Positions 1 to 64,000 of a DNA stretch of 64,000 nt are shown piece by piece. Origin of the DNA: Rhodohalobacter mucosus. GTDB taxonomy: Bacteria; Bacteroidota; Rhodothermia; Balneolales; Balneolaceae. How positions within the stretch are numbered: position 1 is the stretch's first letter; each line of letters opens with the position of its first letter. Below the pieces are notes generated by a model. That model was not told where the DNA came from. It did not search any database and saw only the letters and a program-made list of their open reading frames with translations. Made by a program: the position numbers and the translations under genes. Where the stretch lies: positions 248,001-312,000 of the forward strand of contig NZ_QGGB01000003.1 of the NCBI RefSeq assembly GCF_003150675.1. Reading direction: 5' to 3'.

Positions 1-898
1 CGTAGTCAATGTAGATAATCTCCTCTACTTCCGACTGTTCAAGCTGGTCAATTTCATTGTATACCTCGATAAATTCTTCCAGATCGGTTGCGCGCCAGTA
101 GCGACCCCCGGTTATTCCTGCAATGTGCTGAAGCATCTCTTCGTCAATTTCGACCGGCACATTCTGGTAACGGCGCCCAAAAATGGGATCGTCAATCGGA
201 TAAGGAGCCGTTCCGCGAGACCCGATACCAATGGTATATACTTTGATGTTAAAGGTAGAGGCCAGTTCACCCGCTGTAACAGGATCAATTTCGCCTGAAT
301 TGTTCATTCCGTCGGTAAGCAGGATAATCACTTTGCTCTCCGTTTCTGAATCGCGCAAACGATTGATGGCCGTAGCCAGCCCCATTCCGATTGCCGTTCC
401 GTCACGAACCATACCAATGTCAATCGTTTCGATTAAACTGCTTACAAGGGCATAATCAAGCGTTGGAGGTACAACGGTGAAACTCTCTCGCGCAAATACA
501 TTGATTCCGATCCGGTCCGAAATCCGTTTATCTATAAAATCAACAGCTACGTCTTTGGCCGCAATGAGTCTGTTCGGTTTGATGTCTTCTGCCAGCATGG
601 ATGAAGAAATATCAATGCTGATGACAATATCTATACCCTCGGCAGAGCGTTCAATTGTAGAATTCTGCAGCTGAGGGCGTGCGAGGGAGAGTATGATAAA
701 CGTGTAGGCCGCCGTATAAAGTATGGGCGTGGCCCAGGTGAGCCATGCTCTGTAATTCCCCTTTATATCACTGAGTTTACCAAGTGAGGAGAAAGTAAGC
801 TGTGCCTTACGTCCCGAAAAGTAATTCCAAACCTGATACCCCAGGAAAAAGGGAACCACCAGCAACAGCCAAAAATATTCCGGATTCGCCCAGCTCAT
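1..898 (-). CDS. batA: BatA-like VWA membrane protein (partial, 3' end cut by window edge)
   Basis: Reading the minus strand from the ATG at 898 gives an open frame of 299 codons that runs off the window. Hydrophobic segments lie at about residues 9-27 and 55-73. A von Willebrand A domain follows with a complete MIDAS metal-site start (DISSS, residues 96-100) and the later TDGMNNSG strand. This is the BatA arrangement of two N-terminal membrane segments followed by VWA. In Bacteroidota, Bat proteins are linked to envelope stress and aerotolerance, though their biochemistry is unsettled. The ATG overlaps the stop of the upstream gene (TGA at 897-895), so the two are translationally coupled. 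The rest of the cluster (batB onward) would lie beyond the window. Confidence 0.85.
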   Translation of the reverse strand, partial: MSWANPEYFWLLLVVPFFLGYQVWNYFSGRKAQLTFSSLGKLSDIKGNYRAWLTWATPILYTAAYTFIILSLARPQLQNSTIERSAEGIDIVISIDISSSMLAEDIKPNRLIAAKDVAVDFIDKRISDRIGINVFARESFTVVPPTLDYALVSSLIETIDIGMVRDGTAIGMGLATAINRLRDSETESKVIILLTDGMNNSGEIDPVTAGELASTFNIKVYTIGIGSRGTAPYPIDDPIFGRRYQNVPVEIDEEMLQHIAGITGGRYWRATDLEEFIEVYNEIDQLEQSEVEEIIYIDY

Positions 899-1941
899 AC
901 CTGTTTATCCTCTGTCTTATCTTCTGTTTCACCTTCGTCTTGCTGAACAGAGTCAACGATATCGTGATCCGTATCATTGTCATCAGTACGGTTCTCATAC
1001 TCCGTGCGCAGCATATCGATACGGTTTTGATCATTTGAACGTGCCAGATCGTAAAATTTCCCTGCGAGAACCAAAACATGCTCTGCGGAATCAGTATCCG
1101 GCTTGAAGTGCGCGAATTTCACAATATCCGCTTCATTCAGAACAGTTCGGGTTATTTTAACCGTCGATGAAGCTGCCTGCTCCTTTTCGAGTTCCAGGCA
1201 AATTTCGCGCGTTGTCATCTCCAGTGCGGGAAATCTGTACGTGCGCTTTATATAACGGCGTATTGCGTCTCCAAGCTCTATATAGAAGGCTTCATACTCT
1301 TCATATTCCGACAGAGCATCAGGGGAGGCCAGGTTACTGATGGAAAGCCGCAGTTCATCAAGGGGGTTGGTAAACGGAATGGGGTCGGGTTTGGCGGAAG
1401 GCGCGGGTTCCGTCTCCCTGTTTTCCATCCACCTATACAGATAGTAACCGCCTGCGATCAAAAGTACCAACAGCAGAATATAGGGCCACCAGGTTCTTGC
1501 AAATGTAAAAACAGGCTTGAAGGGCCTGAAAGCCTCATCTTCTTCAGAGAGCACAGTTTTGAAATAGAGAGGAATTCGGTTCGACCTGAGGGTGGTATCG
1601 CCCTGAGCACGCTGCAGCCGAAAGGCAACCGCAGGTAACACTACGTCGTCAGTGCCAAAGAACTGCAGACGATAAACGAGGCTGTCCTGACCCGCTTCAA
1701 TCTGGTAACGCTGGCGGGAAACCATTTCAACCTCCTCTGGAAATGCAGTCTCATCGGGCAAATCCAGATCTGTGTAGGCGCCCTGAATGACAAACGTGAG
1801 CTCTATTATATCACCAACCTGAACAGAATCGCGATCGGAAAAAGTGAACATCTGCTGGGCAAATGCAGTGCTGTGGAGTGATATCTGAATTGTGAGAATC
1901 GAAAAGAAACAGACAGCCCGTGCAAAAAAGCGTAATTTCAT
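895..1941 (-). CDS. Bat-cluster single-pass membrane protein with N-terminal signal peptide
   Basis: This is the uncharacterised membrane protein found between the DUF58 gene and batA in Bacteroidota. I chose the ATG at 1941 because a clear signal peptide starts there (MKLRFFARAVCFFSILT, cleaved after ...TAFAQ). The frame is open 20 codons further upstream, but that part looks non-coding. The mature protein has a beta-rich extracytoplasmic domain of about 130 residues, one membrane helix (about residues 157-175, YILLLVLLIAGGYYLYRW), then a cytoplasmic domain with a conserved-looking helical section (FYIELGDAIRRYIKRTY) as in DUF4381-type proteins. The C-terminal tail is very acidic. It overlaps batA by 4 bases. 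The family assignment is by position and layout. Confidence 0.75.
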   Translation of the reverse strand: MKLRFFARAVCFFSILTIQISLHSTAFAQQMFTFSDRDSVQVGDIIELTFVIQGAYTDLDLPDETAFPEEVEMVSRQRYQIEAGQDSLVYRLQFFGTDDVVLPAVAFRLQRAQGDTTLRSNRIPLYFKTVLSEEDEAFRPFKPVFTFARTWWPYILLLVLLIAGGYYLYRWMENRETEPAPSAKPDPIPFTNPLDELRLSISNLASPDALSEYEEYEAFYIELGDAIRRYIKRTYRFPALEMTTREICLELEKEQAASSTVKITRTVLNEADIVKFAHFKPDTDSAEHVLVLAGKFYDLARSNDQNRIDMLRTEYENRTDDNDTDHDIVDSVQQDEGETEDKTEDKQV

Positions 1942-2121
1942 TATATGGTTATCAGGATCGTATAATCTGTCGATGCGTTTGAATATAACAATTTGAACCA
2001 ACGAATACCGATGGATAAATATTGAAAGGGGTGAATTATGATCTGTGCCGTGAAACTTTTAATTTACAGGGATACGTTTCTGCTTTAGGAAAATAAGACT
2101 AATCACAATACCAATTAAAAG

Positions 2122-3408
2122 GTGCATAAAACAGTACCGATAGCCTTGTTTGGCTTTGCAGTACTCATTGCGGCTGCTTTGTTCGGACTATCACCTGAAA
2201 GTTCGAATGAAGACACGAATGCAACGGAGCTTATTAATGTCAACTCCCTGGTCGAGATCCCGCCTTCTCCATCGGTCGATCAGTTTGGCTTTGTTGTAGG
2301 GGAGTGGGAAGTGACGGAGGATATCATCCGCCGAAATGAGAGCCTCTACATTATACTCAGCCGGTTTAATGTCTCTCCTCAAAAAATCTATCAGATCCAG
2401 CAGGAAGCCAGCGGACGCGTGAACTTCAACCGTTTGATCCCCGGTCAAAGTTATCGGATATATTCAAAACAGGATGAACCGCGTGCTTTTGTATGGCACT
2501 ACAGCAACACCGACTATGTAACCATCAGGTGGGATCAGGATGATGTTCATGTAGAGGAAAACAGACTGCCGATTGAACACAGGGAAGAGCGTACCGCTGC
2601 CATTATCGAAACTTCTCTTTACGATGCCGTTGATGATCAAAATGCATCTCAATTGCTCGGATATAAGCTATCTGAAATTTTTGGCTGGGAAGTCGATTTC
2701 TTTTCACTCCAAAGGGGAGATCACTTCAAAGCGGTTTATGATAACCGCTATGCAAACGGCCGGTTTATAGGCCTTGGAGATATCAAGGTAGCAGAATTTC
2801 AGCACAGGGGAGACGTATTCCGTGCATACTTTTTTGATAACGGTGAGCGCGCAGGTTACTTTGATAAAAACGGTAACAGCCTTCAAAAAAAACTTCTAAA
2901 AGCACCCTTTAGGTATAGTCAGCGAATAAGCTCCGGATTCACCCGAAACCGGTTTCATCCCATTCTGAGACAAAACCGGCCTCACTACGGAACAGATTAT
3001 GCTGCTCCCACAGGCACCCCCGTGATTGCAGTGGGTGACGGAGTAATTATCGAAGCACAGCGCAGGGGAGGGAACGGTAACATTGTTCAGATCCGTCATA
3101 ACAGTACCTACACAACCGCATATCTGCACCTGAACGGGTTCGCATCTGGCATTCGCAGGGGTGTGGAGGTAAAACAGGGAGATGTGATCGGGTATGTGGG
3201 CCAGACCGGTCTTGCTACGGGTCCGCACCTTTGTTACCGAATGTACGTTAATGACCGTCCTGTTAATTCACAACGCATCGATTTACCGGCGTCTGAATCA
3301 CTTGAAACCGATTATATGAGTCAGTTTCTCGGAGAGGTGTATCGGCTTGATATGCTGCTGGATGATGTCAATCTGGAGCAGAGACAAAACCTGGCACTTC
3401 AGGATTAA
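2122..3408 (+). CDS. M23-family (LytM-type) metallopeptidase, membrane-anchored
   Basis: This is a 428-residue putative cell-wall endopeptidase of the LytM/M23 family, which cleaves peptide cross-links in peptidoglycan. It starts with GTG. An N-terminal membrane helix (about residues 5-22) anchors it in the envelope. Residues 70-120 resemble a LysM/OapA-like region (SRFNVSPQKIYQIQQEASG, then GQSYRIYSK). The catalytic domain covers about 265-390, with the zinc motif HYGTD (H288, D292), H336 in AYLHLNG, and GPHLCY (H369, C371). The family's usual last ligand is His (GPHLHF), and here it is Cys, a variant I recall from other Bacteroidota M23 proteins. The gene lies in reverse orientation inside the Bat cluster. 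Confidence 0.88.
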   Translation: MHKTVPIALFGFAVLIAAALFGLSPESSNEDTNATELINVNSLVEIPPSPSVDQFGFVVGEWEVTEDIIRRNESLYIILSRFNVSPQKIYQIQQEASGRVNFNRLIPGQSYRIYSKQDEPRAFVWHYSNTDYVTIRWDQDDVHVEENRLPIEHREERTAAIIETSLYDAVDDQNASQLLGYKLSEIFGWEVDFFSLQRGDHFKAVYDNRYANGRFIGLGDIKVAEFQHRGDVFRAYFFDNGERAGYFDKNGNSLQKKLLKAPFRYSQRISSGFTRNRFHPILRQNRPHYGTDYAAPTGTPVIAVGDGVIIEAQRRGGNGNIVQIRHNSTYTTAYLHLNGFASGIRRGVEVKQGDVIGYVGQTGLATGPHLCYRMYVNDRPVNSQRIDLPASESLETDYMSQFLGEVYRLDMLLDDVNLEQRQNLALQD

Positions 3409-3489
3409 ATCGCGCACGTACATTTAATATGCTAATGCCTGGATAACTGCAGAGATACCGTAAAAGGCGGGATCTGTAATGCAAGGGGC

Positions 3490-4365
3490 TCAGTAACGGC
3501 CGATTCGCCGCTGAAAGAAACTCACCAGGGGCTGTATGTAGGACTCGTTGGTGAAGACATGAACGGTATCCATTTTATTTTTCAGAAAGTATTCCTTCAG
3601 CTTTTCCTGCTCTTCCAACACGTTTTTTCGATAGCTTTCTCTGACAGCCTTACTGGAGGTGTCAACAAGTTGCTGCGTATTGGTTTCAGCATCAACAAGC
3701 GGAATAATCCCAACATCCGGTAGCTGCTCTTCCAAACGGTCGTGAACCACCAGGTTTACAAGATCGTGTTTCTGGGAGGTGATTTTGTGCTGCTTTTCGA
3801 ACTCCCTGTCCTCAAAGTCGGATGCCAGCACGATAATGGATCTTCGGTTCAGAAGACGGTTTACATAGGCCAGAGCGTCACCGATGGATGTGCGGCTTCC
3901 GGATGGTTCGGTTGTGTAGAGTTCGCGGATCAGCCTCAGTACATGTGTTCTCCCTTTTTTGGGAGGCACCACCTTTTCAATTTTGTCGGTAAATAGTACC
4001 AGCCCCACCTTGTCGTTATTTTTGATAGCGCTGAACGCAAGTACCGCACAAATTTCGATGGATAGCTCCATTTTGGTCTGTGAACGGCTGCCAAAGAAGC
4101 CGCTGGGAGAAATATCGACGCAGAGCATAAGGGTTTGCTCACGCTCCTCTTCAAACACCTTTATGTAGGGTGAACCGTTTCTGGCCGTTACGTTCCAGTC
4201 GATTTGACGGATATCATCCCCATAGGTGTACTCGCGTACTTCAGAAAATTCCATTCCCTGTCCCTTGAAGGCTGACTGATACTCACCGCCAAAGATATTA
4301 TTTACAAGCCCTTTCGTGCGAATTTCAAGTTTTCGGATTTTTTTCAGGACTTCCTTGGATATCAT
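3490..4365 (-). CDS. DUF58 (VWA-like) protein of the Bat/MoxR cluster
   Basis: This 291-residue protein carries the DUF58 signature GDDIRQIDWNVTAR (about residues 49-62) and a degenerate VWA fold from about residue 80 (LMLCVDISPS). Genes of this family sit beside MoxR AAA+ ATPases and BatA/BatB and are thought to act with them in envelope maturation. No moxR precedes it here: upstream is a gene on the other strand. Downstream, toward batA, a convergent M23 gene breaks the usual run of genes. The start at 4365 gives the normal family length and N-terminus (helix-rich KEVLKKIRKLEIRTKGLVN). Confidence 0.87.
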   Translation of the reverse strand: MISKEVLKKIRKLEIRTKGLVNNIFGGEYQSAFKGQGMEFSEVREYTYGDDIRQIDWNVTARNGSPYIKVFEEEREQTLMLCVDISPSGFFGSRSQTKMELSIEICAVLAFSAIKNNDKVGLVLFTDKIEKVVPPKKGRTHVLRLIRELYTTEPSGSRTSIGDALAYVNRLLNRRSIIVLASDFEDREFEKQHKITSQKHDLVNLVVHDRLEEQLPDVGIIPLVDAETNTQQLVDTSSKAVRESYRKNVLEEQEKLKEYFLKNKMDTVHVFTNESYIQPLVSFFQRRIGRY

Positions 4366-4572
4366 CCGTGCAGAGGTAGAGATTGAGATTTAAGCGTTAC
4401 AGCTTGCAAACGTGTCATGATAGGTGTTATTGACCGAGTGATTCAACTTTATTTTCATCCCTTCACAGCCAGTTCTCAATACAGCACCAGACACCTTAAC
4501 AGTAGCTTAACAGTGTCATAACCTTTCGTTAAGGTCCTTTTTACATCATCAAAGTGAGAAATTCACAGAAAA

Positions 4573-4848
4573 ATGATTATAGGCGGGGATTTTAACAGTA
4601 AATGCAGGAAACTGTTGCTTAAAGCAGGTGAAATGGCCGGTTTTGAACCGGGCGTACCTCTCAGGGTGGATAAATTAAATGCAGACCTGAAACTTGATCG
4701 CAATGAAATGAAAAGCTACCTGGAGTATTTAAGCGACCGCGACTTGATCCATTTAAAATCCATTGGCGGCCCGCTTCTCTACGGGCATATTGAACTCACC
4801 AAATCGGGCGTAAAGAAAGCAGAGGATCTCCGTAAGAAAAACAACTGA
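4573..4848 (+). CDS. small winged-helix protein, unknown target
   Basis: A 91-residue soluble protein with the pattern of a winged helix-turn-helix: helix (SKCRKLLLKAGEMAG), helix (VDKLNADLKL), recognition helix (DRNEMKSYLEYLSDRDLI), then a beta wing (HLKSIGGPLLYGHIELTKSGVKKAEDL). Similar small proteins are usually annotated as hypothetical or as winged-helix regulators. It has no membrane segment or ligand domain. It stands alone, 185 bases before ald and divergent from the DUF58 gene. Its target, if it binds DNA, cannot be told from the sequence. The single-domain size suggests a dimeric regulator or an adaptor. Confidence 0.7.
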   Translation: MIIGGDFNSKCRKLLLKAGEMAGFEPGVPLRVDKLNADLKLDRNEMKSYLEYLSDRDLIHLKSIGGPLLYGHIELTKSGVKKAEDLRKKNN

Positions 4849-5033
4849 TGCCTTTCCAATATCCCACGTAAGTTGATTATAATAATTATCTAACTCGCAC
4901 TGCAGGAGTGTTTTAGGATGTAATGTCTATAATTAATTTATAACCCGTCTTTTTTTCGAATCCAGATCAAATCTTATTCGAAAGTTTGCTACCTTTCTGC
5001 CGCATTTTTATACGAATAAAAAGGATTTGAAAG

Positions 5034-6146
5034 ATGATTATTGGAGTTCCAAAAGAGATAAAAACACATGAAAACCGTATTTCACTGCAGCCCGGGGGCG
5101 TGCTTCAGCTAAACCGAAACGGTCATGAGGTATTGGTTGAAAAAGGCGCCGGTGCTGGAAGCGGTTTCACGGATGAGATGTATGTTGAGCGCGGGGCAAC
5201 CATTGTTGAGGATGTTGAGGAGATCTGGCAAAAGGCGGATATGATTATGAAGGTGAAAGAGCCTATTGCAGAGGAGTATCCGCGCATGAGAGAGGGACAG
5301 ATCATCTTTACCTATTTTCACTTTGCGGCCAGCCGGGTGCTTACAGAAGCCGTGGTTAAGTCCAAATGCATTGCCATTGCCTATGAAACGGTTGAGAAGA
5401 AGGACGGTTCACTGCCACTATTGGTGCCAATGAGTGAAGTTGCGGGTCGTATGGCGGCCCAGGAAGGGGCTAAGTACCTGGAGAAGGCAACAGGCGGGCG
5501 CGGTGTACTGATGGGTGGTATTCCCGGAGTACCGCCGGCCAATGTGCTGGTTCTGGGCGGTGGCATCGTGGGTGTCAACGCAGCCAAGATCGCGGCCGGA
5601 ATGGGTGCCAACACCACCATTCTGGATATCAATATTCCAAAATTGCGTTATCTGGATGACGTGATGCCTAAAAACGTTCGAACGCTTTACTCAACCGAGG
5701 GGGCAATACGGAATCTTCTGCCAACTACCGATTTGATTATTGGTGCGGTTCTGATTCCGGGTGCCAAGGCCCCAAGTCTCATTCGACGCGATATGTTGAG
5801 AGAGATGCGTCCGGGTACCGTGATGGTTGACGTAGCCATCGACCAGGGAGGCTGCTTTGAAACATCGAAACCAACCACACACGCCGACCCCATTTACGTC
5901 ATTGATGAGGTGGTACACTACTGTGTGGCCAACATGCCCGGAGCGGTTCCCTACACGTCAACGCTGGGTCTTACCAACGTCACCCTGCCGTATGCGGTCC
6001 AGATTGCCAACAAAGGGTGGAAAGAGGCGCTTGCAGACGATCCGGAGCTGAAAATGGGACTCAATATTGCCGACGGCAGGATTGTGTACGAGGATGTGGC
6101 CTCCGCATTTGATATGGATTATACGCCCATTGAGGATGTGATGTAA
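5034..6146 (+). CDS. ald: alanine dehydrogenase
   Basis: NAD-dependent L-alanine dehydrogenase (pyruvate + NH3 + NADH to L-alanine), 370 residues, the family's normal length. The N-terminus is diagnostic (MIIGVPKEIKTHENRISL). The substrate-site lysine lies in KVKEP (about residue 74) and the histidine in YFHFAA (about residue 95). A Rossmann NAD site is seen at about 173-182 (VLVLGGGIVGVNAAK). The C-terminus contains the typical NMPGAVPYTSTLGLTNVTLPY. It is a single gene with no partner in the same direction. The first rho-independent terminator downstream is at 6307-6334. Confidence 0.96.
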   Translation: MIIGVPKEIKTHENRISLQPGGVLQLNRNGHEVLVEKGAGAGSGFTDEMYVERGATIVEDVEEIWQKADMIMKVKEPIAEEYPRMREGQIIFTYFHFAASRVLTEAVVKSKCIAIAYETVEKKDGSLPLLVPMSEVAGRMAAQEGAKYLEKATGGRGVLMGGIPGVPPANVLVLGGGIVGVNAAKIAAGMGANTTILDINIPKLRYLDDVMPKNVRTLYSTEGAIRNLLPTTDLIIGAVLIPGAKAPSLIRRDMLREMRPGTVMVDVAIDQGGCFETSKPTTHADPIYVIDEVVHYCVANMPGAVPYTSTLGLTNVTLPYAVQIANKGWKEALADDPELKMGLNIADGRIVYEDVASAFDMDYTPIEDVM

Positions 6147-6306
6147 GTATTTAAAAAGGGCAGGAGTAGGCGGTTAGTTTTATATTTCTACATTCTGAAG
6201 AAAAGTAATTAGAAGCAGATTACTTTTACTTCAGATCTGAAAGGCTAATGAATCTACAAAACTATGTCTGCTTTCAGTCAAAACGGTTCTTTTCATTTCA
6301 ATCAAC

Positions 6307-6334
6307 ACCGGGACATCTGGGTCCCGGTTTTTTT
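6307..6334 (+). terminator. intrinsic terminator downstream of ald
   Basis: A perfect 8-base stem, ACCGGGAC (6307-6314) and GTCCCGGT (6321-6328), with a 6-base loop is followed at once by a run of T. It is the first such structure after ald, 160 bases past its stop. It lies inside an open frame beginning at ATG 6248, which argues against that ATG being the true start of the following gene remnant. Confidence 0.72.
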
Positions 6335-6343
6335 CACTTCTCT

Positions 6344-6767
6344 TTGGTCCTTGTTCTTTTTCTGTCCATACTCCTTTGCTTACTATCCGGGGTTGCTCAT
6401 GCCCAAGATCAACGCAATGGCGCTGAACGGCTGCTTCAAAGGAGTGACAGCAGCAGAACAGATAGCAGATTTCCTGAAATCAGAGAGCTGACGGAAGGTT
6501 CTTTTAACGGCGGCCTGAATCTTACAATTCCGGATCTGATTAAGGGAAGGGTGCCCGGAATCGGCCTATATAAAGAGGCGGCGATCCCAACGGGACATCA
6601 CATACATGCTGAGAGGTCACAGGTCATTTCAGAATAACACCCCGTTGAAAGTGGGGGATGGCATGATTCTGAATTCCCCTAAGCCATTCACCGGGTTGCC
6701 TTTAAAAAAGTTACGGATTTTATCTACTTTAAATGAAGCTGCGGCAGAGCTTTGTACTGACATATGA
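6344..6767 (+). pseudogene. decayed, frameshifted TonB-plug (SusC-like) fragment
   Basis: A signal-peptide-like stretch (VLVLFLSILLCLLSGVAHAQ) follows a possible TTG start at 6344. Then come plug-domain phrases as in SusC/TonB receptors, SFNGGLNLTIPDLIKGRVPGI (about 6506-6566). The original frame ends at TAA 6635-6637. In the +1 frame from about 6600 the text continues as expected for a plug: LRGHRSFQNNTPLKV, GDGMILNSP, then LNEAAAEL, ending at TGA 6765-6767. A single indel near 6598-6606 would therefore rejoin the two halves. No beta-barrel follows. It lies directly upstream of the GH32/MFS pair, so it may be the remnant of a fructan-uptake receptor. Alternatively it is a short plug-only protein with a sequencing error. 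The frame is open back to ATG 6248, but a terminator intervenes. Confidence 0.58.
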
Positions 6768-6867
6768 AAGATCTCTGTAATATCCGTAATCGTGGATTAA
6801 CGTACCTGCATGAATCATCTTTTCATGCCTATATCACGGTTATCATATGCCGGATGAATCGGCTGCT

Positions 6868-6882
6868 TGTGAACCGTTTACA
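6868..6882. promoter_or_regulatory. LacI-family-like operator candidate before the GH32 gene
   Basis: TGTGAACCGTTTACA is an inverted repeat around one central base with one mismatch in seven. It resembles operators of LacI/CcpA-type regulators. It lies 54 bases before the GH32 start codon. A LacI-type gene exists at 33322-34350, but a link between them is only a guess. One site in AT-rich sequence can arise by chance. Confidence 0.3.
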
Positions 6883-6935
6883 TTCGGCTATTCAGGCTTA
6901 TTCAATAACCATTTCCGATAATTCTTTAATTCGAC

Positions 6936-8600
6936 ATGTTAAATAAACACCATTCCAGGCTGCTTTATATCTTACAAAGCAATAATAAAAAAAACATTTG
7001 TTCTGCCGCCTTTTCAATGTTCCTTCTGCTTTTGATTTGCGTACTCCCTTCATGCAGCCAAATGGATGACTCTGAGGTCGGTTATGATGCAGAACTAATC
7101 AATCAACACCTCACTGCAGATGTCACTTTTGAGGAGAAGTACAGGCCACAGTATCACTACTCCCCTAAAATCAACTGGATGAACGACCCGAACGGGCTTG
7201 TTTACCATCAGGGTACATGGCACCTTTATCATCAATATAACCCTTTCGGCACCCGGTGGGGCTATATGAGCTGGAATCACGCAACCAGTACCGATCTGAT
7301 ACACTGGGAGCATCGTCCCGTTGCCATACCATACGGGCAGGATGAGGAGGAAGGAATATTTTCGGGAAGTGCGGTGGTCGATCACACAAACAGCTCGGGT
7401 TTTGGTGATGGAAACGGTGCGCCGATTGTAGCGGTCTACACCAGTGCCTACGGAGGGGAGGAACCCTACCAGGCACAGTCGCTTGCCTACAGCACCGATG
7501 GAGGGATCACCTTTACAAAATATGAAGGAAATCCGGTATTGACATTTGAGGACCCCAATTTCAGGGATCCGAATGTGAAATGGGATGCAGTTAATGAACG
7601 CTGGCTGATGGTCGTTGCGCTTCCATTGCAGCATAAGGTTCAGTTTTATGCATCCGATAATCTGATTGACTGGGAGTACCTGAGCGACTTTGGTCCGGCG
7701 GGTGCAACCGGGGGCATCTGGGAATGCCCGGATCTGTTTCCGCTGGCGGTTGACGGAGATCCGGATCGCATAAAATGGGTGCTTCATGTTGATATGAATC
7801 CGGGCGCCATTGCAGGCGGGTCGGGATCGCAGTTTTTTGTGGGTGACTGGGACGGAACCCGTTTTACGGCTGATCCTGAGTTTTCGGAAGAAGATGTAAT
7901 TTGGGCCGATTACGGTACCGACTACTATGCGGCGATCAGCTGGAACAATGTGCCGGAAGATGACGGTCGAAGAATTATGATTGGTTGGATGAACAACTGG
8001 GATTATGCGAACGAGATACCTACCTCGCCCTGGAGAAGCGCCATGTCGCTGCCCAGAACCGTGGAGCTGAATGAGAAGAATGGAAAAGTATGGATTATCC
8101 AGCAGCCTGTCGCAGAACTGGAACAGCTTCGTTCAGGCACCAGCAGAATTGGTCGCGTTTCGCTGAACAGTAACATTGAGGATGCTGAAATTTCAGGGAA
8201 ATCCTATGAACTTTTGATGGAGATTGACCCGGGCAATTCCACGCTGGCAGGAATAAAGGTACGAAGTGGAAACGGTGAAGAGACAATCATAGGGTATGAT
8301 TCATCAACCGAAACCGTATATGCTGATCGAAGTATTTCAGGCGACGTAACCTTTCATGAAAGTTTTGTGCGCACGAGCAGGGCACCGGCTCGCCTGATTG
8401 ATGGAAAGGTGAGGCTGCGTATTTTTGTGGATTGGTCCTCCGTGGAGATATTTATAAATGACGGAGAGTCTGTAATAACCAAGCGTATCTTTCCGGAGCC
8501 TGAAAGTACAGGCATCCGGTTTTTTGCCGATGGGGGAGAAGCTAAGTTTACCAATATTGAGTTTCATGAAATAAAGTCGATATGGGACAATCAACCATAG
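6936..8600 (+). CDS. GH32 fructan hydrolase (levanase/inulinase type), lipoprotein
   Basis: A 554-residue glycoside hydrolase family 32 enzyme that should release fructose from levan, inulin or sucrose. The N-terminus is a lipoprotein signal (FLLLLICVLPSC, Cys40), so it is probably anchored outside the cytoplasm. The three acidic motifs are present: WMNDPNG with nucleophile D84, RDP near residue 207, and the acid/base glutamate in WECPDLF near 263. A C-terminal beta-sandwich follows (DWSSVEIFINDG). An internal ATG at 7017 would give a shorter leader that still keeps the lipobox. An MFS sugar porter follows 20 bases later, forming a fructan-use pair. Confidence 0.93.
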   Translation: MLNKHHSRLLYILQSNNKKNICSAAFSMFLLLLICVLPSCSQMDDSEVGYDAELINQHLTADVTFEEKYRPQYHYSPKINWMNDPNGLVYHQGTWHLYHQYNPFGTRWGYMSWNHATSTDLIHWEHRPVAIPYGQDEEEGIFSGSAVVDHTNSSGFGDGNGAPIVAVYTSAYGGEEPYQAQSLAYSTDGGITFTKYEGNPVLTFEDPNFRDPNVKWDAVNERWLMVVALPLQHKVQFYASDNLIDWEYLSDFGPAGATGGIWECPDLFPLAVDGDPDRIKWVLHVDMNPGAIAGGSGSQFFVGDWDGTRFTADPEFSEEDVIWADYGTDYYAAISWNNVPEDDGRRIMIGWMNNWDYANEIPTSPWRSAMSLPRTVELNEKNGKVWIIQQPVAELEQLRSGTSRIGRVSLNSNIEDAEISGKSYELLMEIDPGNSTLAGIKVRSGNGEETIIGYDSSTETVYADRSISGDVTFHESFVRTSRAPARLIDGKVRLRIFVDWSSVEIFINDGESVITKRIFPEPESTGIRFFADGGEAKFTNIEFHEIKSIWDNQP

Positions 8601-8620
8601 TCATCCTTGAACCCTGATCT

Positions 8621-9958
8621 ATGAAAAATCATCGAATATTCTTTTGGGCAATTACCTCCGCTTTGGGCGGATTCCTGTTCGGCTTCGATACGGCCGTTAT
8701 CTCAGGTGGTGAACAGAATATACAGCTCATGTGGCAACTGAGCGATATCATGACCGGTCAGATGGTAGCCATGGCGCTTTATGGTACAATTATCGGGGCG
8801 ATATTCGGCGGAGTGCCTGCCCAGAAATTCGGCAGGAAATTGTCTCTGATAGGTATTGCAGCACTCTTTCTTGTTTCCGCAGCGGGTTCAGCACTGGCTC
8901 CCGAAATCTATTCGCTGATGTTTTTCCGGTTTATCGGCGGGCTCAGCATCGGGGCTTCCTCCGTGGTTGCACCGATGTACATATCGGAAATTGCCCCCGC
9001 TGAGCAGAGAGGCAAGCTCACTGCGATGTTTCAGTTCAATATCGTGCTCGGCATTCTGATCGCCTATTTCTCCAATTATCTGATTGGCTCCGGAGATGTA
9101 GAATCCTGGCGCTGGATGCTGGGAGTGGAAGTGATACCCGCCACGCTGTTCCTGGTGATGGTATTTACGCTTCCCGAGAGTCCGCGCTGGCTCATCGTTG
9201 CCAAAAACAGGGTGGAAGAAGCACGAAAAACCCTTGCCATCATCAATCCCGACACGGTGGAAGAGTCGGTGCGTTCCATTCGCGAAAGTGATACCCATCC
9301 GGGGAGGGCCGCAAAAATCAGCGAGTTTTTTACAAAGCGATACAGTTTTCCCATTATCCTGGCATTTCTCTTTGCTTTTTTCAACCAGGTGTCCGGCATC
9401 AATGCGATCATTTACTTTGCCCCCAGGATCTTTGACCTGACCGGCATGGGTGCGGACGCGGCCCTGCTCTCCAGCGTTGGAGTTGGGGTAGTCAACCTGG
9501 TTTTTACCATGCTAGGGCTTTTGCTGATTGACAGGTTTGGCAGGCGTTTTCTGATGTATATCGGGTCTTTTGGATATATTATATCGCTGTCGGCGATTTC
9601 CTGGGCCTTTTTTACAGAGACATTTACAGGGCTGCTGGTGCCATCGCTGATCTTTCTCTTTATCGCATCGCACGCCATAGGGCAGGGCGCCGTGATTTGG
9701 GTGTTCATCTCCGAAATCTTCCCCAATGCGGTGCGTTCATTCGGAAATTCGCTTGGCAGCAGCACGCACTGGGTCTTTGCAGCTTTGATTGCGGGTAATT
9801 TTGTCTATATCGAAAGCCTGTTTGGCGGCGGACCCATATTTGCCTTTTTTGCCTTTATGATGTTTCTGCAGCTGCTGTTTGTATGGAAAGTGATGCCGGA
9901 AACAAAAAATGTATCCCTGGAAGAGATGGAGGAGAAGCTGGGGATAAGAAACGGGTGA
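8621..9958 (+). CDS. MFS sugar porter (probable fructose/hexose transporter)
   Basis: A 445-residue twelve-helix transporter of the sugar porter family. Signatures: GFLFGFDTAVISG in helix 1, GRK after helix 2 (AQKFGRKLS), PESPRWL after helix 6, FNQVSGINAIIYFAP in helix 7, DRFGRR between helices 8 and 9, and PETKNVSLEEME at the C-terminus. These residues mark proton-coupled or facilitated monosaccharide uptake. It follows the GH32 gene by 20 bases and is very likely co-transcribed with it. Together they suggest extracellular fructan cleavage followed by fructose import. The substrate is inferred from the neighbour only. Confidence 0.93.
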   Translation: MKNHRIFFWAITSALGGFLFGFDTAVISGGEQNIQLMWQLSDIMTGQMVAMALYGTIIGAIFGGVPAQKFGRKLSLIGIAALFLVSAAGSALAPEIYSLMFFRFIGGLSIGASSVVAPMYISEIAPAEQRGKLTAMFQFNIVLGILIAYFSNYLIGSGDVESWRWMLGVEVIPATLFLVMVFTLPESPRWLIVAKNRVEEARKTLAIINPDTVEESVRSIRESDTHPGRAAKISEFFTKRYSFPIILAFLFAFFNQVSGINAIIYFAPRIFDLTGMGADAALLSSVGVGVVNLVFTMLGLLLIDRFGRRFLMYIGSFGYIISLSAISWAFFTETFTGLLVPSLIFLFIASHAIGQGAVIWVFISEIFPNAVRSFGNSLGSSTHWVFAALIAGNFVYIESLFGGGPIFAFFAFMMFLQLLFVWKVMPETKNVSLEEMEEKLGIRNG

Positions 9959-9992
9959 ACGGGAAAACAGATTAACAGACGAACATCCAACC

Positions 9993-10029
9993 GAGCTCCG
10001 GGCCGTAGGGGATTCTCACAATGTGAAAC
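9993..10029. repeat. 37-base direct repeat, left copy
   Basis: GAGCTCCGGGCCG followed by ATTCTCAC and GTGAAAC matches 10929-10965 with a few substitutions. It contains a short inverted repeat (TCAC/GTGA). The two copies bracket the two large repeat units between them. Confidence 0.7.
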
Positions 10030-10036
10030 AGAATAA

Positions 10037-10466
10037 TCGATCATTCGAACAACCGATCAACTAACCAACCGAACGACCGGCCAGATGAGTAATCAACAGC
10101 TAAACAGCGCATTTTAATGCTGATTGATGAAATGTGATATGCACCCTTAGAAATATAATTTGATGGCACATGGTTTGGACCGCTTAATCCCTGCAGCTTC
10201 CCGTAACGCCAGAGGCGTTAAATATCATTAGCCCGGTGCGAAGCGTCGGGTTGTATGAAGGCCGCAATTTGAACCCCGAGGCGGGATGTTAATCAACGCC
10301 CAGATGCAGCTCGAGGGGCAATTGGCAGCAACGTGCAGAGGCTGGCTCGGATCCCGGAATTGTCTGCAACCTCCGGAATTCATTTTGCAATTTTTCAACG
10401 ATCCAGCCCGGAGGTCGGGCCTTTGGCGCCCTTTGGGCTACCGATCATATGTTCCTCCGGAACATA
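10037..10466. repeat. large intergenic repeat, copy 1 (with period-8 lead-in)
   Basis: About 430 bases closely similar to 10471-10920. It begins with five 8-base units (such as CCGATCAA and CTAACCAA, 10037-10076). It is rich in short palindromes, including TAACGCCAGAGGCGTTA (10204-10220), GCCCGG/TCGGGC, and CCCGAGGCGGG. I recall similar GGCGTTA/AGCCC-type interspersed palindromic elements from other Bacteroidota-group genomes. No transposase is nearby. A short open frame inside (10286-10498) looks spurious because the other copy does not preserve it. Confidence 0.85.
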
Positions 10467-10470
10467 GCAA

Positions 10471-10920
10471 TCGATCAACCGTGCAACCGATCAACTAACC
10501 AACCGAACGACCGGCCAGTTGAGTATTCAACAGCTAAACAGCGTATTTTAATGCTGATTGATGATATGCGATATGCACTCTTAGAAGTATAATTTGATGG
10601 TAGATGGTTTTGACCGCTTAATCCCTGTGGCCTGTAGCTAGATGCCTGCAGCTTCTCGTAACGCCAGAGGCGTTAAATATCATTAGCCCGGTGCGAAGCG
10701 CGACGTTGCATGAAGGCCGCGAATTGAACCCCGAGGCGGGATGTTAATCAACGCCCAGATGCAGGTCGAGGGGTATTTGGCAGCAACGTGCAGGGGCTGA
10801 CACGGATCCGTGAATTGCCTGCAACCTCCGGAATTTATTTTGCGATTTTTCAACGATCCAGCCCGAAGGTCGGGCCTTTGGCGCCCTTTGGGCTACCGAT
10901 CAAATGTTCATCCGCAACAT
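10471..10920. repeat. large intergenic repeat, copy 2
   Basis: This is the second copy of the unit at 10037-10466. The offset between copies is 434 bases at the left end and 455 bases from the TAACGCC palindrome onward (10659-10675). The difference of exactly 21 bases comes from three extra 7-base units at 10624-10651 (CCTGTGG, CCTGTAG, CTAGATG, CCTGCAG, where copy 1 has only the last). The palindrome CACGGATCCGTG is perfect here but degraded in copy 1. No protein-coding signal is seen. Confidence 0.85.
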
Positions 10921-10928
10921 GGAGAACA

Positions 10929-10965
10929 GAGCTCCGGGCCGAAGATGATTCTCACGAAGTGAAAC
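10929..10965. repeat. 37-base direct repeat, right copy
   Basis: This is the match to 9993-10029 (GAGCTCCGGGCCG, then ATTCTCAC, GTGAAAC). With the left copy it frames the duplicated block, as if the whole block arose by duplication or insertion between two copies. Confidence 0.68.
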
Positions 10966-11020
10966 CCAAAAAGCAGATTCGATTGAGCGTCGATTTTCTC
11001 CCCCGATGTTTCTTTTCGAA

Positions 11021-11055
11021 TCACTTTTCATTTCTCACTTTTGCCTTTTGCCTCA
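11021..11055. repeat. period-7 array (five units)
   Basis: Five consecutive 7-base units: TCACTTT, TCATTTC, TCACTTT, TGCCTTT, TGCCTCA. Nearly the same order of units recurs at 13341-13375. It lies between the large repeat block and the end of the DUF2207 gene. Confidence 0.65.
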
Positions 11056-11090
11056 ATTACTGTTGGCACAAACAAACTGAACTCCGTCCG

Positions 11091-12872
11091 TCATCCCGCA
11101 CCGCTCGAGGCGCCGCCGCCGGCTGAACCCATGGATGCACCCGTTCCTCCAACCGACCCGGTATAGCTGGACCCGCCGGTGGCCGCCAATGAAGAAATTG
11201 ATTGCGATATGCTTGCCGGGGATGAAGTTGAACCTGAATAGAGAATTATCCAGGGGAGATACATCGATATCAACGAATCATCTGCAGACTGTAGCAGATT
11301 TTCGATCTGTTTCGGGCTGAGCCCGAATGCTGTGGCATAGATAAAATGCCGGTCGAGCATATCCATTCGGATCGTGCGTTTATCTGCATTTTGGAGTCCT
11401 TTTTTATAGGCTATCCAGCGTTTATACATTGCCTGGCCCTCTTCCGTTCTGCGTTTGATTAAGAATGACATGGGCAGCATCACTCCGGAAACAATAAGTG
11501 CGGCAAGTGCTATATCTGCCTCATAAAATAACAGATAGACAGAGGCCGCCACCAGAATAGCCTGGAGAAAAATATTCAACAAAACACCTTTTGTACTTTC
11601 CTGGTCAATCCAGTTATGGCCGTCATACACTTTACGAATCTCTTTTTTCCAGTCACTGAACCACTTGTTAACTTTAGTCGGGCTTTCACTAAACAGCTTT
11701 TTGATGGTTACAGAACCGAACCGGATTCGGTCATCCACAAAGCGATAGACCATCATTTCCCATTCGGCGAGATCGCGGCTTTTTTCGGGATCCTGTTCTT
11801 TATCTGTCCGTTCAATGAGGAATTCGGAATCTGATGTTGAAAAAATGCCTTTTTTCTCACTTTCTTTTTCTCTGATTTTAAAATACCCTCTCCTTGACAG
11901 ATCAAAAATGGTAGCCAATATATGGCCCTGAGTGGTAATACTGTTGCTCAGGAGCTTTCCGACAAGGGCCGGGGGTGTTTGATCCGGAAGCATCACGGTT
12001 TCTCGTTCACTGATGAAATTGGTTTTAAACCTTTTTCCGTATCGGTTATACAGCAGAACAAAAAAGAGGATACTGAATACGATAATCAATGCCGTTACGG
12101 GCCGTGCTACGGAATTTATCCACTCCTGATATTCCGCACGTTCCCTTAACCTGGATTCGCGTTCCTGTTCCTCTCTGATTACATTTGCAAGAGTCAGTTC
12201 CGGTTCATTCAATCTCACATTACCGTCATCAAACAGTACACGCGGAAAAAGGAACCGGAAACGGGCAGACTGATTTCTGGAAATTCTATTTGTGTTGATG
12301 GTTATGAGCCCGTCAGGCGACTTTGTGGTCATATGGTCCGGTTCCAGCCTGTCCCATACATACATGGAATCGGGTGAAACGGGCGAGGGAAGGGAGACCT
12401 CGAGTGTGAAGTTTTCGGTTGACCTGTTGCGCCCGGACGCAAGATAATTCCAGAAAAATTCAACCCACTCTTCCCCGACAATCAGGGCCCCTTTCAGGTC
12501 ATACGATATCGAAAATGTTCTGGATGTGTCCTCGGCTGCATAATGCCACTTGATTATTATTCTGCTGTCAGACTCCGAAACGCTAAAGGTACCTGGCTGC
12601 TCAGAATTGTCATTTCTGTATGACTCAGGCCCTTCAGAAACCCTGATATTTGTAATGGAGTCAAAGCCACTTCTTGAAAAGCGGTGATCTGCCCAGCTGA
12701 ATGACCCCTCAAATACATACGTGAGATGCTCTGTGATTCGTACGGTACCGTCTTCAAGCAAAACGGTTTCTATACGAATTTCCGGAATGCTGTAATCGTT
12801 GGCTTCCGCAGATCGATACAGCAAAACTGAAAATAACATGACCAATGCCGGGAAGAGAATGTATCTCCGCAT
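11091..12872 (-). CDS. DUF2207 domain membrane protein
   Basis: A 593-residue envelope protein of the DUF2207 family, whose function is unknown. It has an N-terminal signal peptide (ILFPALVMLFSVLL, cleaved after ...SAEAN). An extracytoplasmic DUF2207 beta domain covers about 28-240 (ETVLLEDGTVRITEHLTYVFEGSF). A membrane helix lies near 257-275 (ALIIVFSILFFVLLY). A cytoplasmic region contains a LPDQTPPALVGKLL phrase typical of the family, and two further membrane helices lie near 430-475. The C-terminal 35 residues are almost all Gly, Ser, Thr and Ala, a low-complexity tail common in this family. It is a single gene with no partner on its strand. Confidence 0.85.
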   Translation of the reverse strand: MRRYILFPALVMLFSVLLYRSAEANDYSIPEIRIETVLLEDGTVRITEHLTYVFEGSFSWADHRFSRSGFDSITNIRVSEGPESYRNDNSEQPGTFSVSESDSRIIIKWHYAAEDTSRTFSISYDLKGALIVGEEWVEFFWNYLASGRNRSTENFTLEVSLPSPVSPDSMYVWDRLEPDHMTTKSPDGLITINTNRISRNQSARFRFLFPRVLFDDGNVRLNEPELTLANVIREEQERESRLRERAEYQEWINSVARPVTALIIVFSILFFVLLYNRYGKRFKTNFISERETVMLPDQTPPALVGKLLSNSITTQGHILATIFDLSRRGYFKIREKESEKKGIFSTSDSEFLIERTDKEQDPEKSRDLAEWEMMVYRFVDDRIRFGSVTIKKLFSESPTKVNKWFSDWKKEIRKVYDGHNWIDQESTKGVLLNIFLQAILVAASVYLLFYEADIALAALIVSGVMLPMSFLIKRRTEEGQAMYKRWIAYKKGLQNADKRTIRMDMLDRHFIYATAFGLSPKQIENLLQSADDSLISMYLPWIILYSGSTSSPASISQSISSLAATGGSSYTGSVGGTGASMGSAGGGASSGAG

Positions 12873-13466
12873 AATGTTAAAAATATTTGGGTTCCAACTA
12901 CATCTCTTAAGTGTACGAGAGAATCTGGAAAAAGATATAAGAAATTAAATCATGATGTTAATGAAATCGAATCGAATGGATGTTTCACTGAATCTACTAT
13001 GAATGGGATTCATCTGATAAGATCAATGGAGGTTATTAAGCGGGATTACATCAGGAATATCAGCCCTCAGTGTACAGATACGGGTAATGGCATGTATACG
13101 CTTTAAACAGAGCTCGTCAACTTGTCAGAAGAACCTAGACTCGGGACGCTGCAGACCGGAATTCTTACTGAAAACAAACCAGACATCCGGCTGTATGAAA
13201 TAGGAGGGTCCGAGGTGGGCTAGTGCGAAAAACCACTCAACTTTCCTAATAGATCCGGTTTTTTCTGATGTGTGATTGAAGATTAGGGAATAGTGATCTC
13301 TGAGGAAAGCACAACTTTGCAGCCTTCATGAAGAGTGTTTTCACTTTTCACTTTTCATTTTTGCCTTTTGATTTCCGCCTGGAACTGCTACACTATAGCC
13401 CTGACCTACTGAACCTTGTACCCCTGTATCATAACTGAATTGTTGGTTCGGGTTTTAAAAAACGGA
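12873..13466. other. intergenic region without recognisable gene
   Basis: Nearly 600 bases between two minus-strand genes. I see no open frame with coding character, tRNA or clear terminator. The only structured element is the period-7 array at 13341-13375. Any promoter for the DUF2207 gene would lie at its left side. Confidence 0.6.
13341..13375. repeat. period-7 array (five units)
   Basis: Five 7-base units: TCACTTT, TCACTTT, TCATTTT, TGCCTTT, TGATTTC. The sequence and order of units almost match 11021-11055, 2.3 kb away on the other side of a gene. This points to copying of the array or a common source. Confidence 0.65.
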
Positions 13467-14678
13467 TCAGTCCAAAGCTTCCAGAATGGCGCTGCCCGGC
13501 CGATAGATTTGCCCATTGAAAGCACACAGATAGAGCTCATTGTTCTGATCGGTTCCGAATGATGATATGTTGAGGCTCGTGTCAATGAGTTCTGTATTCA
13601 CAGGGTTGGCGGGATCTGAGGCATCCAGAGCCCAGATTCGACCGGATACAAAATCACCGTAAATATACAACCCTTCCAGGCCTGGCCACTTGTCACCGCG
13701 ATAAACATATCCTCCGGTAACGGATCGATCACCTGAGGTGTGGCTGTATTCAAAAAGGGGCAGTTCCAAACCGGTTTTGTCGCACGAGTCTCCGGAGGGA
13801 TAGCACGCCGAGCCTTCCAGAATATTCCAGCCGTAGTTTTTTCCGTTTTCAATGATGTATATCGACTCGCGGCTGTTCTGGCCCACGTCAGCAGCCCACA
13901 ATTCACCGGTATCAGCATCAAAGCTGAACCGCCAAGGATTGCGTAAACCCCACGCATAAATTTCTTCCCTGTAACCCTGATCATTATTTATGAAGGGATT
14001 ATCGGATGGAATCCCGTATTCATTCCCGTTTTGCGGATTATCCACATCAATTCTCAGCAAGGCACCCAGCAGTGTCGACCGGTCCTGTCCATTGTTTTCC
14101 GGGTCGCCGCCGGATCCGCCGTCACCGGATGAGATATAAAGATACCCGTCAGGTCCGAACTCCAGATGTCCGCCATTATGATTGCTAAAGGGTTGTTCGT
14201 ATGTAAGGAGTATCAATTCTGAATCCGGATTTGCCTGATTTGGATCGCCGGAGGAAACAGAAAACCTGGATATTACGGTCCGATCGGGCCCTGATGCGGT
14301 GTAATTGACATAAAAATAGCCGTTGGATTCAAAATCCGGATGGAATGCCAGGCCCAGCAGGCCCTGTTCATTTCCGGAGTCATTCACACGGCTTTCCAGA
14401 TTCAAAAAGGTTGATCGCTGTTCGGTATCCGGATCATTTTCAAAAACGGATATCACGCCCCGCTGCTCAACAACAAAAAGGCGGTTGGTTTGATCACCCG
14501 GGTGGAGAATGCGCAGGGGCCGGTCGAAACTCAGATTTGGAAAAGCAGGCACAATGGCCTCTTCAGAATCATCACCGTTGTCAGGAGGGTCGTTGGTGTT
14601 ATCGGAATCCGTCATGGATTCGGTTCCGCACGCCGCAAAAAACAGGAGGGAGATAAACAAATAGAATATTTTTTTCAT
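13467..14678 (-). CDS. PQQ-dependent sugar dehydrogenase-like lipoprotein (GSDH family)
   Basis: A 403-residue six-bladed propeller of the soluble glucose/sorbosone dehydrogenase family. A lipobox (LFFAAC, Cys17) precedes a Ser/Asp-rich linker, so it should be an envelope lipoprotein. Family phrases are clear: NEQGLLGLAFHPDF (with the conserved His), NHNGGHLEFGPDGYLYISSGDGG, YAWGLRNPWRFSFD, and ELWAADVGQN. Enzymes of this family oxidise sugars with PQQ, passing electrons to the respiratory chain, although many members have untested substrates. No PQQ synthesis gene lies in this window. Transcription appears monocistronic. Confidence 0.88.
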   Translation of the reverse strand: MKKIFYLFISLLFFAACGTESMTDSDNTNDPPDNGDDSEEAIVPAFPNLSFDRPLRILHPGDQTNRLFVVEQRGVISVFENDPDTEQRSTFLNLESRVNDSGNEQGLLGLAFHPDFESNGYFYVNYTASGPDRTVISRFSVSSGDPNQANPDSELILLTYEQPFSNHNGGHLEFGPDGYLYISSGDGGSGGDPENNGQDRSTLLGALLRIDVDNPQNGNEYGIPSDNPFINNDQGYREEIYAWGLRNPWRFSFDADTGELWAADVGQNSRESIYIIENGKNYGWNILEGSACYPSGDSCDKTGLELPLFEYSHTSGDRSVTGGYVYRGDKWPGLEGLYIYGDFVSGRIWALDASDPANPVNTELIDTSLNISSFGTDQNNELYLCAFNGQIYRPGSAILEALD

Positions 14679-15418
14679 ATCGGTTGGCAGGTTAAAGTTG
14701 GGCTGTCCATTTGGATGAACGGTAAAAATGGATCGGTCGTCTGTCTTTAGTCTGAATTATTCATAATGAGTAAAAAAGTATTTGAATAAAAAGAGTTGAT
14801 TTGGCGACAAACATGCAAATTAACCCTGAAAAACGCAGATTGTTTCTGAAAAAGAGCCAATCCGGTCAAAGGTTAAAACTCTATGATCCAAAAGTTTCCG
14901 GTAGCGGGATCTCTGTTAATTTTGATCTCAGATTATTCATTGCCATTTGCAAATAGAGAGTACACAGTTTCAGGAATGATGCACGAATAGGCAGGCGGGG
15001 TCTTTAATTTGTTCTTATGGGTCGTAACGTAGTACGCACGTATAAAACGAATTATAGCCGGATTCCTATAATATCCACCATTGCGTATGAAATTTATTAT
15101 ACCATTAATAATTCATGGTTTATGGATATATGTGAAAAAATGCATGTTTCCGTTTTCAACTGGTAAAATCCATTTGATTCTGAGCAAATTGATCCGGCCC
15201 GGATCAGTCTGACCCGATTTATAGAAAACGCATAATCTTCATAACTTAAAGCAAGGCAATGGTATGAAGAAAACATCAAATAAACTTCTAAACCCATGGT
15301 ATTGCCTGTGAAATGGTAGTATAGCGATTGTATTAGATAAATCTAATCAATTAACCGGCAGATTATTAATAACATATTCGCACAAAGAGACTATTGGCTA
15401 TTACACAACATTTGCAAA
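14679..15418. other. intergenic region without convincing gene
   Basis: About 740 AT-rich bases between divergent genes. The only open frames are short: 48 codons including the stop, plus strand at 14813-14956, and 66 residues, minus strand at 15097-15297. Neither has a recognisable start context or family. No tRNA, terminator or array was seen. Promoters for both flanking lipoprotein genes should lie at its two ends. Confidence 0.55.
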
Positions 15419-15901
15419 ATGACTACACGGGGCTACATACGTGCCTGTCTCGTTCTGATTACCGTATCTGTTTTTTTAACGGGTTGCAGTCAGAACAACA
15501 ACCAGGATGCATCACTGCGGAAAGCAGGTGGCATTGGTCTGTCAGAATCTTCTCTTGTACTCAATAACCCGGTTATCATTTACCTCAGTGAAGAGGATAT
15601 CCTTACAGAAAATCGTTTTTTACACTCCGTTAACTGGGAGTTGAGACAACCCAGAGATTATTCAGTTGCCAGGGTTACAACCACTGCTTTATCCCAGGCG
15701 CTTTATGTCGATATCTTCTACAGTTGCGGGCAACTTTCGGATAACAAGCGACTGGAGCCTGACGAGGATTTTATTACGGATTATGTCGAGTGGCCCTGTT
15801 CTGATGTTATGGAAACGCGAATGGAAGCCGTAACAGGTGACACAATTGCCGTTTATGAGTTTGAGATCGATATACCTTTCCTGAATACATTAAGTGACTA
15901 G
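15419..15901 (+). CDS. small lipoprotein of unknown function
   Basis: A 160-residue protein with a clear lipoprotein signal (RACLVLITVSVFLTGC, Cys23) and an acidic mature part of about 138 residues. Two cysteines (in FYSCGQ and WPCSDV) could form a disulfide in the periplasm. No known domain was recognised. It lies 75 bases before a second small lipoprotein gene in the same direction, so they may be co-transcribed. The start is the first ATG and gives a normal signal peptide. Confidence 0.68.
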   Translation: MTTRGYIRACLVLITVSVFLTGCSQNNNQDASLRKAGGIGLSESSLVLNNPVIIYLSEEDILTENRFLHSVNWELRQPRDYSVARVTTTALSQALYVDIFYSCGQLSDNKRLEPDEDFITDYVEWPCSDVMETRMEAVTGDTIAVYEFEIDIPFLNTLSD

Positions 15902-15976
15902 TTCCAGCCTTCCCTGAATCCGGCATTTTCAATAGTCCGGTTTCCGACATTCAACCTCAACTCAATAAACAACCCG

Positions 15977-16483
15977 ATGAAGAGTGTTTTTTTCCAAATC
16001 GCGATGGTTTCCTTCCTGGTACTCTTCTTTACAATGTGTACCGATGAACAGCGAACCACCAATGAGCACCGGATAACCTCTTCCGATTCCAATGCTGTTG
16101 CATACGACAGCAGCCTTGCCGCCAGGTTGGGAGCTGATGACTATGGTATGAGACGTTACGTAATGGCATTCCTGAAAGCAGGTCCAAACCGATCGCAGGA
16201 CCCTGAAGAAGCTGCGGAACTGCAGCGTGCACACCTCGATAATATCGCCAGGCTTGCTGAAGATGGGAGTTTGATTGTTGCGGGACCGTTTCTGGATGAT
16301 TCAGAGATCAGGGGTATATACATTTTTGCTGTTGAAACAGTTGATGAAGCAAGAAAACTGTCTGAAACAGATCCGGCAATACAGGCGGGAAGCCTGGAGC
16401 TGGAACTTCATCCCTGGTACGGTAGCGCAGCCCTGATGCAGCTGGGTGAGGTTCATAAACGAATCAGCAAGGAAGCCCCTTAA
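15977..16483 (+). CDS. YciI-like domain lipoprotein
   Basis: A 168-residue protein with an N-terminal signal (FFQIAMVSFLVLFFTMC) that can be read as a lipobox with Cys21, followed by a YCII-family ferredoxin-like domain (about 55-155). Family phrases: YVMAFLKAGPNR, HLDNIARLAEDGSLIVAGPF, GIYIFAVETVDEARKL, DPAIQAGSLELELHPW. YciI-like proteins are small dimers with a conserved His/Asp pair, of mostly unknown function. An exported version is less common than the cytoplasmic one. It is convergent with the adenosine deaminase gene, 11 bases apart. Confidence 0.75.
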   Translation: MKSVFFQIAMVSFLVLFFTMCTDEQRTTNEHRITSSDSNAVAYDSSLAARLGADDYGMRRYVMAFLKAGPNRSQDPEEAAELQRAHLDNIARLAEDGSLIVAGPFLDDSEIRGIYIFAVETVDEARKLSETDPAIQAGSLELELHPWYGSAALMQLGEVHKRISKEAP

Positions 16484-16494
16484 ATTGCCGTCTC

Positions 16495-17487
16495 TCAGCC
16501 GTCATAGGCTTGAATCAACCGATTTCTGATTGATTTCTTTACTTCATCGGGTGCAAAAGCGTGTCGTATTGCTTCCAGGTTACACCTTTTAAAATGCTCA
16601 ATTTGCCAATTGAAATGCATTTCAAGCTTTTGGTACTCTTCTGCCAGGGTTACATCCGATAATGTACGGCCATCCGTGTTGATACTCATCGATATCCCAT
16701 GATGGTATATTTTATCAATGTTGTGGTTGCGGATATCGGAAAACACATTTGTCTTGATATTGCTGGTGGGACACACCTCGAGGTGAATGTCTTTGTCAAC
16801 AAGCCTTTTTACAAGGGTTTTCTCTTCAAGGCTTCTTACTCCATGCCCGATTCTGTGCGGCTTCAGCCGGTTAAGCGTTTCCGTTACGCTGCCTGTTCCA
16901 CAGGCTTCGCCGGCATGTGATGTGCAGGGAATCTGATAATCATGAGCCAGCTCAAATGCTTTAACATGGCTATCAATCGGATAACCCGCTTCATCTCCCG
17001 CCATGTCAAATCCGCAAACCCGGGTTTCATCAATAAATTGATGCACCAGTTCGACGGTTTTAACACTCTGCTCTTCTGAGAAATGCCTGAGCGTACAAAG
17101 AATGATGCCGGCTTCAATGCCTGTACTCTGTACACACTCTTCGGTGGCATCCGCCACGGCCTGAACTACTTGTACTGCAGTAAGTCCCTCCCGCAAGTGC
17201 AGCAGGGGGGCAAAACGAATTTCAGCGTATAGTACACGATCCTTTTCAAGCTGAAGGAAAAGGTCCTCAACCACCAGTTTTAGATTTTCTGACGTCTGCA
17301 TCAGCCTGATCGCGCTTTCCGCGCTATTGATATATTCGGTAAGGTCAGCACAGTTTCCTTCAATTTTATACTCTGAATTATATTTCTGACGCGTAGTGCC
17401 CGGTACCAGTGTTTTCACCACGTTGTAACTGAGCGAGCAGTCGAGGTGCAGGTGCAATTCAATTTTTGGGAGTTTGGTATAATCCAT
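16495..17487 (-). CDS. add: adenosine deaminase
   Basis: A 330-residue zinc hydrolase converting adenosine (or deoxyadenosine) to inosine in purine salvage. Motifs run in order: KIELHLHLD (zinc histidines), AGDEAGYP (substrate Gly/Glu region), SHAGEACG (zinc His plus catalytic Glu region), RIGHGV (His), EVCPTSN, and SINTDGR (zinc Asp). The last motif has Gly where animal enzymes have a second Asp, as in other bacterial members that carry Asn there. A close relative such as adenine deaminase cannot be wholly excluded by eye. Confidence 0.88.
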   Translation of the reverse strand: MDYTKLPKIELHLHLDCSLSYNVVKTLVPGTTRQKYNSEYKIEGNCADLTEYINSAESAIRLMQTSENLKLVVEDLFLQLEKDRVLYAEIRFAPLLHLREGLTAVQVVQAVADATEECVQSTGIEAGIILCTLRHFSEEQSVKTVELVHQFIDETRVCGFDMAGDEAGYPIDSHVKAFELAHDYQIPCTSHAGEACGTGSVTETLNRLKPHRIGHGVRSLEEKTLVKRLVDKDIHLEVCPTSNIKTNVFSDIRNHNIDKIYHHGISMSINTDGRTLSDVTLAEEYQKLEMHFNWQIEHFKRCNLEAIRHAFAPDEVKKSIRNRLIQAYDG

Positions 17488-17617
17488 GTATCTGTTCAGA
17501 ATTCTGATGAAGGAAGTTAAGGTATGAAATACGAAAGCAACTTATCAGGTTAGTACATCCGTTCCTGCCCTGTTAAAGCGGGCAGTTGCATACAGCTGCT
17601 AATTTTGCTATATCTTT

Positions 17618-19384
17618 TTGTTCTTACCTGAAACGGAAACAGCACTACAGTTATTTATGTCAGGAAGCCTGGTTGCAGCACTATCTCTGATACTCTTTTT
17701 TGTTGGCTACAGGTTTTATTCAAAATTTCTGGCTGAAAAGATATTCAGGCTGGACCCGGGTTATATGACGCCTGCGCATCGTTTTAATGACGGTGTGGAC
17801 TACGTACCTGCCAATAAGTATGTGCTCTGGGGCCATCACTTCACTTCCATAGCAGGAGCCGCACCCATCGTAGGTCCCGCAATAGCCGTTTACTGGGGCT
17901 GGCTGCCGGCCATGCTTTGGGTTGTGCTTGGAACCATCTTTGCTGCGGGTGTTCACGATTTTGGGGTGCTGGTGCTTTCTGTCAGGAATAAAGGGCAGTC
18001 GATTGGTACGCTTGCGGACAAACTGATCGGAAAAAGAGCAAAAATCCTTTTCCTGTTTATCATTCTTGTTCTGGTATTGATGGTCAATGCCGTTTTTGCA
18101 TGGGTTATATCCAATCTGTTTATATCCTTTCCGGCAAGCGTCATTTCCATTTTTATTCAGATCCCTCTTGCGGTCTGGATAGGCTACAGGGCCTATAAAA
18201 AGTCAGGCAGTATGCTGCTTCCGTCCGTATTTGTTCTCTTTGTGATGTATTTCGCGGCAATTATAGCGAGTTATGTGCCGGCCTTGCAGATCGACCTGGT
18301 CAGATATTTCGGCGGAGAGCAGAGCATAGGCCTCTTCGGGTTCAGCGGAGTTGAGCTTGCCTTTATTGCATGGATCCTGATTCTCATGGTATATGTTTAT
18401 ATCGCATCCACGCTTCCAGTCTGGAAGCTTCTGCAGCCGCGCGATTTTATCAATTCCCAGCAGCTGCTTATTGGTCTTCTGATTCTCTACCTTGGACTGT
18501 TCTTTTCTTCTCCGGAGATTACCGCACCCGACATCAATACAACAGCGGATGATCCGGGCTGGTTTCCTCTGCTTTTTATCACCATCGCATGCGGTGCTAT
18601 TTCAGGTTTTCACGGGCTTGTATCTTCCGGAACTACGGCGAAGCAGCTGGATAAAGAGACCGACGCGCGTTTTATCGGTTATCTGGGCGCCGTCGGGGAG
18701 GGAAGTCTGGCACTAATCACCATCATTGCCGTTGTTACCTATTTCAATACAACCGGTGAGTTTCTGGATACCTACCATTCATTTTCAGGTGCAGGTGCTT
18801 CCGGATTGAACATATTTGTTCAGGGTGCCGCACAGCTTGCAACCGTTCTCTGGATTCCGCTTGAGGCAGCGCAGACGCTCATAGCCGTGATTGTGATCAG
18901 TTTTGCTGCAACCACGCTCGATACCTCCGTAAGACTGATGAGATATATTTTAAATGAACTGGGGGAGGAGTATGACCTCAAACCACTCAGGCACCTGCAC
19001 GGTTCAACACTGATTGCGGTAGGTGCGAGTGCGGCTCTGGTGCTGATTCCGGAAGGTCCAAGAGGAGTAGGCTCGGGCGGATACCTGCTCTGGCCGCTGT
19101 TTGGAACATCAAACCAGCTGCTGGCCGCTATCAGCCTGATGATTGTAACCATCTGGCTGAAGCGCAACGGCAGAAGTATCATATATACACTCGTTCCCCT
19201 CATATTTTTGCTGTTCATGACGCTCTGGGCCATGAGCGAACAGGTAGTGTTTGAATGGTCCGGCCTTTCCGGCACCTCCGGGAGCAATATTCTGCTTTTC
19301 TCATTTGGATCTGTCATACTCGGCTTTGCCATCTGGATTTTAATTGAGGCATTGGTTTTACTGGGTAAAAACGAGAATCAATAG
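17618..19384 (+). CDS. cstA: CstA-family carbon starvation protein (peptide/pyruvate transporter)
   Basis: A polytopic membrane protein of 588 residues (at least 14 helices) with CstA-family phrases: RLDPGYMTPAHRFNDGVDYVPANKYVLWGHHF, SIAGAAPIVGPAIAVYWGW, AGVHDF, and SGFHGLVSSGTTAKQL. Family members import peptides or pyruvate during carbon limitation. The TTG at 17618 is the longest start. An in-frame ATG at 17657 removes 13 residues and still begins just before helix 1 (MSGSLVAALSLILFF), so either may be used. No paired regulator or small accessory gene (YbdD type) is adjacent. Confidence 0.9.
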   Translation: MFLPETETALQLFMSGSLVAALSLILFFVGYRFYSKFLAEKIFRLDPGYMTPAHRFNDGVDYVPANKYVLWGHHFTSIAGAAPIVGPAIAVYWGWLPAMLWVVLGTIFAAGVHDFGVLVLSVRNKGQSIGTLADKLIGKRAKILFLFIILVLVLMVNAVFAWVISNLFISFPASVISIFIQIPLAVWIGYRAYKKSGSMLLPSVFVLFVMYFAAIIASYVPALQIDLVRYFGGEQSIGLFGFSGVELAFIAWILILMVYVYIASTLPVWKLLQPRDFINSQQLLIGLLILYLGLFFSSPEITAPDINTTADDPGWFPLLFITIACGAISGFHGLVSSGTTAKQLDKETDARFIGYLGAVGEGSLALITIIAVVTYFNTTGEFLDTYHSFSGAGASGLNIFVQGAAQLATVLWIPLEAAQTLIAVIVISFAATTLDTSVRLMRYILNELGEEYDLKPLRHLHGSTLIAVGASAALVLIPEGPRGVGSGGYLLWPLFGTSNQLLAAISLMIVTIWLKRNGRSIIYTLVPLIFLLFMTLWAMSEQVVFEWSGLSGTSGSNILLFSFGSVILGFAIWILIEALVLLGKNENQ

Positions 19385-19515
19385 ATAGGAGCAGGGTGTG
19401 ATTGTCGGTAGATTGCAGCCATTCTTCAACAATTTGTAAATTATTTTATGAATGGCGGGATTTTTAATAATGAATTCCCTATCTATTCAAGAAACAAAAC
19501 CCTGGACAAGATATT

Positions 19516-20019
19516 ATGGATGTAGACGGGGAATTTCTGACCTGGCTTTTTCTGGCCGGTGGAATTCTACTTATGATTCTTGAGCTGGTCGTTCCCGGAG
19601 GCGTTGCCTTTTTTCTGGGGCTCAGCGGACTGGCTGTTGGCCTGCTTCGGTTCCTTGGCCTGTTGTCAGATCCGGTATGGGCAATCACAGCCTGGCTGCT
19701 AACGTCCATGTCTCTCACGATAGCCATCCGGCCCTTTATACGTAAGTATCTGAAGCCGGAATCATCGTTCAAACTGGCTGACGAGGATTATGAGGCGATG
19801 GACCAGATTGCGATTGTAACAGACGAACTGAATGATCGTAATAACAGCGGCAGGATACGGTTTGATGGCGTTACCTGGCAGGCACGTTCGATGGAGGGAC
19901 GCATTCCGGCCGGTAAAGAGGTTGTTATTCGTCATCGCGAAAATACAACATGGATTGTTGAATCTATTGGAGGTTCAGAACTTTCATCTCAAAAACTTCA
20001 AAACCCGGAGAGGAACTAA
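19516..20019 (+). CDS. NfeD-like membrane protein
   Basis: A 167-residue protein with membrane helices in its first 75 residues (TWLFLAGGILLMILELVVPGGVAFFLGLSGLAVGLL and a further segment), followed by a small OB-fold-like domain (IAIVTDELNDRNNSGRIRFDGVTWQARS). This is the short NfeD form that accompanies SPFH/stomatin proteins. Two SPFH genes follow directly (3-base gap), consistent with an NfeD-SPFH membrane microdomain complex. Its exact role is not known. Confidence 0.85.
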   Translation: MDVDGEFLTWLFLAGGILLMILELVVPGGVAFFLGLSGLAVGLLRFLGLLSDPVWAITAWLLTSMSLTIAIRPFIRKYLKPESSFKLADEDYEAMDQIAIVTDELNDRNNSGRIRFDGVTWQARSMEGRIPAGKEVVIRHRENTTWIVESIGGSELSSQKLQNPERN

Positions 20020-20022
20020 CAC

Positions 20023-20958
20023 ATGTGGTTTGTAACCTTATCATTCATAGCCTTTTTATATGTGATCCTGACAAGGCTTTTTATCATTGTCGAGATGCGC
20101 GAAGAGGTGATCCAGGAACGCCTGGGTAAGTACAAGAAAACCCTGAAACCGGGATTCCATTTTATGATTCCGTTTGTTGACCGGGCGGCCTATCGACAGG
20201 AGATGCGTGAACAGGTAATTGACGTACCGGGGCAAACCTGTATCACAAAAGATAATATTGAAGTGGTAGTAGATGGTATTGCCTACCTCAAGGTCATGGA
20301 CTCTTACAAAGCGAGTTACGGGATTTCGAACTACAAAGCAGCTTCAATTAATCTTGCTCAAACAACCATGAGAAGTGAAATCGGTAAAATTACGCTGGAT
20401 GACACATTTTCTGAGCGAGAGGCTATGAATGAAAACATAGTTCGCGAAATTGATAAAGCCGCCGGACCATGGGGGGTAAAAGTGATGCGGTATGAGATCA
20501 AAAACATCCGTCCGTCCAATGAAATTGTGGACACAATGGAAAAACAGATGGAAGCCGAGCGCCAAAAACGGGCTGACATTACTAATTCTGAAGGTTTCAG
20601 GGAATCGCGCATCAACGAATCCCAGGGAGAAAGAACGAGCCAGGTACTGATATCCGAAGCCGAGCGGCAGAAACGAATCAATGAAGCAAAGGGACGGGCC
20701 AAGGAAATTGAGCTGGTGGCAACAGCTACTGCTACCGGTATCAACCGTGTGGCTGAAGCAATAGCCAAACCGGGAGGAGCTCTGGCGGTTAAAACAAAAC
20801 TGGTGGATCAATACATCGACCAGTTCGGGGAAATTATAAAAAGCAGTAACATATCCGTTTTGCCGGTTGAAACCGCAAACCTGAAAACATTTTTTGAGGG
20901 TGCAGCAGTTGTCAGCGATCACACTAAAAACAGGGCAGAAATTAAAGGGGAGAACTAA
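20023..20958 (+). CDS. SPFH/stomatin-like (band 7) protein, copy 1
   Basis: A 311-residue protein with one N-terminal membrane helix (WFVTLSFIAFLYVILTRLFIIV), then an SPFH domain (ERLGKYKKTLKPGFHFMIPF ... LAQTTMRSEIGKITLDDTF) and a long coiled-coil region with repeated ER/QK pairs (SEAERQKRINEAKGRAKEIE). It belongs to the QmcA/stomatin group, which forms large membrane-bound rings and is often paired with NfeD. It shares its whole layout with the next gene (2-base gap), so the two are likely tandem paralogues. Confidence 0.88.
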   Translation: MWFVTLSFIAFLYVILTRLFIIVEMREEVIQERLGKYKKTLKPGFHFMIPFVDRAAYRQEMREQVIDVPGQTCITKDNIEVVVDGIAYLKVMDSYKASYGISNYKAASINLAQTTMRSEIGKITLDDTFSEREAMNENIVREIDKAAGPWGVKVMRYEIKNIRPSNEIVDTMEKQMEAERQKRADITNSEGFRESRINESQGERTSQVLISEAERQKRINEAKGRAKEIELVATATATGINRVAEAIAKPGGALAVKTKLVDQYIDQFGEIIKSSNISVLPVETANLKTFFEGAAVVSDHTKNRAEIKGEN

Positions 20959-20960
20959 GT

Positions 20961-21890
20961 ATGGATATTCTAAATCTTGTTAGTCAGGTACTGTTGGGTA
21001 TTTTTGTGATTTATCTGACATATAAATTTCTGCAGGCAATCCGGATGGTGCCCAACCAGTATGAGCATATTGTTGAAAGGCTGGGTAATTATCATAAAAC
21101 CCTGGGCCCCGGATTTCATGCACTGATTCCATTTATCGATAAGGTGGTTTACAAGCAGGATTTGCGGGAAGAAACCATTGAGGTAGAGCCCCAGGAGTGT
21201 TTTACAAAGGATAATGTAAAGGTTGAGGTTGACGGAGTAATCTATCTGAGCGTCATGGATTCAGTAAATGCCAGCTATGGGGTTACAAACTACCGATATG
21301 CCTCCGTTCAGCTTGCACAAACCACAACAAGATCCGTTATCGGGCAGATGGACCTGGATGAAACATTTGAGGAGCGTGCAAAAATGAGCATGGAGGTTGT
21401 CAAGGTTCTCGGTGAAGTAGAGCGTTTATGGGGTATCAAGGTGCACAGGTACGAGATCAAGAATATTGAGACTCCCCGGACGGTGCAAAAAGCAATGGAG
21501 CGGCAAATGACCGCAGAGCGTGAAAAACGTGCCGTTATTGCACGTTCTGAAGGACAGCGCGATTCAAAGGTTAATGATGCGCAAGGACGTAAGGAGGAGA
21601 TTGTCAATATTTCAGAGGCTGAAATGCAGCGTAGAATTAATGAGGCTGAAGGTGAGGCCCAGGAGATTCTTGCCATTGCAGAAGCTACAGCAACCTCCAT
21701 TGAGCAAATCGGAGAAGCATTAAGCAATCCGCATGGAAAACAAGCCATGAAATTACAGCTTCAGGAGAAGTATCTGGACGTTCTGAGCGGACTGGGCAAA
21801 GGTGAGAATCAGGTAATCCTTCCCAAGGATCTCTCAGACTTCGATGAAGTCGTCGACGGACTATCTCTGAGTGAACTGGATAGCAAGTAA
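20961..21890 (+). CDS. SPFH/stomatin-like (band 7) protein, copy 2
   Basis: A 309-residue paralogue of the preceding gene. It has an N-terminal helix (LLGIFVIYLTYKFLQAI), the SPFH core (ERLGNYHKTLGPGFHALIPF, FTKDNVKVEVDGVIYL, ASYGVTNYRYA, LAQTTTRSVIG), and a charged coiled coil (ERQMTAEREKRAVIARSEGQR). Both copies keep the same motifs, but the C-termini differ (the second ends in an acidic LSDFDEVVDGLSLSELDSK). Divergent tails suggest a hetero-oligomer or separate partners rather than a recent duplicate. Confidence 0.88.
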   Translation: MDILNLVSQVLLGIFVIYLTYKFLQAIRMVPNQYEHIVERLGNYHKTLGPGFHALIPFIDKVVYKQDLREETIEVEPQECFTKDNVKVEVDGVIYLSVMDSVNASYGVTNYRYASVQLAQTTTRSVIGQMDLDETFEERAKMSMEVVKVLGEVERLWGIKVHRYEIKNIETPRTVQKAMERQMTAEREKRAVIARSEGQRDSKVNDAQGRKEEIVNISEAEMQRRINEAEGEAQEILAIAEATATSIEQIGEALSNPHGKQAMKLQLQEKYLDVLSGLGKGENQVILPKDLSDFDEVVDGLSLSELDSK

Positions 21891-22042
21891 GCGCCCGTTC
21901 AACAGTGTAGTTTGTTGAAGCGTACCCTCCGTCGGATTACGAAGGGTATGGGAGTATCGCCTTCAGGCGTGGAGAGATGTTGCGCAGTAAAAATGACATC
22001 ATCATTGAGTCATTTGAGTCAATTTCACGCACCCGTATCAGC

Positions 22043-22549
22043 TCAGGATTCCGGCTGGTTATAAAAGAAATTTTCTATCAGCCAGTTGCCCGATTCATCT
22101 TTTTTCCATTGAATCAACGCTCTTGAGAGGTATGTCCACTCCTCACCTTCATTGTCAATCCAGTTAACAGAAAAGGTTGCATATTCAACTGCAAGATTGT
22201 CGGAGAATGAAATCGATTCAGTTTGATGAGAATACCGGCTTGACTGGTTTGAATCAAACAGCATAGAGTAAAACGCTGCAATGGATTCACGCCCTTCGTT
22301 CACCGGTAAACCGTTGGGCACGTGAAGGGCATTTTCCTTAAAAAGAGCTGCACAGGCAGCTGCATCTTCGCTTTCCCAGGCGTCAACAAATTGTTGCCAG
22401 TTCGATTCAATTGCAGCCGGGATGGAATCGGCATCTGTTTCCGTATCGGGATTGGATCCTGTACATCCACCAAAGAGAATTAAAGAGACGAGTACAAAAG
22501 GGAGGGTATATTTGAAAGTATAGATCATGACATTTCGGATTTGATTCAC
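22043..22549 (-). CDS. SnoaL-like/DUF4440-type lipoprotein
   Basis: A 168-residue protein with a lipoprotein signal (PFVLVSLILFGGC, Cys29), then an acidic linker and a cone-shaped NTF2-like domain (ESNWQQFVDAWESEDAAACAALFKENALHVPNG ... EESIAAFYSMLF-like, ending WKKDESGNWLIENFFYN). This is the DUF4440/SnoaL fold, used by enzymes and by binding proteins alike, so no reaction can be named. An internal ATG at 22528 would give a shorter signal peptide of normal length. It is divergent from the trp operon. Confidence 0.75.
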   Translation of the reverse strand: MNQIRNVMIYTFKYTLPFVLVSLILFGGCTGSNPDTETDADSIPAAIESNWQQFVDAWESEDAAACAALFKENALHVPNGLPVNEGRESIAAFYSMLFDSNQSSRYSHQTESISFSDNLAVEYATFSVNWIDNEGEEWTYLSRALIQWKKDESGNWLIENFFYNQPES

Positions 22550-22671
22550 GAAAATTCACCTTAAGAGGCCGGTGATATTGATATGTCGAAGCTGAACTGC
22601 ACCATTGTACTTACATTTTTGGATATCCTCAAAAAGACGGGCCTTTTTTTAATCATTTCCTCACTACCGGG

Positions 22672-22702
22672 TTGCATTTAGAATGTGGATAGCATAGCTT
22701 TG
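22672..22702 (+). promoter_or_regulatory. Bacteroidota-type promoter of the trp operon
   Basis: The box TAGCTTTG (22695-22702) fits the Bacteroidota -7 consensus TAnnTTTG exactly. A TTG core at 22672-22674 sits 20 bases upstream, fitting the -33 element. Transcription would begin about 5 bases after the box, at or just before the leader-peptide ATG at 22708. Confidence 0.55.
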
Positions 22703-22707
22703 AACCC

Positions 22708-22758
22708 ATGAGAAAAAACAACGTAAACAGAATTTGGTGGTGGCCCGGCCTGACATAA
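22708..22758 (+). CDS. trpL: trp leader peptide (attenuator)
   Basis: ATG at 22708 opens a 16-codon frame, MRKNNVNRIWWWPGLT, ending with TAA at 22756-22758. It contains three consecutive Trp codons (TGG at 22735-22743) and no other function is apparent. Trp is the rarest amino acid in most proteins, so three in a row just before trpE, followed by a terminator, is the hallmark of ribosome-mediated attenuation. The likely promoter leaves few or no bases before the ATG, so this message may be leaderless. Too short for routine gene callers. Confidence 0.85.
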   Translation: MRKNNVNRIWWWPGLT

Positions 22759-22761
22759 ATG

Positions 22762-22841
22762 GCAGTGGCATACCTGTGATCTAATTACGTTAATAAAGGA
22801 TTTTTTAAAACCCACTGCAGTTTCCTGGAGTGGGTTTTTTT
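22762..22841 (+). promoter_or_regulatory. trp attenuator: antiterminator arm and intrinsic terminator
   Basis: The terminator stem is AAAACCCACT (22807-22816) with AGTGGGTTTT (22829-22838), followed by T residues to 22841. The antiterminator is GCAGTGG (22762-22768), which is complementary to CCACTGC (22812-22818) in the left half of the terminator, so the two folds exclude each other. The antiterminator arm begins 3 bases after the leader stop codon. A ribosome that finishes the peptide would cover it and allow termination. One stalled on the Trp codons leaves it free and permits read-through into trpE (start 22855). Confidence 0.82.
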
Positions 22842-22854
22842 ATTTTCAGCATAT

Positions 22855-24321
22855 ATGAATTTTGAACAATTTAAAGAGCTTGCACAAAGCTATACAGCCA
22901 TTCCCGTCTCGCGGCGTATGATGGCTGATGTACAAACGCCTGTCTCGCTTTTTTTATCTATTCGTGAAGAAGCCGTACGGCCTTTCCTGCTTGAATCGGT
23001 TGAAGGAGGAGAGCAGCTTGCACGGTACTCCTTTATCGGATGTAATCCGTACCAGTCATTGATCTACTCCAATGGATTGGTAACGCTGGAAAAATCCGGA
23101 CGTAAAACGGAAACTCTTGACGAGGACTACTTCAGCGCGCTTAACAGGCTAACCACAGTTCACTCCGAACCGAAACTGCCCGATCTGCCCAGGCTTACAG
23201 GCGGGGCCGTGGGCTTTTCAGCCTACGATACGGTACGGCAGATAGAGCATCTGCCTTCAGTACCGGATGACGATCTGAGCCTGCCCGAAGCCATCTGGTG
23301 TTTTTATGATCAGGTATATGCTTTCGATCACGTGAAACAGCAGATCGTTCTGATGAATACCGTGTTTATAGATGAAAATACGGACCTGGAATCTGCGTTC
23401 AGCAAAGCAGAGGAATCACTTGATGAAATGGAAAAAGCAGCTATCCGTTCAGTAAGGACGCAGGGACGTTTTCAGCTTGATGCCGGCCAGCTCAGCAGCA
23501 ATGTAGAAGAACCCCGATTCCATGAGATGGTGAACCGGTCGAAAGAGTATATATATGAGGGTGATATTTTTCAGGTTGTGCTCTCTCAAAGATTTCATGT
23601 TCCCTTCGAAGGAGACCGCTTTACACTTTACAGGGCGCTTCGGATGGTAAATCCTTCACCATATCTTTTTTTCCTGGATTTTGATGATTTTGCACTTGTA
23701 GGCTCCTCACCGGAGGTATTGGTGCGTGTTACGGAAAATGAGGTGCGTTTGCTGCCGATCGCGGGGACGCGTCCCAGGGGTGATACGCATGAGAAAGATC
23801 TGGAGCTGGAGCTCGACCTGAAGAATGATCCCAAAGAAATAGCCGAGCATGTTATGCTTGTTGATCTTGGCAGAAATGATCTGTCGCGAGTCTGTAAATC
23901 GGGCACGGTACATCTTGAGCGAAATCAGGCAATCGAGAGGTTTTCGCATGTAATGCACATTGTGTCGGATGTAGTGGGAGAAATTTCGCCCGGAAAATCC
24001 TCCGTGGATGCACTCATGAAGTGCTTCCCGGCGGGAACGGTGAGCGGAGCCCCCAAGATCCGTGCAATGGAGATTATTGATGAGCTGGAACCGACAAAGC
24101 GCGGCCCGTATGCGGGTGCGGTGGGTTACTTCGATTTTTCAGGCAACATGGATACATGCATTGCCATTCGGACGATGGTTGTGACCGAAGATTCGGTCTA
24201 CATTCAGGCCGGAGCGGGAATAGTGGCCGACAGCGATCCCGCAAAGGAGTTCGAGGAGACAAAAAACAAGGCCGGAGCCCTTGTTGAAGCACTGAGCGTA
24301 GCACTTGAAATAACTAAATAA
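22855..24321 (+). CDS. trpE: anthranilate synthase component I
   Basis: 488 residues. Converts chorismate plus ammonia (or glutamine, with TrpG) to anthranilate, the first step of tryptophan synthesis. The N-terminal domain keeps the LLES motif that forms the tryptophan feedback site (FLLESVEGGEQLARYSFIG). The chorismate-binding C-terminal domain shows IFQVVLSQRF, IAGTRPRG, GRNDLSRV, GTVSGAPKIRAMEI, and QAGAGIVADSDPAKEFEE. It is the first structural gene after the attenuator, 14 bases past the terminator T-run. Both allosteric and transcriptional control by tryptophan are therefore visible. Confidence 0.97.
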   Translation: MNFEQFKELAQSYTAIPVSRRMMADVQTPVSLFLSIREEAVRPFLLESVEGGEQLARYSFIGCNPYQSLIYSNGLVTLEKSGRKTETLDEDYFSALNRLTTVHSEPKLPDLPRLTGGAVGFSAYDTVRQIEHLPSVPDDDLSLPEAIWCFYDQVYAFDHVKQQIVLMNTVFIDENTDLESAFSKAEESLDEMEKAAIRSVRTQGRFQLDAGQLSSNVEEPRFHEMVNRSKEYIYEGDIFQVVLSQRFHVPFEGDRFTLYRALRMVNPSPYLFFLDFDDFALVGSSPEVLVRVTENEVRLLPIAGTRPRGDTHEKDLELELDLKNDPKEIAEHVMLVDLGRNDLSRVCKSGTVHLERNQAIERFSHVMHIVSDVVGEISPGKSSVDALMKCFPAGTVSGAPKIRAMEIIDELEPTKRGPYAGAVGYFDFSGNMDTCIAIRTMVVTEDSVYIQAGAGIVADSDPAKEFEETKNKAGALVEALSVALEITK

Positions 24322-24330
24322 CAGATAATG

Positions 24331-24393
24331 GTCGTGAGTCTTTAGAAATTAATTTCCATTCTATAGACTCACGACTCACGACTCACGACTAAA
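24331..24393. repeat. hairpin and period-7 array between trpE and trpS
   Basis: GTCGTGAGTCT (24331-24341) is the reverse complement of AGACTCACGAC (24365-24375), and TAGAA/TTCTA extends the stem past one mismatch. The right arm opens into 7-base units: GACTCAC three times (24366-24386), then GACTAAA. The array ends 4 bases before the trpS ATG at 24398. Confidence 0.75.
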
Positions 24394-24397
24394 TAAC

Positions 24398-25390
24398 ATG
24401 ACCAAAGAAAAAACCATCCTTTCAGGCATTCAGCCATCAGGCAAGCTGCACATCGGTAATTATTTTGGAGCCATGCGTCAGCACATACGCATGCAGGAGG
24501 AGGGTGATGCGTTCTACTTTCTCGCAAATTACCACTCACTTACATCTGTTTCGGACGGTAAACGGCTAAAAGAGTACACACTTGATGTTGTCCTCGATTA
24601 TCTTGCGCTTGGCCTGGATCCGGAAAAATGCACCTTTTTTGCACAGTCTGATGTGCCTCAGACTACGGAACTGGCATGGATACTCGGTTGCCACACACCG
24701 GTATCATTGATGGAAAAGGGAGTGGCCTATAAGGATAAAGTAGCCAACGGGCTGAATCCGAATATCGGCCTCTTCACATACCCGGTTCTTCAGGCTGCAG
24801 ACATTCTTATTTACCATTCACACCTGGTTCCGGTCGGTGAAGATCAAAAGCAGAATATAGAGATTGCGCGAGACCTGGCCGGTAAACTAAACCGTGCCTA
24901 TGATCGGGAACTGCTGATTATCCCCGAAGAGTATATTGTTAAAAGCGTTGCTACGGTGCCCGGTATCGATGGACGGAAAATGAGCAAATCCTACAACAAT
25001 ACCATTAACATTTTTGATGAAGGCAAGGTGCTGAAAAAGAAGGTAATGTCTATTCAGACCGACTCCACGGCACTGGAGGATCCAAAAGATCCGGACACGT
25101 GCAATGTCTTTGCACTGATCAGGCTCTTTGCCGATGACGATACCCGCGAAGAGATAGCCGGTAGGTACAGGGCCGGCGGATACGGTTATGGTCACGCAAA
25201 GAAGGAATTACTTGGCCTTATTGAAGGTTACTTTGCAGAAGCCAGGGATAGACGAAAAAAACTCACAGAAAATATGGATTACGTAATCGACGTACTGCGT
25301 GAAGGGGGAATAAAAGCCCGTGAACGTGCAGAGTCGGTAATGGAGCCCATTCGTGAAACAACCGGACTATTCAGAAGCTTTGAAATGTAG
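24398..25390 (+). CDS. trpS: tryptophanyl-tRNA synthetase
   Basis: 330 residues, a class I synthetase that charges tRNA-Trp. The HIGH-type signature appears as LHIGNYFGAM (residues about 18-27) and the KMSKS loop as DGRKMSKSYNN (about 191-201). The DQKQNIE and GLFTYPVLQAADIL stretches are typical. The length is normal for a bacterial TrpRS. It lies inside the trp operon between trpE and trpG, with intergenic hairpins/arrays on both sides. It would thus be expressed under the same Trp-codon attenuator, linking synthetase supply to charged tRNA-Trp level. Confidence 0.97.
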   Translation: MTKEKTILSGIQPSGKLHIGNYFGAMRQHIRMQEEGDAFYFLANYHSLTSVSDGKRLKEYTLDVVLDYLALGLDPEKCTFFAQSDVPQTTELAWILGCHTPVSLMEKGVAYKDKVANGLNPNIGLFTYPVLQAADILIYHSHLVPVGEDQKQNIEIARDLAGKLNRAYDRELLIIPEEYIVKSVATVPGIDGRKMSKSYNNTINIFDEGKVLKKKVMSIQTDSTALEDPKDPDTCNVFALIRLFADDDTREEIAGRYRAGGYGYGHAKKELLGLIEGYFAEARDRRKKLTENMDYVIDVLREGGIKARERAESVMEPIRETTGLFRSFEM

Positions 25391-25403
25391 AAACTGGTAG
25401 CAT

Positions 25404-25452
25404 GTATCAAATATCAGGTATCAGGAATCAAGACATTTATTCATTGTCTGAT
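25404..25452. repeat. period-7 array and hairpin after trpS
   Basis: 7-base units GTATCAA, ATATCAG, GTATCAG, GAATCAA, GACATTT run over 25404-25438. ATCAAGACA (25427-25435) pairs with TGTCTGAT (25445-25452) apart from one bulged base. Same design as the element before trpS, with different sequence. Confidence 0.65.
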
Positions 25453-25619
25453 ACTAAAGCAGTTTTTCAGTACTGTTGGAAAATCCCGGTCAAAAATCAG
25501 ATTCGATCTTTTTAATGAATTTAAACAGCATTTTTTGGATTTCTATAAGCGAACCAAGCAATGATTCGAATTCAGTTCAGTATGAACCTGAAAAGTGAAT
25601 TCACTTGCAGAAACACCCA

Positions 25620-25654
25620 ATTATCAATACTCAATACCCAATACTCATTACACA
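25620..25654. repeat. period-7 array before trpG
   Basis: Five 7-base units: ATTATCA, ATACTCA, ATACCCA, ATACTCA, TTACACA. It ends 19 bases before the trpG start. A perfect palindrome AAGTGAATTCACTT lies just upstream (25593-25606). Confidence 0.7.
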
Positions 25655-25673
25655 CTAGCTGCAACTCGATACT

Positions 25674-26264
25674 ATGATTTTAATTATCGACAATTATGAC
25701 TCTTTCACCTATAACCTGGTACACATTGTAGCCGGTGTAACCGATGAGTACCGTGTAATCCGGAACGATGATCTGACCATTGAGGAGATCCGGGAGTTAA
25801 AACCCAATAAAATCCTGATTTCGCCCGGCCCGGGCCGTCCCGAGGATGCAGGCGTATCCGAAGAGGTTATCCGTGAACTGGGTCCTGACATTCCGGTTCT
25901 GGGCGTCTGCCTTGGGCATCAGGCGATCGGACAGGTATTTGGAGCACGTGTGGTTCATGCGCCCAGCCTGATGCATGGTAAAACATCGGAAGTGTTCCAC
26001 GACAGACAGACAATTTACGAAGATGTACCAGACGGGTTCACTGCAACACGCTATCACTCGCTCGCGCTCGACCCTGATTCCGTGCCGGAAGATCAGCTTA
26101 CCATTACATCGACCACGAAAGACGGCGTGATAATGGGTGTTCGCCATAAAATCTATCCCATAGAGGGGATACAATTTCATCCGGAGAGTATTCTGACGGT
26201 TGAGGGACCAAAAATTGTGAGAAACTGGTTGCAGAAATCCCTTGAAAAAGCTGCAGTCGGTTAG
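25674..26264 (+). CDS. trpG: anthranilate synthase component II (glutamine amidotransferase)
   Basis: 196 residues. Supplies ammonia from glutamine to TrpE. Class I amidotransferase with the nucleophile in GVCLGHQAIG (Cys at about residue 81) and the His/Glu pair in IQFHPESILT near the C-terminus. The N-terminus IIDNYDSFTYNLVHIV is typical of TrpG/PabA. Because trpE is in the same operon and no pabB is near, TrpG is the better call. It may also serve folate synthesis, as in many bacteria. Its end overlaps the longest trpD frame. Confidence 0.95.
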   Translation: MILIIDNYDSFTYNLVHIVAGVTDEYRVIRNDDLTIEEIRELKPNKILISPGPGRPEDAGVSEEVIRELGPDIPVLGVCLGHQAIGQVFGARVVHAPSLMHGKTSEVFHDRQTIYEDVPDGFTATRYHSLALDPDSVPEDQLTITSTTKDGVIMGVRHKIYPIEGIQFHPESILTVEGPKIVRNWLQKSLEKAAVG

Positions 26265-27366
26265 AATCGTCACAGCAGATGTGAAGAAAGAAAAGTCAAA
26301 TTTAAGAAGCGTTATCGTGTCACATACATTTACAGAGTATCTGGAAATCATCTCACTGGGTGAAAACCTCACTGAAGAACAGGCTATGGATGCAATGAAG
26401 CAGATTCTTGAAGGCCGTGTATCGGGTGAAGAGGTAGCTGCTTTTTTAATGGGAATGCGTGCCAAGGGAGAGACGGTTACGGAGCTTACAGGGTTTGTCA
26501 GACAGATGCGTGAGGAAGCCGTGAATGTGGATGTTGACACAGGAGGAGCCGTTGATCTCTGTGGTACGGGCGGCGACAAATCGGGTACGTTCAATATATC
26601 CACAGCCGCCATGTTTGTGGTGGCCGGGACCGGCGTGCCTGTGCTGAAACACGGAAACCGGTCTGTATCAAGTAAAAGCGGCAGCTTTGACGTGCTTGAG
26701 GAACTGGGAGCCGCTGCGAATCTACAGAAGGATCAAACCGAAGCACTTTTTAACGAGACGGGGATGGCTTTTATGTTCGCCCCCAACTTTCACCCCGCAC
26801 TGAAATATGTTATGCCGGCCCGGAAAGCGCTGAAGCTTCGCACCTTTTTTAACATGTTGGGACCGCTGCTGAATCCTGCGGATGTCAGAAATCAGGTAAT
26901 AGGAGCATTCAGCAAAGATGCTGCCGCACATATGATCCAAATTCTGGGAAATCTGCAAACCGAAAGTGCATTCACCCTCAGTTCGCATGACGGCCTGGAT
27001 GAGGTAAGCCTGACATCTCAAAGTGAAATTTTTGAACTGAAGTCGCACCTTTCACGGGGTGCAACCACGTTTGATCCCCGCTCCCTTGGGTATGAACTGG
27101 TGGAACCGGAAGAGTTACTTGGCGGGGATGCGAAAGTGAACGCAGAAATTATTCGAAGTATTCTGAACGGCAGTTCCACAGAAGCACAGCGAAATATTGT
27201 TGAAATGAATGCGGCCTTTGCGGTACACGTTTCAGGTGCTGCCGGTACCCTCGAAGAGGCAAAAGCCAGGGCTGAAAAAAGCCTTGATTCCGGTGAAGCC
27301 GAAAAAAAACTGAACCTCTTTGTGAAAGAATCCAAAAAAGTTGAAAACCTGGTAAATAAACAATGA
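26242..27366 (+). CDS. trpD: anthranilate phosphoribosyltransferase
   Basis: Transfers phosphoribosyl from PRPP to anthranilate. Key loop DLCGTGGDKSGTFNIST (PRPP site), plus KHGNRSVSSKSGSFDVLEELG and FMFAPNFHPALKYVMPARK. The longest frame (374 residues) overlaps trpG by 23 bases and has an extra N-terminus. The family usually has about 340 residues, so an in-frame GTG at 26317 (SHTFTEYLEIISLGENLTEEQA, 349 residues) or GTG at 26281 is a likelier start. Next is trpC, 48 bases on. Confidence 0.94.
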   Translation: MKKLQSVRIVTADVKKEKSNLRSVIVSHTFTEYLEIISLGENLTEEQAMDAMKQILEGRVSGEEVAAFLMGMRAKGETVTELTGFVRQMREEAVNVDVDTGGAVDLCGTGGDKSGTFNISTAAMFVVAGTGVPVLKHGNRSVSSKSGSFDVLEELGAAANLQKDQTEALFNETGMAFMFAPNFHPALKYVMPARKALKLRTFFNMLGPLLNPADVRNQVIGAFSKDAAAHMIQILGNLQTESAFTLSSHDGLDEVSLTSQSEIFELKSHLSRGATTFDPRSLGYELVEPEELLGGDAKVNAEIIRSILNGSSTEAQRNIVEMNAAFAVHVSGAAGTLEEAKARAEKSLDSGEAEKKLNLFVKESKKVENLVNKQ

Positions 27367-27414
27367 CTGCTTCAACTTTTGCATATTTAGAATGACGTAT
27401 TGATTGGCTGACAA

Positions 27415-28224
27415 ATGAACATTCTGCAGAAAATTACAGATCAGACCCGGGAGGACCTTGGGAGACGAAAACGAAAGATCTCACTCAGGGATTTTGAGTC
27501 GTTCGAGTTATATGAAAAGCCCGGAAAATCTTTTAATGACGCACTGAGAAAGGAAGGCAGCGTATCCGTTATAGCCGAAGTAAAAAAAGCGTCTCCATCA
27601 AAAGGAATCATACGAAGGGATTTTGACCCTTTACATGTCGCTGAAGCATACGTTCAAAACGGTGCCTCCGCGATATCCGTACTTACCGACGAGCCATTTT
27701 TTAAAGGTTCTTTAACCTATCTGGAAATGATCTCAAAAATATCCCCTTTGCCGCTTCTTCGAAAGGATTTTATCGTGGATCCTTACCAGGTTAAAGAGGC
27801 AAGGGCTTATGGTGCGGATGCAGTGCTGCTGATTGCAACAATTTACGGGGGTAATCAGCTATCTGAACTTCTTTCGGCTGCAAAAGAATTTCAGGTGGAG
27901 GCACTGGTTGAGTTTTACCATGAGAATGAGATGAATGATGTTAATTGGAATGAAATTGATATTGCAGGTGTAAACAACCGCGATCTTTCTACGTTCGATG
28001 TTGATCTGCATCGTGGCGTAAGCTTGTTGCAGAAAACTCCTGATCACGTTGTCAGGGTATCGGAAAGCGGCATACATAAACCGGGTGACCTGAACGTGCT
28101 CTACAATAACGGAATTCACTCTGCCCTGATAGGAGAGCATTTTATGCGACAGCCCGATGTTGGCGAAGCCTTGAAAAAGTTACTGGCAGAGTTTGAGGAA
28201 CTGAAATCCGACGCGTATAAGTAA
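27415..28224 (+). CDS. trpC: indole-3-glycerol phosphate synthase
   Basis: 269 residues, a TIM barrel closing the indole ring of CdRP. Motifs: SVIAEVKKASPSKGIIRRDFDP (catalytic Lys region), ISVLTDEPFFKGS, LLRKDFIVDPYQVKEARAYGADAVLLI, EALVEFYHENE, GVNNRDLSTF, and VVRVSESGIHKPGD. Not fused to trpF, which follows as a separate gene 54 bases later. Part of the trp operon. Confidence 0.96.
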   Translation: MNILQKITDQTREDLGRRKRKISLRDFESFELYEKPGKSFNDALRKEGSVSVIAEVKKASPSKGIIRRDFDPLHVAEAYVQNGASAISVLTDEPFFKGSLTYLEMISKISPLPLLRKDFIVDPYQVKEARAYGADAVLLIATIYGGNQLSELLSAAKEFQVEALVEFYHENEMNDVNWNEIDIAGVNNRDLSTFDVDLHRGVSLLQKTPDHVVRVSESGIHKPGDLNVLYNNGIHSALIGEHFMRQPDVGEALKKLLAEFEELKSDAYK

Positions 28225-28278
28225 TTCAAAATGATCACAGGCACGCACCAAAAGCACTAAAAAAAGTTGTAAAAGCAT

Positions 28279-28944
28279 ATGTTCGCAGACCCTGAAAACA
28301 GAACAAAAGTTAAAATATGCGGGCTTACCACACTTGAAGATGCACGATTCTCTTCCGGTGCGCTGGCCGATTTTCTCGGATTCATATTCTATCCTGATAG
28401 CCCGCGTTATATTGAACCGGCGAAAGCAGGAGCCATCATCAACTGGATTGAAGGCCCGGATAAAGTAGGTGTTTTTGTAAATCAGCCCCTTGACGACGTG
28501 AACAGCATTGCAAGACAAACCGGAGTAGATCTTGTTCAGCTCCACGGAAACGAATCGCCTGAATATTGCGAACTTGTTGAAAAACCGGTTATCAAAGCTT
28601 TCCACATTACACCGGATAAATCGGAAGCCGATTTGAAAGAGGAGATAGAGGCCTATGCTGACATCGCAGACTACTATCTTTTTGATTCAAAAACAGACAG
28701 ACTTTGGGGCGGAACGGGAAAAGCGTTTAACTGGCAAATTCTCAAAGGGATTACGGATGAAAAACCCTTTTTTCTTTCAGGCGGACTAAACACGCATAAT
28801 ATCAGTGAAGCCATTAAAACCGTAAAGCCGTTTGCTGTTGACCTCTCAAGCGGCCTGGAGGAATCGCCCGGACTTAAGGATTTTGACAAGATTGAAGCTT
28901 TTTTCGAGGAGATGAGAGGTATTTGGGAAGAACAGGAACTTTAA
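28279..28944 (+). CDS. trpF: phosphoribosylanthranilate isomerase
   Basis: 221 residues. Amadori rearrangement of PRA to CdRP. TIM barrel with the catalytic cysteine in VKICGLTTLEDA (residue about 15), FLGFIFYPDSPRYI, KVGVFVNQPLDDV, DLVQLHGNESPEYC, the catalytic Asp in YYLFDSKTDRLWGGTGKAFNW, and FLSGGLN. The length is normal. An 82-base gap with a perfect 15-base inverted repeat separates it from trpB. Confidence 0.95.
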   Translation: MFADPENRTKVKICGLTTLEDARFSSGALADFLGFIFYPDSPRYIEPAKAGAIINWIEGPDKVGVFVNQPLDDVNSIARQTGVDLVQLHGNESPEYCELVEKPVIKAFHITPDKSEADLKEEIEAYADIADYYLFDSKTDRLWGGTGKAFNWQILKGITDEKPFFLSGGLNTHNISEAIKTVKPFAVDLSSGLEESPGLKDFDKIEAFFEEMRGIWEEQEL

Positions 28945-28953
28945 AACAGATTT

Positions 28954-29021
28954 GAGTCATGAGTATTGAGATGTAAGAGATCACCCCAATACTCATGACT
29001 CCGGACTCAAGACTCAAGACT
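28954..29021. repeat. 15-base inverted repeat and period-7 array before trpB
   Basis: GAGTCATGAGTATTG (28954-28968) and CAATACTCATGACTC (28987-29001) are perfect reverse complements around an 18-base loop. The right side continues in 7-base units (CAATACT, CATGACT, CCGGACT, CAAGACT, CAAGACT, 28987-29021). The left side also shows the period (TTGAGTC, ATGAGTA, TTGAGAT). The array stops 5 bases before the trpB ATG. With only a few T in its downstream flank it does not look like a terminator. Confidence 0.78.
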
Positions 29022-29026
29022 AAACC

Positions 29027-30238
29027 ATGAAATACACAGCACCAGATAAGAAAGGATATTTCGGAAAGTATGGCGGAAAATTTGTGCCCGAGATACTTAT
29101 CCCGGCTCTCGAAGAGCTTGAGGAAGCGTACAATGAAACCCAGAACGATCCGGTATTTCAAAAGGAGTATCACGATCTGCTTCAGGAATATGTTGGCAGG
29201 CCCACCAAGCTCACCTATGCAAATCGGCTAACCGATCACTATGGACGTGCAAAGATCTATCTGAAGAGAGAGGATCTATGCCATACGGGAGCACATAAGA
29301 TAAACAATGCCATCGGGCAGCTTTTACTGGCGATGAAAATGGGCAAAAACAGAATTATTGCTGAAACCGGTGCAGGTCAGCACGGGGTTGCAACAGCCAC
29401 GGCTTGTGCCAAGTTCGGGTTCGATTGTGTGATCTATATGGGAGCGGAAGATATGGAGCGCCAGAAACTGAATGTGGACCGTATGCGTCTTCTGGGTGCT
29501 GAGGTACGGTCTGTAGAGAGCGGCTCCAAAACCCTGAAGGATGCAACCAACGAGGCTATACGCGATTGGGTAACCAACGTTGAAAACACGTTTTACATAA
29601 TCGGATCGGTTGTAGGCCCTCATCCTTATCCAATGATGACCCGCAACTTTCACAGGGTAATTGGTGAGGAGACGAAAAGCCAGTTGCAAAAAATGGAAGC
29701 AAGAGATCCTGACTATCTTATTGCCTGCGTGGGTGGTGGGAGTAATGCCATAGGTTTTTTCTACCCGTTTATTGAGGATGAAAACGTGAAAATGATTGGC
29801 GTTGAGGCGGCAGGTCTCGGTGCAGATACAGATCAGACGGCAGCCACTCTTACAAAGGGAACACCGGGTGTGCTGCACGGTTCCATGAGCTATCTGCTCC
29901 ACGATACAGAGGGACAGATTCAGCTTGCGCACTCCATCAGTGCAGGACTGGATTATCCCGGTATAGGTCCGGAACACTCTTTTTTGCACGACACAAAAAG
30001 AGTTCATTACTATGGTGTAACGGATCAACAGGCCATGAATGCGGTGAAGCTTGTATCGGAGACTGAAGGAATAATTCCCGCAATTGAGACCGCACATGCG
30101 TTTGCATACCTTGACACGCTGATGCCGCTTACCCAAAGGGATGAAATCGTGGTTGTGAACTGTTCTGGCAGGGGTGATAAAGACATGAAAACCATATCAG
30201 AGTGGTTCCGAAATCAACAGGGTCCGGCAGAGGGTTAA
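29027..30238 (+). CDS. trpB: tryptophan synthase beta chain
   Basis: 403 residues. PLP enzyme joining indole and serine to tryptophan. PLP lysine in [18 protein letters not shown] (Lys at about residue 92), [12 protein letters not shown], the serine/glycine phosphate loop [16 protein letters not shown], and [14 protein letters not shown] (TrpB1 type, with ammonia- and indole-tunnel partners for TrpA). The length is normal, and trpA follows about 90 bases on. The start is the first ATG after the array and gives the typical [22 protein letters not shown]-terminus. Confidence 0.97.
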
Positions 30239-30328
30239 GGTGAATCCGTTTTAAACATCAATTCCGCTTATTTGCGAAATCATTCTTCAGGAGAATGTAT
30301 TAAACCACTAAAATACAGGTATCAACAG

Positions 30329-31153
30329 ATGGAAATGACCACGAAATCATCCCGTATACAAAACGTATTCGACAACCGAACGGGTGAGGAGAAAATCATG
30401 TCTCTTTTCATCACGGCCGGATACCCGGATCTGGAATCGACTGTAGACCTGATTCTGGGATTCGAAAAGAACGGTGCAGATCTCATTGAACTCGGAATGC
30501 CTTTCAGTGATCCGCTGGCCGACGGCCCCACTATTCAGTATGCCAGTAACGTGGCAATCAAAAACGGCATAACCATGAAGAGGATTTTTGACATGGTTCG
30601 TGCGGTGAGAAAAGAGTCGGATATACCGATTATTTTGATGGGCTACATAAACCCGGTGATACGATTCGGAGTGCAAGACTTCTGCAGGGAAGCTGCTGAA
30701 GCGGGTGTTGACGGTCTCATCATACCGGATGCACCCCTTGAAGAGTCATCCATTATTTCGAAAGAAGCCAAAGACAATGGGCTTGACATCATTTACCTCG
30801 TAGCACCCAACTCCACAGATGAGAGAATGAAGAGGGTGGATGCACAGAGCAGTGGATTCGTATACTGTGTATCCGTAACCGGTGTAACAGGTGCAAGAAG
30901 CGGTGAGGAGGTGGCTAAATCGGTAGAAAAATTTATCGAACGGGTGAAGGAAAATGTTAAAATAAATCCAAAGCTGGTTGGTTTTGGTATCAAAAGCCAT
31001 GATGATGCAAAGATGATAGCCAGGGAAACCGACGGTTTTATTGTTGGCAGTGCTCTGATCGATGCTATCCGGAAAGACTATCCGGATCAAGAATGGATGG
31101 CAAACGTATTTGCGTTTGTGAAAGAACTCAAATATGGAAATATTGAAGGATAA
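30329..31153 (+). CDS. trpA: tryptophan synthase alpha chain
   Basis: 274 residues from the ATG at 30329. Cleaves indole-3-glycerol phosphate to indole and passes it to TrpB. Motifs: SLFITAGYPD, ADLIELGMPFSDPLADGPTIQYAS (catalytic Glu and Asp), ILMGYINPVIRFG, GVDGLIIPDAPLEES, and GFVYCVSVTGVTGAR. The frame is open to 30272, but the 19 extra residues do not resemble the family, whose N-terminus matches RIQNVFDNRTGEEKIM. It is the last biosynthetic gene of the trp operon. Confidence 0.95.
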   Translation: MEMTTKSSRIQNVFDNRTGEEKIMSLFITAGYPDLESTVDLILGFEKNGADLIELGMPFSDPLADGPTIQYASNVAIKNGITMKRIFDMVRAVRKESDIPIILMGYINPVIRFGVQDFCREAAEAGVDGLIIPDAPLEESSIISKEAKDNGLDIIYLVAPNSTDERMKRVDAQSSGFVYCVSVTGVTGARSGEEVAKSVEKFIERVKENVKINPKLVGFGIKSHDDAKMIARETDGFIVGSALIDAIRKDYPDQEWMANVFAFVKELKYGNIEG

Positions 31154-31172
31154 ACACTATTATAATACTAGT

Positions 31173-32291
31173 ATGAAAAAAGCACTGTTTTTAATTCCTG
31201 TATTGGGGGCTTTTATTCTGGCTTCCTGTGAGAGTGATTACCGTCCGGCCTCTATAGGCAGCATGGATGAGATCATTGTTGTGATGGATTCCACTTCATG
31301 GGACAGCGAAACTGCTCTGGCGATTGAAGAAACATTTGGTGCTCCAATCCGCACAATACCCTATCCGATAGAACCGAAGTACAAACTCACCTACAGGGAT
31401 TTTCGAACCAACGATCAGCTGGACAGGATCCAAGAGTTTAAGAACATCATTTTTGCAGCACCTATCGATTCAGAAAACAATATAGCCAGCTTTATCCGGG
31501 CTATACTGAGTGATGATGTGGAAAACCGTGTGCGTTCCGGCGACAGTTTCGCTTTTCCGCTGGAGGATCAGTGGATGAGGGATCAATGGACGTTAATACT
31601 CAGCTCAACCAGCGATCAGGAACTGGCGGAGAAAATAAGAAATGCGGACCAGTCCCTGGTCGGCCATCTGGAGTCAAGAAGCATCGACCGGCGCACAGCT
31701 GAAGTGTACAGAAGGGGAGAACAAACCGATCTGAATGAAATGCTTTGGGATAATTACGGATGGCAGGTAAGAATGCAGCACGATTACATCCCCGTAATTG
31801 ACACAACGGATGCGGTTGTATTTGCAAGGTATCTGCCGGATAACAACAGAAGAATGTGGGCCTGGTGGGCCGATGAGATCAGTGATTTTTCCGTGGTTGA
31901 TCAGGAATGGATCAACACAAAGCGTGATTCGCTGATGCAAATATATATGCAGGGAGAAAGAGACAGTTCGTACGTAACCACAGACTATCGCCGGCCAATT
32001 GAAATGACGGCCGTGGAGAGGGACGATCGAATTGTGGGATATGAAACGATGGGCATGTGGCAAATGGTAGGCAATTTTATGGGAGGCCCGTTTGTGAACT
32101 TCACCTACTTTGACCCCGAAACAGAGCGGCTGTTTATGGTAGAGTACTGGCAGTTTGCTCCCGGAGTAAACAAGCGCCGGTTCATTCGTCAGTTCCAGGC
32201 AATGGGACGGACCTTTGAGGCTGACTCAACCTGGAATACAAATCAACAGGATGAACAACCCGTCGCAAATGCAATATCGGTAAGAGACTAA
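31173..32291 (+). CDS. DUF4837 lipoprotein
   Basis: 372 residues from the ATG at 31173, chosen because it opens a lipoprotein signal (KKALFLIPVLGAFILASC). The longer frame from 31134 would overlap trpA. The mature part (MDEIIVVMDSTSWDSE..., RDFRTNDQLDRIQEFKNIIFAAPID, FARYLPDNNRRMWAWWADEISDF, VEYWQFAPGVNKRRFIRQFQAM) matches the DUF4837 family, which is confined largely to Bacteroidota and relatives and has no known function. It starts 19 bases after trpA and may be co-transcribed with it. Convergent with purC. Confidence 0.82.
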   Translation: MKKALFLIPVLGAFILASCESDYRPASIGSMDEIIVVMDSTSWDSETALAIEETFGAPIRTIPYPIEPKYKLTYRDFRTNDQLDRIQEFKNIIFAAPIDSENNIASFIRAILSDDVENRVRSGDSFAFPLEDQWMRDQWTLILSSTSDQELAEKIRNADQSLVGHLESRSIDRRTAEVYRRGEQTDLNEMLWDNYGWQVRMQHDYIPVIDTTDAVVFARYLPDNNRRMWAWWADEISDFSVVDQEWINTKRDSLMQIYMQGERDSSYVTTDYRRPIEMTAVERDDRIVGYETMGMWQMVGNFMGGPFVNFTYFDPETERLFMVEYWQFAPGVNKRRFIRQFQAMGRTFEADSTWNTNQQDEQPVANAISVRD

Positions 32292-32340
32292 TTGGCGGTG
32301 CATTTACTCAGTAGACCGATTTGACTGATTTCGGGCAGTT

Positions 32341-33306
32341 TTACTTTTGATTCTCCAGATATGCCTTGAAAATCCCGTCAAGCGTTGTATCAAAGTCACT
32401 GACCGGAACCGGCGTAAAAGGCGACCCCGTTAAGGTAGAGAACAGTTCCGCATAGCGCTGATAAATACTCCATCGGAACGAATCCGGCAGGTCGGGCAGT
32501 GTTTGGCCTTCAAGGCCCTGAAAACCGTGTTCCATAAGCCATTCTCTGAGAAACTCTTTCGATAACTGTTTTTGGGGTTTGCCCTCCTCCAGTCTGCGTT
32601 CATATCCGTCAGCATAGAAGTACCTTGAAGAGTCGGAGGTATGAACCTCGTCAATCAGCGTAAGTTCACCTTTGTAGAGCCCGAATTCATACTTGGTATC
32701 CACCAGAATCAACCCCTGTTCGGCGGCTACGCGGGTACCTCTTTCAAAAAGCCTGAATGCGGTGTTGCGTATCTGGCTCCAGAGTTCCGGTTCAACGATT
32801 CCTCTCTCAAGTATTTCCTCTTCCGCGATATCCTCATCATGGCCTTCGGTTGCCTTGGTTGCGGGTGTGAGAATAGGCTCATTGAATTTTTCATGTTCTT
32901 TCATCCCCGGAGGCAGCGTTACACCGCAGAGTTCTCTTTTACCTGATTTGTAGGTGCGCCATGCGTGGCCCGTGAGATACCCCCTAACCACAACTTCGAT
33001 GGGTATCAGGTCACAATTCCTGGCAATCGTCACGTTGGGATGCGGTACGTCAATAATATGTACAGGAACAATATCGCGTACCTTATCAAAAGAGAATTCT
33101 GAGAGCCTGTTCAATATCTGCCCTTTAAAGGGGATGGGCTGCTTCATGATGTGGTCAAAAGCCGAGATCCTGTCTGTGACCACAATTCCAAGAATATCCT
33201 CCTGCAGCCGGTAAACGTCTCTTACTTTACCGCGATAGGGCCGTATTGGAGTGGAGGCATGGGTTGATTCAATGCAATTCTCCAGAGCTTCCTGCATTTC
33301 TGCCAT
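32341..33306 (-). CDS. purC: phosphoribosylaminoimidazole-succinocarboxamide synthase (SAICAR synthetase)
   Basis: 321 residues. ATP-dependent joining of CAIR and aspartate in purine synthesis. Motifs: YRGKVRDVYRL, VVTDRISAFDHIMKQPIPFKG, VVRGYLTGHAW, LILVDTKYEFG, and TLIDEVHTSDSSRYF. It is of the longer (about 310-320 residue) type rather than the 240-residue form. It starts 15 bases after the stop of a LacI-type regulator on the same strand, so the two are probably one transcript. Other purine genes are not in the window. Confidence 0.96.
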   Translation of the reverse strand: MAEMQEALENCIESTHASTPIRPYRGKVRDVYRLQEDILGIVVTDRISAFDHIMKQPIPFKGQILNRLSEFSFDKVRDIVPVHIIDVPHPNVTIARNCDLIPIEVVVRGYLTGHAWRTYKSGKRELCGVTLPPGMKEHEKFNEPILTPATKATEGHDEDIAEEEILERGIVEPELWSQIRNTAFRLFERGTRVAAEQGLILVDTKYEFGLYKGELTLIDEVHTSDSSRYFYADGYERRLEEGKPQKQLSKEFLREWLMEHGFQGLEGQTLPDLPDSFRWSIYQRYAELFSTLTGSPFTPVPVSDFDTTLDGIFKAYLENQK

Positions 33307-33321
33307 CTGATCAGTACAGAT

Positions 33322-34350
33322 TTATGATTTTTTAGGGTTGTTCGTTGAATTTCGAACCACGAGAACCGGGTCGATAGTTGTCTGTACTTTTTCGTCGGAT
33401 GGATGGCGGATAATTTCAGCCAGGCGTTTGGTGGCCATCACGCCTACGGAGTACATTTTTTGATCAATGGTGGTTAGATCCAGGTATTTTGTAAACTTGA
33501 TATTGTCGTAACCCATCAGGCCGATATCATCCGGAACCCTGATGCCAAGTTTATTTAGAGCGTGATAGGCACCAATGGCCTGCGTGTCATTTGAACAGAA
33601 TATGGCATCCGGAAAATCACCAAGCTTGTCATATTTGTAGATGGCTTCAAATCCGGCCTCTTCCGTAAATCCTGCATGTTTGGTGCTGTCGCCCGATAGA
33701 ATAAATTTCTCTTCAACCGGCATTTTGAACTCTTTCATGGCATCCAGAAATCCAATTTTCCGGTTATGCGATGCTTTTGTTTTAATGGCAGGTTCAACCA
33801 GGCCGAGACGCTTATATCCCTGTTTAATCAGGTGCTCCCCGGCCATAAATCCGCCCTTCAGGTTATTGAGTTCGAAATAGTCGTAGTTGGGATGTGAACT
33901 GCCAATCAGTACAATCGGTACACCGGAGGAGTCAAGCTGCTTGTGGATATCATCATCAATGTCAATGCTGATGGTGATAATGGTATCGGCCGTTCCCCGG
34001 TTAAAAAAGTTTTCAATTCCTTCCTTGGGGTTTTTGGAGCCTGTGTTGTAGATCACAATATCCAAGTCCATTTCCGCAATCTCATCCTTTACCCCCTTAA
34101 GAACCTCATTGTAGTAGGGTGTCGTAAATGATGGAACGGCTATTGCCAGCATCTGAGGTTCGCGGCTGGCAAGTTTTCGCGCACTCACCTGCGGACGAAA
34201 ATTCAGCTCAGCAATAACTTCATTAACCTTATCCTTGGTCTTTTTTGATACGTTCGGTGAATTATTCAGAACCCTGGAAACGGTGGATATAGCTACCCCG
34301 GCTCTGTTGGCTACCTGGTAAATGGTAATTTTTTTATTTTTAGCTTTCAT
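33322..34350 (-). CDS. LacI-family transcriptional regulator
   Basis: 342 residues. N-terminal helix-turn-helix ITIYQVANRAGVAISTVSRVLN with hinge helix (NFRPQVSARKLASREP), followed by a two-lobed periplasmic-binding-protein-like sensor domain (LAIAVPSFTTPYYNEVLKGV, PDAIFCSNDTQAIGAYHAL, PDDIGLMGYDN). The effector is normally a sugar or a purine. It lies just upstream of purC in the same direction. E. coli PurR is also a LacI member, so a purine role is possible but not shown. It is divergent from phytoene synthase. A candidate operator-like palindrome exists far away before the GH32 gene. Confidence 0.93.
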   Translation of the reverse strand: MKAKNKKITIYQVANRAGVAISTVSRVLNNSPNVSKKTKDKVNEVIAELNFRPQVSARKLASREPQMLAIAVPSFTTPYYNEVLKGVKDEIAEMDLDIVIYNTGSKNPKEGIENFFNRGTADTIITISIDIDDDIHKQLDSSGVPIVLIGSSHPNYDYFELNNLKGGFMAGEHLIKQGYKRLGLVEPAIKTKASHNRKIGFLDAMKEFKMPVEEKFILSGDSTKHAGFTEEAGFEAIYKYDKLGDFPDAIFCSNDTQAIGAYHALNKLGIRVPDDIGLMGYDNIKFTKYLDLTTIDQKMYSVGVMATKRLAEIIRHPSDEKVQTTIDPVLVVRNSTNNPKKS

Positions 34351-34521
34351 CAGGTTAGAGGGCTTGACGGATAAATATTTTATGAATAATGCGGAAAATA
34401 CTTTTAAATATCTTGAAGTTAAAATTACAGTTTAAAATTTATGAGGATGCAAAAATTTGAAGAGCGGGAACTATTTGAGTGATGTTATACATTGCTTATA
34501 CTGTAATTCAACGCGAAGCCT

Positions 34522-35493
34522 ATGACAAGCCTGCTTAAACTCCCGATAACCATGATCCGGCCGATCTACGAAAAGACCAGCTTCCACCGGTCTGTTATCA
34601 CTGAACTCGAAGATGAAAACCTGATGCAGGCCTATGCGCACTGCCGCGCCATCACCCGGCATCATGCCAAGACGTTTTATATGGCAACGCGTTTTCTCCC
34701 CAACCACAAGCAGCGCAGTATTTTCGCAATTTACGGACTTTGCAGATATCTTGACGATCTGGTTGACGAAAGCGAAGACCTGATTAATCACAAAAAAATC
34801 AGTCACCTCGAAGTGGAGGAGAAGCTGGACCGATTCCGCACCCGCCTTATCAATACGTATCGCGGGTTTGAGCAGGACGATCCTATCCTGACTGCATTCT
34901 CAGACACTCTCAATACGTATAAAATTTCCATAGATCTGCCGCTGCTTCTGATGGAGGGCGTGATGTCGGATCTTTCAAAAAAACGATACAACACATTTTC
35001 AGAACTCTACGACTACTCCTATAAGGTTGCATCCGTTGTGGGGCTGATGACGAGTGAGGTTTTTGGCTATACGGATAGTAAGGCACTGGATCACGCTGTT
35101 GACCTGGGCGTGGCCATGCAGCTCACCAACATACTTCGCGACGTTGGTGAAGATTTAAAACGAGACAGAATTTATCTGCCCGCGGAGGATTTAAAGCGGT
35201 TTGGGATTACGGAAAGGGACCTGTTTTCCGGAAAATTATCACCTGAATTTATAAAAATGATGGAATTTCAGATTGAACGGGCACGTACGTATTACGACAG
35301 TGCTGATCTGGGGATTCCAATGCTGAATCGGGACAGCCGCATGCCCGTTTGTCTTGCACGCGAAAATTATTGCCGCATTCTCTCAAAGATTGAAGAAAAC
35401 AATTACAATGTATTCGACAGGAGGGCATACCTTAACTCCACTGAAAAGCTCTCGATTGTACCCCGGGTAATGATCAAGCTTCGGTCTGCTTGA
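34522..35493 (+). CDS. crtB: phytoene/squalene synthase family protein
   Basis: 323 residues. Head-to-head prenyl synthase fold, expected to condense two GGPP to phytoene for carotenoids. Both metal-binding Asp clusters are present: YLDDLVDESED (about residues 77-87) and NILRDVGEDLKRDRIYLP (about 209-226). Other typical stretches are AIYGLCR and ARTYYDSADLG. No crtI or other pigment gene is adjacent, so squalene or hydroxysqualene formation cannot be excluded. An in-frame ATG ten codons downstream is an alternative start. Confidence 0.85.
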   Translation: MTSLLKLPITMIRPIYEKTSFHRSVITELEDENLMQAYAHCRAITRHHAKTFYMATRFLPNHKQRSIFAIYGLCRYLDDLVDESEDLINHKKISHLEVEEKLDRFRTRLINTYRGFEQDDPILTAFSDTLNTYKISIDLPLLLMEGVMSDLSKKRYNTFSELYDYSYKVASVVGLMTSEVFGYTDSKALDHAVDLGVAMQLTNILRDVGEDLKRDRIYLPAEDLKRFGITERDLFSGKLSPEFIKMMEFQIERARTYYDSADLGIPMLNRDSRMPVCLARENYCRILSKIEENNYNVFDRRAYLNSTEKLSIVPRVMIKLRSA

Positions 35494-35595
35494 TATCATA
35501 AATCTAATCTTATTAGCTGGAAAAGCGCTTACAGAAGATAAAATTTTCCCTATCTTCAGGTAAAACAGATCGGGAAAATAATCTTAAGAGATAAT

Positions 35596-36309
35596 ATGCA
35601 GCGCGAATACATCAAATGGAAAAGCCCCAGCCTGGGCAGGGATATGGAAATGCTGATTTTCGGTAAGGGAGGAACGCCCGTACTAGTATTTCCAACAGAT
35701 CACGGCCGTTTTTATGAATGGGAAGATCAGGGTACGGTCGACGTTTTCTCCGAACAGATTGAACATGGATACAACCAGTTTTTTTTCGTCGATTCGGTTG
35801 CGTCTGAAAGCTTCCTGAACAAAGACGTGGATCCGTATACCCGTTTAATGAGAGAAGAGCAGTACGAACTGTACATTATTGATGAGGTTCTGCCCTATAT
35901 CAATGATGAGAACAATAATCCATTTGTGATTGCCGCAGGGGCGGAACTTGGTGCCTATCAGTCGCTTCGTCTTGCCCTGAAAAACCCGGAGCTTTTCGAC
36001 AAGGTCATATCCATTTCAGGCTACTATGATATCAACCTTTTTCTGGATGGATTTAAAGACGATAACAGCTACTATAATAATCCAGTCGAGTTTATCCCGA
36101 ATTTGAACGATGATGCGATTCTCAAGTCAATTTCATCTTTAGATCTCAGATTAATCAGTTATCTTAATGATTCACACAAGACCGAAACATTGAAGATGAG
36201 TGATATTCTGTGGATGAAGTTTCTTCAGCACGATATAACCGTATGGAAAGAAGAGACATCCAACCCATGGGCACTCTATCCGATAATGCTCAGAGAAAAT
36301 CTGATTTAA
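35596..36309 (+). CDS. esterase-fold protein with altered nucleophile elbow (possible pseudoenzyme)
   Basis: 237 residues resembling the esterase/depolymerase-like alpha/beta hydrolases of Bacteroidota (REYIKWKSPSLGRDMEMLIFG start, SLRLALKNPELFDKVISISGYYDI). The nucleophile elbow, normally GxSxG, reads GAELG (residues 115-119), with Glu117 (GAA at 35944-35946) in place of serine. The likely histidine region (LQHDITVWKEE) is kept. The protein is therefore probably not a serine esterase. It may bind a ligand or act otherwise. It sits 7 bases upstream of biotin carboxylase, probably in one operon. The frame shows no other decay. Confidence 0.75.
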   Translation: MQREYIKWKSPSLGRDMEMLIFGKGGTPVLVFPTDHGRFYEWEDQGTVDVFSEQIEHGYNQFFFVDSVASESFLNKDVDPYTRLMREEQYELYIIDEVLPYINDENNNPFVIAAGAELGAYQSLRLALKNPELFDKVISISGYYDINLFLDGFKDDNSYYNNPVEFIPNLNDDAILKSISSLDLRLISYLNDSHKTETLKMSDILWMKFLQHDITVWKEETSNPWALYPIMLRENLI

Positions 36310-36316
36310 TCTGAAA

Positions 36317-37816
36317 ATGGCTGAAATTAAGAAAGTGTTGATCGCGAACAGGGGTGAAATCGCCCTGCGCGTGATCCGATCATGCAAAGAAAAAAATATC
36401 TCAACCGTAGCTGTCTATTCCGAGCCGGACTCTCAGTCCCCGCATGTTCTGGCTGCCGATGAATCTGTGTTAATTGGTAAGGCTGCCTCTTCAGAAAGCT
36501 ACCTCGTAATGGAAAAAGTGATCGAAGCGGCAAAACGGACAGGTGCCGACGCTATTCATCCGGGATACGGTTTTTTAAGTGAAAATGCCGCATTTGCCGA
36601 AATGTGCGGTAAATCGGGTCTGATTTTTATCGGCCCGAAACCCTATGCAATTGAAGTGATGGGTGATAAAACCCGTGCAAGGGAACTGATGGCAAACGCA
36701 GGTGTTCCGTATCCTCCCGGAACCGAATCCGCTATGACCGATATTGATGAAGCCATGGAGATCGCTGACGATATTGGCTATCCGATTCTGGTAAAAGCGG
36801 CGGCAGGCGGCGGCGGTAAAGGAATGAGAATTGTTTCGGACAAGAGTGATTTTGTGAGCAGCGTCAAATCAGCAAAATCCGAGGCGAAAAATGCATTTGG
36901 CGATGACCGAGTTTACATTGAAAAATATCTGGAGGAACCGCGGCATATTGAGTTCCAGATTCTGGCCGACAGCCACGGTAATGTTGTGCACCTGTTCGAA
37001 CGTGAATGTTCCATACAGCGGCGTCATCAAAAAGTAATTGAAGAGGCCCCGTCCTGCGTTCTCACCCCGCAACTCAGGGAGGAGATGGGCAAGGCAGCCG
37101 TGGAAGCTGCAAGGTCGTGTAAATACGAAGGCGCAGGAACGGTTGAGTTCATGGTGGATAAACACCTGAACTATTACTTCCTGGAAATGAACACAAGGCT
37201 GCAGGTTGAGCACCCCGTAACCGAATTGATTACAGGACTCGACCTGGTATCGCTTCAGATAGATATCGCGGAGGGCAAAGAGCTTCCGTTCAGCCAGTCA
37301 GACCTTTCCATAAACGGACACGCCGTTGAGTGCAGGATTTATGCTGAGGACCCAGAAAACAATTTTCTGCCGAGTACGGGTCTGCTCAGCCGCCATCGCA
37401 TACCGGCAGGGCCCGGAATCAGGGTGGATGCCGGTGTTGAGGAAGGTCAGCCCGTAACCATCAATTACGACCCGATGATATCGAAGCTTTGCGCCCATGC
37501 AGAGAACCGTGAGGCAGCCATTCAACGTATGCTGAGGGCCCTCGGGGAGTATGAAATTTCCGGTGTCAGGACTACCATACCATTCTGTACGTTTACGCTG
37601 AATCATCCCGCATTCCGAGAAGGAGATTTTGATACGCATTTTGTGCCGGACCACTTCACCGGACTGCCCGTTTCGGAAGAAAGAGAATACGCTCTTGCCG
37701 CAATTATAGCTCCGCTGATTCAATCGGATGATGCCGGCTTGCACCGGGAAAGCTCAAATTCCCGCACATTGCCGGCTGATGACCGGACCAATTGGTGGGT
37801 GAAAAGGAGAGTCTGA
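36317..37816 (+). CDS. accC: biotin carboxylase subunit
   Basis: 499 residues. ATP-grasp enzyme carboxylating biotin on a carrier protein. Motifs: KVLIANRGEIALRVIRSCKE, GADAIHPGYGFLSENAAFA, VKAAAGGGGKGMRIV (ATP loop), ERECSIQRRHQKVIEEAPS, and EMNTRLQVEHPVTE. It is about 50 residues longer than E. coli AccC, with a tail (residues 447-499) ending in NWWVKRRV. This is like the carboxylase region of propionyl- or other acyl-CoA carboxylase alpha chains, but without a biotin-attachment domain. No accB or carboxyltransferase is near. The substrate pathway is therefore open, and icmF in this window suggests acyl-CoA metabolism. Confidence 0.9.
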   Translation: MAEIKKVLIANRGEIALRVIRSCKEKNISTVAVYSEPDSQSPHVLAADESVLIGKAASSESYLVMEKVIEAAKRTGADAIHPGYGFLSENAAFAEMCGKSGLIFIGPKPYAIEVMGDKTRARELMANAGVPYPPGTESAMTDIDEAMEIADDIGYPILVKAAAGGGGKGMRIVSDKSDFVSSVKSAKSEAKNAFGDDRVYIEKYLEEPRHIEFQILADSHGNVVHLFERECSIQRRHQKVIEEAPSCVLTPQLREEMGKAAVEAARSCKYEGAGTVEFMVDKHLNYYFLEMNTRLQVEHPVTELITGLDLVSLQIDIAEGKELPFSQSDLSINGHAVECRIYAEDPENNFLPSTGLLSRHRIPAGPGIRVDAGVEEGQPVTINYDPMISKLCAHAENREAAIQRMLRALGEYEISGVRTTIPFCTFTLNHPAFREGDFDTHFVPDHFTGLPVSEEREYALAAIIAPLIQSDDAGLHRESSNSRTLPADDRTNWWVKRRV

Positions 37817-37818
37817 TT

Positions 37819-38745
37819 GTGAAATCTGATCAGGCGTTGTTCAAACAGCTGCAGAACCTGCTTACAGAACAGCAAAACCCGGAGAGCGAAAAGATCGACC
37901 TGGCTGATGCAAGAACAATCGTCGGGATAATCAACAACGAAGACAAAAAGGTCGCTTTCGCGGTTGAAGAAAGGCTCGACGTGATCGCACGCGCAATTGA
38001 TGCGATTGCTGATGGGCTGGGTAAAGGAGGAAGGCTTCTCTATTTTGGTGCGGGTACCAGCGGAAGACTGGGTGTGCTCGATGCTGCAGAGTGTCCGCCT
38101 ACATTTGGCACGGATCCGGAAACGGTGCAGGGGTTCATTGCCGGCGGAAAGGAAGCGATGTTCGTAGCGCAGGAAGGGGCTGAAGACAGCGAGGCCTTTG
38201 GTGCGGAAGAGGTACAGCGGCAAAACGTGTCGTCGAAAGATATTGTAGCGGGACTGGCAGCCAGCGGACGCACACCCTATGTTCATGGCGCGGTAAACGA
38301 AGCAAAAAGGCTGGGTGCAGTAACTATCTTTCTGACAACCGTTTCCGCAGATCAGGTAGAAATTGATGCAGATTATATGATTGATGTTCCGGTAGGCCCT
38401 GAAGTAATTATGGGAAGCACCCGGATGAAGAGCGCCACCGCTCAGAAAATGGTGCTGAATATGCTGACAACCGGTACAATGATCCGGCTGGGAAAAGTAT
38501 TCCGGAACGTAATGGTAGATCTTCAGCTCACCAATAAAAAGCTTGAAGAGAGGGCAAAACGAATTGTAATGATGCTGGCAGGCATTGATTATGATGAGGC
38601 TACAGACTATCTGAATAAAGCAGATCATCATGTAAAAACGGCCCTTTTAATGGCTCTGACAGGCCTCGGCAAGGAAGGTGCAGAAATCAAGCTTCGCGAA
38701 CATAATGGCTTTATCCGCAGTGCGTTAAAAGAATATCAGAAATAA
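37819..38745 (+). CDS. murQ: N-acetylmuramic acid 6-phosphate etherase
   Basis: 308 residues from GTG 37819. Removes the lactyl ether from MurNAc-6-P during peptidoglycan recycling. SIS fold with GGRLLYFGAGTSGRLGVLDAAECPPTFG, VAQEGAED (catalytic Glu region), GLAASGRTPYV, and PEVIMGSTRMKSATAQK. The start is decided by a good Shine-Dalgarno (AAGGAGA, 37804-37810) 8 bases before GTG. A longer frame from TTG 37792 would overlap accC. It begins 2 bases after the accC stop. No murK or transporter is adjacent. Confidence 0.93.
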   Translation: MKSDQALFKQLQNLLTEQQNPESEKIDLADARTIVGIINNEDKKVAFAVEERLDVIARAIDAIADGLGKGGRLLYFGAGTSGRLGVLDAAECPPTFGTDPETVQGFIAGGKEAMFVAQEGAEDSEAFGAEEVQRQNVSSKDIVAGLAASGRTPYVHGAVNEAKRLGAVTIFLTTVSADQVEIDADYMIDVPVGPEVIMGSTRMKSATAQKMVLNMLTTGTMIRLGKVFRNVMVDLQLTNKKLEERAKRIVMMLAGIDYDEATDYLNKADHHVKTALLMALTGLGKEGAEIKLREHNGFIRSALKEYQK

Positions 38746-38849
38746 TTTTCAATGTAAGAATCTTTTAGCCGGTCATTATCGTTAGGATGCCGGAAGTATG
38801 ATATTTCTCTGCAGTAAATAAGGTTCATAAACCCCATACACAGAAACTG

Positions 38850-39527
38850 TTGTTCAGCACCAATAAAAAATCGAAACAGTCCGAAACTGACTACAGACAG
38901 CGTTTTTTGCTGTCGGTTGTTATCGTGGAGGCACTGATCCTGCTGTCGATCCATTTCTGGCCATCATCGGAATATATTCCGCAACTTGATTTTGAAATTC
39001 CCGAACAGGAAAGAGTGTTTCTGGACGAGATACAGATTACACGGCAGCAGACCTCACCGCCTCCGCCGCCAAGGCCTATGGTTCCGCGTCCGGTTCCCAA
39101 CGATGAGATTATAGAAGTGGACATTGAGATTGAGATGGATCTTGAGATTCCCGATCTGCCCGAACTGGAAGACGGATTCGGGACCGGTGAAACGGGTGAG
39201 GAAGAGCGGATTGTAAGCAATCCACAGATACCCCCAACGGTTGTTCGAATTGTAGAGGCAACCGCACCTTCGGAGGTGCCCGAAGAGTATAACGGAAAGC
39301 TGGAGATGATCGTCAATTTTCTCGTGGATACGGAGGGACGAGTGGAGGAGGTGAGCATTATGGAGATTCGTCTGTATGACGACGAGGGCAATTATGAACA
39401 GCTTCCTTTTGTGCAGTACGGCCTGATGGATGCGGTGCTCAAGGCGGCCATGCAGTGGCGGTTTCGCCCGGCCCGGCAGGACGGTGAGGTGGTCAAGGCA
39501 TTCACCCGTCAGAGATTTAACTATTGA
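38850..39527 (+). CDS. TonB-like energy transducer protein
   Basis: 225 residues starting with TTG. One membrane helix near the N-terminus (FLLSVVIVEALILLSIHFW, residues about 19-37), a proline-rich segment (QTSPPPPPRPMVPRPVP), an acidic run (EVDIEIEMDLEIPDLPELEDGFG), and a TonB C-terminal domain (KLEMIVNFLVDTEGRVEEVSIMEI ... AAMQWRFRPARQDGEVVKAF). Such proteins couple the ExbBD proton-driven motor to outer-membrane receptors. No exbB or exbD lies nearby, and the Pro-rich span is short. It is followed by tRNA-Ser. Confidence 0.85.
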   Translation: MFSTNKKSKQSETDYRQRFLLSVVIVEALILLSIHFWPSSEYIPQLDFEIPEQERVFLDEIQITRQQTSPPPPPRPMVPRPVPNDEIIEVDIEIEMDLEIPDLPELEDGFGTGETGEEERIVSNPQIPPTVVRIVEATAPSEVPEEYNGKLEMIVNFLVDTEGRVEEVSIMEIRLYDDEGNYEQLPFVQYGLMDAVLKAAMQWRFRPARQDGEVVKAFTRQRFNY

Positions 39528-39628
39528 GCGCCATTGCGCATTGAATTAGGTGTTTCAATACGGTATCTTTTGCGCTCTTGTTGATCAGAGTTCAGTTGCT
39601 TTGAAAGAGGCAGCCTGAAAACTTCCCC

Positions 39629-39717
39629 GGAGAGGTGCCAGAGTGGTCGAATGGGCTCGCCTGGAAAGCGAGTGTGCCGTCAACGCGGTACCGAGGGTTC
39701 GAATCCCTCCCTCTCCG
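39629..39717 (+). tRNA. tRNA-Ser (anticodon GGA)
   Basis: A class II tRNA with acceptor stem GGAGAGG/CCTCTCC, anticodon stem CTCGC/GCGAG with loop CTGGAAA (anticodon GGA at 39663-39665), a long variable arm (TGTGCCGTCAACGCGGTACC region), T arm GAGGGTTCGAATCCCTC, and discriminator G. CCA is not encoded. A terminator follows at 39736-39770. Confidence 0.95.
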
Positions 39718-39735
39718 CACTTAAAAGATTATTTC

Positions 39736-39770
39736 AACCCTGTCACATTAAATCCAGACAGGGTTTTTTT
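39736..39770 (+). terminator. intrinsic terminator after tRNA-Ser
   Basis: AACCCTGTC (39736-39744) pairs perfectly with GACAGGGTT (39757-39765) around a 12-base loop and is followed by a run of T. Confidence 0.85.
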
Positions 39771-39821
39771 ATCCCTCCTCATTTCATTCTCTTTCAGTCT
39801 CCGGTACGGTCGTGAAACCGT

Positions 39822-39855
39822 AAAAAAAATCCGGCACCGTTTAGGCACCGGATTT
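39822..39855 (-). terminator. intrinsic terminator of the small minus-strand gene
   Basis: On the minus strand AAATCCGG pairs with CCGGATTT (plus positions 39848-39855 and 39827-39834). The stem can extend through TGCC/GGTG with two wobble pairs, and a T-run follows. It stands 43 bases past the stop of the gene at 39898-40080, supporting transcription of that gene. Confidence 0.75.
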
Positions 39856-39897
39856 ATATGTAATATGGGGCAATAATGAGTACTGAGAACACAAAAT

Positions 39898-40080
39898 CTA
39901 TTCTGAATCGGGTAAAGGGACATTGACTGCTGAATTCCGGGTGATATCCGGACCCGATAGAGGCTTGTCTGAATGACTGCTGCCGTTTAAAGGAACCAAC
40001 AGCAGAATGAGTAAAAAAAGAACTGAAAGCACAAAACCGGCTACTGCACGAAGAAGCCTTTCCCTGATTGTATAATGCAT
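39898..40080 (-). CDS. small single-pass membrane protein (60 residues)
   Basis: ATG at 40080 opens a 60-residue frame. It has a basic N-terminus (HYTIRERLLRAV), one strong membrane helix (about 11-31, AVAGFVLSVLFLLILLLVPL), and a short polar tail. No family was recognised. Its reality is supported by its own intrinsic terminator immediately downstream on the same strand and by the clean charge pattern of a membrane anchor. Divergent from the next gene. Confidence 0.55.
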   Translation of the reverse strand: MHYTIRERLLRAVAGFVLSVLFLLILLLVPLNGSSHSDKPLSGPDITRNSAVNVPLPDSE

Positions 40081-40174
40081 TTCAAATGATGAATTTTTTT
40101 CCTGATCCTTCTATAAAGATCAATCGGGAGTCCATTCGTTGCAGAAAACTTCCGAATTTTAATATTCATCGGAA

Positions 40175-40594
40175 TTGTGTGCAGAGGCATGCGGTTATAA
40201 AAGAACCGCTCTAACATCCCAAAAACCGGAGCCGATTTTGATTCAACTGGCCATAATTGAGATCATTCTTCTGATGATGGCGCTGCCGCTAAGCTATGCC
40301 ATGGCATACTGGATGAGAGAACTTTCAAAACCGGATTTCAGGGATGATATTCAGTCGGAGTTTTTGAGAGAGTGGAACGGGGAACCGGACGATGAATATT
40401 ATGCCTGGCTGCGGCTGAGAAACATGTACAGGCAGAGAGATTCGCTTCCAAAGCACATCCACTACATTCAGGATCAGATCAGCAAAGCAAACAAGCGCTC
40501 TATGCTGTCGGGTTATTCCGTGAGTGAGAAGGGAAAAGTTACCGAGAACCTTCGTACAGACAAAGACAATAGCGGCGAAAAAATGAGCGGCTGA
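40175..40594 (+). CDS. small membrane-anchored protein of unknown function
   Basis: 139 residues from TTG 40175. TTG at 40238, which would begin LIQLAIIEIILLMMALPLSYAMAYWM, looks a better start and gives 118 residues. The single helix (about residues 22-45 of the long form) is followed by an acidic and then basic cytoplasmic part with long helices (EWNGEPDDEYYAWLRLRNMYRQRDSL, YIQDQISKANKRS). No known domain. The end lies 6 bases from the convergent pncA. Confidence 0.55.
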   Translation: MCAEACGYKRTALTSQKPEPILIQLAIIEIILLMMALPLSYAMAYWMRELSKPDFRDDIQSEFLREWNGEPDDEYYAWLRLRNMYRQRDSLPKHIHYIQDQISKANKRSMLSGYSVSEKGKVTENLRTDKDNSGEKMSG

Positions 40595-40600
40595 TTGTCA

Positions 40601-41230
40601 CTACGGCAGCAGCTCTTCGGACCCGACAAAAATCGCACCCTTGCTCTTCATGCCCTCCCATGCTTCATCAATTGAACCGTCCAGGTCTATTCCGCGTACT
40701 GCATCCGTCACCACATTCATTTTGAAGCCCTCGTCAATGCCGTCGAGCACCGACCATTTCACGCAGAAATCGGTTGCAAGCCCCACGGCATAGAGGGAGG
40801 TTATACCCCGCTCTTTCAGGTATCCTGTGAGGCCGGTGGTCGTTTCCTGGTCATTTTCATAAAAGGTAGAGTAGGAGTCAATCGCTTTTCGGAATCCTTT
40901 CCGGATAATCACCTGTGTTTTGAGGGTATTCAGTTCAGGATGAAATTGAGCACCTTCAGAACCCTGTACACAGTGGTCAGGCCAGAGTACCTGAGTGCCG
41001 TAGTCCATTTCAACCGTATCATACGGTTCTTTACCCTCGTGCGATGATGCAAACGAGTGGTGGCCCTCCGGGTGCCAGTCCTGCGTTTGTATTACAATAT
41101 CAAAGGTGTCGATAAGCTGATTAATCACCGGAACAACTTCGTCACCATCGGGAACGGCAAGGGCCCCTCCAGGACAAAAATCATTTTGAACATCAATTAC
41201 GAGTAGTGCTTTCTTCTCTTTTTGAGTCAT
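40601..41230 (-). CDS. pncA: nicotinamidase
   Basis: 209 residues. Hydrolyses nicotinamide to nicotinate for NAD salvage. Isochorismatase-like fold with the Asp of LLVIDVQNDFCPGG, the Lys of IIRKGF, and the Cys of GLATDFCV forming the catalytic triad. The metal-site stretch TQDWHPEGHHSF and VLWPDHCVQGSEGAQFHPEL are as in PncA. It lies 11 bases after pncB on the same strand, so the two steps from nicotinamide to nicotinate mononucleotide are encoded together. Confidence 0.95.
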   Translation of the reverse strand: MTQKEKKALLVIDVQNDFCPGGALAVPDGDEVVPVINQLIDTFDIVIQTQDWHPEGHHSFASSHEGKEPYDTVEMDYGTQVLWPDHCVQGSEGAQFHPELNTLKTQVIIRKGFRKAIDSYSTFYENDQETTTGLTGYLKERGITSLYAVGLATDFCVKWSVLDGIDEGFKMNVVTDAVRGIDLDGSIDEAWEGMKSKGAIFVGSEELLP

Positions 41231-41241
41231 GGTCGCAAGGG

Positions 41242-42648
41242 TCAGGTTTTATGAACTTTCATAAGTACATCTCTTATTTCCATTACGCTTGAACTGATTC
41301 CCACTTTGTAGATGTGCGGGAATTCAAGCCTTTTAAATTCACGCTGCAGTTTATCCAGGCGCTCTTTCCTGTAGGCTGAAATTGCTTCGATAGTCAGTTC
41401 AGGCGTCAGTATGTTTCCTTTTTCTATAACAGGAAGCATGATCTCTTCGTGCCTTCTTCGCCTGACGTCACTCTTTTGAGCCGGAAATGTGGGATGATGC
41501 ATTCGCTCAATCACTTTTTCATCCTGCAACAGTATGGCGTCGCCGTAAAAGGTGCCATCCTCATTGAGATAACGGAATATTTTCTTTTTTCCGGGCAGCG
41601 TGATTTTTTCAATGTTCTCGGAAATCTTGAGCTTGGGTTCACCGCCGAATGAACTTAGTTTGTAAACGCCGTCAAGAGCAGGAGACGGGTGCCCCGTAAC
41701 CAGTTTGGTTCCCACTCCAAATATGTCAATGGGAGCGTCCTGCGTTCGCAGACTTGTGATCACCCTTTCATCGAGCTGGTTGGAAGCGGCAATTTTCACG
41801 TCATGAAAGCCGGCCTGATCCAGCATATTGCGCGCCTTTCTTGAGAAGTAGGCCAGGTCGCCGCTGTCGAGGCGGATCGCTTTCAGTGAATACCCTTTTT
41901 CCTGCAGTTCCTTTGCTACACGGATGGCGTTTGGCACTCCGCTTTGCAGAGTATCGTAGGTATCAACCAGCAATACGGTATCATCCGGATAATATTTGGC
42001 GTAGGTCCGGAAAGCAGTCAGTTCATCATCAAAGGATTGAACCCAGGAGTGTGCCATGGTACCGCCCGCGGGTATATCAAAACGTCTTGCAGAATATACG
42101 TTAGACGTACCGTCGAACCCGCCGATCATGGCAGCCCGCGTGGCATGAATACCTCCCAGTCCCTGAGACCTTCTCAACCCGAAATCCAGCACTACGGATT
42201 GTTCCCCCGCAGCCACCTTGATTCGGGAGGCTTTTGTGGCTATAAGGGACTGAAAATTCAAAATATTGAGCAGTATCGTCTCAATGAGCTGCGTCTCCAG
42301 TAAATTGCCCTCAACTCTCAGGATGGGTTCGCCCGGAAAGATAATTTCGCCTTCCCTTACGGAGTAGATGTTGCCCTTGAAGCTGAAATTTTCAAGGTAG
42401 CTGATAAATTCATCGGAAAACTTCTCACGGCGAAGGTATTCTGTCTCGGATTGGCTGAATGTAAGATGCTGCAGGGTGTTGATCAGCTCCTGGAGGCCTG
42501 CAAATACTACATATCCGCCTTCAAATGGTATTTTTCTGAAGAAATAATCAAAACTGGCTCTTTTTTTATGCATTCCGGCCAGATAATATCCCTGAGCCAT
42601 AGTGAGCTCATAATAGTCGGTGTAGGTAGCCGGATTGTCTATGTACAT
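41242..42648 (-). CDS. pncB: nicotinate phosphoribosyltransferase
   Basis: 468 residues. Joins nicotinate with PRPP to give nicotinate mononucleotide. Motifs: TDYYELTMAQGYYLAG (N-terminus), FDYFFRKIPFEGGYVVFAG, DFGLRRSQGLGGIHATRAAMIGGFDGTSNV (catalytic loop), GTMAHSWVQSF, VLLVDTYDTLQSGVPNAI, IRLDSGDLAYFSRKARNMLD, and FGVGTKLVTGHPSPALDGVYKL. The length fits the bacterial/archaeal longer form. First gene of a pncB-pncA unit. The upstream region holds period-7 arrays but no obvious NAD-responsive motif. Confidence 0.95.
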   Translation of the reverse strand: MYIDNPATYTDYYELTMAQGYYLAGMHKKRASFDYFFRKIPFEGGYVVFAGLQELINTLQHLTFSQSETEYLRREKFSDEFISYLENFSFKGNIYSVREGEIIFPGEPILRVEGNLLETQLIETILLNILNFQSLIATKASRIKVAAGEQSVVLDFGLRRSQGLGGIHATRAAMIGGFDGTSNVYSARRFDIPAGGTMAHSWVQSFDDELTAFRTYAKYYPDDTVLLVDTYDTLQSGVPNAIRVAKELQEKGYSLKAIRLDSGDLAYFSRKARNMLDQAGFHDVKIAASNQLDERVITSLRTQDAPIDIFGVGTKLVTGHPSPALDGVYKLSSFGGEPKLKISENIEKITLPGKKKIFRYLNEDGTFYGDAILLQDEKVIERMHHPTFPAQKSDVRRRRHEEIMLPVIEKGNILTPELTIEAISAYRKERLDKLQREFKRLEFPHIYKVGISSSVMEIRDVLMKVHKT

Positions 42649-42905
42649 GTAGCGCCTGTGTTGATTTCTTTCTGTGACAGTGAAAATAGCAAAGCTGCTC
42701 TATAACCTAAACCCGGCGAAGCAGTTATTTTAACTGTTATGTTTCATACTGTTTTTGGTTGACTATTTTTAAGATTTGTTATTATTACAAATTCTTTTTT
42801 GGTTATGAGAAAGACCCATAACCCACTGATATGTAGTTATTTATGTTTAATCCTTTTGAGTGATCACCGGATGATCTGCAGGCGGGATAAGATGGACTTG
42901 AGGAA

Positions 42906-42940
42906 GACGATGGACGATGAGCGATGTTTGAAGTGAAAGG
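42906..42940. repeat. period-7 array (GACGATG type)
   Basis: Units GACGATG, GACGATG, AGCGATG, TTTGAAG, TGAAAGG. The first three are clear repeats and the last two are diverged. Confidence 0.5.
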
Positions 42941-42973
42941 TAGTTACAGGGTCAGCTTGCAGCATTTTTGCCA

Positions 42974-43001
42974 CCTGTAGCCTGTAGCCTGTAGCCTGAG
43001 C
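42974..43001. repeat. period-7 array (CCTGTAG type)
   Basis: Three exact units of CCTGTAG (42974-42994), then CCTGAGC. The same unit occurs in the extra stretch of repeat copy 2 (10631-10637), 32 kb away. Confidence 0.7.
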
Positions 43002-43094
43002 AAAAACTTTCAAAACAGCCATGATAAATTCACGTGAACAATAAAAATGGCTATATTTCGGGTTGTTCTGAAATAAATATTCCGGCATACCATT

Positions 43095-44798
43095 TTGCGC
43101 CCACTACAGATCTCCGCTTTTATCATCTTACTCCTGTTTCTTTACGGATGCGCCACTCCAATGGGGCCGAGCGGCGGAGAACCGGACCGTACGGGACCGG
43201 TTATCATCGGCACATCGCCTGAAAATGGTACCACAAACTTTGATGGAGATGAGATCAGCTTTGAATTCAATGAATTCATAGACAGAAATTCGTTTCGCAA
43301 TAACGTAAGTATTGAACCGGATCTTGCGATTGAACTCGATTACAGTTTTCGAAGAAAGACGGCTACCGTAAAGTTTCAGGATGATCTTCCTGAAAATACC
43401 ACGGTGGTTGTAAAAGTGGGAGTGGATGTAGCCGATGCAAGGCGAAACGATATGGGCGAATCGTTTGACCTCGCGGTATCAACGGGTGATGTGCTTGACA
43501 GCGGTGAGGTAACGGCAAAGGTACTTGATGCACGGACGGGAAGCGGAGAAAGCGGCAAGCGGGTTTTTCTGTATCGCGAACCGGTAGATTTTTCGGAACG
43601 GGCGATGTATGTGGCTCAATCCGATACAGCCGGCAGCATATCATTTGGATATCTGAGTGAGGGAATATACCGGGCCATCTGGGTGGATGACCTGAACAGA
43701 AACAGAATCTGGGATCCCGAACGTGAACCGGCACAGCCTTTTACTGAAGAGGAATTCCGTGTAGTACAGGATCAAACCATCGATCTTGGCTCACTCTATT
43801 ACCTGGTTCCGGATACCACCGCACCCGCAATTGATGGGGTGGGGCTTCTGTCTGAGAACCGGCTCCGTATCAGGATGTCGGAAAACGTAACCTGGGATGA
43901 GGAATCCTATTTTTCAGTGACGGATACCCTGGGCAACGAATTTACTCGGGCCTATCCGCTTTATCTCTCTGAATCTGATCCGGGTGTGATGTTCGCCCAG
44001 TCTGTAAATGCACTTACTGAAGATTCCGTATTCACGGTTCAGCCCAATGGGTTCACCGATAATGCCGGTAACAGCCTGACAGTGAGAACAGACCCGTTTA
44101 TAGGATCGTCTGAACCCGACACTACCGCTTTACGTACGGTTTCACACAATTCAGGAAGCGGCTTGTTTCCGGACGAATCCCTTGAAATTACCTATACCCG
44201 ATTCATTGACGATGAATCGGTGATTGATTCTTTACTTGTATTTGAGGGTGATCAGATGTTCGATAACTGGCCCGCAACTGAAATTGATCGTCATATTCTG
44301 CGAATCTCTCCGGCTGAAGATGTCTGGGAAAGCGGGCTTCGCTACGAGTTCAGAGTGTGGAATCCGTGGGACCTTGCACGTGAACAGATCAATCCCGAAT
44401 TCTGGCAGCGAAACCAGCTGGGCGGCATTGAAGTTTCTCTTGAAAACGTGCGCAGCGATGAGAGCAGACGATATATTCAGATCAATGACGCAGAAAACAG
44501 TATCCGGGTTGACTCCGTTTTCACGGGAAATGGCCCCATACTGATCGATAATCTCCCTCCGTTGACCTATAACATCACCGTATATGAAGACCTGAATGAC
44601 AATGGCAGCTGGAACTCCGGCAGCATAACACCTTTTGAAGCGCCCGAACCCTACACAGTAAGAAGAAATGTGCCTGTCAGGGAAGGATTTACCTCCGAAG
44701 TGACGGTGGAATTCTCTGTTTTCGGAGCCCGCAGTGATTCAACCCAAACAGAACCGGAAATCAGTTCTGAGTCAGTCATAGAGGAATCGGAGAATTAA
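43095..44798 (+). CDS. Ig-like domain lipoprotein
   Basis: 567 residues starting with TTG. Lipoprotein signal (ISAFIILLLFLYGC, Cys19). N-terminal Ig-like (SbsA/Big_5-type) domain (GPVIIGTSPENGTTNFDGDEISFEFNEFIDRNSF), a second such domain about mid-protein (APAIDGVGLLSENRLRIRMSENV), and a C-terminal part with DLNDNGSWNSGSITPFEAPEPY, as in Bacteroidota lipoproteins annotated simply as Ig-like. An EF-hand-like DDLNRNRIWDPE and DLNDNGSW could bind calcium. The surface role is unknown. No partner gene is adjacent. Confidence 0.82.
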   Translation: MRPLQISAFIILLLFLYGCATPMGPSGGEPDRTGPVIIGTSPENGTTNFDGDEISFEFNEFIDRNSFRNNVSIEPDLAIELDYSFRRKTATVKFQDDLPENTTVVVKVGVDVADARRNDMGESFDLAVSTGDVLDSGEVTAKVLDARTGSGESGKRVFLYREPVDFSERAMYVAQSDTAGSISFGYLSEGIYRAIWVDDLNRNRIWDPEREPAQPFTEEEFRVVQDQTIDLGSLYYLVPDTTAPAIDGVGLLSENRLRIRMSENVTWDEESYFSVTDTLGNEFTRAYPLYLSESDPGVMFAQSVNALTEDSVFTVQPNGFTDNAGNSLTVRTDPFIGSSEPDTTALRTVSHNSGSGLFPDESLEITYTRFIDDESVIDSLLVFEGDQMFDNWPATEIDRHILRISPAEDVWESGLRYEFRVWNPWDLAREQINPEFWQRNQLGGIEVSLENVRSDESRRYIQINDAENSIRVDSVFTGNGPILIDNLPPLTYNITVYEDLNDNGSWNSGSITPFEAPEPYTVRRNVPVREGFTSEVTVEFSVFGARSDSTQTEPEISSESVIEESEN

Positions 44799-44995
44799 GG
44801 CTAAACCGGAAAAAACTCCCGGAATTGCCGTAAGAATGTAAACAATTAATTAACTAATGAGCCGAAACGGTCCGCTTGTCAGTATATGATCCCGATTGGC
44901 AACTCATCTTGCCCGGTATCTCGGATTTTGCTTCAGAATCCTTATCTTTGGAATCGCTTCCATGACGTTTAGTAACCATAATTTGATCATCAACA

Positions 44996-47900
44996 GTGAA
45001 CCAGAAAGCAGTAAAAAATAAAAGCACGGATTCCGATAACCGACCTCAGGTACCTTCAGAGTACACACCGGTACATAAAGTACGATTTGTGACAGCGGCC
45101 AGCCTTTTTGATGGCCATGATGCAAGCATCAATATCATGAGGCGTATTCTTCAAAGCAGCGGAGCTGAAGTGATACATCTGGGCCACAACCGTTCCGTGC
45201 ACGAAATTGTACACTGTGCCATTCAGGAAGACGCACAAGGCATTGCCATCAGCTCTTACCAGGGCGGCCATATGGAGTATTTTAAGTATATGGTGGACCT
45301 TCTTCGCGAGAATGACGCTTCCCATATCCGGGTGTATGGCGGTGGAGGTGGCGTAATAGTAGGCAGTGAGATTAAGGAACTGCACGACTACGGCGTTTCA
45401 AGAATCTTCTCTGTAGAAGACGGCAGTACGATGGGATTGCAGGGAATGATCAATTACATGATGAAAGAGTGCGATTACGATACCAACGAGCTTTCGCCTG
45501 CTCCCGTTGAACGGATATCACAAAAAGACACGGTAGCGGTTGCGCGATCCATTTCCGCGCTGGAAAATCATCACGAGAACCTGATTCGTTTTGAAGGGGA
45601 TAAGCTGATGGCAGGCGATGAGGTCCTTTCAGCAGAAGATGGACAAATGATTCCGGTTCTGGGGATTACAGGTACCGGGGGTGCGGGTAAAAGTTCACTC
45701 ACTGACGAGATCATCCGTAGGTTTCTGACTGAATTTGATGACATCACCATTGGCGTTATATCCGTTGATCCGTCCAAGCTGAGAACCGGTGGAGCACTTT
45801 TGGGCGACAGAATCAGAATGAACAGTATTGATACGGAACGCGTGTTCATGAGAAGTATGGCAACGCGTAAATCAAACAAATCGGTGAGTGATGCTGTTAA
45901 GGGAACAATAGAGATCTATAAAACTGCCGGTTACGATTTGATCATTGTTGAGACAAGCGGTATAGGTCAGTCAGGGGCCGAGATTGTGGATATTTGTGAC
46001 ATTCCGATCTATGTGATGACGCATGAGTACGGCGCAGCCACCCAGCTTGAGAAAATAAACATGCTTGATCTGGCAGAGTTGGTGGTACTCAACAAATTTG
46101 AAAAGAAAGGTTCTCTTGATGCACTGCGCGATATCCGCAAACAAATTCAGCGAAACAGGGGAGAGTGGCACTCGAAACCTGAATCGATGCCCGTTTATCC
46201 GACAATAGCGGCTCAGTTTAACGATGAGGGAGTACACAGACTGTTTTCCTCAATTGCAGATCGCATCAATCACCATTTTCCGCTTGATTGGAAAACGAAA
46301 CTCTATACAAATTCAACACCTGCAGAAGACCTTCATACCCAGGCCGTTATTCCGGGTAAAAGGCAGAGATACCTCTCTGAAATAACTGAAACTCTTCAGA
46401 ATTATCATCAGTGGGCGGATCAGCAGGTTGAAATAGCTGAAAAACTAGACCAGGTTCGCGGTACCATCAGCCAGATCAACAGCTGGAACCCCGACGACAG
46501 GGAGTTGCTGCTTTCAAGGCTCGAAGAGATGGAGGAGCACTGGAGCGTTAAGCTGGATCCTCTGCCTGTCAGGATATTGGAGGGATGGGACGAGCTCTAT
46601 TCAAAATATCGTCAGGACACGTTTGATGTAAAGATTCGCGATAAAGTGATCAAGAATGAACTTTTCAGGGAATCACTAAGCGGAACCAAAATTCCCCGAA
46701 TTTCGCTGCCGAAAACCAATAATCTGGGTGAGCGGCTGAAATTTGCACTTAAAGAAAACCTGCCGGGATACTTTCCATTTACTGCAGGGGTATTTCCGTT
46801 TAAAAGAGAGGGAGAGGACCCAACCCGTATGTTTGCCGGCGAAGGAACACCGGAGCGTACAAACCGCAGGTTTCACTACGTAAGCGAAGGAATGCCGGCC
46901 GCAAGGCTGTCAACAGCTTTCGATTCGGTTACGCTCTATGGAGAAGATCCCGACCACAGGCCTGACATCTATGGCAAAATCGGCAATTCTGGCGTCAGTA
47001 TCTGTACGCTCGATGATATGAAGAAGCTCTATTCCGGCTTCGAACTTACTGCACCGACCACATCTGTATCGATGACCATCAACGGCCCTGCACCCATGAT
47101 TCTGGCCATGTTTATGAATACGGCCATCGATCAGGAGGTGGAGCGATATCTGAAACAGCATGGCGAATGGGATGCAGCCAAAGAGAAAATGCGAAAAATT
47201 TTCAGTGAAAAAGATCTACCGCAACCGGGTTATGAGATGGATCTACCGGACACAAACGATGGTTTTGGGCTGGGAACACTGGGCATCAGCGGCGATCAAC
47301 TGGTAAGCAGGGATGTTTACGAGAAGATTAAGGCCGATACTCTGCAGGTAGTCCGCGGAACGGTTCAGGCAGATATCCTGAAAGAGGATCAGGCGCAGAA
47401 TACATGTATTTTTTCCACCGAATTTGCCCTTAAAATGATGGGGGATGTGCAGAAATATTTTACTCAGAATCGTGTCAGAAACTACTATTCGGTATCGATA
47501 TCGGGCTATCACATTGCAGAAGCCGGTGCCAACCCCATTACGCAGGCTGCATTTACGCTTGCAAACGGCTTTACCTATGTAGAGTACTATCTATCGAGAG
47601 GGCTGAACGTGGATGATTTTGCACACAATCTGTCCTTCTTTTTCAGCAACGGACTCGATCCGGAATACGCTGTGATTGGACGCGTGGCGAGGAGAATATG
47701 GTCGGTTGCCATGAAGAATAAATACAGCGCAAATGAGCGGTCGCAAAAGCTGAAGTATCATATACAAACCAGCGGCCGGTCACTTCATGCTCAAGAGATC
47801 CAGTTTAACGACATACGCACTACGCTTCAGGCCCTGATGGCTATCTATGATAACTGTAACTCGCTGCACACCAACGCATACGATGAAGCGATAACCACAC

Positions 47901-48457
47901 CGACCGAGGGGTCGGTACGCAGGGCTCTGGCCATACAGCTTATCATCAACAAGGAACTCGGGATGACAAAAAATGAGAACCCGCTGCAGGGTTCCTACAT
48001 TATTGAAGAACTTACGGATCTTGTTGAAGAGGCCATCCTCACCGAGTTTGACAGGCTGACAGAGCGCGGAGGAGTGCTGGGGGCTATGGAAAGTATGTAC
48101 CAGCGCGGAAAAATACAGGAAGAGAGTCTTTACTATGAATCACTTAAGCATTCTGGAGAACTGCCCATTATTGGCGTAAACACCTTTAAAAGCGATGTAA
48201 AAAGTGAAGAGGAAGAGAGAGAAATTGAGCTGATAAGGTCAACCGAAGATGAAAAACTACAGCAGATCAACACGCTTCGTGCATTCCAGAAACGTAATGA
48301 GAAAGAGTCTGAAGAAGCCATCCAACGGCTGAAGCAGACCGCAAGGTCGAACGGAAATCTGTTTGAGGAACTGATGGAAACCGTAAAAGTCTCTTCATTG
48401 GGTCAGATATCCCATGCCCTGTATGAGGTAGGGGGGCAATACCGTCGGAATATGTAA
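44996..48457 (+). CDS. icmF: fused isobutyryl-CoA mutase (IcmF)
   Basis: 1153 residues starting with GTG. A B12-dependent radical mutase interconverting isobutyryl- and butyryl-CoA, fused to its own G-protein chaperone. Order: B12-binding domain (about 28-165; base-off motif DGHDAS at 39-44, with the GGGG stretch), MeaB-like GTPase (about 215-460; Walker [10 protein letters not shown] at 226-234), then the acyl-CoA mutase barrel (about 580-1090; [25 protein letters not shown], with Phe where methylmalonyl-CoA mutases carry Tyr). The total length matches IcmF. A TATCTTTG promoter-like box lies at 44943-44950. No other B12 gene is in the window. Confidence 0.94.
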
Positions 48458-48680
48458 GTTACCCCGAATCAACACCGGAACTTTTCAGAAAATGTCCCGC
48501 TTTCCCAAGGGTTTACTTCATGGATGTTCAGCAGGGCATTCCCTAAGCAGACTAATGCCATCATCCCACTAAAAGTAGTGAACCGGAAGGAACCGGCGTT
48601 TTATTTTGGCCATCCTGTATCAGACGGTCTCACGTTTTGTCAGAGAGGTGTTGCGTACCGGTTGGCTGTGGACGCGGAGA

Positions 48681-49367
48681 TCAGTCAGCCGTAGCAAGCA
48701 GACCTTTTAATCTTTCTGCACGAACCGAAACGGGACTATTGGGATACTCATCCAGAATTGTATCAACGATCTGCCGGGATTCATCATTTAACCCTGCTTC
48801 CCTGTAGGCTTCTGCTGCAGAATAAAGATTCAGAGGTGTAGTTGAGTCATTCTGATCCCAGTTGGCAGCACGCTCAAACATGGAAGCAGCTTCCTCGTAC
48901 CGGCCAAGTTCAGACAGTATGGTTGCATGCAGCGAGATAGGGCTTACGCCAACCACGCCTTCGGGAACTTCGTAGTTTTGAATGTGCATCAGGGCCTCTT
49001 CGTACATGCCAAGCTCAAATTCGGATGCGGCTGCATAATAAAATGCGAGATTTCCCGCAGTGGTGTTTCCGTAGTTATCTGCAATCTGAACGAAACCCAG
49101 TGTAAAGTCTTCTTCGCTTCCGTTCAGTGCAATTTCATAATTACCCTGCAGATACTCCTGTTCTGCAACACTCAAAAGCTCCCTGGCTGTCTCCGCCTGC
49201 TGGGAACTTCGAATTACATAACCGACAACGAGCCCTATGATCAGAACGATGGCTATACCACCTCCCCACACAGCAGCCTTGTTCTGGTTATAGAAGTGCA
49301 TGATTCGTGAGGAATATTCAATCAGCAGATCCTGTTCCAGATCTTCCTTGGATAACTTTTTACTCAT
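48681..49367 (-). CDS. membrane-anchored TPR protein (YfgM-like layout)
   Basis: 228 residues. A cytoplasmic N-terminus, one membrane helix (about 33-52, AVWGGGIAIVLIIGLVVGYVI), and an exported domain with tetratricopeptide-like helices (TAGNLAFYYAAASEFELGMYEEALMHIQNY; LSELGRYEEAASMFERAANWDQ; NLYSAAEAYREAGLNDESRQIVDTILDEYP). The layout resembles YfgM/PpiD-type ancillary translocon proteins, but the TPR match is generic. It lies 112 bases after lolD on the same strand and may share its transcript. Convergent with icmF. Confidence 0.72.
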   Translation of the reverse strand: MSKKLSKEDLEQDLLIEYSSRIMHFYNQNKAAVWGGGIAIVLIIGLVVGYVIRSSQQAETARELLSVAEQEYLQGNYEIALNGSEEDFTLGFVQIADNYGNTTAGNLAFYYAAASEFELGMYEEALMHIQNYEVPEGVVGVSPISLHATILSELGRYEEAASMFERAANWDQNDSTTPLNLYSAAEAYREAGLNDESRQIVDTILDEYPNSPVSVRAERLKGLLATAD

Positions 49368-49479
49368 CGGTTTTGGTGGTAATTAAACAGGGTTGAGGGT
49401 ATCTAATTCGATTCGTTTTCAGATTGGTAAAGGTATCACTGTTTGGCGATTTGTCCAAGTAAAAACAACCCGCACGGCT

Positions 49480-50163
49480 TTATCCGAGCACTCCGTGATG
49501 CAGTGAGTAAACGGTGTCGCACCGGCGTGCAATGTCGTTTTCGTGGGTAATCAGAACCACTGAAACCCCTTCGGTTTCGCGAAGTTCAAAGAGAAGCTCA
49601 AGAATAGACTCCGTATTCTTCTCGTCAAGATTACCGGTTGGCTCATCAGCGAGAATGATGGATGGGTTGTTCATAAGAGCGCGGGCCATGGACACACGCT
49701 GCTGCTCTCCGCCGGATAGTTCAGTCGGGCGATGCTCAAGCCGCTCTTTGAGGCCGAATCTGTCAAGCAGATCTGCTGCGCGTTCTGAAGCTTTGGAATG
49801 TCCCGTACCTCCAATTAGAGCAGGCATCATAACATTTTCAAGGGCCGTAAACTCAGGAAGCAAATGGTGAAACTGAAAGACAAATCCAATATGCCTGTTT
49901 CTGAGATCGGCCAGTTTTTCAGGTTTATGATTGTAGATCGAATTTCCGTGCCAGAAAACATCGCCTGAATTGGGCCGGTCCAGTCCCCCCAGAATATGAA
50001 GCAGCGTACTTTTACCGCTTCCGCTGGAGCCTACGATGGAGATCAGTTCCGATCGGTTTACGTTCAGGTTCACGCCCCGTAGAATTTGCAGATCTTCTCC
50101 GTTTGACTTGGATTTATACTTTTTTTCAATATTCCGGCACTCCAGCACAGTTGTCTTTTCCAT
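49480..50163 (-). CDS. lolD: ABC transporter ATP-binding protein, LolD-like
   Basis: 227 residues. Walker A GSSGSGKSTLLHILGGLDRP, signature LSGGEQQRVSMARALMNNP, Walker B SIILADEPTGNLD, and ENVMMPALIGGTGHS as in the MacB/LolD family of lipoprotein-releasing or efflux ATPases. The typical LolD phrase GFVFQFHHLLPEFTALENV is present. No membrane partner (lolC/E) is adjacent. It sits 11 bases after ymdB in one direction. Given the many lipoproteins nearby, LolD is the likely role, but a MacB-type ATPase is possible. Confidence 0.85.
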   Translation of the reverse strand: MEKTTVLECRNIEKKYKSKSNGEDLQILRGVNLNVNRSELISIVGSSGSGKSTLLHILGGLDRPNSGDVFWHGNSIYNHKPEKLADLRNRHIGFVFQFHHLLPEFTALENVMMPALIGGTGHSKASERAADLLDRFGLKERLEHRPTELSGGEQQRVSMARALMNNPSIILADEPTGNLDEKNTESILELLFELRETEGVSVVLITHENDIARRCDTVYSLHHGVLG

Positions 50164-50174
50164 ATTGAACTGAG

Positions 50175-50984
50175 TTAAAGGCTGTTGGTAAATTCTGGAA
50201 AAATGACTGGCTCAATATGGGTGCACTTAGCGCTCTCCGGATCAATCTGAAGGGATACACCGCAAATGCGATTGTCTTTGTCGGCTATCTTGTACTTCTG
50301 GGGAGTACCAAGCGTAAATCTGCGTATGGATGTATCTTTGTCCATTCCGATAACCGAGTCGAACGGCCCTGTCATACCGGCATCTGTCAGGTATCCGGTT
50401 CCACCCGGCAGAATACGTGCGTCATTTGTCGGAATATGCGTGTGGGTACCGATTACGGCAGACACTTTCCCGTCAAAATTCCATGCAAAGGCCAGTTTTT
50501 CAGCCGTGGCTTCCGCATGAAAATCAACGAAAACGATATCGGTCTCACTTTTTATTCGTTCAAGCGCCCATGTACACGTACTGAACGGATCATCAATTTG
50601 CGGCATAAACGTTCTGCCCTGCAGGTTGAGGACCCCTATTTTAAGTCCGGAAATACCGGTATCATAGATGCCATACCCGTACCCTGCATTACCTTTCGGA
50701 TAGTTGAGAGGCCTCAGGAGCTTCTCGTCCGTTTTCATGTATGGAAAGATCTTCCACTTGTCGAACGAGTGATTGCCTCCCGTAATTACATTTACACCGA
50801 TATCGTAAAGCCGCTTAACAATATGCCGGTTCAGGCCCCGTCCCTCATGTGAATTTTCTGCATTGGCAATAATGAAGTCCGGCTCATATTTATCGCGGAG
50901 AGGGGGAAACATGGTTTCAAGAAGGTTAAGCCCCGGTTCGCCTACGATATCGGCAATAAAAAAAAGACGTAATGGCTTGGCCAT
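50175..50984 (-). CDS. ymdB: YmdB-family metallophosphoesterase
   Basis: 269 residues. A binuclear metal phosphodiesterase (TIGR00282 type) that in Bacillus cleaves 2',3'-cyclic nucleotides. Metal motifs: FIADIVGEPG, IANAENSHEGRG, ITGGNHSFDKWKIF, VDFHAEATAEK, IGTHTHIPTNDARILPGGTGYLTDAGMTGP. All are intact and the length is normal. It precedes lolD by 11 bases on the minus strand and is probably the first gene of a ymdB-lolD-TPR unit. The biological role in this group is untested. Confidence 0.92.
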   Translation of the reverse strand: MAKPLRLFFIADIVGEPGLNLLETMFPPLRDKYEPDFIIANAENSHEGRGLNRHIVKRLYDIGVNVITGGNHSFDKWKIFPYMKTDEKLLRPLNYPKGNAGYGYGIYDTGISGLKIGVLNLQGRTFMPQIDDPFSTCTWALERIKSETDIVFVDFHAEATAEKLAFAWNFDGKVSAVIGTHTHIPTNDARILPGGTGYLTDAGMTGPFDSVIGMDKDTSIRRFTLGTPQKYKIADKDNRICGVSLQIDPESAKCTHIEPVIFPEFTNSL

Positions 50985-51051
50985 TGTATATTTGAACGTG
51001 AAGGTTTTCGAATGTCAGTCAGAATCTGAAGAGAAAATATGGAATGGACGG

Positions 51052-51666
51052 TTATACGTAAACCGAAACGGTGATAAAATGACTTACGCTGCCGGCCAGA
51101 ACAAAAAGATGCCATATTCCATGTGCGAGAGGGTGGTACCTGTCAAGAACATAAAATATAAGTCCCATTGTGTAAAACAGACCACCAGCCACAAGCAGGG
51201 AAAACCCTGGTGCGGGGAATACTGATGTGAGCGGTTCTACAACGGTTACCACAAGCCAGCCCATCAGCAAATAGATAACAATGGGTAAAATCCGGTGACC
51301 TTTCCTGGGCAGCAGATCTATTACGATTCCAAGCATTGCCAGACCCCAGACTACAGCGAATAGTGTCCATCCCAGTTCACCCCGCAGTGTTACCAGCGTA
51401 AAGGGGGTATAAGTGCCTGCGATGAGAAGATAGATAGCAATGTGATCAAATTTTTGGAAAATGCGTTTTAATTTTCCACGCATGCTGTGATAGAGAGTGG
51501 AAAACAGATAAAGCAGCAGCAGTGTGGTACCGTAGACGGCAAAACTGATTGTTTTCCAGATATCGGGCTGCTGCAGGGAGAGATAGAGCAGAATAAAGAG
51601 ACCGGCAGTTGCCGCTATGGTTCCCGCCAGATGAGTGTAGCTATTGAATCGTTCGCCTTTATACAA
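51052..51666 (-). CDS. hemolysin III / TrhA-family membrane protein
   Basis: 204 residues starting with TTG. Seven-helix protein with family features: N-terminal YKGERFNSYTHLAGTIAATAGL, LFSTLYHSMRGKLKRIFQKFDHIAIYLLIAGTYTPF, and the closing DRYHPLAHGIWHLFVLAGSVSHFITV, which carries the conserved His residues of the PAQR/TrhA fold. TrhA proteins affect membrane energetics and lipid order. The hemolysin name is historical and does not show toxicity. It stands alone between ymdB and zapA, in the same direction as both. Confidence 0.9.
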   Translation of the reverse strand: MYKGERFNSYTHLAGTIAATAGLFILLYLSLQQPDIWKTISFAVYGTTLLLLYLFSTLYHSMRGKLKRIFQKFDHIAIYLLIAGTYTPFTLVTLRGELGWTLFAVVWGLAMLGIVIDLLPRKGHRILPIVIYLLMGWLVVTVVEPLTSVFPAPGFSLLVAGGLFYTMGLIFYVLDRYHPLAHGIWHLFVLAGSVSHFITVSVYV

Positions 51667-51743
51667 TGATATAGGGTTTTAAGTAAGTGGGTGTGTGTGG
51701 GTACAAACGTACTTTTTTCCGTTTGCGTGCCTTGCTCTGTAAA

Positions 51744-52034
51744 TCAGCTGATTTCCTGTACAAAACGTTCAAGCTGCTGGTTTACCTGATCCATTAAATC
51801 ACTCTCTTTCCCTTCGATATAATCATACTGTGACCTGAGTTCAAAAACCTCTTCCGCTATGCTGAGACAGGCGAGGATCATAATTGTTGAATCGGGCTGA
51901 TTGGAAAGCTGGTTTCTGTACGTTTTAAACTTGTCGTCGACATACTGGGCAATTTTGCGTGTATTTTCAACCTCACTGTCTTCCACTTTGAGGGGAATCT
52001 GCTTGCCCAGAACTGTAACCTTGATGGATTGCAT
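51744..52034 (-). CDS. zapA: cell division protein ZapA
   Basis: 96 residues from the ATG at 52034, chosen because the N-terminus QSIKVTVLGKQIPLKVEDSE is typical of ZapA. The longer frame to 52070 overlaps the upstream gene. The C-terminal coiled coil (about residues 50-96) is present. It bundles FtsZ filaments. It lies 1 base after the coiled-coil gene and follows pheT in the minus-strand cluster, as often found in Bacteroidota. Confidence 0.88.
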   Translation of the reverse strand: MQSIKVTVLGKQIPLKVEDSEVENTRKIAQYVDDKFKTYRNQLSNQPDSTIMILACLSIAEEVFELRSQYDYIEGKESDLMDQVNQQLERFVQEIS

Positions 52035-52035
52035 A

Positions 52036-52293
52036 CTATTTCCCCTCCAGATGGGTGTCAATTTTTTCAATCAAACCGGAAATCTTGTGGCGCATGGCTA
52101 TTCTCTCAGACTCGCTGATGGATGAGAAGATGTCGGACTGTTCGTTCTGAATCTCATCAAGTTTTGACTTGAGCTTCAGATTTTCTCTGGAGAGCTCTTT
52201 ATTCTGCTTTTTTAAAAGCTGAACATGGCTTCGAATCTGCTCCAGAAGATTGATAAACGTCTCTTTCTGAATTTCACTTACGGCCATAACCAA
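52036..52293 (-). CDS. short coiled-coil protein upstream of zapA (ZapB-like position)
   Basis: 85 residues (83 if the second ATG at 52287 is used), almost entirely helical with heptad-patterned leucines (IRSHVQLLKKQNKELSRENLKLKSKLDEIQ). The gene sits between pheT (41 bases) and zapA (1 base), a place where many genomes have a small coiled-coil protein thought to work with ZapA. Similarity to ZapB is only in form, so the role is inferred from position. Confidence 0.72.
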   Translation of the reverse strand: MVMAVSEIQKETFINLLEQIRSHVQLLKKQNKELSRENLKLKSKLDEIQNEQSDIFSSISESERIAMRHKISGLIEKIDTHLEGK

Positions 52294-52334
52294 TTCATCT
52301 GTATGAGTTGAATTCCATTGTGGAAATTAAAGGG

Positions 52335-54752
52335 TCAGGATCTGAGTATAGCACCGACTTCTTTTTCCAGGGACTGGACAATTTTTTGAACTACCGGTTC
52401 TACATCTTTGATGGTCAGTGTTTTATTAGAATCTAAAAAAGTGAGCCTAAATGCAATACTTTTTTTGTTCTCGCCAAGGTTCTCACCTTCGTAAATATCA
52501 AAAACAGTAACGTTATGTAATATAGTACCCGCTTCCTTCCGGATAGTTTCCTGCATTATGCCGGCACGGACAGATGTATCGACCACAAAAGCCGCATCGA
52601 ATTCAAAAACGGGGTAGCGTGATACGGGCTTATACCGTATTTCACGTGTACCCAAATCCAGGTTATATAAAGCCGAAAGATTAATTTCCGCCGTATAGGA
52701 CTGTTCATCCACATCAAACCCTTTCATTACAGAGCGATCGGTTCGCTTGAGCGTGGCAATTTCCTCTTTGCCGGATGTATAGAGCAGTACGTGATTTGAT
52801 TCTGCCTTGGAAGAAAAGTTGTTCCCGAATCCCATAAAATTAAGAAAGGATTCAAGATCCGCTTTCAGGTCAAAAACCGTAAACGGCTTTGATTCATCCT
52901 GCCAGTTCTCTTTCGAAGAGGTTCCGCAAAGTCCCATCAGCAGATGAACCTCTTCTTTTACACCTTCAATCCAGGTTCCGCTTTGATCTCTTTGAAAGGT
53001 GTGGCCAATTTCAAAAAAGCGGAGTGTTTCAGCGTTTCGATTGAGATTATAGGCGGCGGCCTTCAGAAATCCACCCTCAAGATGCGTTCGCAGCGTCGTG
53101 TTTTCCTGCGAAACAGGATTGAGAGCCTGTATCTGCAGGGTTTCATCTGCAAGCATACCGGCTTCCTTCCCGGAGAGAAGAGTGTCGGTTGAAATTTCTT
53201 TATAACCGAGCGAACGAGCCGCTTTACGTGCTTTTTGCTGAAATTTTTCAACCTCGGAAAGCGGTTCAGGAGCAATAAATGGTGCTGTTTCGGGCCGGGG
53301 AATGTTGTTGTAATCATATACGCGGCCCACCTCCTCAATCAGATCAATTTCGCGTGCTACGTCGGGACGAAAGAGCGGTACTTTGCAGACAAGAGTCTCA
53401 TCTTTGTTTGCTTCTATTTTAAACTCAAGCTTTTTTAGAATAGCGGCAGCACGATCCGAAGTGATATCGCTGCCGAGCACATGGTTCAGTCTCGCGATTC
53501 TCAGGGAAACCTGTTTTGGTTCATGCTCAACAGGATGGATATCTTCCTGCCCGCCAATAATTTCTCCTCCGCTTAATTCTGCAATCAATTTTGCTGCACG
53601 GTGAGCAGCTTTAAGCTGAATTGTGGGATCGACGCCTCTTTCAAAGCGGTAGCTGCTGTCTGTCTGGAGAGCAAGCTGTTTGGATGTTTTCCGTATGGAG
53701 GATGGGTTAAACCAGGCGCTTTCGATTAAAATTGTTGAGGTGTTCTCATTTACTTCGCTGTTTTCGCCCCCCATGACGCCTGCAATGGCTACCGGGCCCT
53801 CATCGTCACAGATAAAAAGTGACTCCGGAGGCACGCTGCGTGATACGCTGTCGAGAGTAGTAAACTCCTTAGCCTTATCGAAGCTTCTTACTTCAATTGT
53901 ATGACCTCTGATGAGTTCATAATCGAATGCATGCAAAGGCTGGCCGATCTCGTGGAGTACAAAGTTCGTCACATCAACCACATTGTTGATCGGCCTTAAT
54001 CCAATCGATAACAATCTGTTTTTAAGCCATGGGGGGGACTCACCGACGCTTACATTATCAACCATCAGGGCTGCGTATCGTCCGCATTTATCCGTATCCA
54101 AAATCCGAATGGAAATTTTTGAGTCCAGACCTTTTGAATCATCAGGTAGAGAGACTTCCCGGTAAGGATTGCGCAGCGGAAGATCAAGAACCGCAGATAA
54201 ATCACGGGCCACCCCGATATGACAGGATGCATCCGGCCGGTTGGGTGTAAGGCCGATTTCAAATACGGTATCCTGTTCAATTTGTAACGCCTCGGTTAAC
54301 GGTTTGCCTGCATTCAGCGAATCATCCAATACCATAATACCGGAGTGATCATCGCTGAGTCCAAGTTCAGCTTCCGAGCAGATCATTCCTTCTGAAACCT
54401 CTCCCCGAAGCTTTGCTTTTTTAATAGTCAGATAGCGTCCGTCATCCATCGGGACGGGAAGGGTAGAGCCGATTGTAGCAACAGGCACTTTTTGACCAGC
54501 CGCAACATTTTTGGCTCCGCAGGCGATTTGAACGGTTTCTGAACCAAGATTAACATCGCACAGAGACAGTTTATCGGCATTTGGATGTTTGCGGACATTG
54601 ATTACGTCGCCGACAACAAACCCTTCAAAACCGGAGCCTATATGTTCAATTTCTTCAACTTCAAGCCCGAGGAGAGTGAGTTTTTCAGCCGTCTCTTCAG
54701 CACTTAATGAGAGATCAATGTATTCTTTGAGCCAGTTGTAGGAAATTTTCAT
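52335..54752 (-). CDS. pheT: phenylalanyl-tRNA synthetase beta chain
   Basis: 805 residues. Order: tRNA-binding OB domain (about 40-150, GFVVGDVINVRKHPNADKLSLCDV), B3/B4 editing domain (about 215-380, KNRLLSIGLRPINNVVDVTNFVLHEIGQPLHAFDYELI), B5 (about 405-475), the catalytic-like core, and a C-terminal FDX-ACB domain (YKPVSRYPVFEFDAAFVVDTSVRAGIMQE). This is the normal bacterial architecture. It follows pheS with a 28-base gap and precedes the coiled-coil and zapA genes. Charges tRNA-Phe with PheS as a (alpha-beta)2 enzyme. Confidence 0.97.
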   Translation of the reverse strand: MKISYNWLKEYIDLSLSAEETAEKLTLLGLEVEEIEHIGSGFEGFVVGDVINVRKHPNADKLSLCDVNLGSETVQIACGAKNVAAGQKVPVATIGSTLPVPMDDGRYLTIKKAKLRGEVSEGMICSEAELGLSDDHSGIMVLDDSLNAGKPLTEALQIEQDTVFEIGLTPNRPDASCHIGVARDLSAVLDLPLRNPYREVSLPDDSKGLDSKISIRILDTDKCGRYAALMVDNVSVGESPPWLKNRLLSIGLRPINNVVDVTNFVLHEIGQPLHAFDYELIRGHTIEVRSFDKAKEFTTLDSVSRSVPPESLFICDDEGPVAIAGVMGGENSEVNENTSTILIESAWFNPSSIRKTSKQLALQTDSSYRFERGVDPTIQLKAAHRAAKLIAELSGGEIIGGQEDIHPVEHEPKQVSLRIARLNHVLGSDITSDRAAAILKKLEFKIEANKDETLVCKVPLFRPDVAREIDLIEEVGRVYDYNNIPRPETAPFIAPEPLSEVEKFQQKARKAARSLGYKEISTDTLLSGKEAGMLADETLQIQALNPVSQENTTLRTHLEGGFLKAAAYNLNRNAETLRFFEIGHTFQRDQSGTWIEGVKEEVHLLMGLCGTSSKENWQDESKPFTVFDLKADLESFLNFMGFGNNFSSKAESNHVLLYTSGKEEIATLKRTDRSVMKGFDVDEQSYTAEINLSALYNLDLGTREIRYKPVSRYPVFEFDAAFVVDTSVRAGIMQETIRKEAGTILHNVTVFDIYEGENLGENKKSIAFRLTFLDSNKTLTIKDVEPVVQKIVQSLEKEVGAILRS

Positions 54753-54780
54753 GAATTAAATCAGCAACTAGGATAACGGT

Positions 54781-55791
54781 TTATAATTTGAACTGATTGA
54801 GGAAGCGAATGTCATTATCATAGAGCAGGCGTATATCGTCTATGCCATAACGAAGCATTGCAATCCTGTCGACCCCCATGCCGAAGGCAAATCCGGTATA
54901 GGCTTCTGAATCAACCCCCACAGCATCGAACACGTTGGGATCTACCATTCCGGCACCCAGAATTTCCAGCCACTGCCCGCCGTTTTCATTGTTCCACCAA
55001 ATATCCATCTCTATACTGGGTTCCGTAAAAGGGAAAAAGGAGGGACGTACGCGATATTTTACGTCGCTTCCGTACATCAGCCTGGCAAACATGACAAGTG
55101 TTTCAATCAGTTCGCCCATGGTTACGCTGCGATCAACATACAGACCCTCTACCTGGTTAAACTGAAAATAGGATTTGGCGGTAACCGCTTCATTTCTGAA
55201 AACCCTGCCGGGCATAATCGATCGTATGGGAGGATTTTTCTCTTTCATCAGCCTGATTTGTACCGGCGATGTGTGGGTTCTCAGCACAAGGTCGTCTTTG
55301 CTCCCGGTATCATTTCTTCGAATGAAGAATGTGTCCTGCATATCCCTGGCGGGGTGGTCGGGGGGGAAATTAAGTGCAGTAAAATTGTGAAAGTCATCTT
55401 CCAGCTCAGGTCCGTCTGCTATATTAAAACCCAGCCTCAGAAAAATCTGTTTAATTTCATTGAGCGCAATGGTTAGCGGATGATAAGATCCGGTGTAGGT
55501 GGGTTCAACGGGAATGGTAATGTCGTCTTTCGGTCCGAACTGTTTGGTTTGTGCCCGTTCCAGTTTCTCTTTTTCACGGTTGAACCTCTCTTGAGCCAAC
55601 ACCTTAACGTCGTTCATTAACTTGCCCACGGCTGCCTTCTGATCTTTTGGGACGCTGCCCATGAGCTTGAACATATCCTGAACTTTACCATTCCTTGATA
55701 AATATTCGAGGCGGAAGGCTTCAAGTGATTGAGCATCAGTGATATCGAAATCTTCTATCTCTTCTTTTAACCGGTTGATTTTGTCGATCAT
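54781..55791 (-). CDS. pheS: phenylalanyl-tRNA synthetase alpha chain
   Basis: 336 residues. Class II synthetase core with an N-terminal coiled coil (about 1-85), PTYTGSYHPLTIALNEIKQIFLRLGF, DDFHNFTALNFPPDHPARDMQDTF, LRTHTSPVQIRLM, FQFNQVEGLYVDRSVTMGELIETLV, PFTEPSIEMDI, and AYTGFAFGMGVDRIAMLRYGIDDIRLLYDNDIRFL. The length is normal. Its upstream gene rplT ends in a terminator, so pheS probably begins a second transcript. Confidence 0.97.
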   Translation of the reverse strand: MIDKINRLKEEIEDFDITDAQSLEAFRLEYLSRNGKVQDMFKLMGSVPKDQKAAVGKLMNDVKVLAQERFNREKEKLERAQTKQFGPKDDITIPVEPTYTGSYHPLTIALNEIKQIFLRLGFNIADGPELEDDFHNFTALNFPPDHPARDMQDTFFIRRNDTGSKDDLVLRTHTSPVQIRLMKEKNPPIRSIMPGRVFRNEAVTAKSYFQFNQVEGLYVDRSVTMGELIETLVMFARLMYGSDVKYRVRPSFFPFTEPSIEMDIWWNNENGGQWLEILGAGMVDPNVFDAVGVDSEAYTGFAFGMGVDRIAMLRYGIDDIRLLYDNDIRFLNQFKL

Positions 55792-55821
55792 AGGTACAGG
55801 TAGCGTGAAAGGGCCTGAGGT

Positions 55822-55860
55822 AAAAAAAAAACCGGCAAACCATGTTTCAGATCTGCCGGC
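55822..55860 (-). terminator. intrinsic terminator between rplT and pheS
   Basis: On the minus strand CCGGCA (plus 55854-55859) pairs with TGCCGG (plus 55832-55837) around a 16-base loop and is followed by a run of ten T. It closes the thrS-infC-rpmI-rplT transcript. Confidence 0.78.
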
Positions 55861-55878
55861 TTGTAAAAAATAAGGAAA

Positions 55879-56226
55879 TCAGTTAACTGCTTCTTTAACG
55901 AGAGCAGAGAATGTTTCCGGATCACGAACGGCAATGTCGGCCAGCATTTTGCGATTAATTTGCATGTCGTTGGTTTTCATTCCGTGTATCAACTTTGCGT
56001 AAGTGGTTCCGTTGAGACGTGCGGCAGCGTTAATACGAGTAATCCAGAGCCTTCGGAAATTTCTTTTGCGAGCTTTCCTGTCGCGGTATTGGTATTGTAA
56101 ACCTTTTTCTACCGCATTTTTGGCAACAGTATAAACGTTTTTACGTCTGCCCCAGTAGCCTTTCGCCTGATTAAGAATCTTTCGGCGACGGCGACGGGAA
56201 GCCACCAGATTTGTAGAACGTGGCAT
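55879..56226 (-). CDS. rplT: 50S ribosomal protein L20
   Basis: 115 residues, basic N-terminal extension ([61 protein letters not shown]) and globular C-terminus ([49 protein letters not shown]). Binds 23S rRNA early in assembly, and in many bacteria represses its own operon. Last gene of infC-rpmI-rplT, followed by a terminator. Confidence 0.97.
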
Positions 56227-56262
56227 TTTATGTAACGTTTAGTGGTTAATAAATTGGTTTGT

Positions 56263-56463
56263 TTAGTTACCGTAGGGAAGGAGATCTTTTACAGAACTTT
56301 CATCGGCTTTGTGTACCAATGTGTCCTTGCCAAGATTGTTCTTCCTTTTGGCATTTTTCTTGGTGAGAATGTGGCTTTTGTACGCTTTTTTGCGCTTAAT
56401 CTTACCGGATCCGGTAAACTTAAAACGCTTTTTGGCGCCACTATTCGACTTCATTTTTGGCAT
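56263..56463 (-). CDS. rpmI: 50S ribosomal protein L35
   Basis: 66 residues from ATG 56463 ([44 protein letters not shown]), a typical L35 N-terminus. A longer frame to 56511 adds 16 residues without family similarity. It stands between infC and rplT in the classic order. The C-terminus ([16 protein letters not shown]) matches the family. Confidence 0.97.
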
Positions 56464-56538
56464 TGTTTCCTTATTTAACTGAACATTATCAAAGGCGGTA
56501 AAGATAAGCACAAGTTTGCTAGGATAAAAGCTGGATCA

Positions 56539-57084
56539 TTATCCTTTTTCAGGTGCCAGAATCATTATCATTCTGCGTCCTTCCATGGCCGGCTTTGACT
56601 CAATTTTGCTAACGTCGCTTAGTGAATCGGCCAGTTCAACCAAAAGCTTTTCACCTTGCTCAGTATAGAGCATATCACGCCCCCTGAACTGAACCGTTGC
56701 TTTTACCTTGTCGCCCCCTTCAAGAAATTCTCTCGCGTGGCGTGTTTTAAATTCCAGATCGTGATCATCCGTAGTGGGCCTGAACCGAAGCTCTTTCACC
56801 TGTATGGTGTGCTGCTTTTTCTTGGCTTCCTTCTCTTTCTTCTTCTTCTCATACATAAATTTGCCGAAATCGATCACCTTGCAGACGGGTGGTCTTGCAT
56901 TTGGTGCAACTTCGACAAGGTCAAGATTGAATGACTCAGCAATCTCGAGAGCACGCTCGATAGGAACGATTTCGTGCTCCTCATCAGGTTTGATCAGCCG
57001 AACTTTGGATGAACGAATCTCATCGTTCACTTTCGGACGATCATCGTCTCGTTTTCTTCTCATGGTTGTTCTTCTTCTAGCGAT
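56539..57084 (-). CDS. infC: translation initiation factor IF-3, probable non-AUG (ATC) start
   Basis: 181 residues if begun at ATC 57084 (ARRRTTMRRKRDDDRPKVNDEIRSSKVRLI). N-domain VNDEI...NLDLVEVAPNARPPVCKVIDFGKFMYEKKKK and C-domain IQVKELRFRPTTDDHDLEFKTRHAREFLEGGDKVKATVQFRGRDM are complete. The start is decided by a Shine-Dalgarno-like AGAGGT (plus 57090-57095) about 6 bases before ATC. An ATG at 57063 is the next choice. IF3 genes commonly use rare starts such as AUU so that IF3 can repress its own translation. The gene lies about 20 bases after thrS. Confidence 0.93.
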   Translation of the reverse strand: MARRRTTMRRKRDDDRPKVNDEIRSSKVRLIKPDEEHEIVPIERALEIAESFNLDLVEVAPNARPPVCKVIDFGKFMYEKKKKEKEAKKKQHTIQVKELRFRPTTDDHDLEFKTRHAREFLEGGDKVKATVQFRGRDMLYTEQGEKLLVELADSLSDVSKIESKPAMEGRRMIMILAPEKG

Positions 57085-57103
57085 AAGATACCTCTGTATT
57101 TTA

Positions 57104-59050
57104 TTATTGGTTGGGTGGCAGTGCATAGGAAGATATCTCTTCCTTCACTGTCTTGAAAAATTCATCGAGCGAAAACGTTCCGATATCGCCCGATTTGTGT
57201 CTTCTTACTGATACGGTGCCATCTTTTTGCTCTTTGGCACCAACAATTAACATATATGGAATTTTTGCATTTTCTGCATCTCTGATTTTTCCACCAATTT
57301 TATCGGATCGATCATCGATTTCAACACGTACACCGGCATCTGAAAACATCTTTGCCACCGTTTCGGCATAGTCATTGAATTCGTCTGCAATCGGCAACAC
57401 TTTCATCTGAAGGGGAGCCAGCCAAAGCGGAAAATCGCCCGCAAAATGTTCAATCAGAATACTGACAAAACGCTCCATGGATCCGAATGGTGCGCGGTGG
57501 ATAATTACAGGGCGGTGTTTTTCATTATCTGACCCGACGTATGTGAGGTCAAAACGCTCCGGCATCACATAGTCTACCTGAACCGTTCCTAACTGCCATT
57601 TTCTGCCAATCGCATCCCTTATGATAAAGTCAATTTTGGGACCGTAAAAGCTGGCTTCACCCAGTGCGATGCGATAATCCAGGTTCATTTCATCGGCAAC
57701 CTCCCGGATTTCCTGCTGTGCACGCTCCCAGTGTTCCTGGTCACCACCGTATTTCTCATCATTGTCGTCTCTGAAGGAGAGGCGAATATCCACGGGCATG
57801 CCAAAGGTCTTAAATACAAACTGCGTAAGATCTATTGTATGCTTGATCTCATCCTTGAGCTGATCATGCGTACAGTAGATATGGGCATCATCTTGTGTGA
57901 AGCCCCTTACCCTGGACAGCCCGTTCAGCTCACCACTTTGTTCATAACGATACACAGAACCAAATTCGGCCAGCCTGAGCGGCAAATCGCGATAGCTTCT
58001 CAGTTCGCTGGAATAGATTCTGTGATGATGGGGACAATTCATCGGCTTAAGCATGTACTCCTCATCATCTACCTGAATTGGGTCGTATTGCGAATCCTTG
58101 TAATAGGGATAGTGACCGGATGTTTTGTAGAGCTCCAGATTGGCAATGTGAGGAGTTATGACCTCTTTGTACCCTCGTTTTTTTTGTTCTTCCCTCAAAA
58201 ATTGTTCGAGGGTTCGTCTCAGCACGGTGCCATTGGGAAGCCAGAGGGGAAGGCCTGAACCTACCATTCTGTCCATAAGGTAGATACTCAGCTCTCTGCC
58301 TAATTTTTTATGATCCCGTTTTTTTGCCTCTTCCAGCTGGTTAAGATGCTCATCCAGCATCTTCTGCTTTGGAAAAGCAACGCCATAAATTCTGGTCAGC
58401 TGTTCACTTTCCACATCACCGCGCCAGTATGCGCCGGCCAGACTGGTAAGCTTCACTGCTTTGATCAGCGATGTGTCAGGAATATGGGGCCCCTTGCACA
58501 GATCGGTAAATGACCCCTGCTTGTAAAATGTGATGGTGCCATCCTCAAGATCCTGGATCAGGTCCAGCTTATATTCATTGTCGCGATCCCTGTAAAACTC
58601 GAGCGCTTCCTCTTTGGAGACCTCCCTGCGCTTAAATTCCGACTTTTTACGGGCGAGCTCGATCATTTTCTTTTCAACCTTAGGCAGTTCATCCTGTCCA
58701 AAAGTTTTCTCGCCAAAGTCGATATCGTAATAAAACCCGTTTTCTATGGGCGGACCTATGCCAAATTTGGCATCCGGATAGAGTTCCTGAACGGCTTCCG
58801 CAAGCAGGTGGGCAGAAGAGTGCCAGAATGTATATTTGCCATCTTCACTGTCCCATGTGTTGATCGTAATGGTTCCGCTCTGTGAAATGGGGGCATCCAG
58901 ATCTTTTATGTCACCGTTAACTGTAACACTTAGCGCATTTCGGGCCAGTCCTTTTGAAATGCTCTCCGCAACTTCAATGCCTGTTATATTTTTTGGGAAT
59001 TTTTTTTGAGCGCCGTCAGGGAAAGTGAGGGTAATGAAATCGTCTGGCAT
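57104..59050 (-). CDS. thrS: threonyl-tRNA synthetase
   Basis: 648 residues. TGS domain (about 1-65, FITLTFPDGAQKKFPKNITG), SAD editing domain (HSSAHLLAEAVQELYPDAKFGIGPPIENGFYYD with His pair; FTDLCKGPHIPDTSLI), catalytic core (GSGLPLWLPNGTVLRRTLEQFLREEQKKRGY, MLKPMNCPHHHRIYSSELRSYRDLPLRLAEFGSVYRYEQSGELNGLSRVRGFTQDDAHI), and anticodon-binding domain (VLPIADEFNDYAETVAKMF). All zinc and class II motifs are present. A TATTTTTG box on the minus strand (plus 59106-59113) is a possible promoter. It heads the infC-rpmI-rplT cluster, as in many bacteria. Confidence 0.97.
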   Translation of the reverse strand: MPDDFITLTFPDGAQKKFPKNITGIEVAESISKGLARNALSVTVNGDIKDLDAPISQSGTITINTWDSEDGKYTFWHSSAHLLAEAVQELYPDAKFGIGPPIENGFYYDIDFGEKTFGQDELPKVEKKMIELARKKSEFKRREVSKEEALEFYRDRDNEYKLDLIQDLEDGTITFYKQGSFTDLCKGPHIPDTSLIKAVKLTSLAGAYWRGDVESEQLTRIYGVAFPKQKMLDEHLNQLEEAKKRDHKKLGRELSIYLMDRMVGSGLPLWLPNGTVLRRTLEQFLREEQKKRGYKEVITPHIANLELYKTSGHYPYYKDSQYDPIQVDDEEYMLKPMNCPHHHRIYSSELRSYRDLPLRLAEFGSVYRYEQSGELNGLSRVRGFTQDDAHIYCTHDQLKDEIKHTIDLTQFVFKTFGMPVDIRLSFRDDNDEKYGGDQEHWERAQQEIREVADEMNLDYRIALGEASFYGPKIDFIIRDAIGRKWQLGTVQVDYVMPERFDLTYVGSDNEKHRPVIIHRAPFGSMERFVSILIEHFAGDFPLWLAPLQMKVLPIADEFNDYAETVAKMFSDAGVRVEIDDRSDKIGGKIRDAENAKIPYMLIVGAKEQKDGTVSVRRHKSGDIGTFSLDEFFKTVKEEISSYALPPNQ

Positions 59051-59237
59051 TAATTTGTTAGGTAATGGACTGTGTTAAATATATATTTTATTTGTTTTAT
59101 TATAGCAAAAATACAAAATCCTGAGATTCCGTTAAACCAATATCTGCTCAGGATAAATATCATGGAAACGTAACATTTTGCCTGCCCGTTTGCCCTTATC
59201 ATATATAGAAGGACCACCGCAGTAAACATTTGCATGA

Positions 59238-61745
59238 ATGAGTAACAAGTTAACCAAAGAGAAAGATAAGTCAGGTTTTTTTGAAAGTGAAGCCATGTTC
59301 ATCTATGATCACTACACGTACAGGATCATTGATGTAAATGATGCAGCCGTGCGAAAGTACGGGTACAGCACAAATGAATTCAGGTCGATGAAAGTTACCG
59401 ACCTGGGAGATAAAGCAGAGTTTAAGACCCTTAATACAGGCGACAGTGCCGTTCAGCCTGCCTCTGTATGGATTCACCACTCTAAGAAAGGGGATAGGTT
59501 CTACATTCAGTTTACGCGTCAGCATATTAAATACCATGGCGATCTGGTTCAGCTGGCTGTTGCACACGATATTTCCGATAAAGTGGATACCCTCGGCACC
59601 AATCTGCATACGCTCCCCCGTGTAGATACCATGAAAGCTCAGCTGCCGGTTGCTACCATTGAATGGGACAAGGATGCCAATGTGCGCGATTGGTCGGATG
59701 CGGCGACCCGTATCTTTGGATGGAGTTTTTCTGAAATTATCGGTAAAAACCTGTTCGAGATTGGGATGTTGCCCTCAAAGCTGAAAGATAAAGCAGAGGA
59801 AAACATCGGGAAATTCATCGAAAAGAAAAGCACCTATTTTTCAATCGACTCGGAACAGCGCACCAAGTCGGGAGATAAACTTTTCTGTACGTGGCACAAT
59901 GCCGCAATTTATGATCAGAGCGGGAAATTGCTCAGCATTTACTCCCTTGTTGAAGATATTACAGCTAAGAAAGAGGCTGAACTTAAGCTGAAAGAGTCGG
60001 AAGAACGTTTCAGGGTTTTGAGTGATGCATCCCTGGTTGGTATTTACATGCTGCAGGACTTCAATTTCAGGTATGTTAATCCCCGTTTGTGCGAAATGAG
60101 CGGTTATCGGGAAGAGGAGCTCGTGGAGGATATCAGTCCGTTTGACCTCATCCATCGGGATGATCAGGATAAGCTCTCCAAACTGCGGGAAATGTGGCAG
60201 AATAGTGAAATTGATTCATTTGAAATTGATTTGAGAGCCGTAACGAAGCGCCAGAAAACAATTCACGTAAAAGTGTATGGCTCTAAAATCATGATGAAAG
60301 ACAAACCCGCGCTGATCGGGGTTGTGGTAGACCAAACCAAGCAAATAGAGGCTACCGAAAAATACAAAACATCCGTAGAGAGCTACCGTGCGCTGTTCGA
60401 TTCAATTGGTGACGCAATCTACATACAGGACAGGGATGGTAAATTTATCGAAGTCAATAAAACGGCGCTCGACATGAACGGATATTCGAGAAACGAGATC
60501 ATCGGCAAGGATCCGATAATGCTGGCCGCTCCGGGTAAAGTGGATCTTGAATATTCACAGCAGCTGTTTGAAAAAGCACTGAGTGGCGAAAAACAGGAGT
60601 TTGAGTGGTGGGGAAAAAGAAAAAACGGTGAAGTGTTTCCCAAGAATGTGCGTCTGAGTCCGGGTAATTATTTTGGCGAAAAAGCCGTGATTACCATCAG
60701 CCGCGATATATCGGATCAGTATGAGCAGCAGAAGGAGCTGAGGCACAATGAGGAGCTCTTCAGGCAGCTTTTTCAAAATGCCCCCATAGGCATTGCGCTG
60801 CTCGACGATCACAAAGAGATACAAATGGCCAACCACGGTTTTGAGGAAATCTTTGGCTACAAGTTTGAAGACATCAAAGGGCTGGCCATCGATTCGGTGA
60901 TTGCACCCGATGACAAGTACGAAGAGGCACAATCGCTGTCTGAGAGTAAGGAACCGTTTGAGACTACAAGTGTACGCCGTAAACGTGACGGATCTCTTAT
61001 TGATGTACTTATTTACGGGGTTCCGGTACTGCTTGAGGGGAGAACGATTGCTATTTACGGCATTTATGTGGACATCACCGACCGGAAAAAAGCAGAGCGC
61101 CAGATACGGCAATCGCTCGAGGAGAAGGAGGTTTTACTTTCTGAGATTCATCACAGGGTAAAAAACAACCTTGCCGTTATTACGGGCCTGCTCGAGCTCC
61201 AGTCGCACAGAACCGCAAACGAGATTGCCAGCAAAGCCCTTAAAGACAGCCAGATGAGGATCAATTCGATGGCCCTCATTCATGAGAAACTTTACCAGAG
61301 CGAAACACTTTCCAATATTGAATTCGATCACTACGTGAAAGAGCTGATTGAAGTGATCATGAAAACCCATGCACTCAAGGCTGAAGATGTTGATGTGCAG
61401 TTTGATACGGATCCGATTCAATTTGCCATTACGCAGGCGATTCCGTGCGGACTTTTACTGAATGAGATCGTAACAAACGTATTTAAACACGCTTTTCCCG
61501 ATACATTTAAGGGAGACCCAAAAATTTCAATAGCACTCAAGAATATCGGTGACAACCGCGTAGAGCTGAATGTTCGTGACAACGGAGTGGGACTGCCGGC
61601 TGATTTTGATACCCTTGGGAAAAAATCCCTGGGCATAACGCTCATTAAAACCCTTTCAAAACAGATAGAAGCAGAGGTGGATGTCGACACGCAGAATGGA
61701 ACCGGTTTTCGCTTCAGGTTCGATATTGAACCCCAGCAGAGCTAA
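59238..61745 (+). CDS. soluble multi-PAS sensor histidine kinase (HWE/HisKA_2 type)
   Basis: 835 residues and no membrane helix. About five PAS repeats lie before residue 625 (for example EAMFIYDHYTYRIIDVNDAAVRKYGY; FRYVNPRLCEMSGYREEELVEDISPFDLI; DAIYIQDRDGKFIEVNKTALDMNGY; GIALLDDHKEIQMANHGFEEIFGYKFEDIKG), several followed by PAC-type IYGIYVDITDRK. The kinase has the H-box EIHHRVKNNLAVITGLLELQS (phospho-His at about residue 641), an N box (LLNEIVTNVFKHAF), and a G box (DNGVGLPADFD). No response regulator is next to it, so its partner is elsewhere. Probably a cytoplasmic sensor of small molecules, light or redox state. Confidence 0.9.
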   Translation: MSNKLTKEKDKSGFFESEAMFIYDHYTYRIIDVNDAAVRKYGYSTNEFRSMKVTDLGDKAEFKTLNTGDSAVQPASVWIHHSKKGDRFYIQFTRQHIKYHGDLVQLAVAHDISDKVDTLGTNLHTLPRVDTMKAQLPVATIEWDKDANVRDWSDAATRIFGWSFSEIIGKNLFEIGMLPSKLKDKAEENIGKFIEKKSTYFSIDSEQRTKSGDKLFCTWHNAAIYDQSGKLLSIYSLVEDITAKKEAELKLKESEERFRVLSDASLVGIYMLQDFNFRYVNPRLCEMSGYREEELVEDISPFDLIHRDDQDKLSKLREMWQNSEIDSFEIDLRAVTKRQKTIHVKVYGSKIMMKDKPALIGVVVDQTKQIEATEKYKTSVESYRALFDSIGDAIYIQDRDGKFIEVNKTALDMNGYSRNEIIGKDPIMLAAPGKVDLEYSQQLFEKALSGEKQEFEWWGKRKNGEVFPKNVRLSPGNYFGEKAVITISRDISDQYEQQKELRHNEELFRQLFQNAPIGIALLDDHKEIQMANHGFEEIFGYKFEDIKGLAIDSVIAPDDKYEEAQSLSESKEPFETTSVRRKRDGSLIDVLIYGVPVLLEGRTIAIYGIYVDITDRKKAERQIRQSLEEKEVLLSEIHHRVKNNLAVITGLLELQSHRTANEIASKALKDSQMRINSMALIHEKLYQSETLSNIEFDHYVKELIEVIMKTHALKAEDVDVQFDTDPIQFAITQAIPCGLLLNEIVTNVFKHAFPDTFKGDPKISIALKNIGDNRVELNVRDNGVGLPADFDTLGKKSLGITLIKTLSKQIEAEVDVDTQNGTGFRFRFDIEPQQS

Positions 61746-61809
61746 AAGAGAGTAAACGCTGCCTGCCTTTCACAATGAAATAAACCTGCCGGTTTGCGGA
61801 GAAGTAATG

Positions 61810-61883
61810 TGGGTTTAGGCAGATTCGAACTGCCGACCTCCACGATGTCAACGTGGCGCTCTAACCAACTGAGCTATAAACCC
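61810..61883 (-). tRNA. tRNA-Val (anticodon GAC)
   Basis: On the minus strand, acceptor stem GGGTTTA/TAAACCC, D arm GCTC/GAGC, anticodon stem CCACG/CGTGG with loop TTGACAT (anticodon GAC at plus 61847-61849), T arm GGCAG TTCGAAT CTGCC, and discriminator A. The length is 74 bases without encoded CCA. Confidence 0.96.
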
Positions 61884-61994
61884 GGTTTCTGAATATACAG
61901 TGAACCGTGATTGAATTGCAAAGTGAAAAGAGATTCCTACTTTCAGCTGATGGGAAAGGTTTGTATTTTTCCTTCTTTGAAAACATTGAAATTC

Positions 61995-62459
61995 ATGCAT
62001 AACAGAAGAGCTGCAAGAGAAGCCGCACTCAAGTCAATATACGCGGAAGAAGTAGGCGGGAACTCAACCCAGGATGTAACCAGTAATATCTTGAAAGAAG
62101 CTCTCGGCGATGATCCCGATTCATTTCGATTTGCTGAAAAATTACTCCTGACTACGGTGGATCACGCTCCGGAACATGACCGGTTAATTCAGAAACACAT
62201 TAATAACTGGGAAGTAACGAGACTTGCAATAATAGATAAGCTCATTTTACGCATGATTCTCTCCGAATTTCTTTATTTCGATGATGTGCCAACAAAGGTC
62301 AGCATTAATGAAGGCATTGAGCTTGCAAAAAAATTCTCTACCCGTAAAAGCGGAAACTTTGTGAATGGTATACTGGACGCTGTTTTAACCGAGCTCAAGA
62401 GTGAGGGGAAAATCCAAAAGAAAGGCCGTGGTCTTATCGAAAGCTCAGCATCAGAATGA
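61995..62459 (+). CDS. nusB: transcription antitermination protein NusB
   Basis: 154 residues from ATG 61995 (HNRRAAREAALKSIYAEEVGG), which fits the family N-terminus. The longer frame to 61911 is not conserved-looking. Helical bundle with WEVTRLAIIDKLILRMILSEFLYFDDVPTKVSINEGIELAKKFSTRKSGNFVNGILDAV, the standard C-terminal signature. NusB binds boxA in rRNA transcripts with NusE. Its stop overlaps the next start by 4 bases (ATGA), so the two genes are coupled. Confidence 0.95.
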   Translation: MHNRRAAREAALKSIYAEEVGGNSTQDVTSNILKEALGDDPDSFRFAEKLLLTTVDHAPEHDRLIQKHINNWEVTRLAIIDKLILRMILSEFLYFDDVPTKVSINEGIELAKKFSTRKSGNFVNGILDAVLTELKSEGKIQKKGRGLIESSASE

Positions 62460-63118
62460 AGAATAACCTGATTGCAATTGGTGATATTCACGGATGTGTG
62501 AAATCAATGAAAGCATTATGGGAGAAACTGGAGCCCTGGAGCCACTATACCCATGTGTTTGTAGGCGACTATATCGACAGGGGACCGGATTCGAAAGGGG
62601 TGGTTGATTTTCTGCTCTCGGTCAGGAACGAACGGTCTTGTGTGTTTCTTCGCGGCAATCATGAACAGATGCTACTGGATGCATACGAAAGGGGAGACGC
62701 TTACAACTGGATGATGAATGGGGGAGAGTCCACATTAAAATCTTACGGCTCAGACATTCGCGTTACAGAGCTCCCCGAAGATCATATTACCTTCTACAAG
62801 GAAACCAAAATGTACTACCAAACGGAGAGCTTTTTTGTTGTTCATGCCGGTGCTCCACCTCATCAAACCATTCAGAAGAGTATCGACGATGAAAGCTCCG
62901 GACAGTTTTTTCTTTGGGGCAGGGAACATCTGAATGTTTATCAAACTCCTTGGGAGAAAACCGTCGTATTTGGTCATACCCCCAGGCCGTCTCCTGTGCA
63001 GCGTGATAAGATGATCGGCATAGATACAGGCTGTGTCTATAATCGAATGGGGTACGGCAAACTTACAGCTGTCGTTTTACCCGAAACCAAATTCATTCAA
63101 CAAAAATCATTGGATTAG
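62456..63118 (+). CDS. PPP-family serine/threonine protein phosphatase
   Basis: 220 residues. Metallophosphoesterase of the PPP type with the three family signatures in order: IGDIHGC, VGDYIDRGPDSKG, RGNHEQMLLDA. Further metal ligands: FVVHAGAPP and VVFGHTP. The length fits bacterial PrpE/PrpA-like phosphatases and the related ApaH-type bis(nucleosyl) tetraphosphatases, so the substrate could be a protein or Ap4A. It overlaps nusB by 4 bases, and ychF follows 23 bases later, so a nusB-phosphatase-ychF unit is likely. Confidence 0.88.
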   Translation: MKNNLIAIGDIHGCVKSMKALWEKLEPWSHYTHVFVGDYIDRGPDSKGVVDFLLSVRNERSCVFLRGNHEQMLLDAYERGDAYNWMMNGGESTLKSYGSDIRVTELPEDHITFYKETKMYYQTESFFVVHAGAPPHQTIQKSIDDESSGQFFLWGREHLNVYQTPWEKTVVFGHTPRPSPVQRDKMIGIDTGCVYNRMGYGKLTAVVLPETKFIQQKSLD

Positions 63119-63141
63119 CTTTAATCAACTGATATCATCTC

Positions 63142-64000
63142 ATGAATCTAAAATGCGGTATTGTGGGGCTTCCCAATGTCGGTAAGTCAACTCTTTTTAA
63201 CGCACTGAGCAATGCCGGTGCGGAATCAGCAAATTTCCCTTTTTGTACCATTGATCCTAATGTGGGACTTGTTCCCGTTCCGGATGAACGATTGAAGAAG
63301 CTGGAACTGCTGGTAGATCCCAAACAGACCATTCCCGCTACAATTGAGTTTGTAGATATAGCGGGGCTTGTGAAAGGTGCTTCAGAAGGAAAAGGCAAAG
63401 GAAATGCATTTCTCTCACACATTCGTGAAGTGGATTTAATTGTACATGTTGTTCGCTGTTTTGATGATGATGACATTATACACGTGGAGGGTTCGGTTGA
63501 CCCTGAACGGGATATTCGCATCATTGAGGATGAATTAATTCTGAAAGATCTTGAATCGGTTGAAAAGCGTTATGACAATCTGAAAAAGCAGTCGAAAAGC
63601 GGAGATAAAAAAATAGCAGCGCAGCTTGAAACCGTCGAAAAACTGATAAATCATCTGCAGGATGGACAAACAGCAAGAACATTCGATACTGACCGTGATT
63701 CTGAAGAGGCATTCAAAGATCTGTTTCTGCTTTCAGCAAAACCTGTACTCTATGCATGTAACGTATCCGAGTCGGACGTAAATGACGGCAATGCATACGT
63801 GGATGCTGTGACAAGTATCGCGGACGAATTTGGTGATGAAGTAGTCATGTTTTGTGCAAAAATTGAAGCCGAAATTGCAGAGCTGGACGAAGAAGAGAAA
63901 CAGATGTTCCTGGAAGAGATGGGGCTGAAAAAGTCAGGCCTTGATCGTCTTATACAGGCTGCGTATCAAAACCTGGGCCTGATTACCTACTTCACTGCAG
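63142..64000 (+). CDS. ychF: YchF/Ola1-type P-loop ATPase (partial, 3' end cut by window edge)
   Basis: The ATG at 63142 opens a frame of 286 residues that runs off the window. It begins [23 protein letters not shown], the P-loop of the Obg-HflX family, and has [18 protein letters not shown] (switch region), [26 protein letters not shown] (DxxG), and the NVSESD motif in place of the usual GTP-specific NKxD, as expected for the ATP-preferring YchF. The C-terminal TGS domain would lie beyond the edge. It binds ribosomes and is linked to oxidative stress response. Confidence 0.95.

Follow-up and report, generated by a model that had tools for sequence, protein, structure and literature searches.

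A 21-nt difference between tandem copies of an intergenic repeat in Rhodohalobacter mucosus is consistent with whole-unit slippage in a heptanucleotide array

Repeats with 7-nt units form the most abundant class of simple repeats in most of the genomes surveyed by Mrazek et al. (2007), who proposed polymerase slippage with a footprint of ~7 nt to account for such heptads (both points as summarized in PMC4692102 and PMC4679880). The preference of bacterial simple repeats for seven bases is unexplained. The closest described systems are the STRR heptanucleotides of Calothrix, the GGGGA(C/T)T repeats of Nostoc, the GGGAATC repeats of Xanthomonas (PMC4692102), and the TAACTGA repeats of Beggiatoaceae, reported in some Bacteroidetes too (PMC4679880). 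A genome that combines many heptad words with duplicated intergenic elements provides an internal record of step sizes. Here we describe such a case from a 64,000-nt stretch of R. mucosus DNA, which we call the window.

The locus consists of two copies of a non-coding repeat, ~440 nt each, that lie side by side within a 1132-nt intergenic space between convergent genes (Table 1). No Rfam match was found for the intergenic region, and a plasmid search returned no match. The closest named relatives of the flanking transporter are from Balneolaceae metagenome assemblies (82–85% identity), and the isolate names of these relatives suggest a soda-lake habitat of the host. In transporter relatives with 74–85% identity the downstream sequence is different and the element is absent; in other members of the genus the locus was not found. 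The same intergenic region holds a second heptad array (TTTTCAC/TTTTGCC) at window positions 11024–11053. In addition, sequence similar to a 30-nt GCTCCGAGCCGAAGGCGATTCCCACGAAGT-like module brackets the focal pair (window 9991–10025 and 10927–10962). This module, seen in L114 at about 5382–5411, shows clean presence or absence between paralogues; together with the bracketing sequence, this suggests mosaic assembly from small modules.

Table 1. Positions of the features in the window.
Feature	Position	Strand	Evidence
Upstream gene, sugar-transporter-like MFS protein, converging on the repeat	8621..9958	+	named from sequence
Intergenic repeat, tandem duplicate 1 (copy 1)	10027..10465	+	pairwise alignment
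CCTGCAG, sole unit remaining in copy 1; putative deletion scar	10190..10196	+	
Three-hairpin dispersed core, copy 1	10205..10315	+	paired columns co-vary; >20 genomic copies
Intergenic repeat, tandem duplicate 2 (copy 2)	10461..10920	+	pairwise alignment
21-nt block in copy 2 only: CCTGTGG CCTGTAG CTAGATG	10624..10644	+	alignment
CCTGCAG, fourth unit, common to both copies (copy 2 position)	10645..10651	+	
Three-hairpin dispersed core, copy 2	10660..10770	+	paired columns co-vary; >20 genomic copies
Downstream ORF, 593 aa predicted membrane protein	11091..12872	-	

Alignment and direct count gave 40 substitutions between the copies over 439 aligned positions (9.1%); the only indel measures exactly 21 nt. 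The offset between the copies is 434 through ...CTTAATC (10189/10623) and 455 from CCTGCAG (10190/10645) on. Both values and the change of 21 agree with the original prediction, but the shift, for which the TAACGCC palindrome had been given as the landmark, sits 14 nt 5' of it (10204/10659). Around the indel, copy 1 reads AATC-CCTGCAG-CTTCCCG-TAACGCC and copy 2 reads AATC-CCTGTGG-CCTGTAG-CTAGATG-CCTGCAG-CTTCTCG-TAACGCC, so that the extra bases before the common CCTGCAG are exactly those predicted. The CCTG common to both edges leaves the position of the gap free over 4 nt. The prediction that the copies differ by exactly three 7-base units holds for the length of the indel and for its phase, but the third unit is weak: CTAGATG matches the neighbouring units at 3/7 positions and is not convincingly a CCTGNNN unit, though its length and phase fit. 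With this weak unit included, the lag-7 identity of the focal 28-mer is 12/21 (6/7, 3/7, 3/7), a score reached by ~0.5% of window positions, and the array falls below the threshold of Tandem Repeats Finder. The 5' flank of the indel site is present in the genome only in the two focal copies, and therefore this point cannot be compared in other copies.

The first two extra units, CCTGTGG and CCTGTAG, clearly belong to a word family found throughout the genome. The CCTGTRG doublet (CCTGTRGCCTGTRG) has 48 matches in the 3.9-Mb genome, compared with none for the reversed control, and the arrays span from two to more than ten units; CCTGNNN triplets number 321, against 70. The analysis covered the complete contig C3 (449 kb) and targeted stretches, ~850 kb in all. 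Seven is the dominant array period in C3, which contained 37 segments at lag 7, nine at lag 8, and 0–3 at any other lag divisible by neither 7 nor 8; a Markov simulation yielded no lag-7 segments. Its noncoding DNA shows an excess of matches at lags 7, 14, and 21. Tandem Repeats Finder returned heptads of many different words, and the sample as a whole contains 73 heptad word families with the period as the sole feature in common. TG/CA is over-represented in the array words (0.89 vs. 0.72 expected, z 3.6); a universal NNTGNNN rule would be too strong, as 8 of the 73 words are without TG/CA. Of 42 arrays, 41 are located between long ORFs. Convergent regions hold 14 arrays compared with 7.2 expected by length, and divergent ones hold 5 of the 41 intergenic arrays compared with 10 expected. 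In two congeners, 140 kb from each contained one and zero lag-7 segments, and across the family CCTG arrays have a patchy distribution (31/92 genomes); the abundance of heptads is therefore lineage-specific. We found no literature on tandem repeats in Balneolaceae.

Several individual arrays deserve mention. In long arrays of L119 (contig C10; 11050–11145, 11450–11545, and 11850–11935), GATGGAC-type heptads run into CCTGNNN-type ones, by eye apparently with the 7-nt phase kept. A GACTCAC array at window positions 24366–24390 lies directly 5' of a gene with a tryptophanyl-tRNA synthetase-like start and has an inverted GTCGTGAGTC ~40 nt upstream. Two perfect arrays of CCCTGAA (C3:230799–230931 and C2:315791–315923) have the same length, 133 nt, and CCTGAAG arrays are found at contig ends of the G000 assembly, namely the end of C1 and the start of C2. 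Long perfect arrays look assembly-limited, and the true arrays may be longer.

Changes of array length were analyzed in alignments of paralogues from these ~850 kb, with indel scans filtered by their flanks in place of a permissive scan that was too noisy. With 25-nt flanks of at least 84% identity, the indels in heptad context were of 14, 14, and 28 nt. With 18-nt flanks of 72% identity, 11 of 16 heptad-context indels of at least 4 nt were multiples of seven (P about 1e-6 against 1/7), although array context biases the alignment toward such lengths and the count is partly favoured by gaps in register; elsewhere, the same held for 10 of 40. When anchors outside the arrays were required, there remained one clean heptad case, of 7 nt, and one composite or messy case, of 29 nt, while three of four octad cases changed by steps of 8. 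Two members of a trio of hairpin-element copies on C6 differ by exactly 7 nt in the array immediately 5' of the same palindrome; in the third, a 1-nt step is combined with an inserted module, and hence non-unit changes also happen. A perfect gained block in L114 comprises four identical GGGCACA units. The claim that the period-7 process adds or removes whole units in otherwise common sequence thus draws support from independent paralogue pairs, namely the C6 trio and the indels of 14, 14, and 28 nt, and from the 11 of 16, with modest numbers and few strictly anchored cases.

The steps seen in octad contexts included 8 and 16. The step thus follows the unit length, as octad arrays change by 8 or 16. 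Arrays of the TCGGTTGC/TTTCTCTG type with such steps are at C3:12291–12384, 205420–205535, and 231784–231831, and in L114 at 13921 and 5610; several arrays of this type adjoin the ATGTTCCGGAGGAACAT palindrome.

From the indel, its phase, the CCTG microhomology, the period-7 arrays, and the other whole-unit indels, we infer that the difference probably arose through ordinary slippage by whole units within a degenerate heptanucleotide array, with copy 1 the likely loser of three heptads between CCTG words. The site would be a short CCTGNNN-class array with a dispersed hairpin element immediately 3' of it. Array and element would have been duplicated in tandem as one block, with ~9% divergence since, and three whole heptads would have changed in one copy after or during this duplication. 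In the likeliest course of events, slippage of the growing strand, or recombination of strands, took place between two CCTG words spaced by exactly three units (those of CCTGTGG and CCTGCAG) and removed 21 nt from copy 1, which would leave the single CCTGCAG. The 21-base difference would then make visible a single step in the gain and loss of whole units behind the unusual frequency of seven-base repeats in this genome. As to direction, 7 of the 21 positions of the extra units differ from CCTGCAG, compared with ~4.5% change in each lineage since the duplication (P about 2e-5). Judged by divergence alone, a heterogeneous array that predated the duplication and was shortened in copy 1 seems likelier than gain in copy 2, because divergence among the extra units far exceeds that of the duplication. 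No orthologous locus or outgroup was found in another genome. Loss of MutS is ruled out as the cause, since MutS is present. As loops larger than ~4 nt are missed by MutS-dependent repair, slips of 7 nt would be able to persist.

It is unlikely that copy 2 instead gained three units after the duplication, whether through slippage or as a copy of some other array. Blocks of perfect units acquired at other loci, such as that in L114, resemble the focal difference and speak for a gain; against it, the extra units are heterogeneous, and the focal 28-mer occurs nowhere else in the genome even with up to three mismatches allowed. It is rather doubtful, too, that an ordinary microhomology deletion at CCTG removed 21 nt by chance, with no period-7 process involved. 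One random length in seven is divisible by 7, the third unit is weak, and multiples of seven, 21 included, also occur among the indels outside heptad context; yet both breakpoints fall in CCTG heptads that are in phase and belong to a word family with arrays at many loci, and the steps in sister cases are of whole units. An assembly artefact is barely credible. The apparent assembly limits of the long perfect CCCTGAA and CCTGAAG arrays give it some ground, but the focal array is 28 nt long and heterogeneous, and its two copies are told apart by their 40 substitutions.

We consider it very improbable that copy number is under selection, with the heptads putatively bound by a DNA- or RNA-binding protein and expression tuned by how many of them there are. 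The excess of TG/CA in array words and the regulatory role proposed for TAACTGA repeats (PMC4679880) agree with this idea. However, many unrelated words with the period alone in common speak against a binding site of one protein and favour a process that responds to the length of the unit, arrays are enriched in convergent and depleted in divergent regions, and the focal array itself lies between convergent genes. That the step is 7 in heptads and 8 in octads likewise favours whole-unit slippage over a one-protein site. A period-specific process that builds arrays, with period 7 and secondarily 8, is a tentative possibility; it would act on dozens of unrelated words and hold the phase where one word gives way to another, and duplicated intergenic repeats would thus preserve its steps.

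The dispersed hairpin core next to the array, seen also in L003–L028, is intergenic and is without an Rfam match. Among 21 copies, five pairs are altered on both sides, i.e. carry compensatory changes. If it were a REP element mobilised by RAYT, the core would be expected to flank a RAYT gene. Y1_Tnp matches exist in the genome, but the two genes inspected (RAYT-like; C3:9870–10214 and 403588–405036) are bordered by palindromes of their own or by ~267-nt repeats, which differ from the focal element.

Like the long simple-sequence heptanucleotide repeats of prokaryotes, head-to-tail 7-nt units here exceed chance genome-wide, and their length changes by whole units, albeit with few strictly anchored cases. 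Unlike the repeats described by Mrazek et al., they comprise many unrelated words in one Balneolaceae genome and show unit-wise change between paralogues. The Calothrix and Nostoc repeats are similarly intergenic tandem heptads with degenerate variants, but here the words and the phylum are different (CCTGNNN, Balneolaceae) and the arrays are mostly not of the G4 type. The Xanthomonas repeats are also degenerate heptads with conserved core positions, and vary widely in length among related genomes; they have a single G-rich word (PMC4692102), compared with ~73 in our sample. The Beggiatoaceae repeats are, again, direct and intergenic, with one word just 5' of start codons (PMC4679880), whereas here the words are many and the arrays favour convergent regions. 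The focal array belongs with these known heptameric simple-sequence repeats of Nostoc and Calothrix, Xanthomonas, and Beggiatoaceae, and the phenomenon is thus one known from other bacteria.
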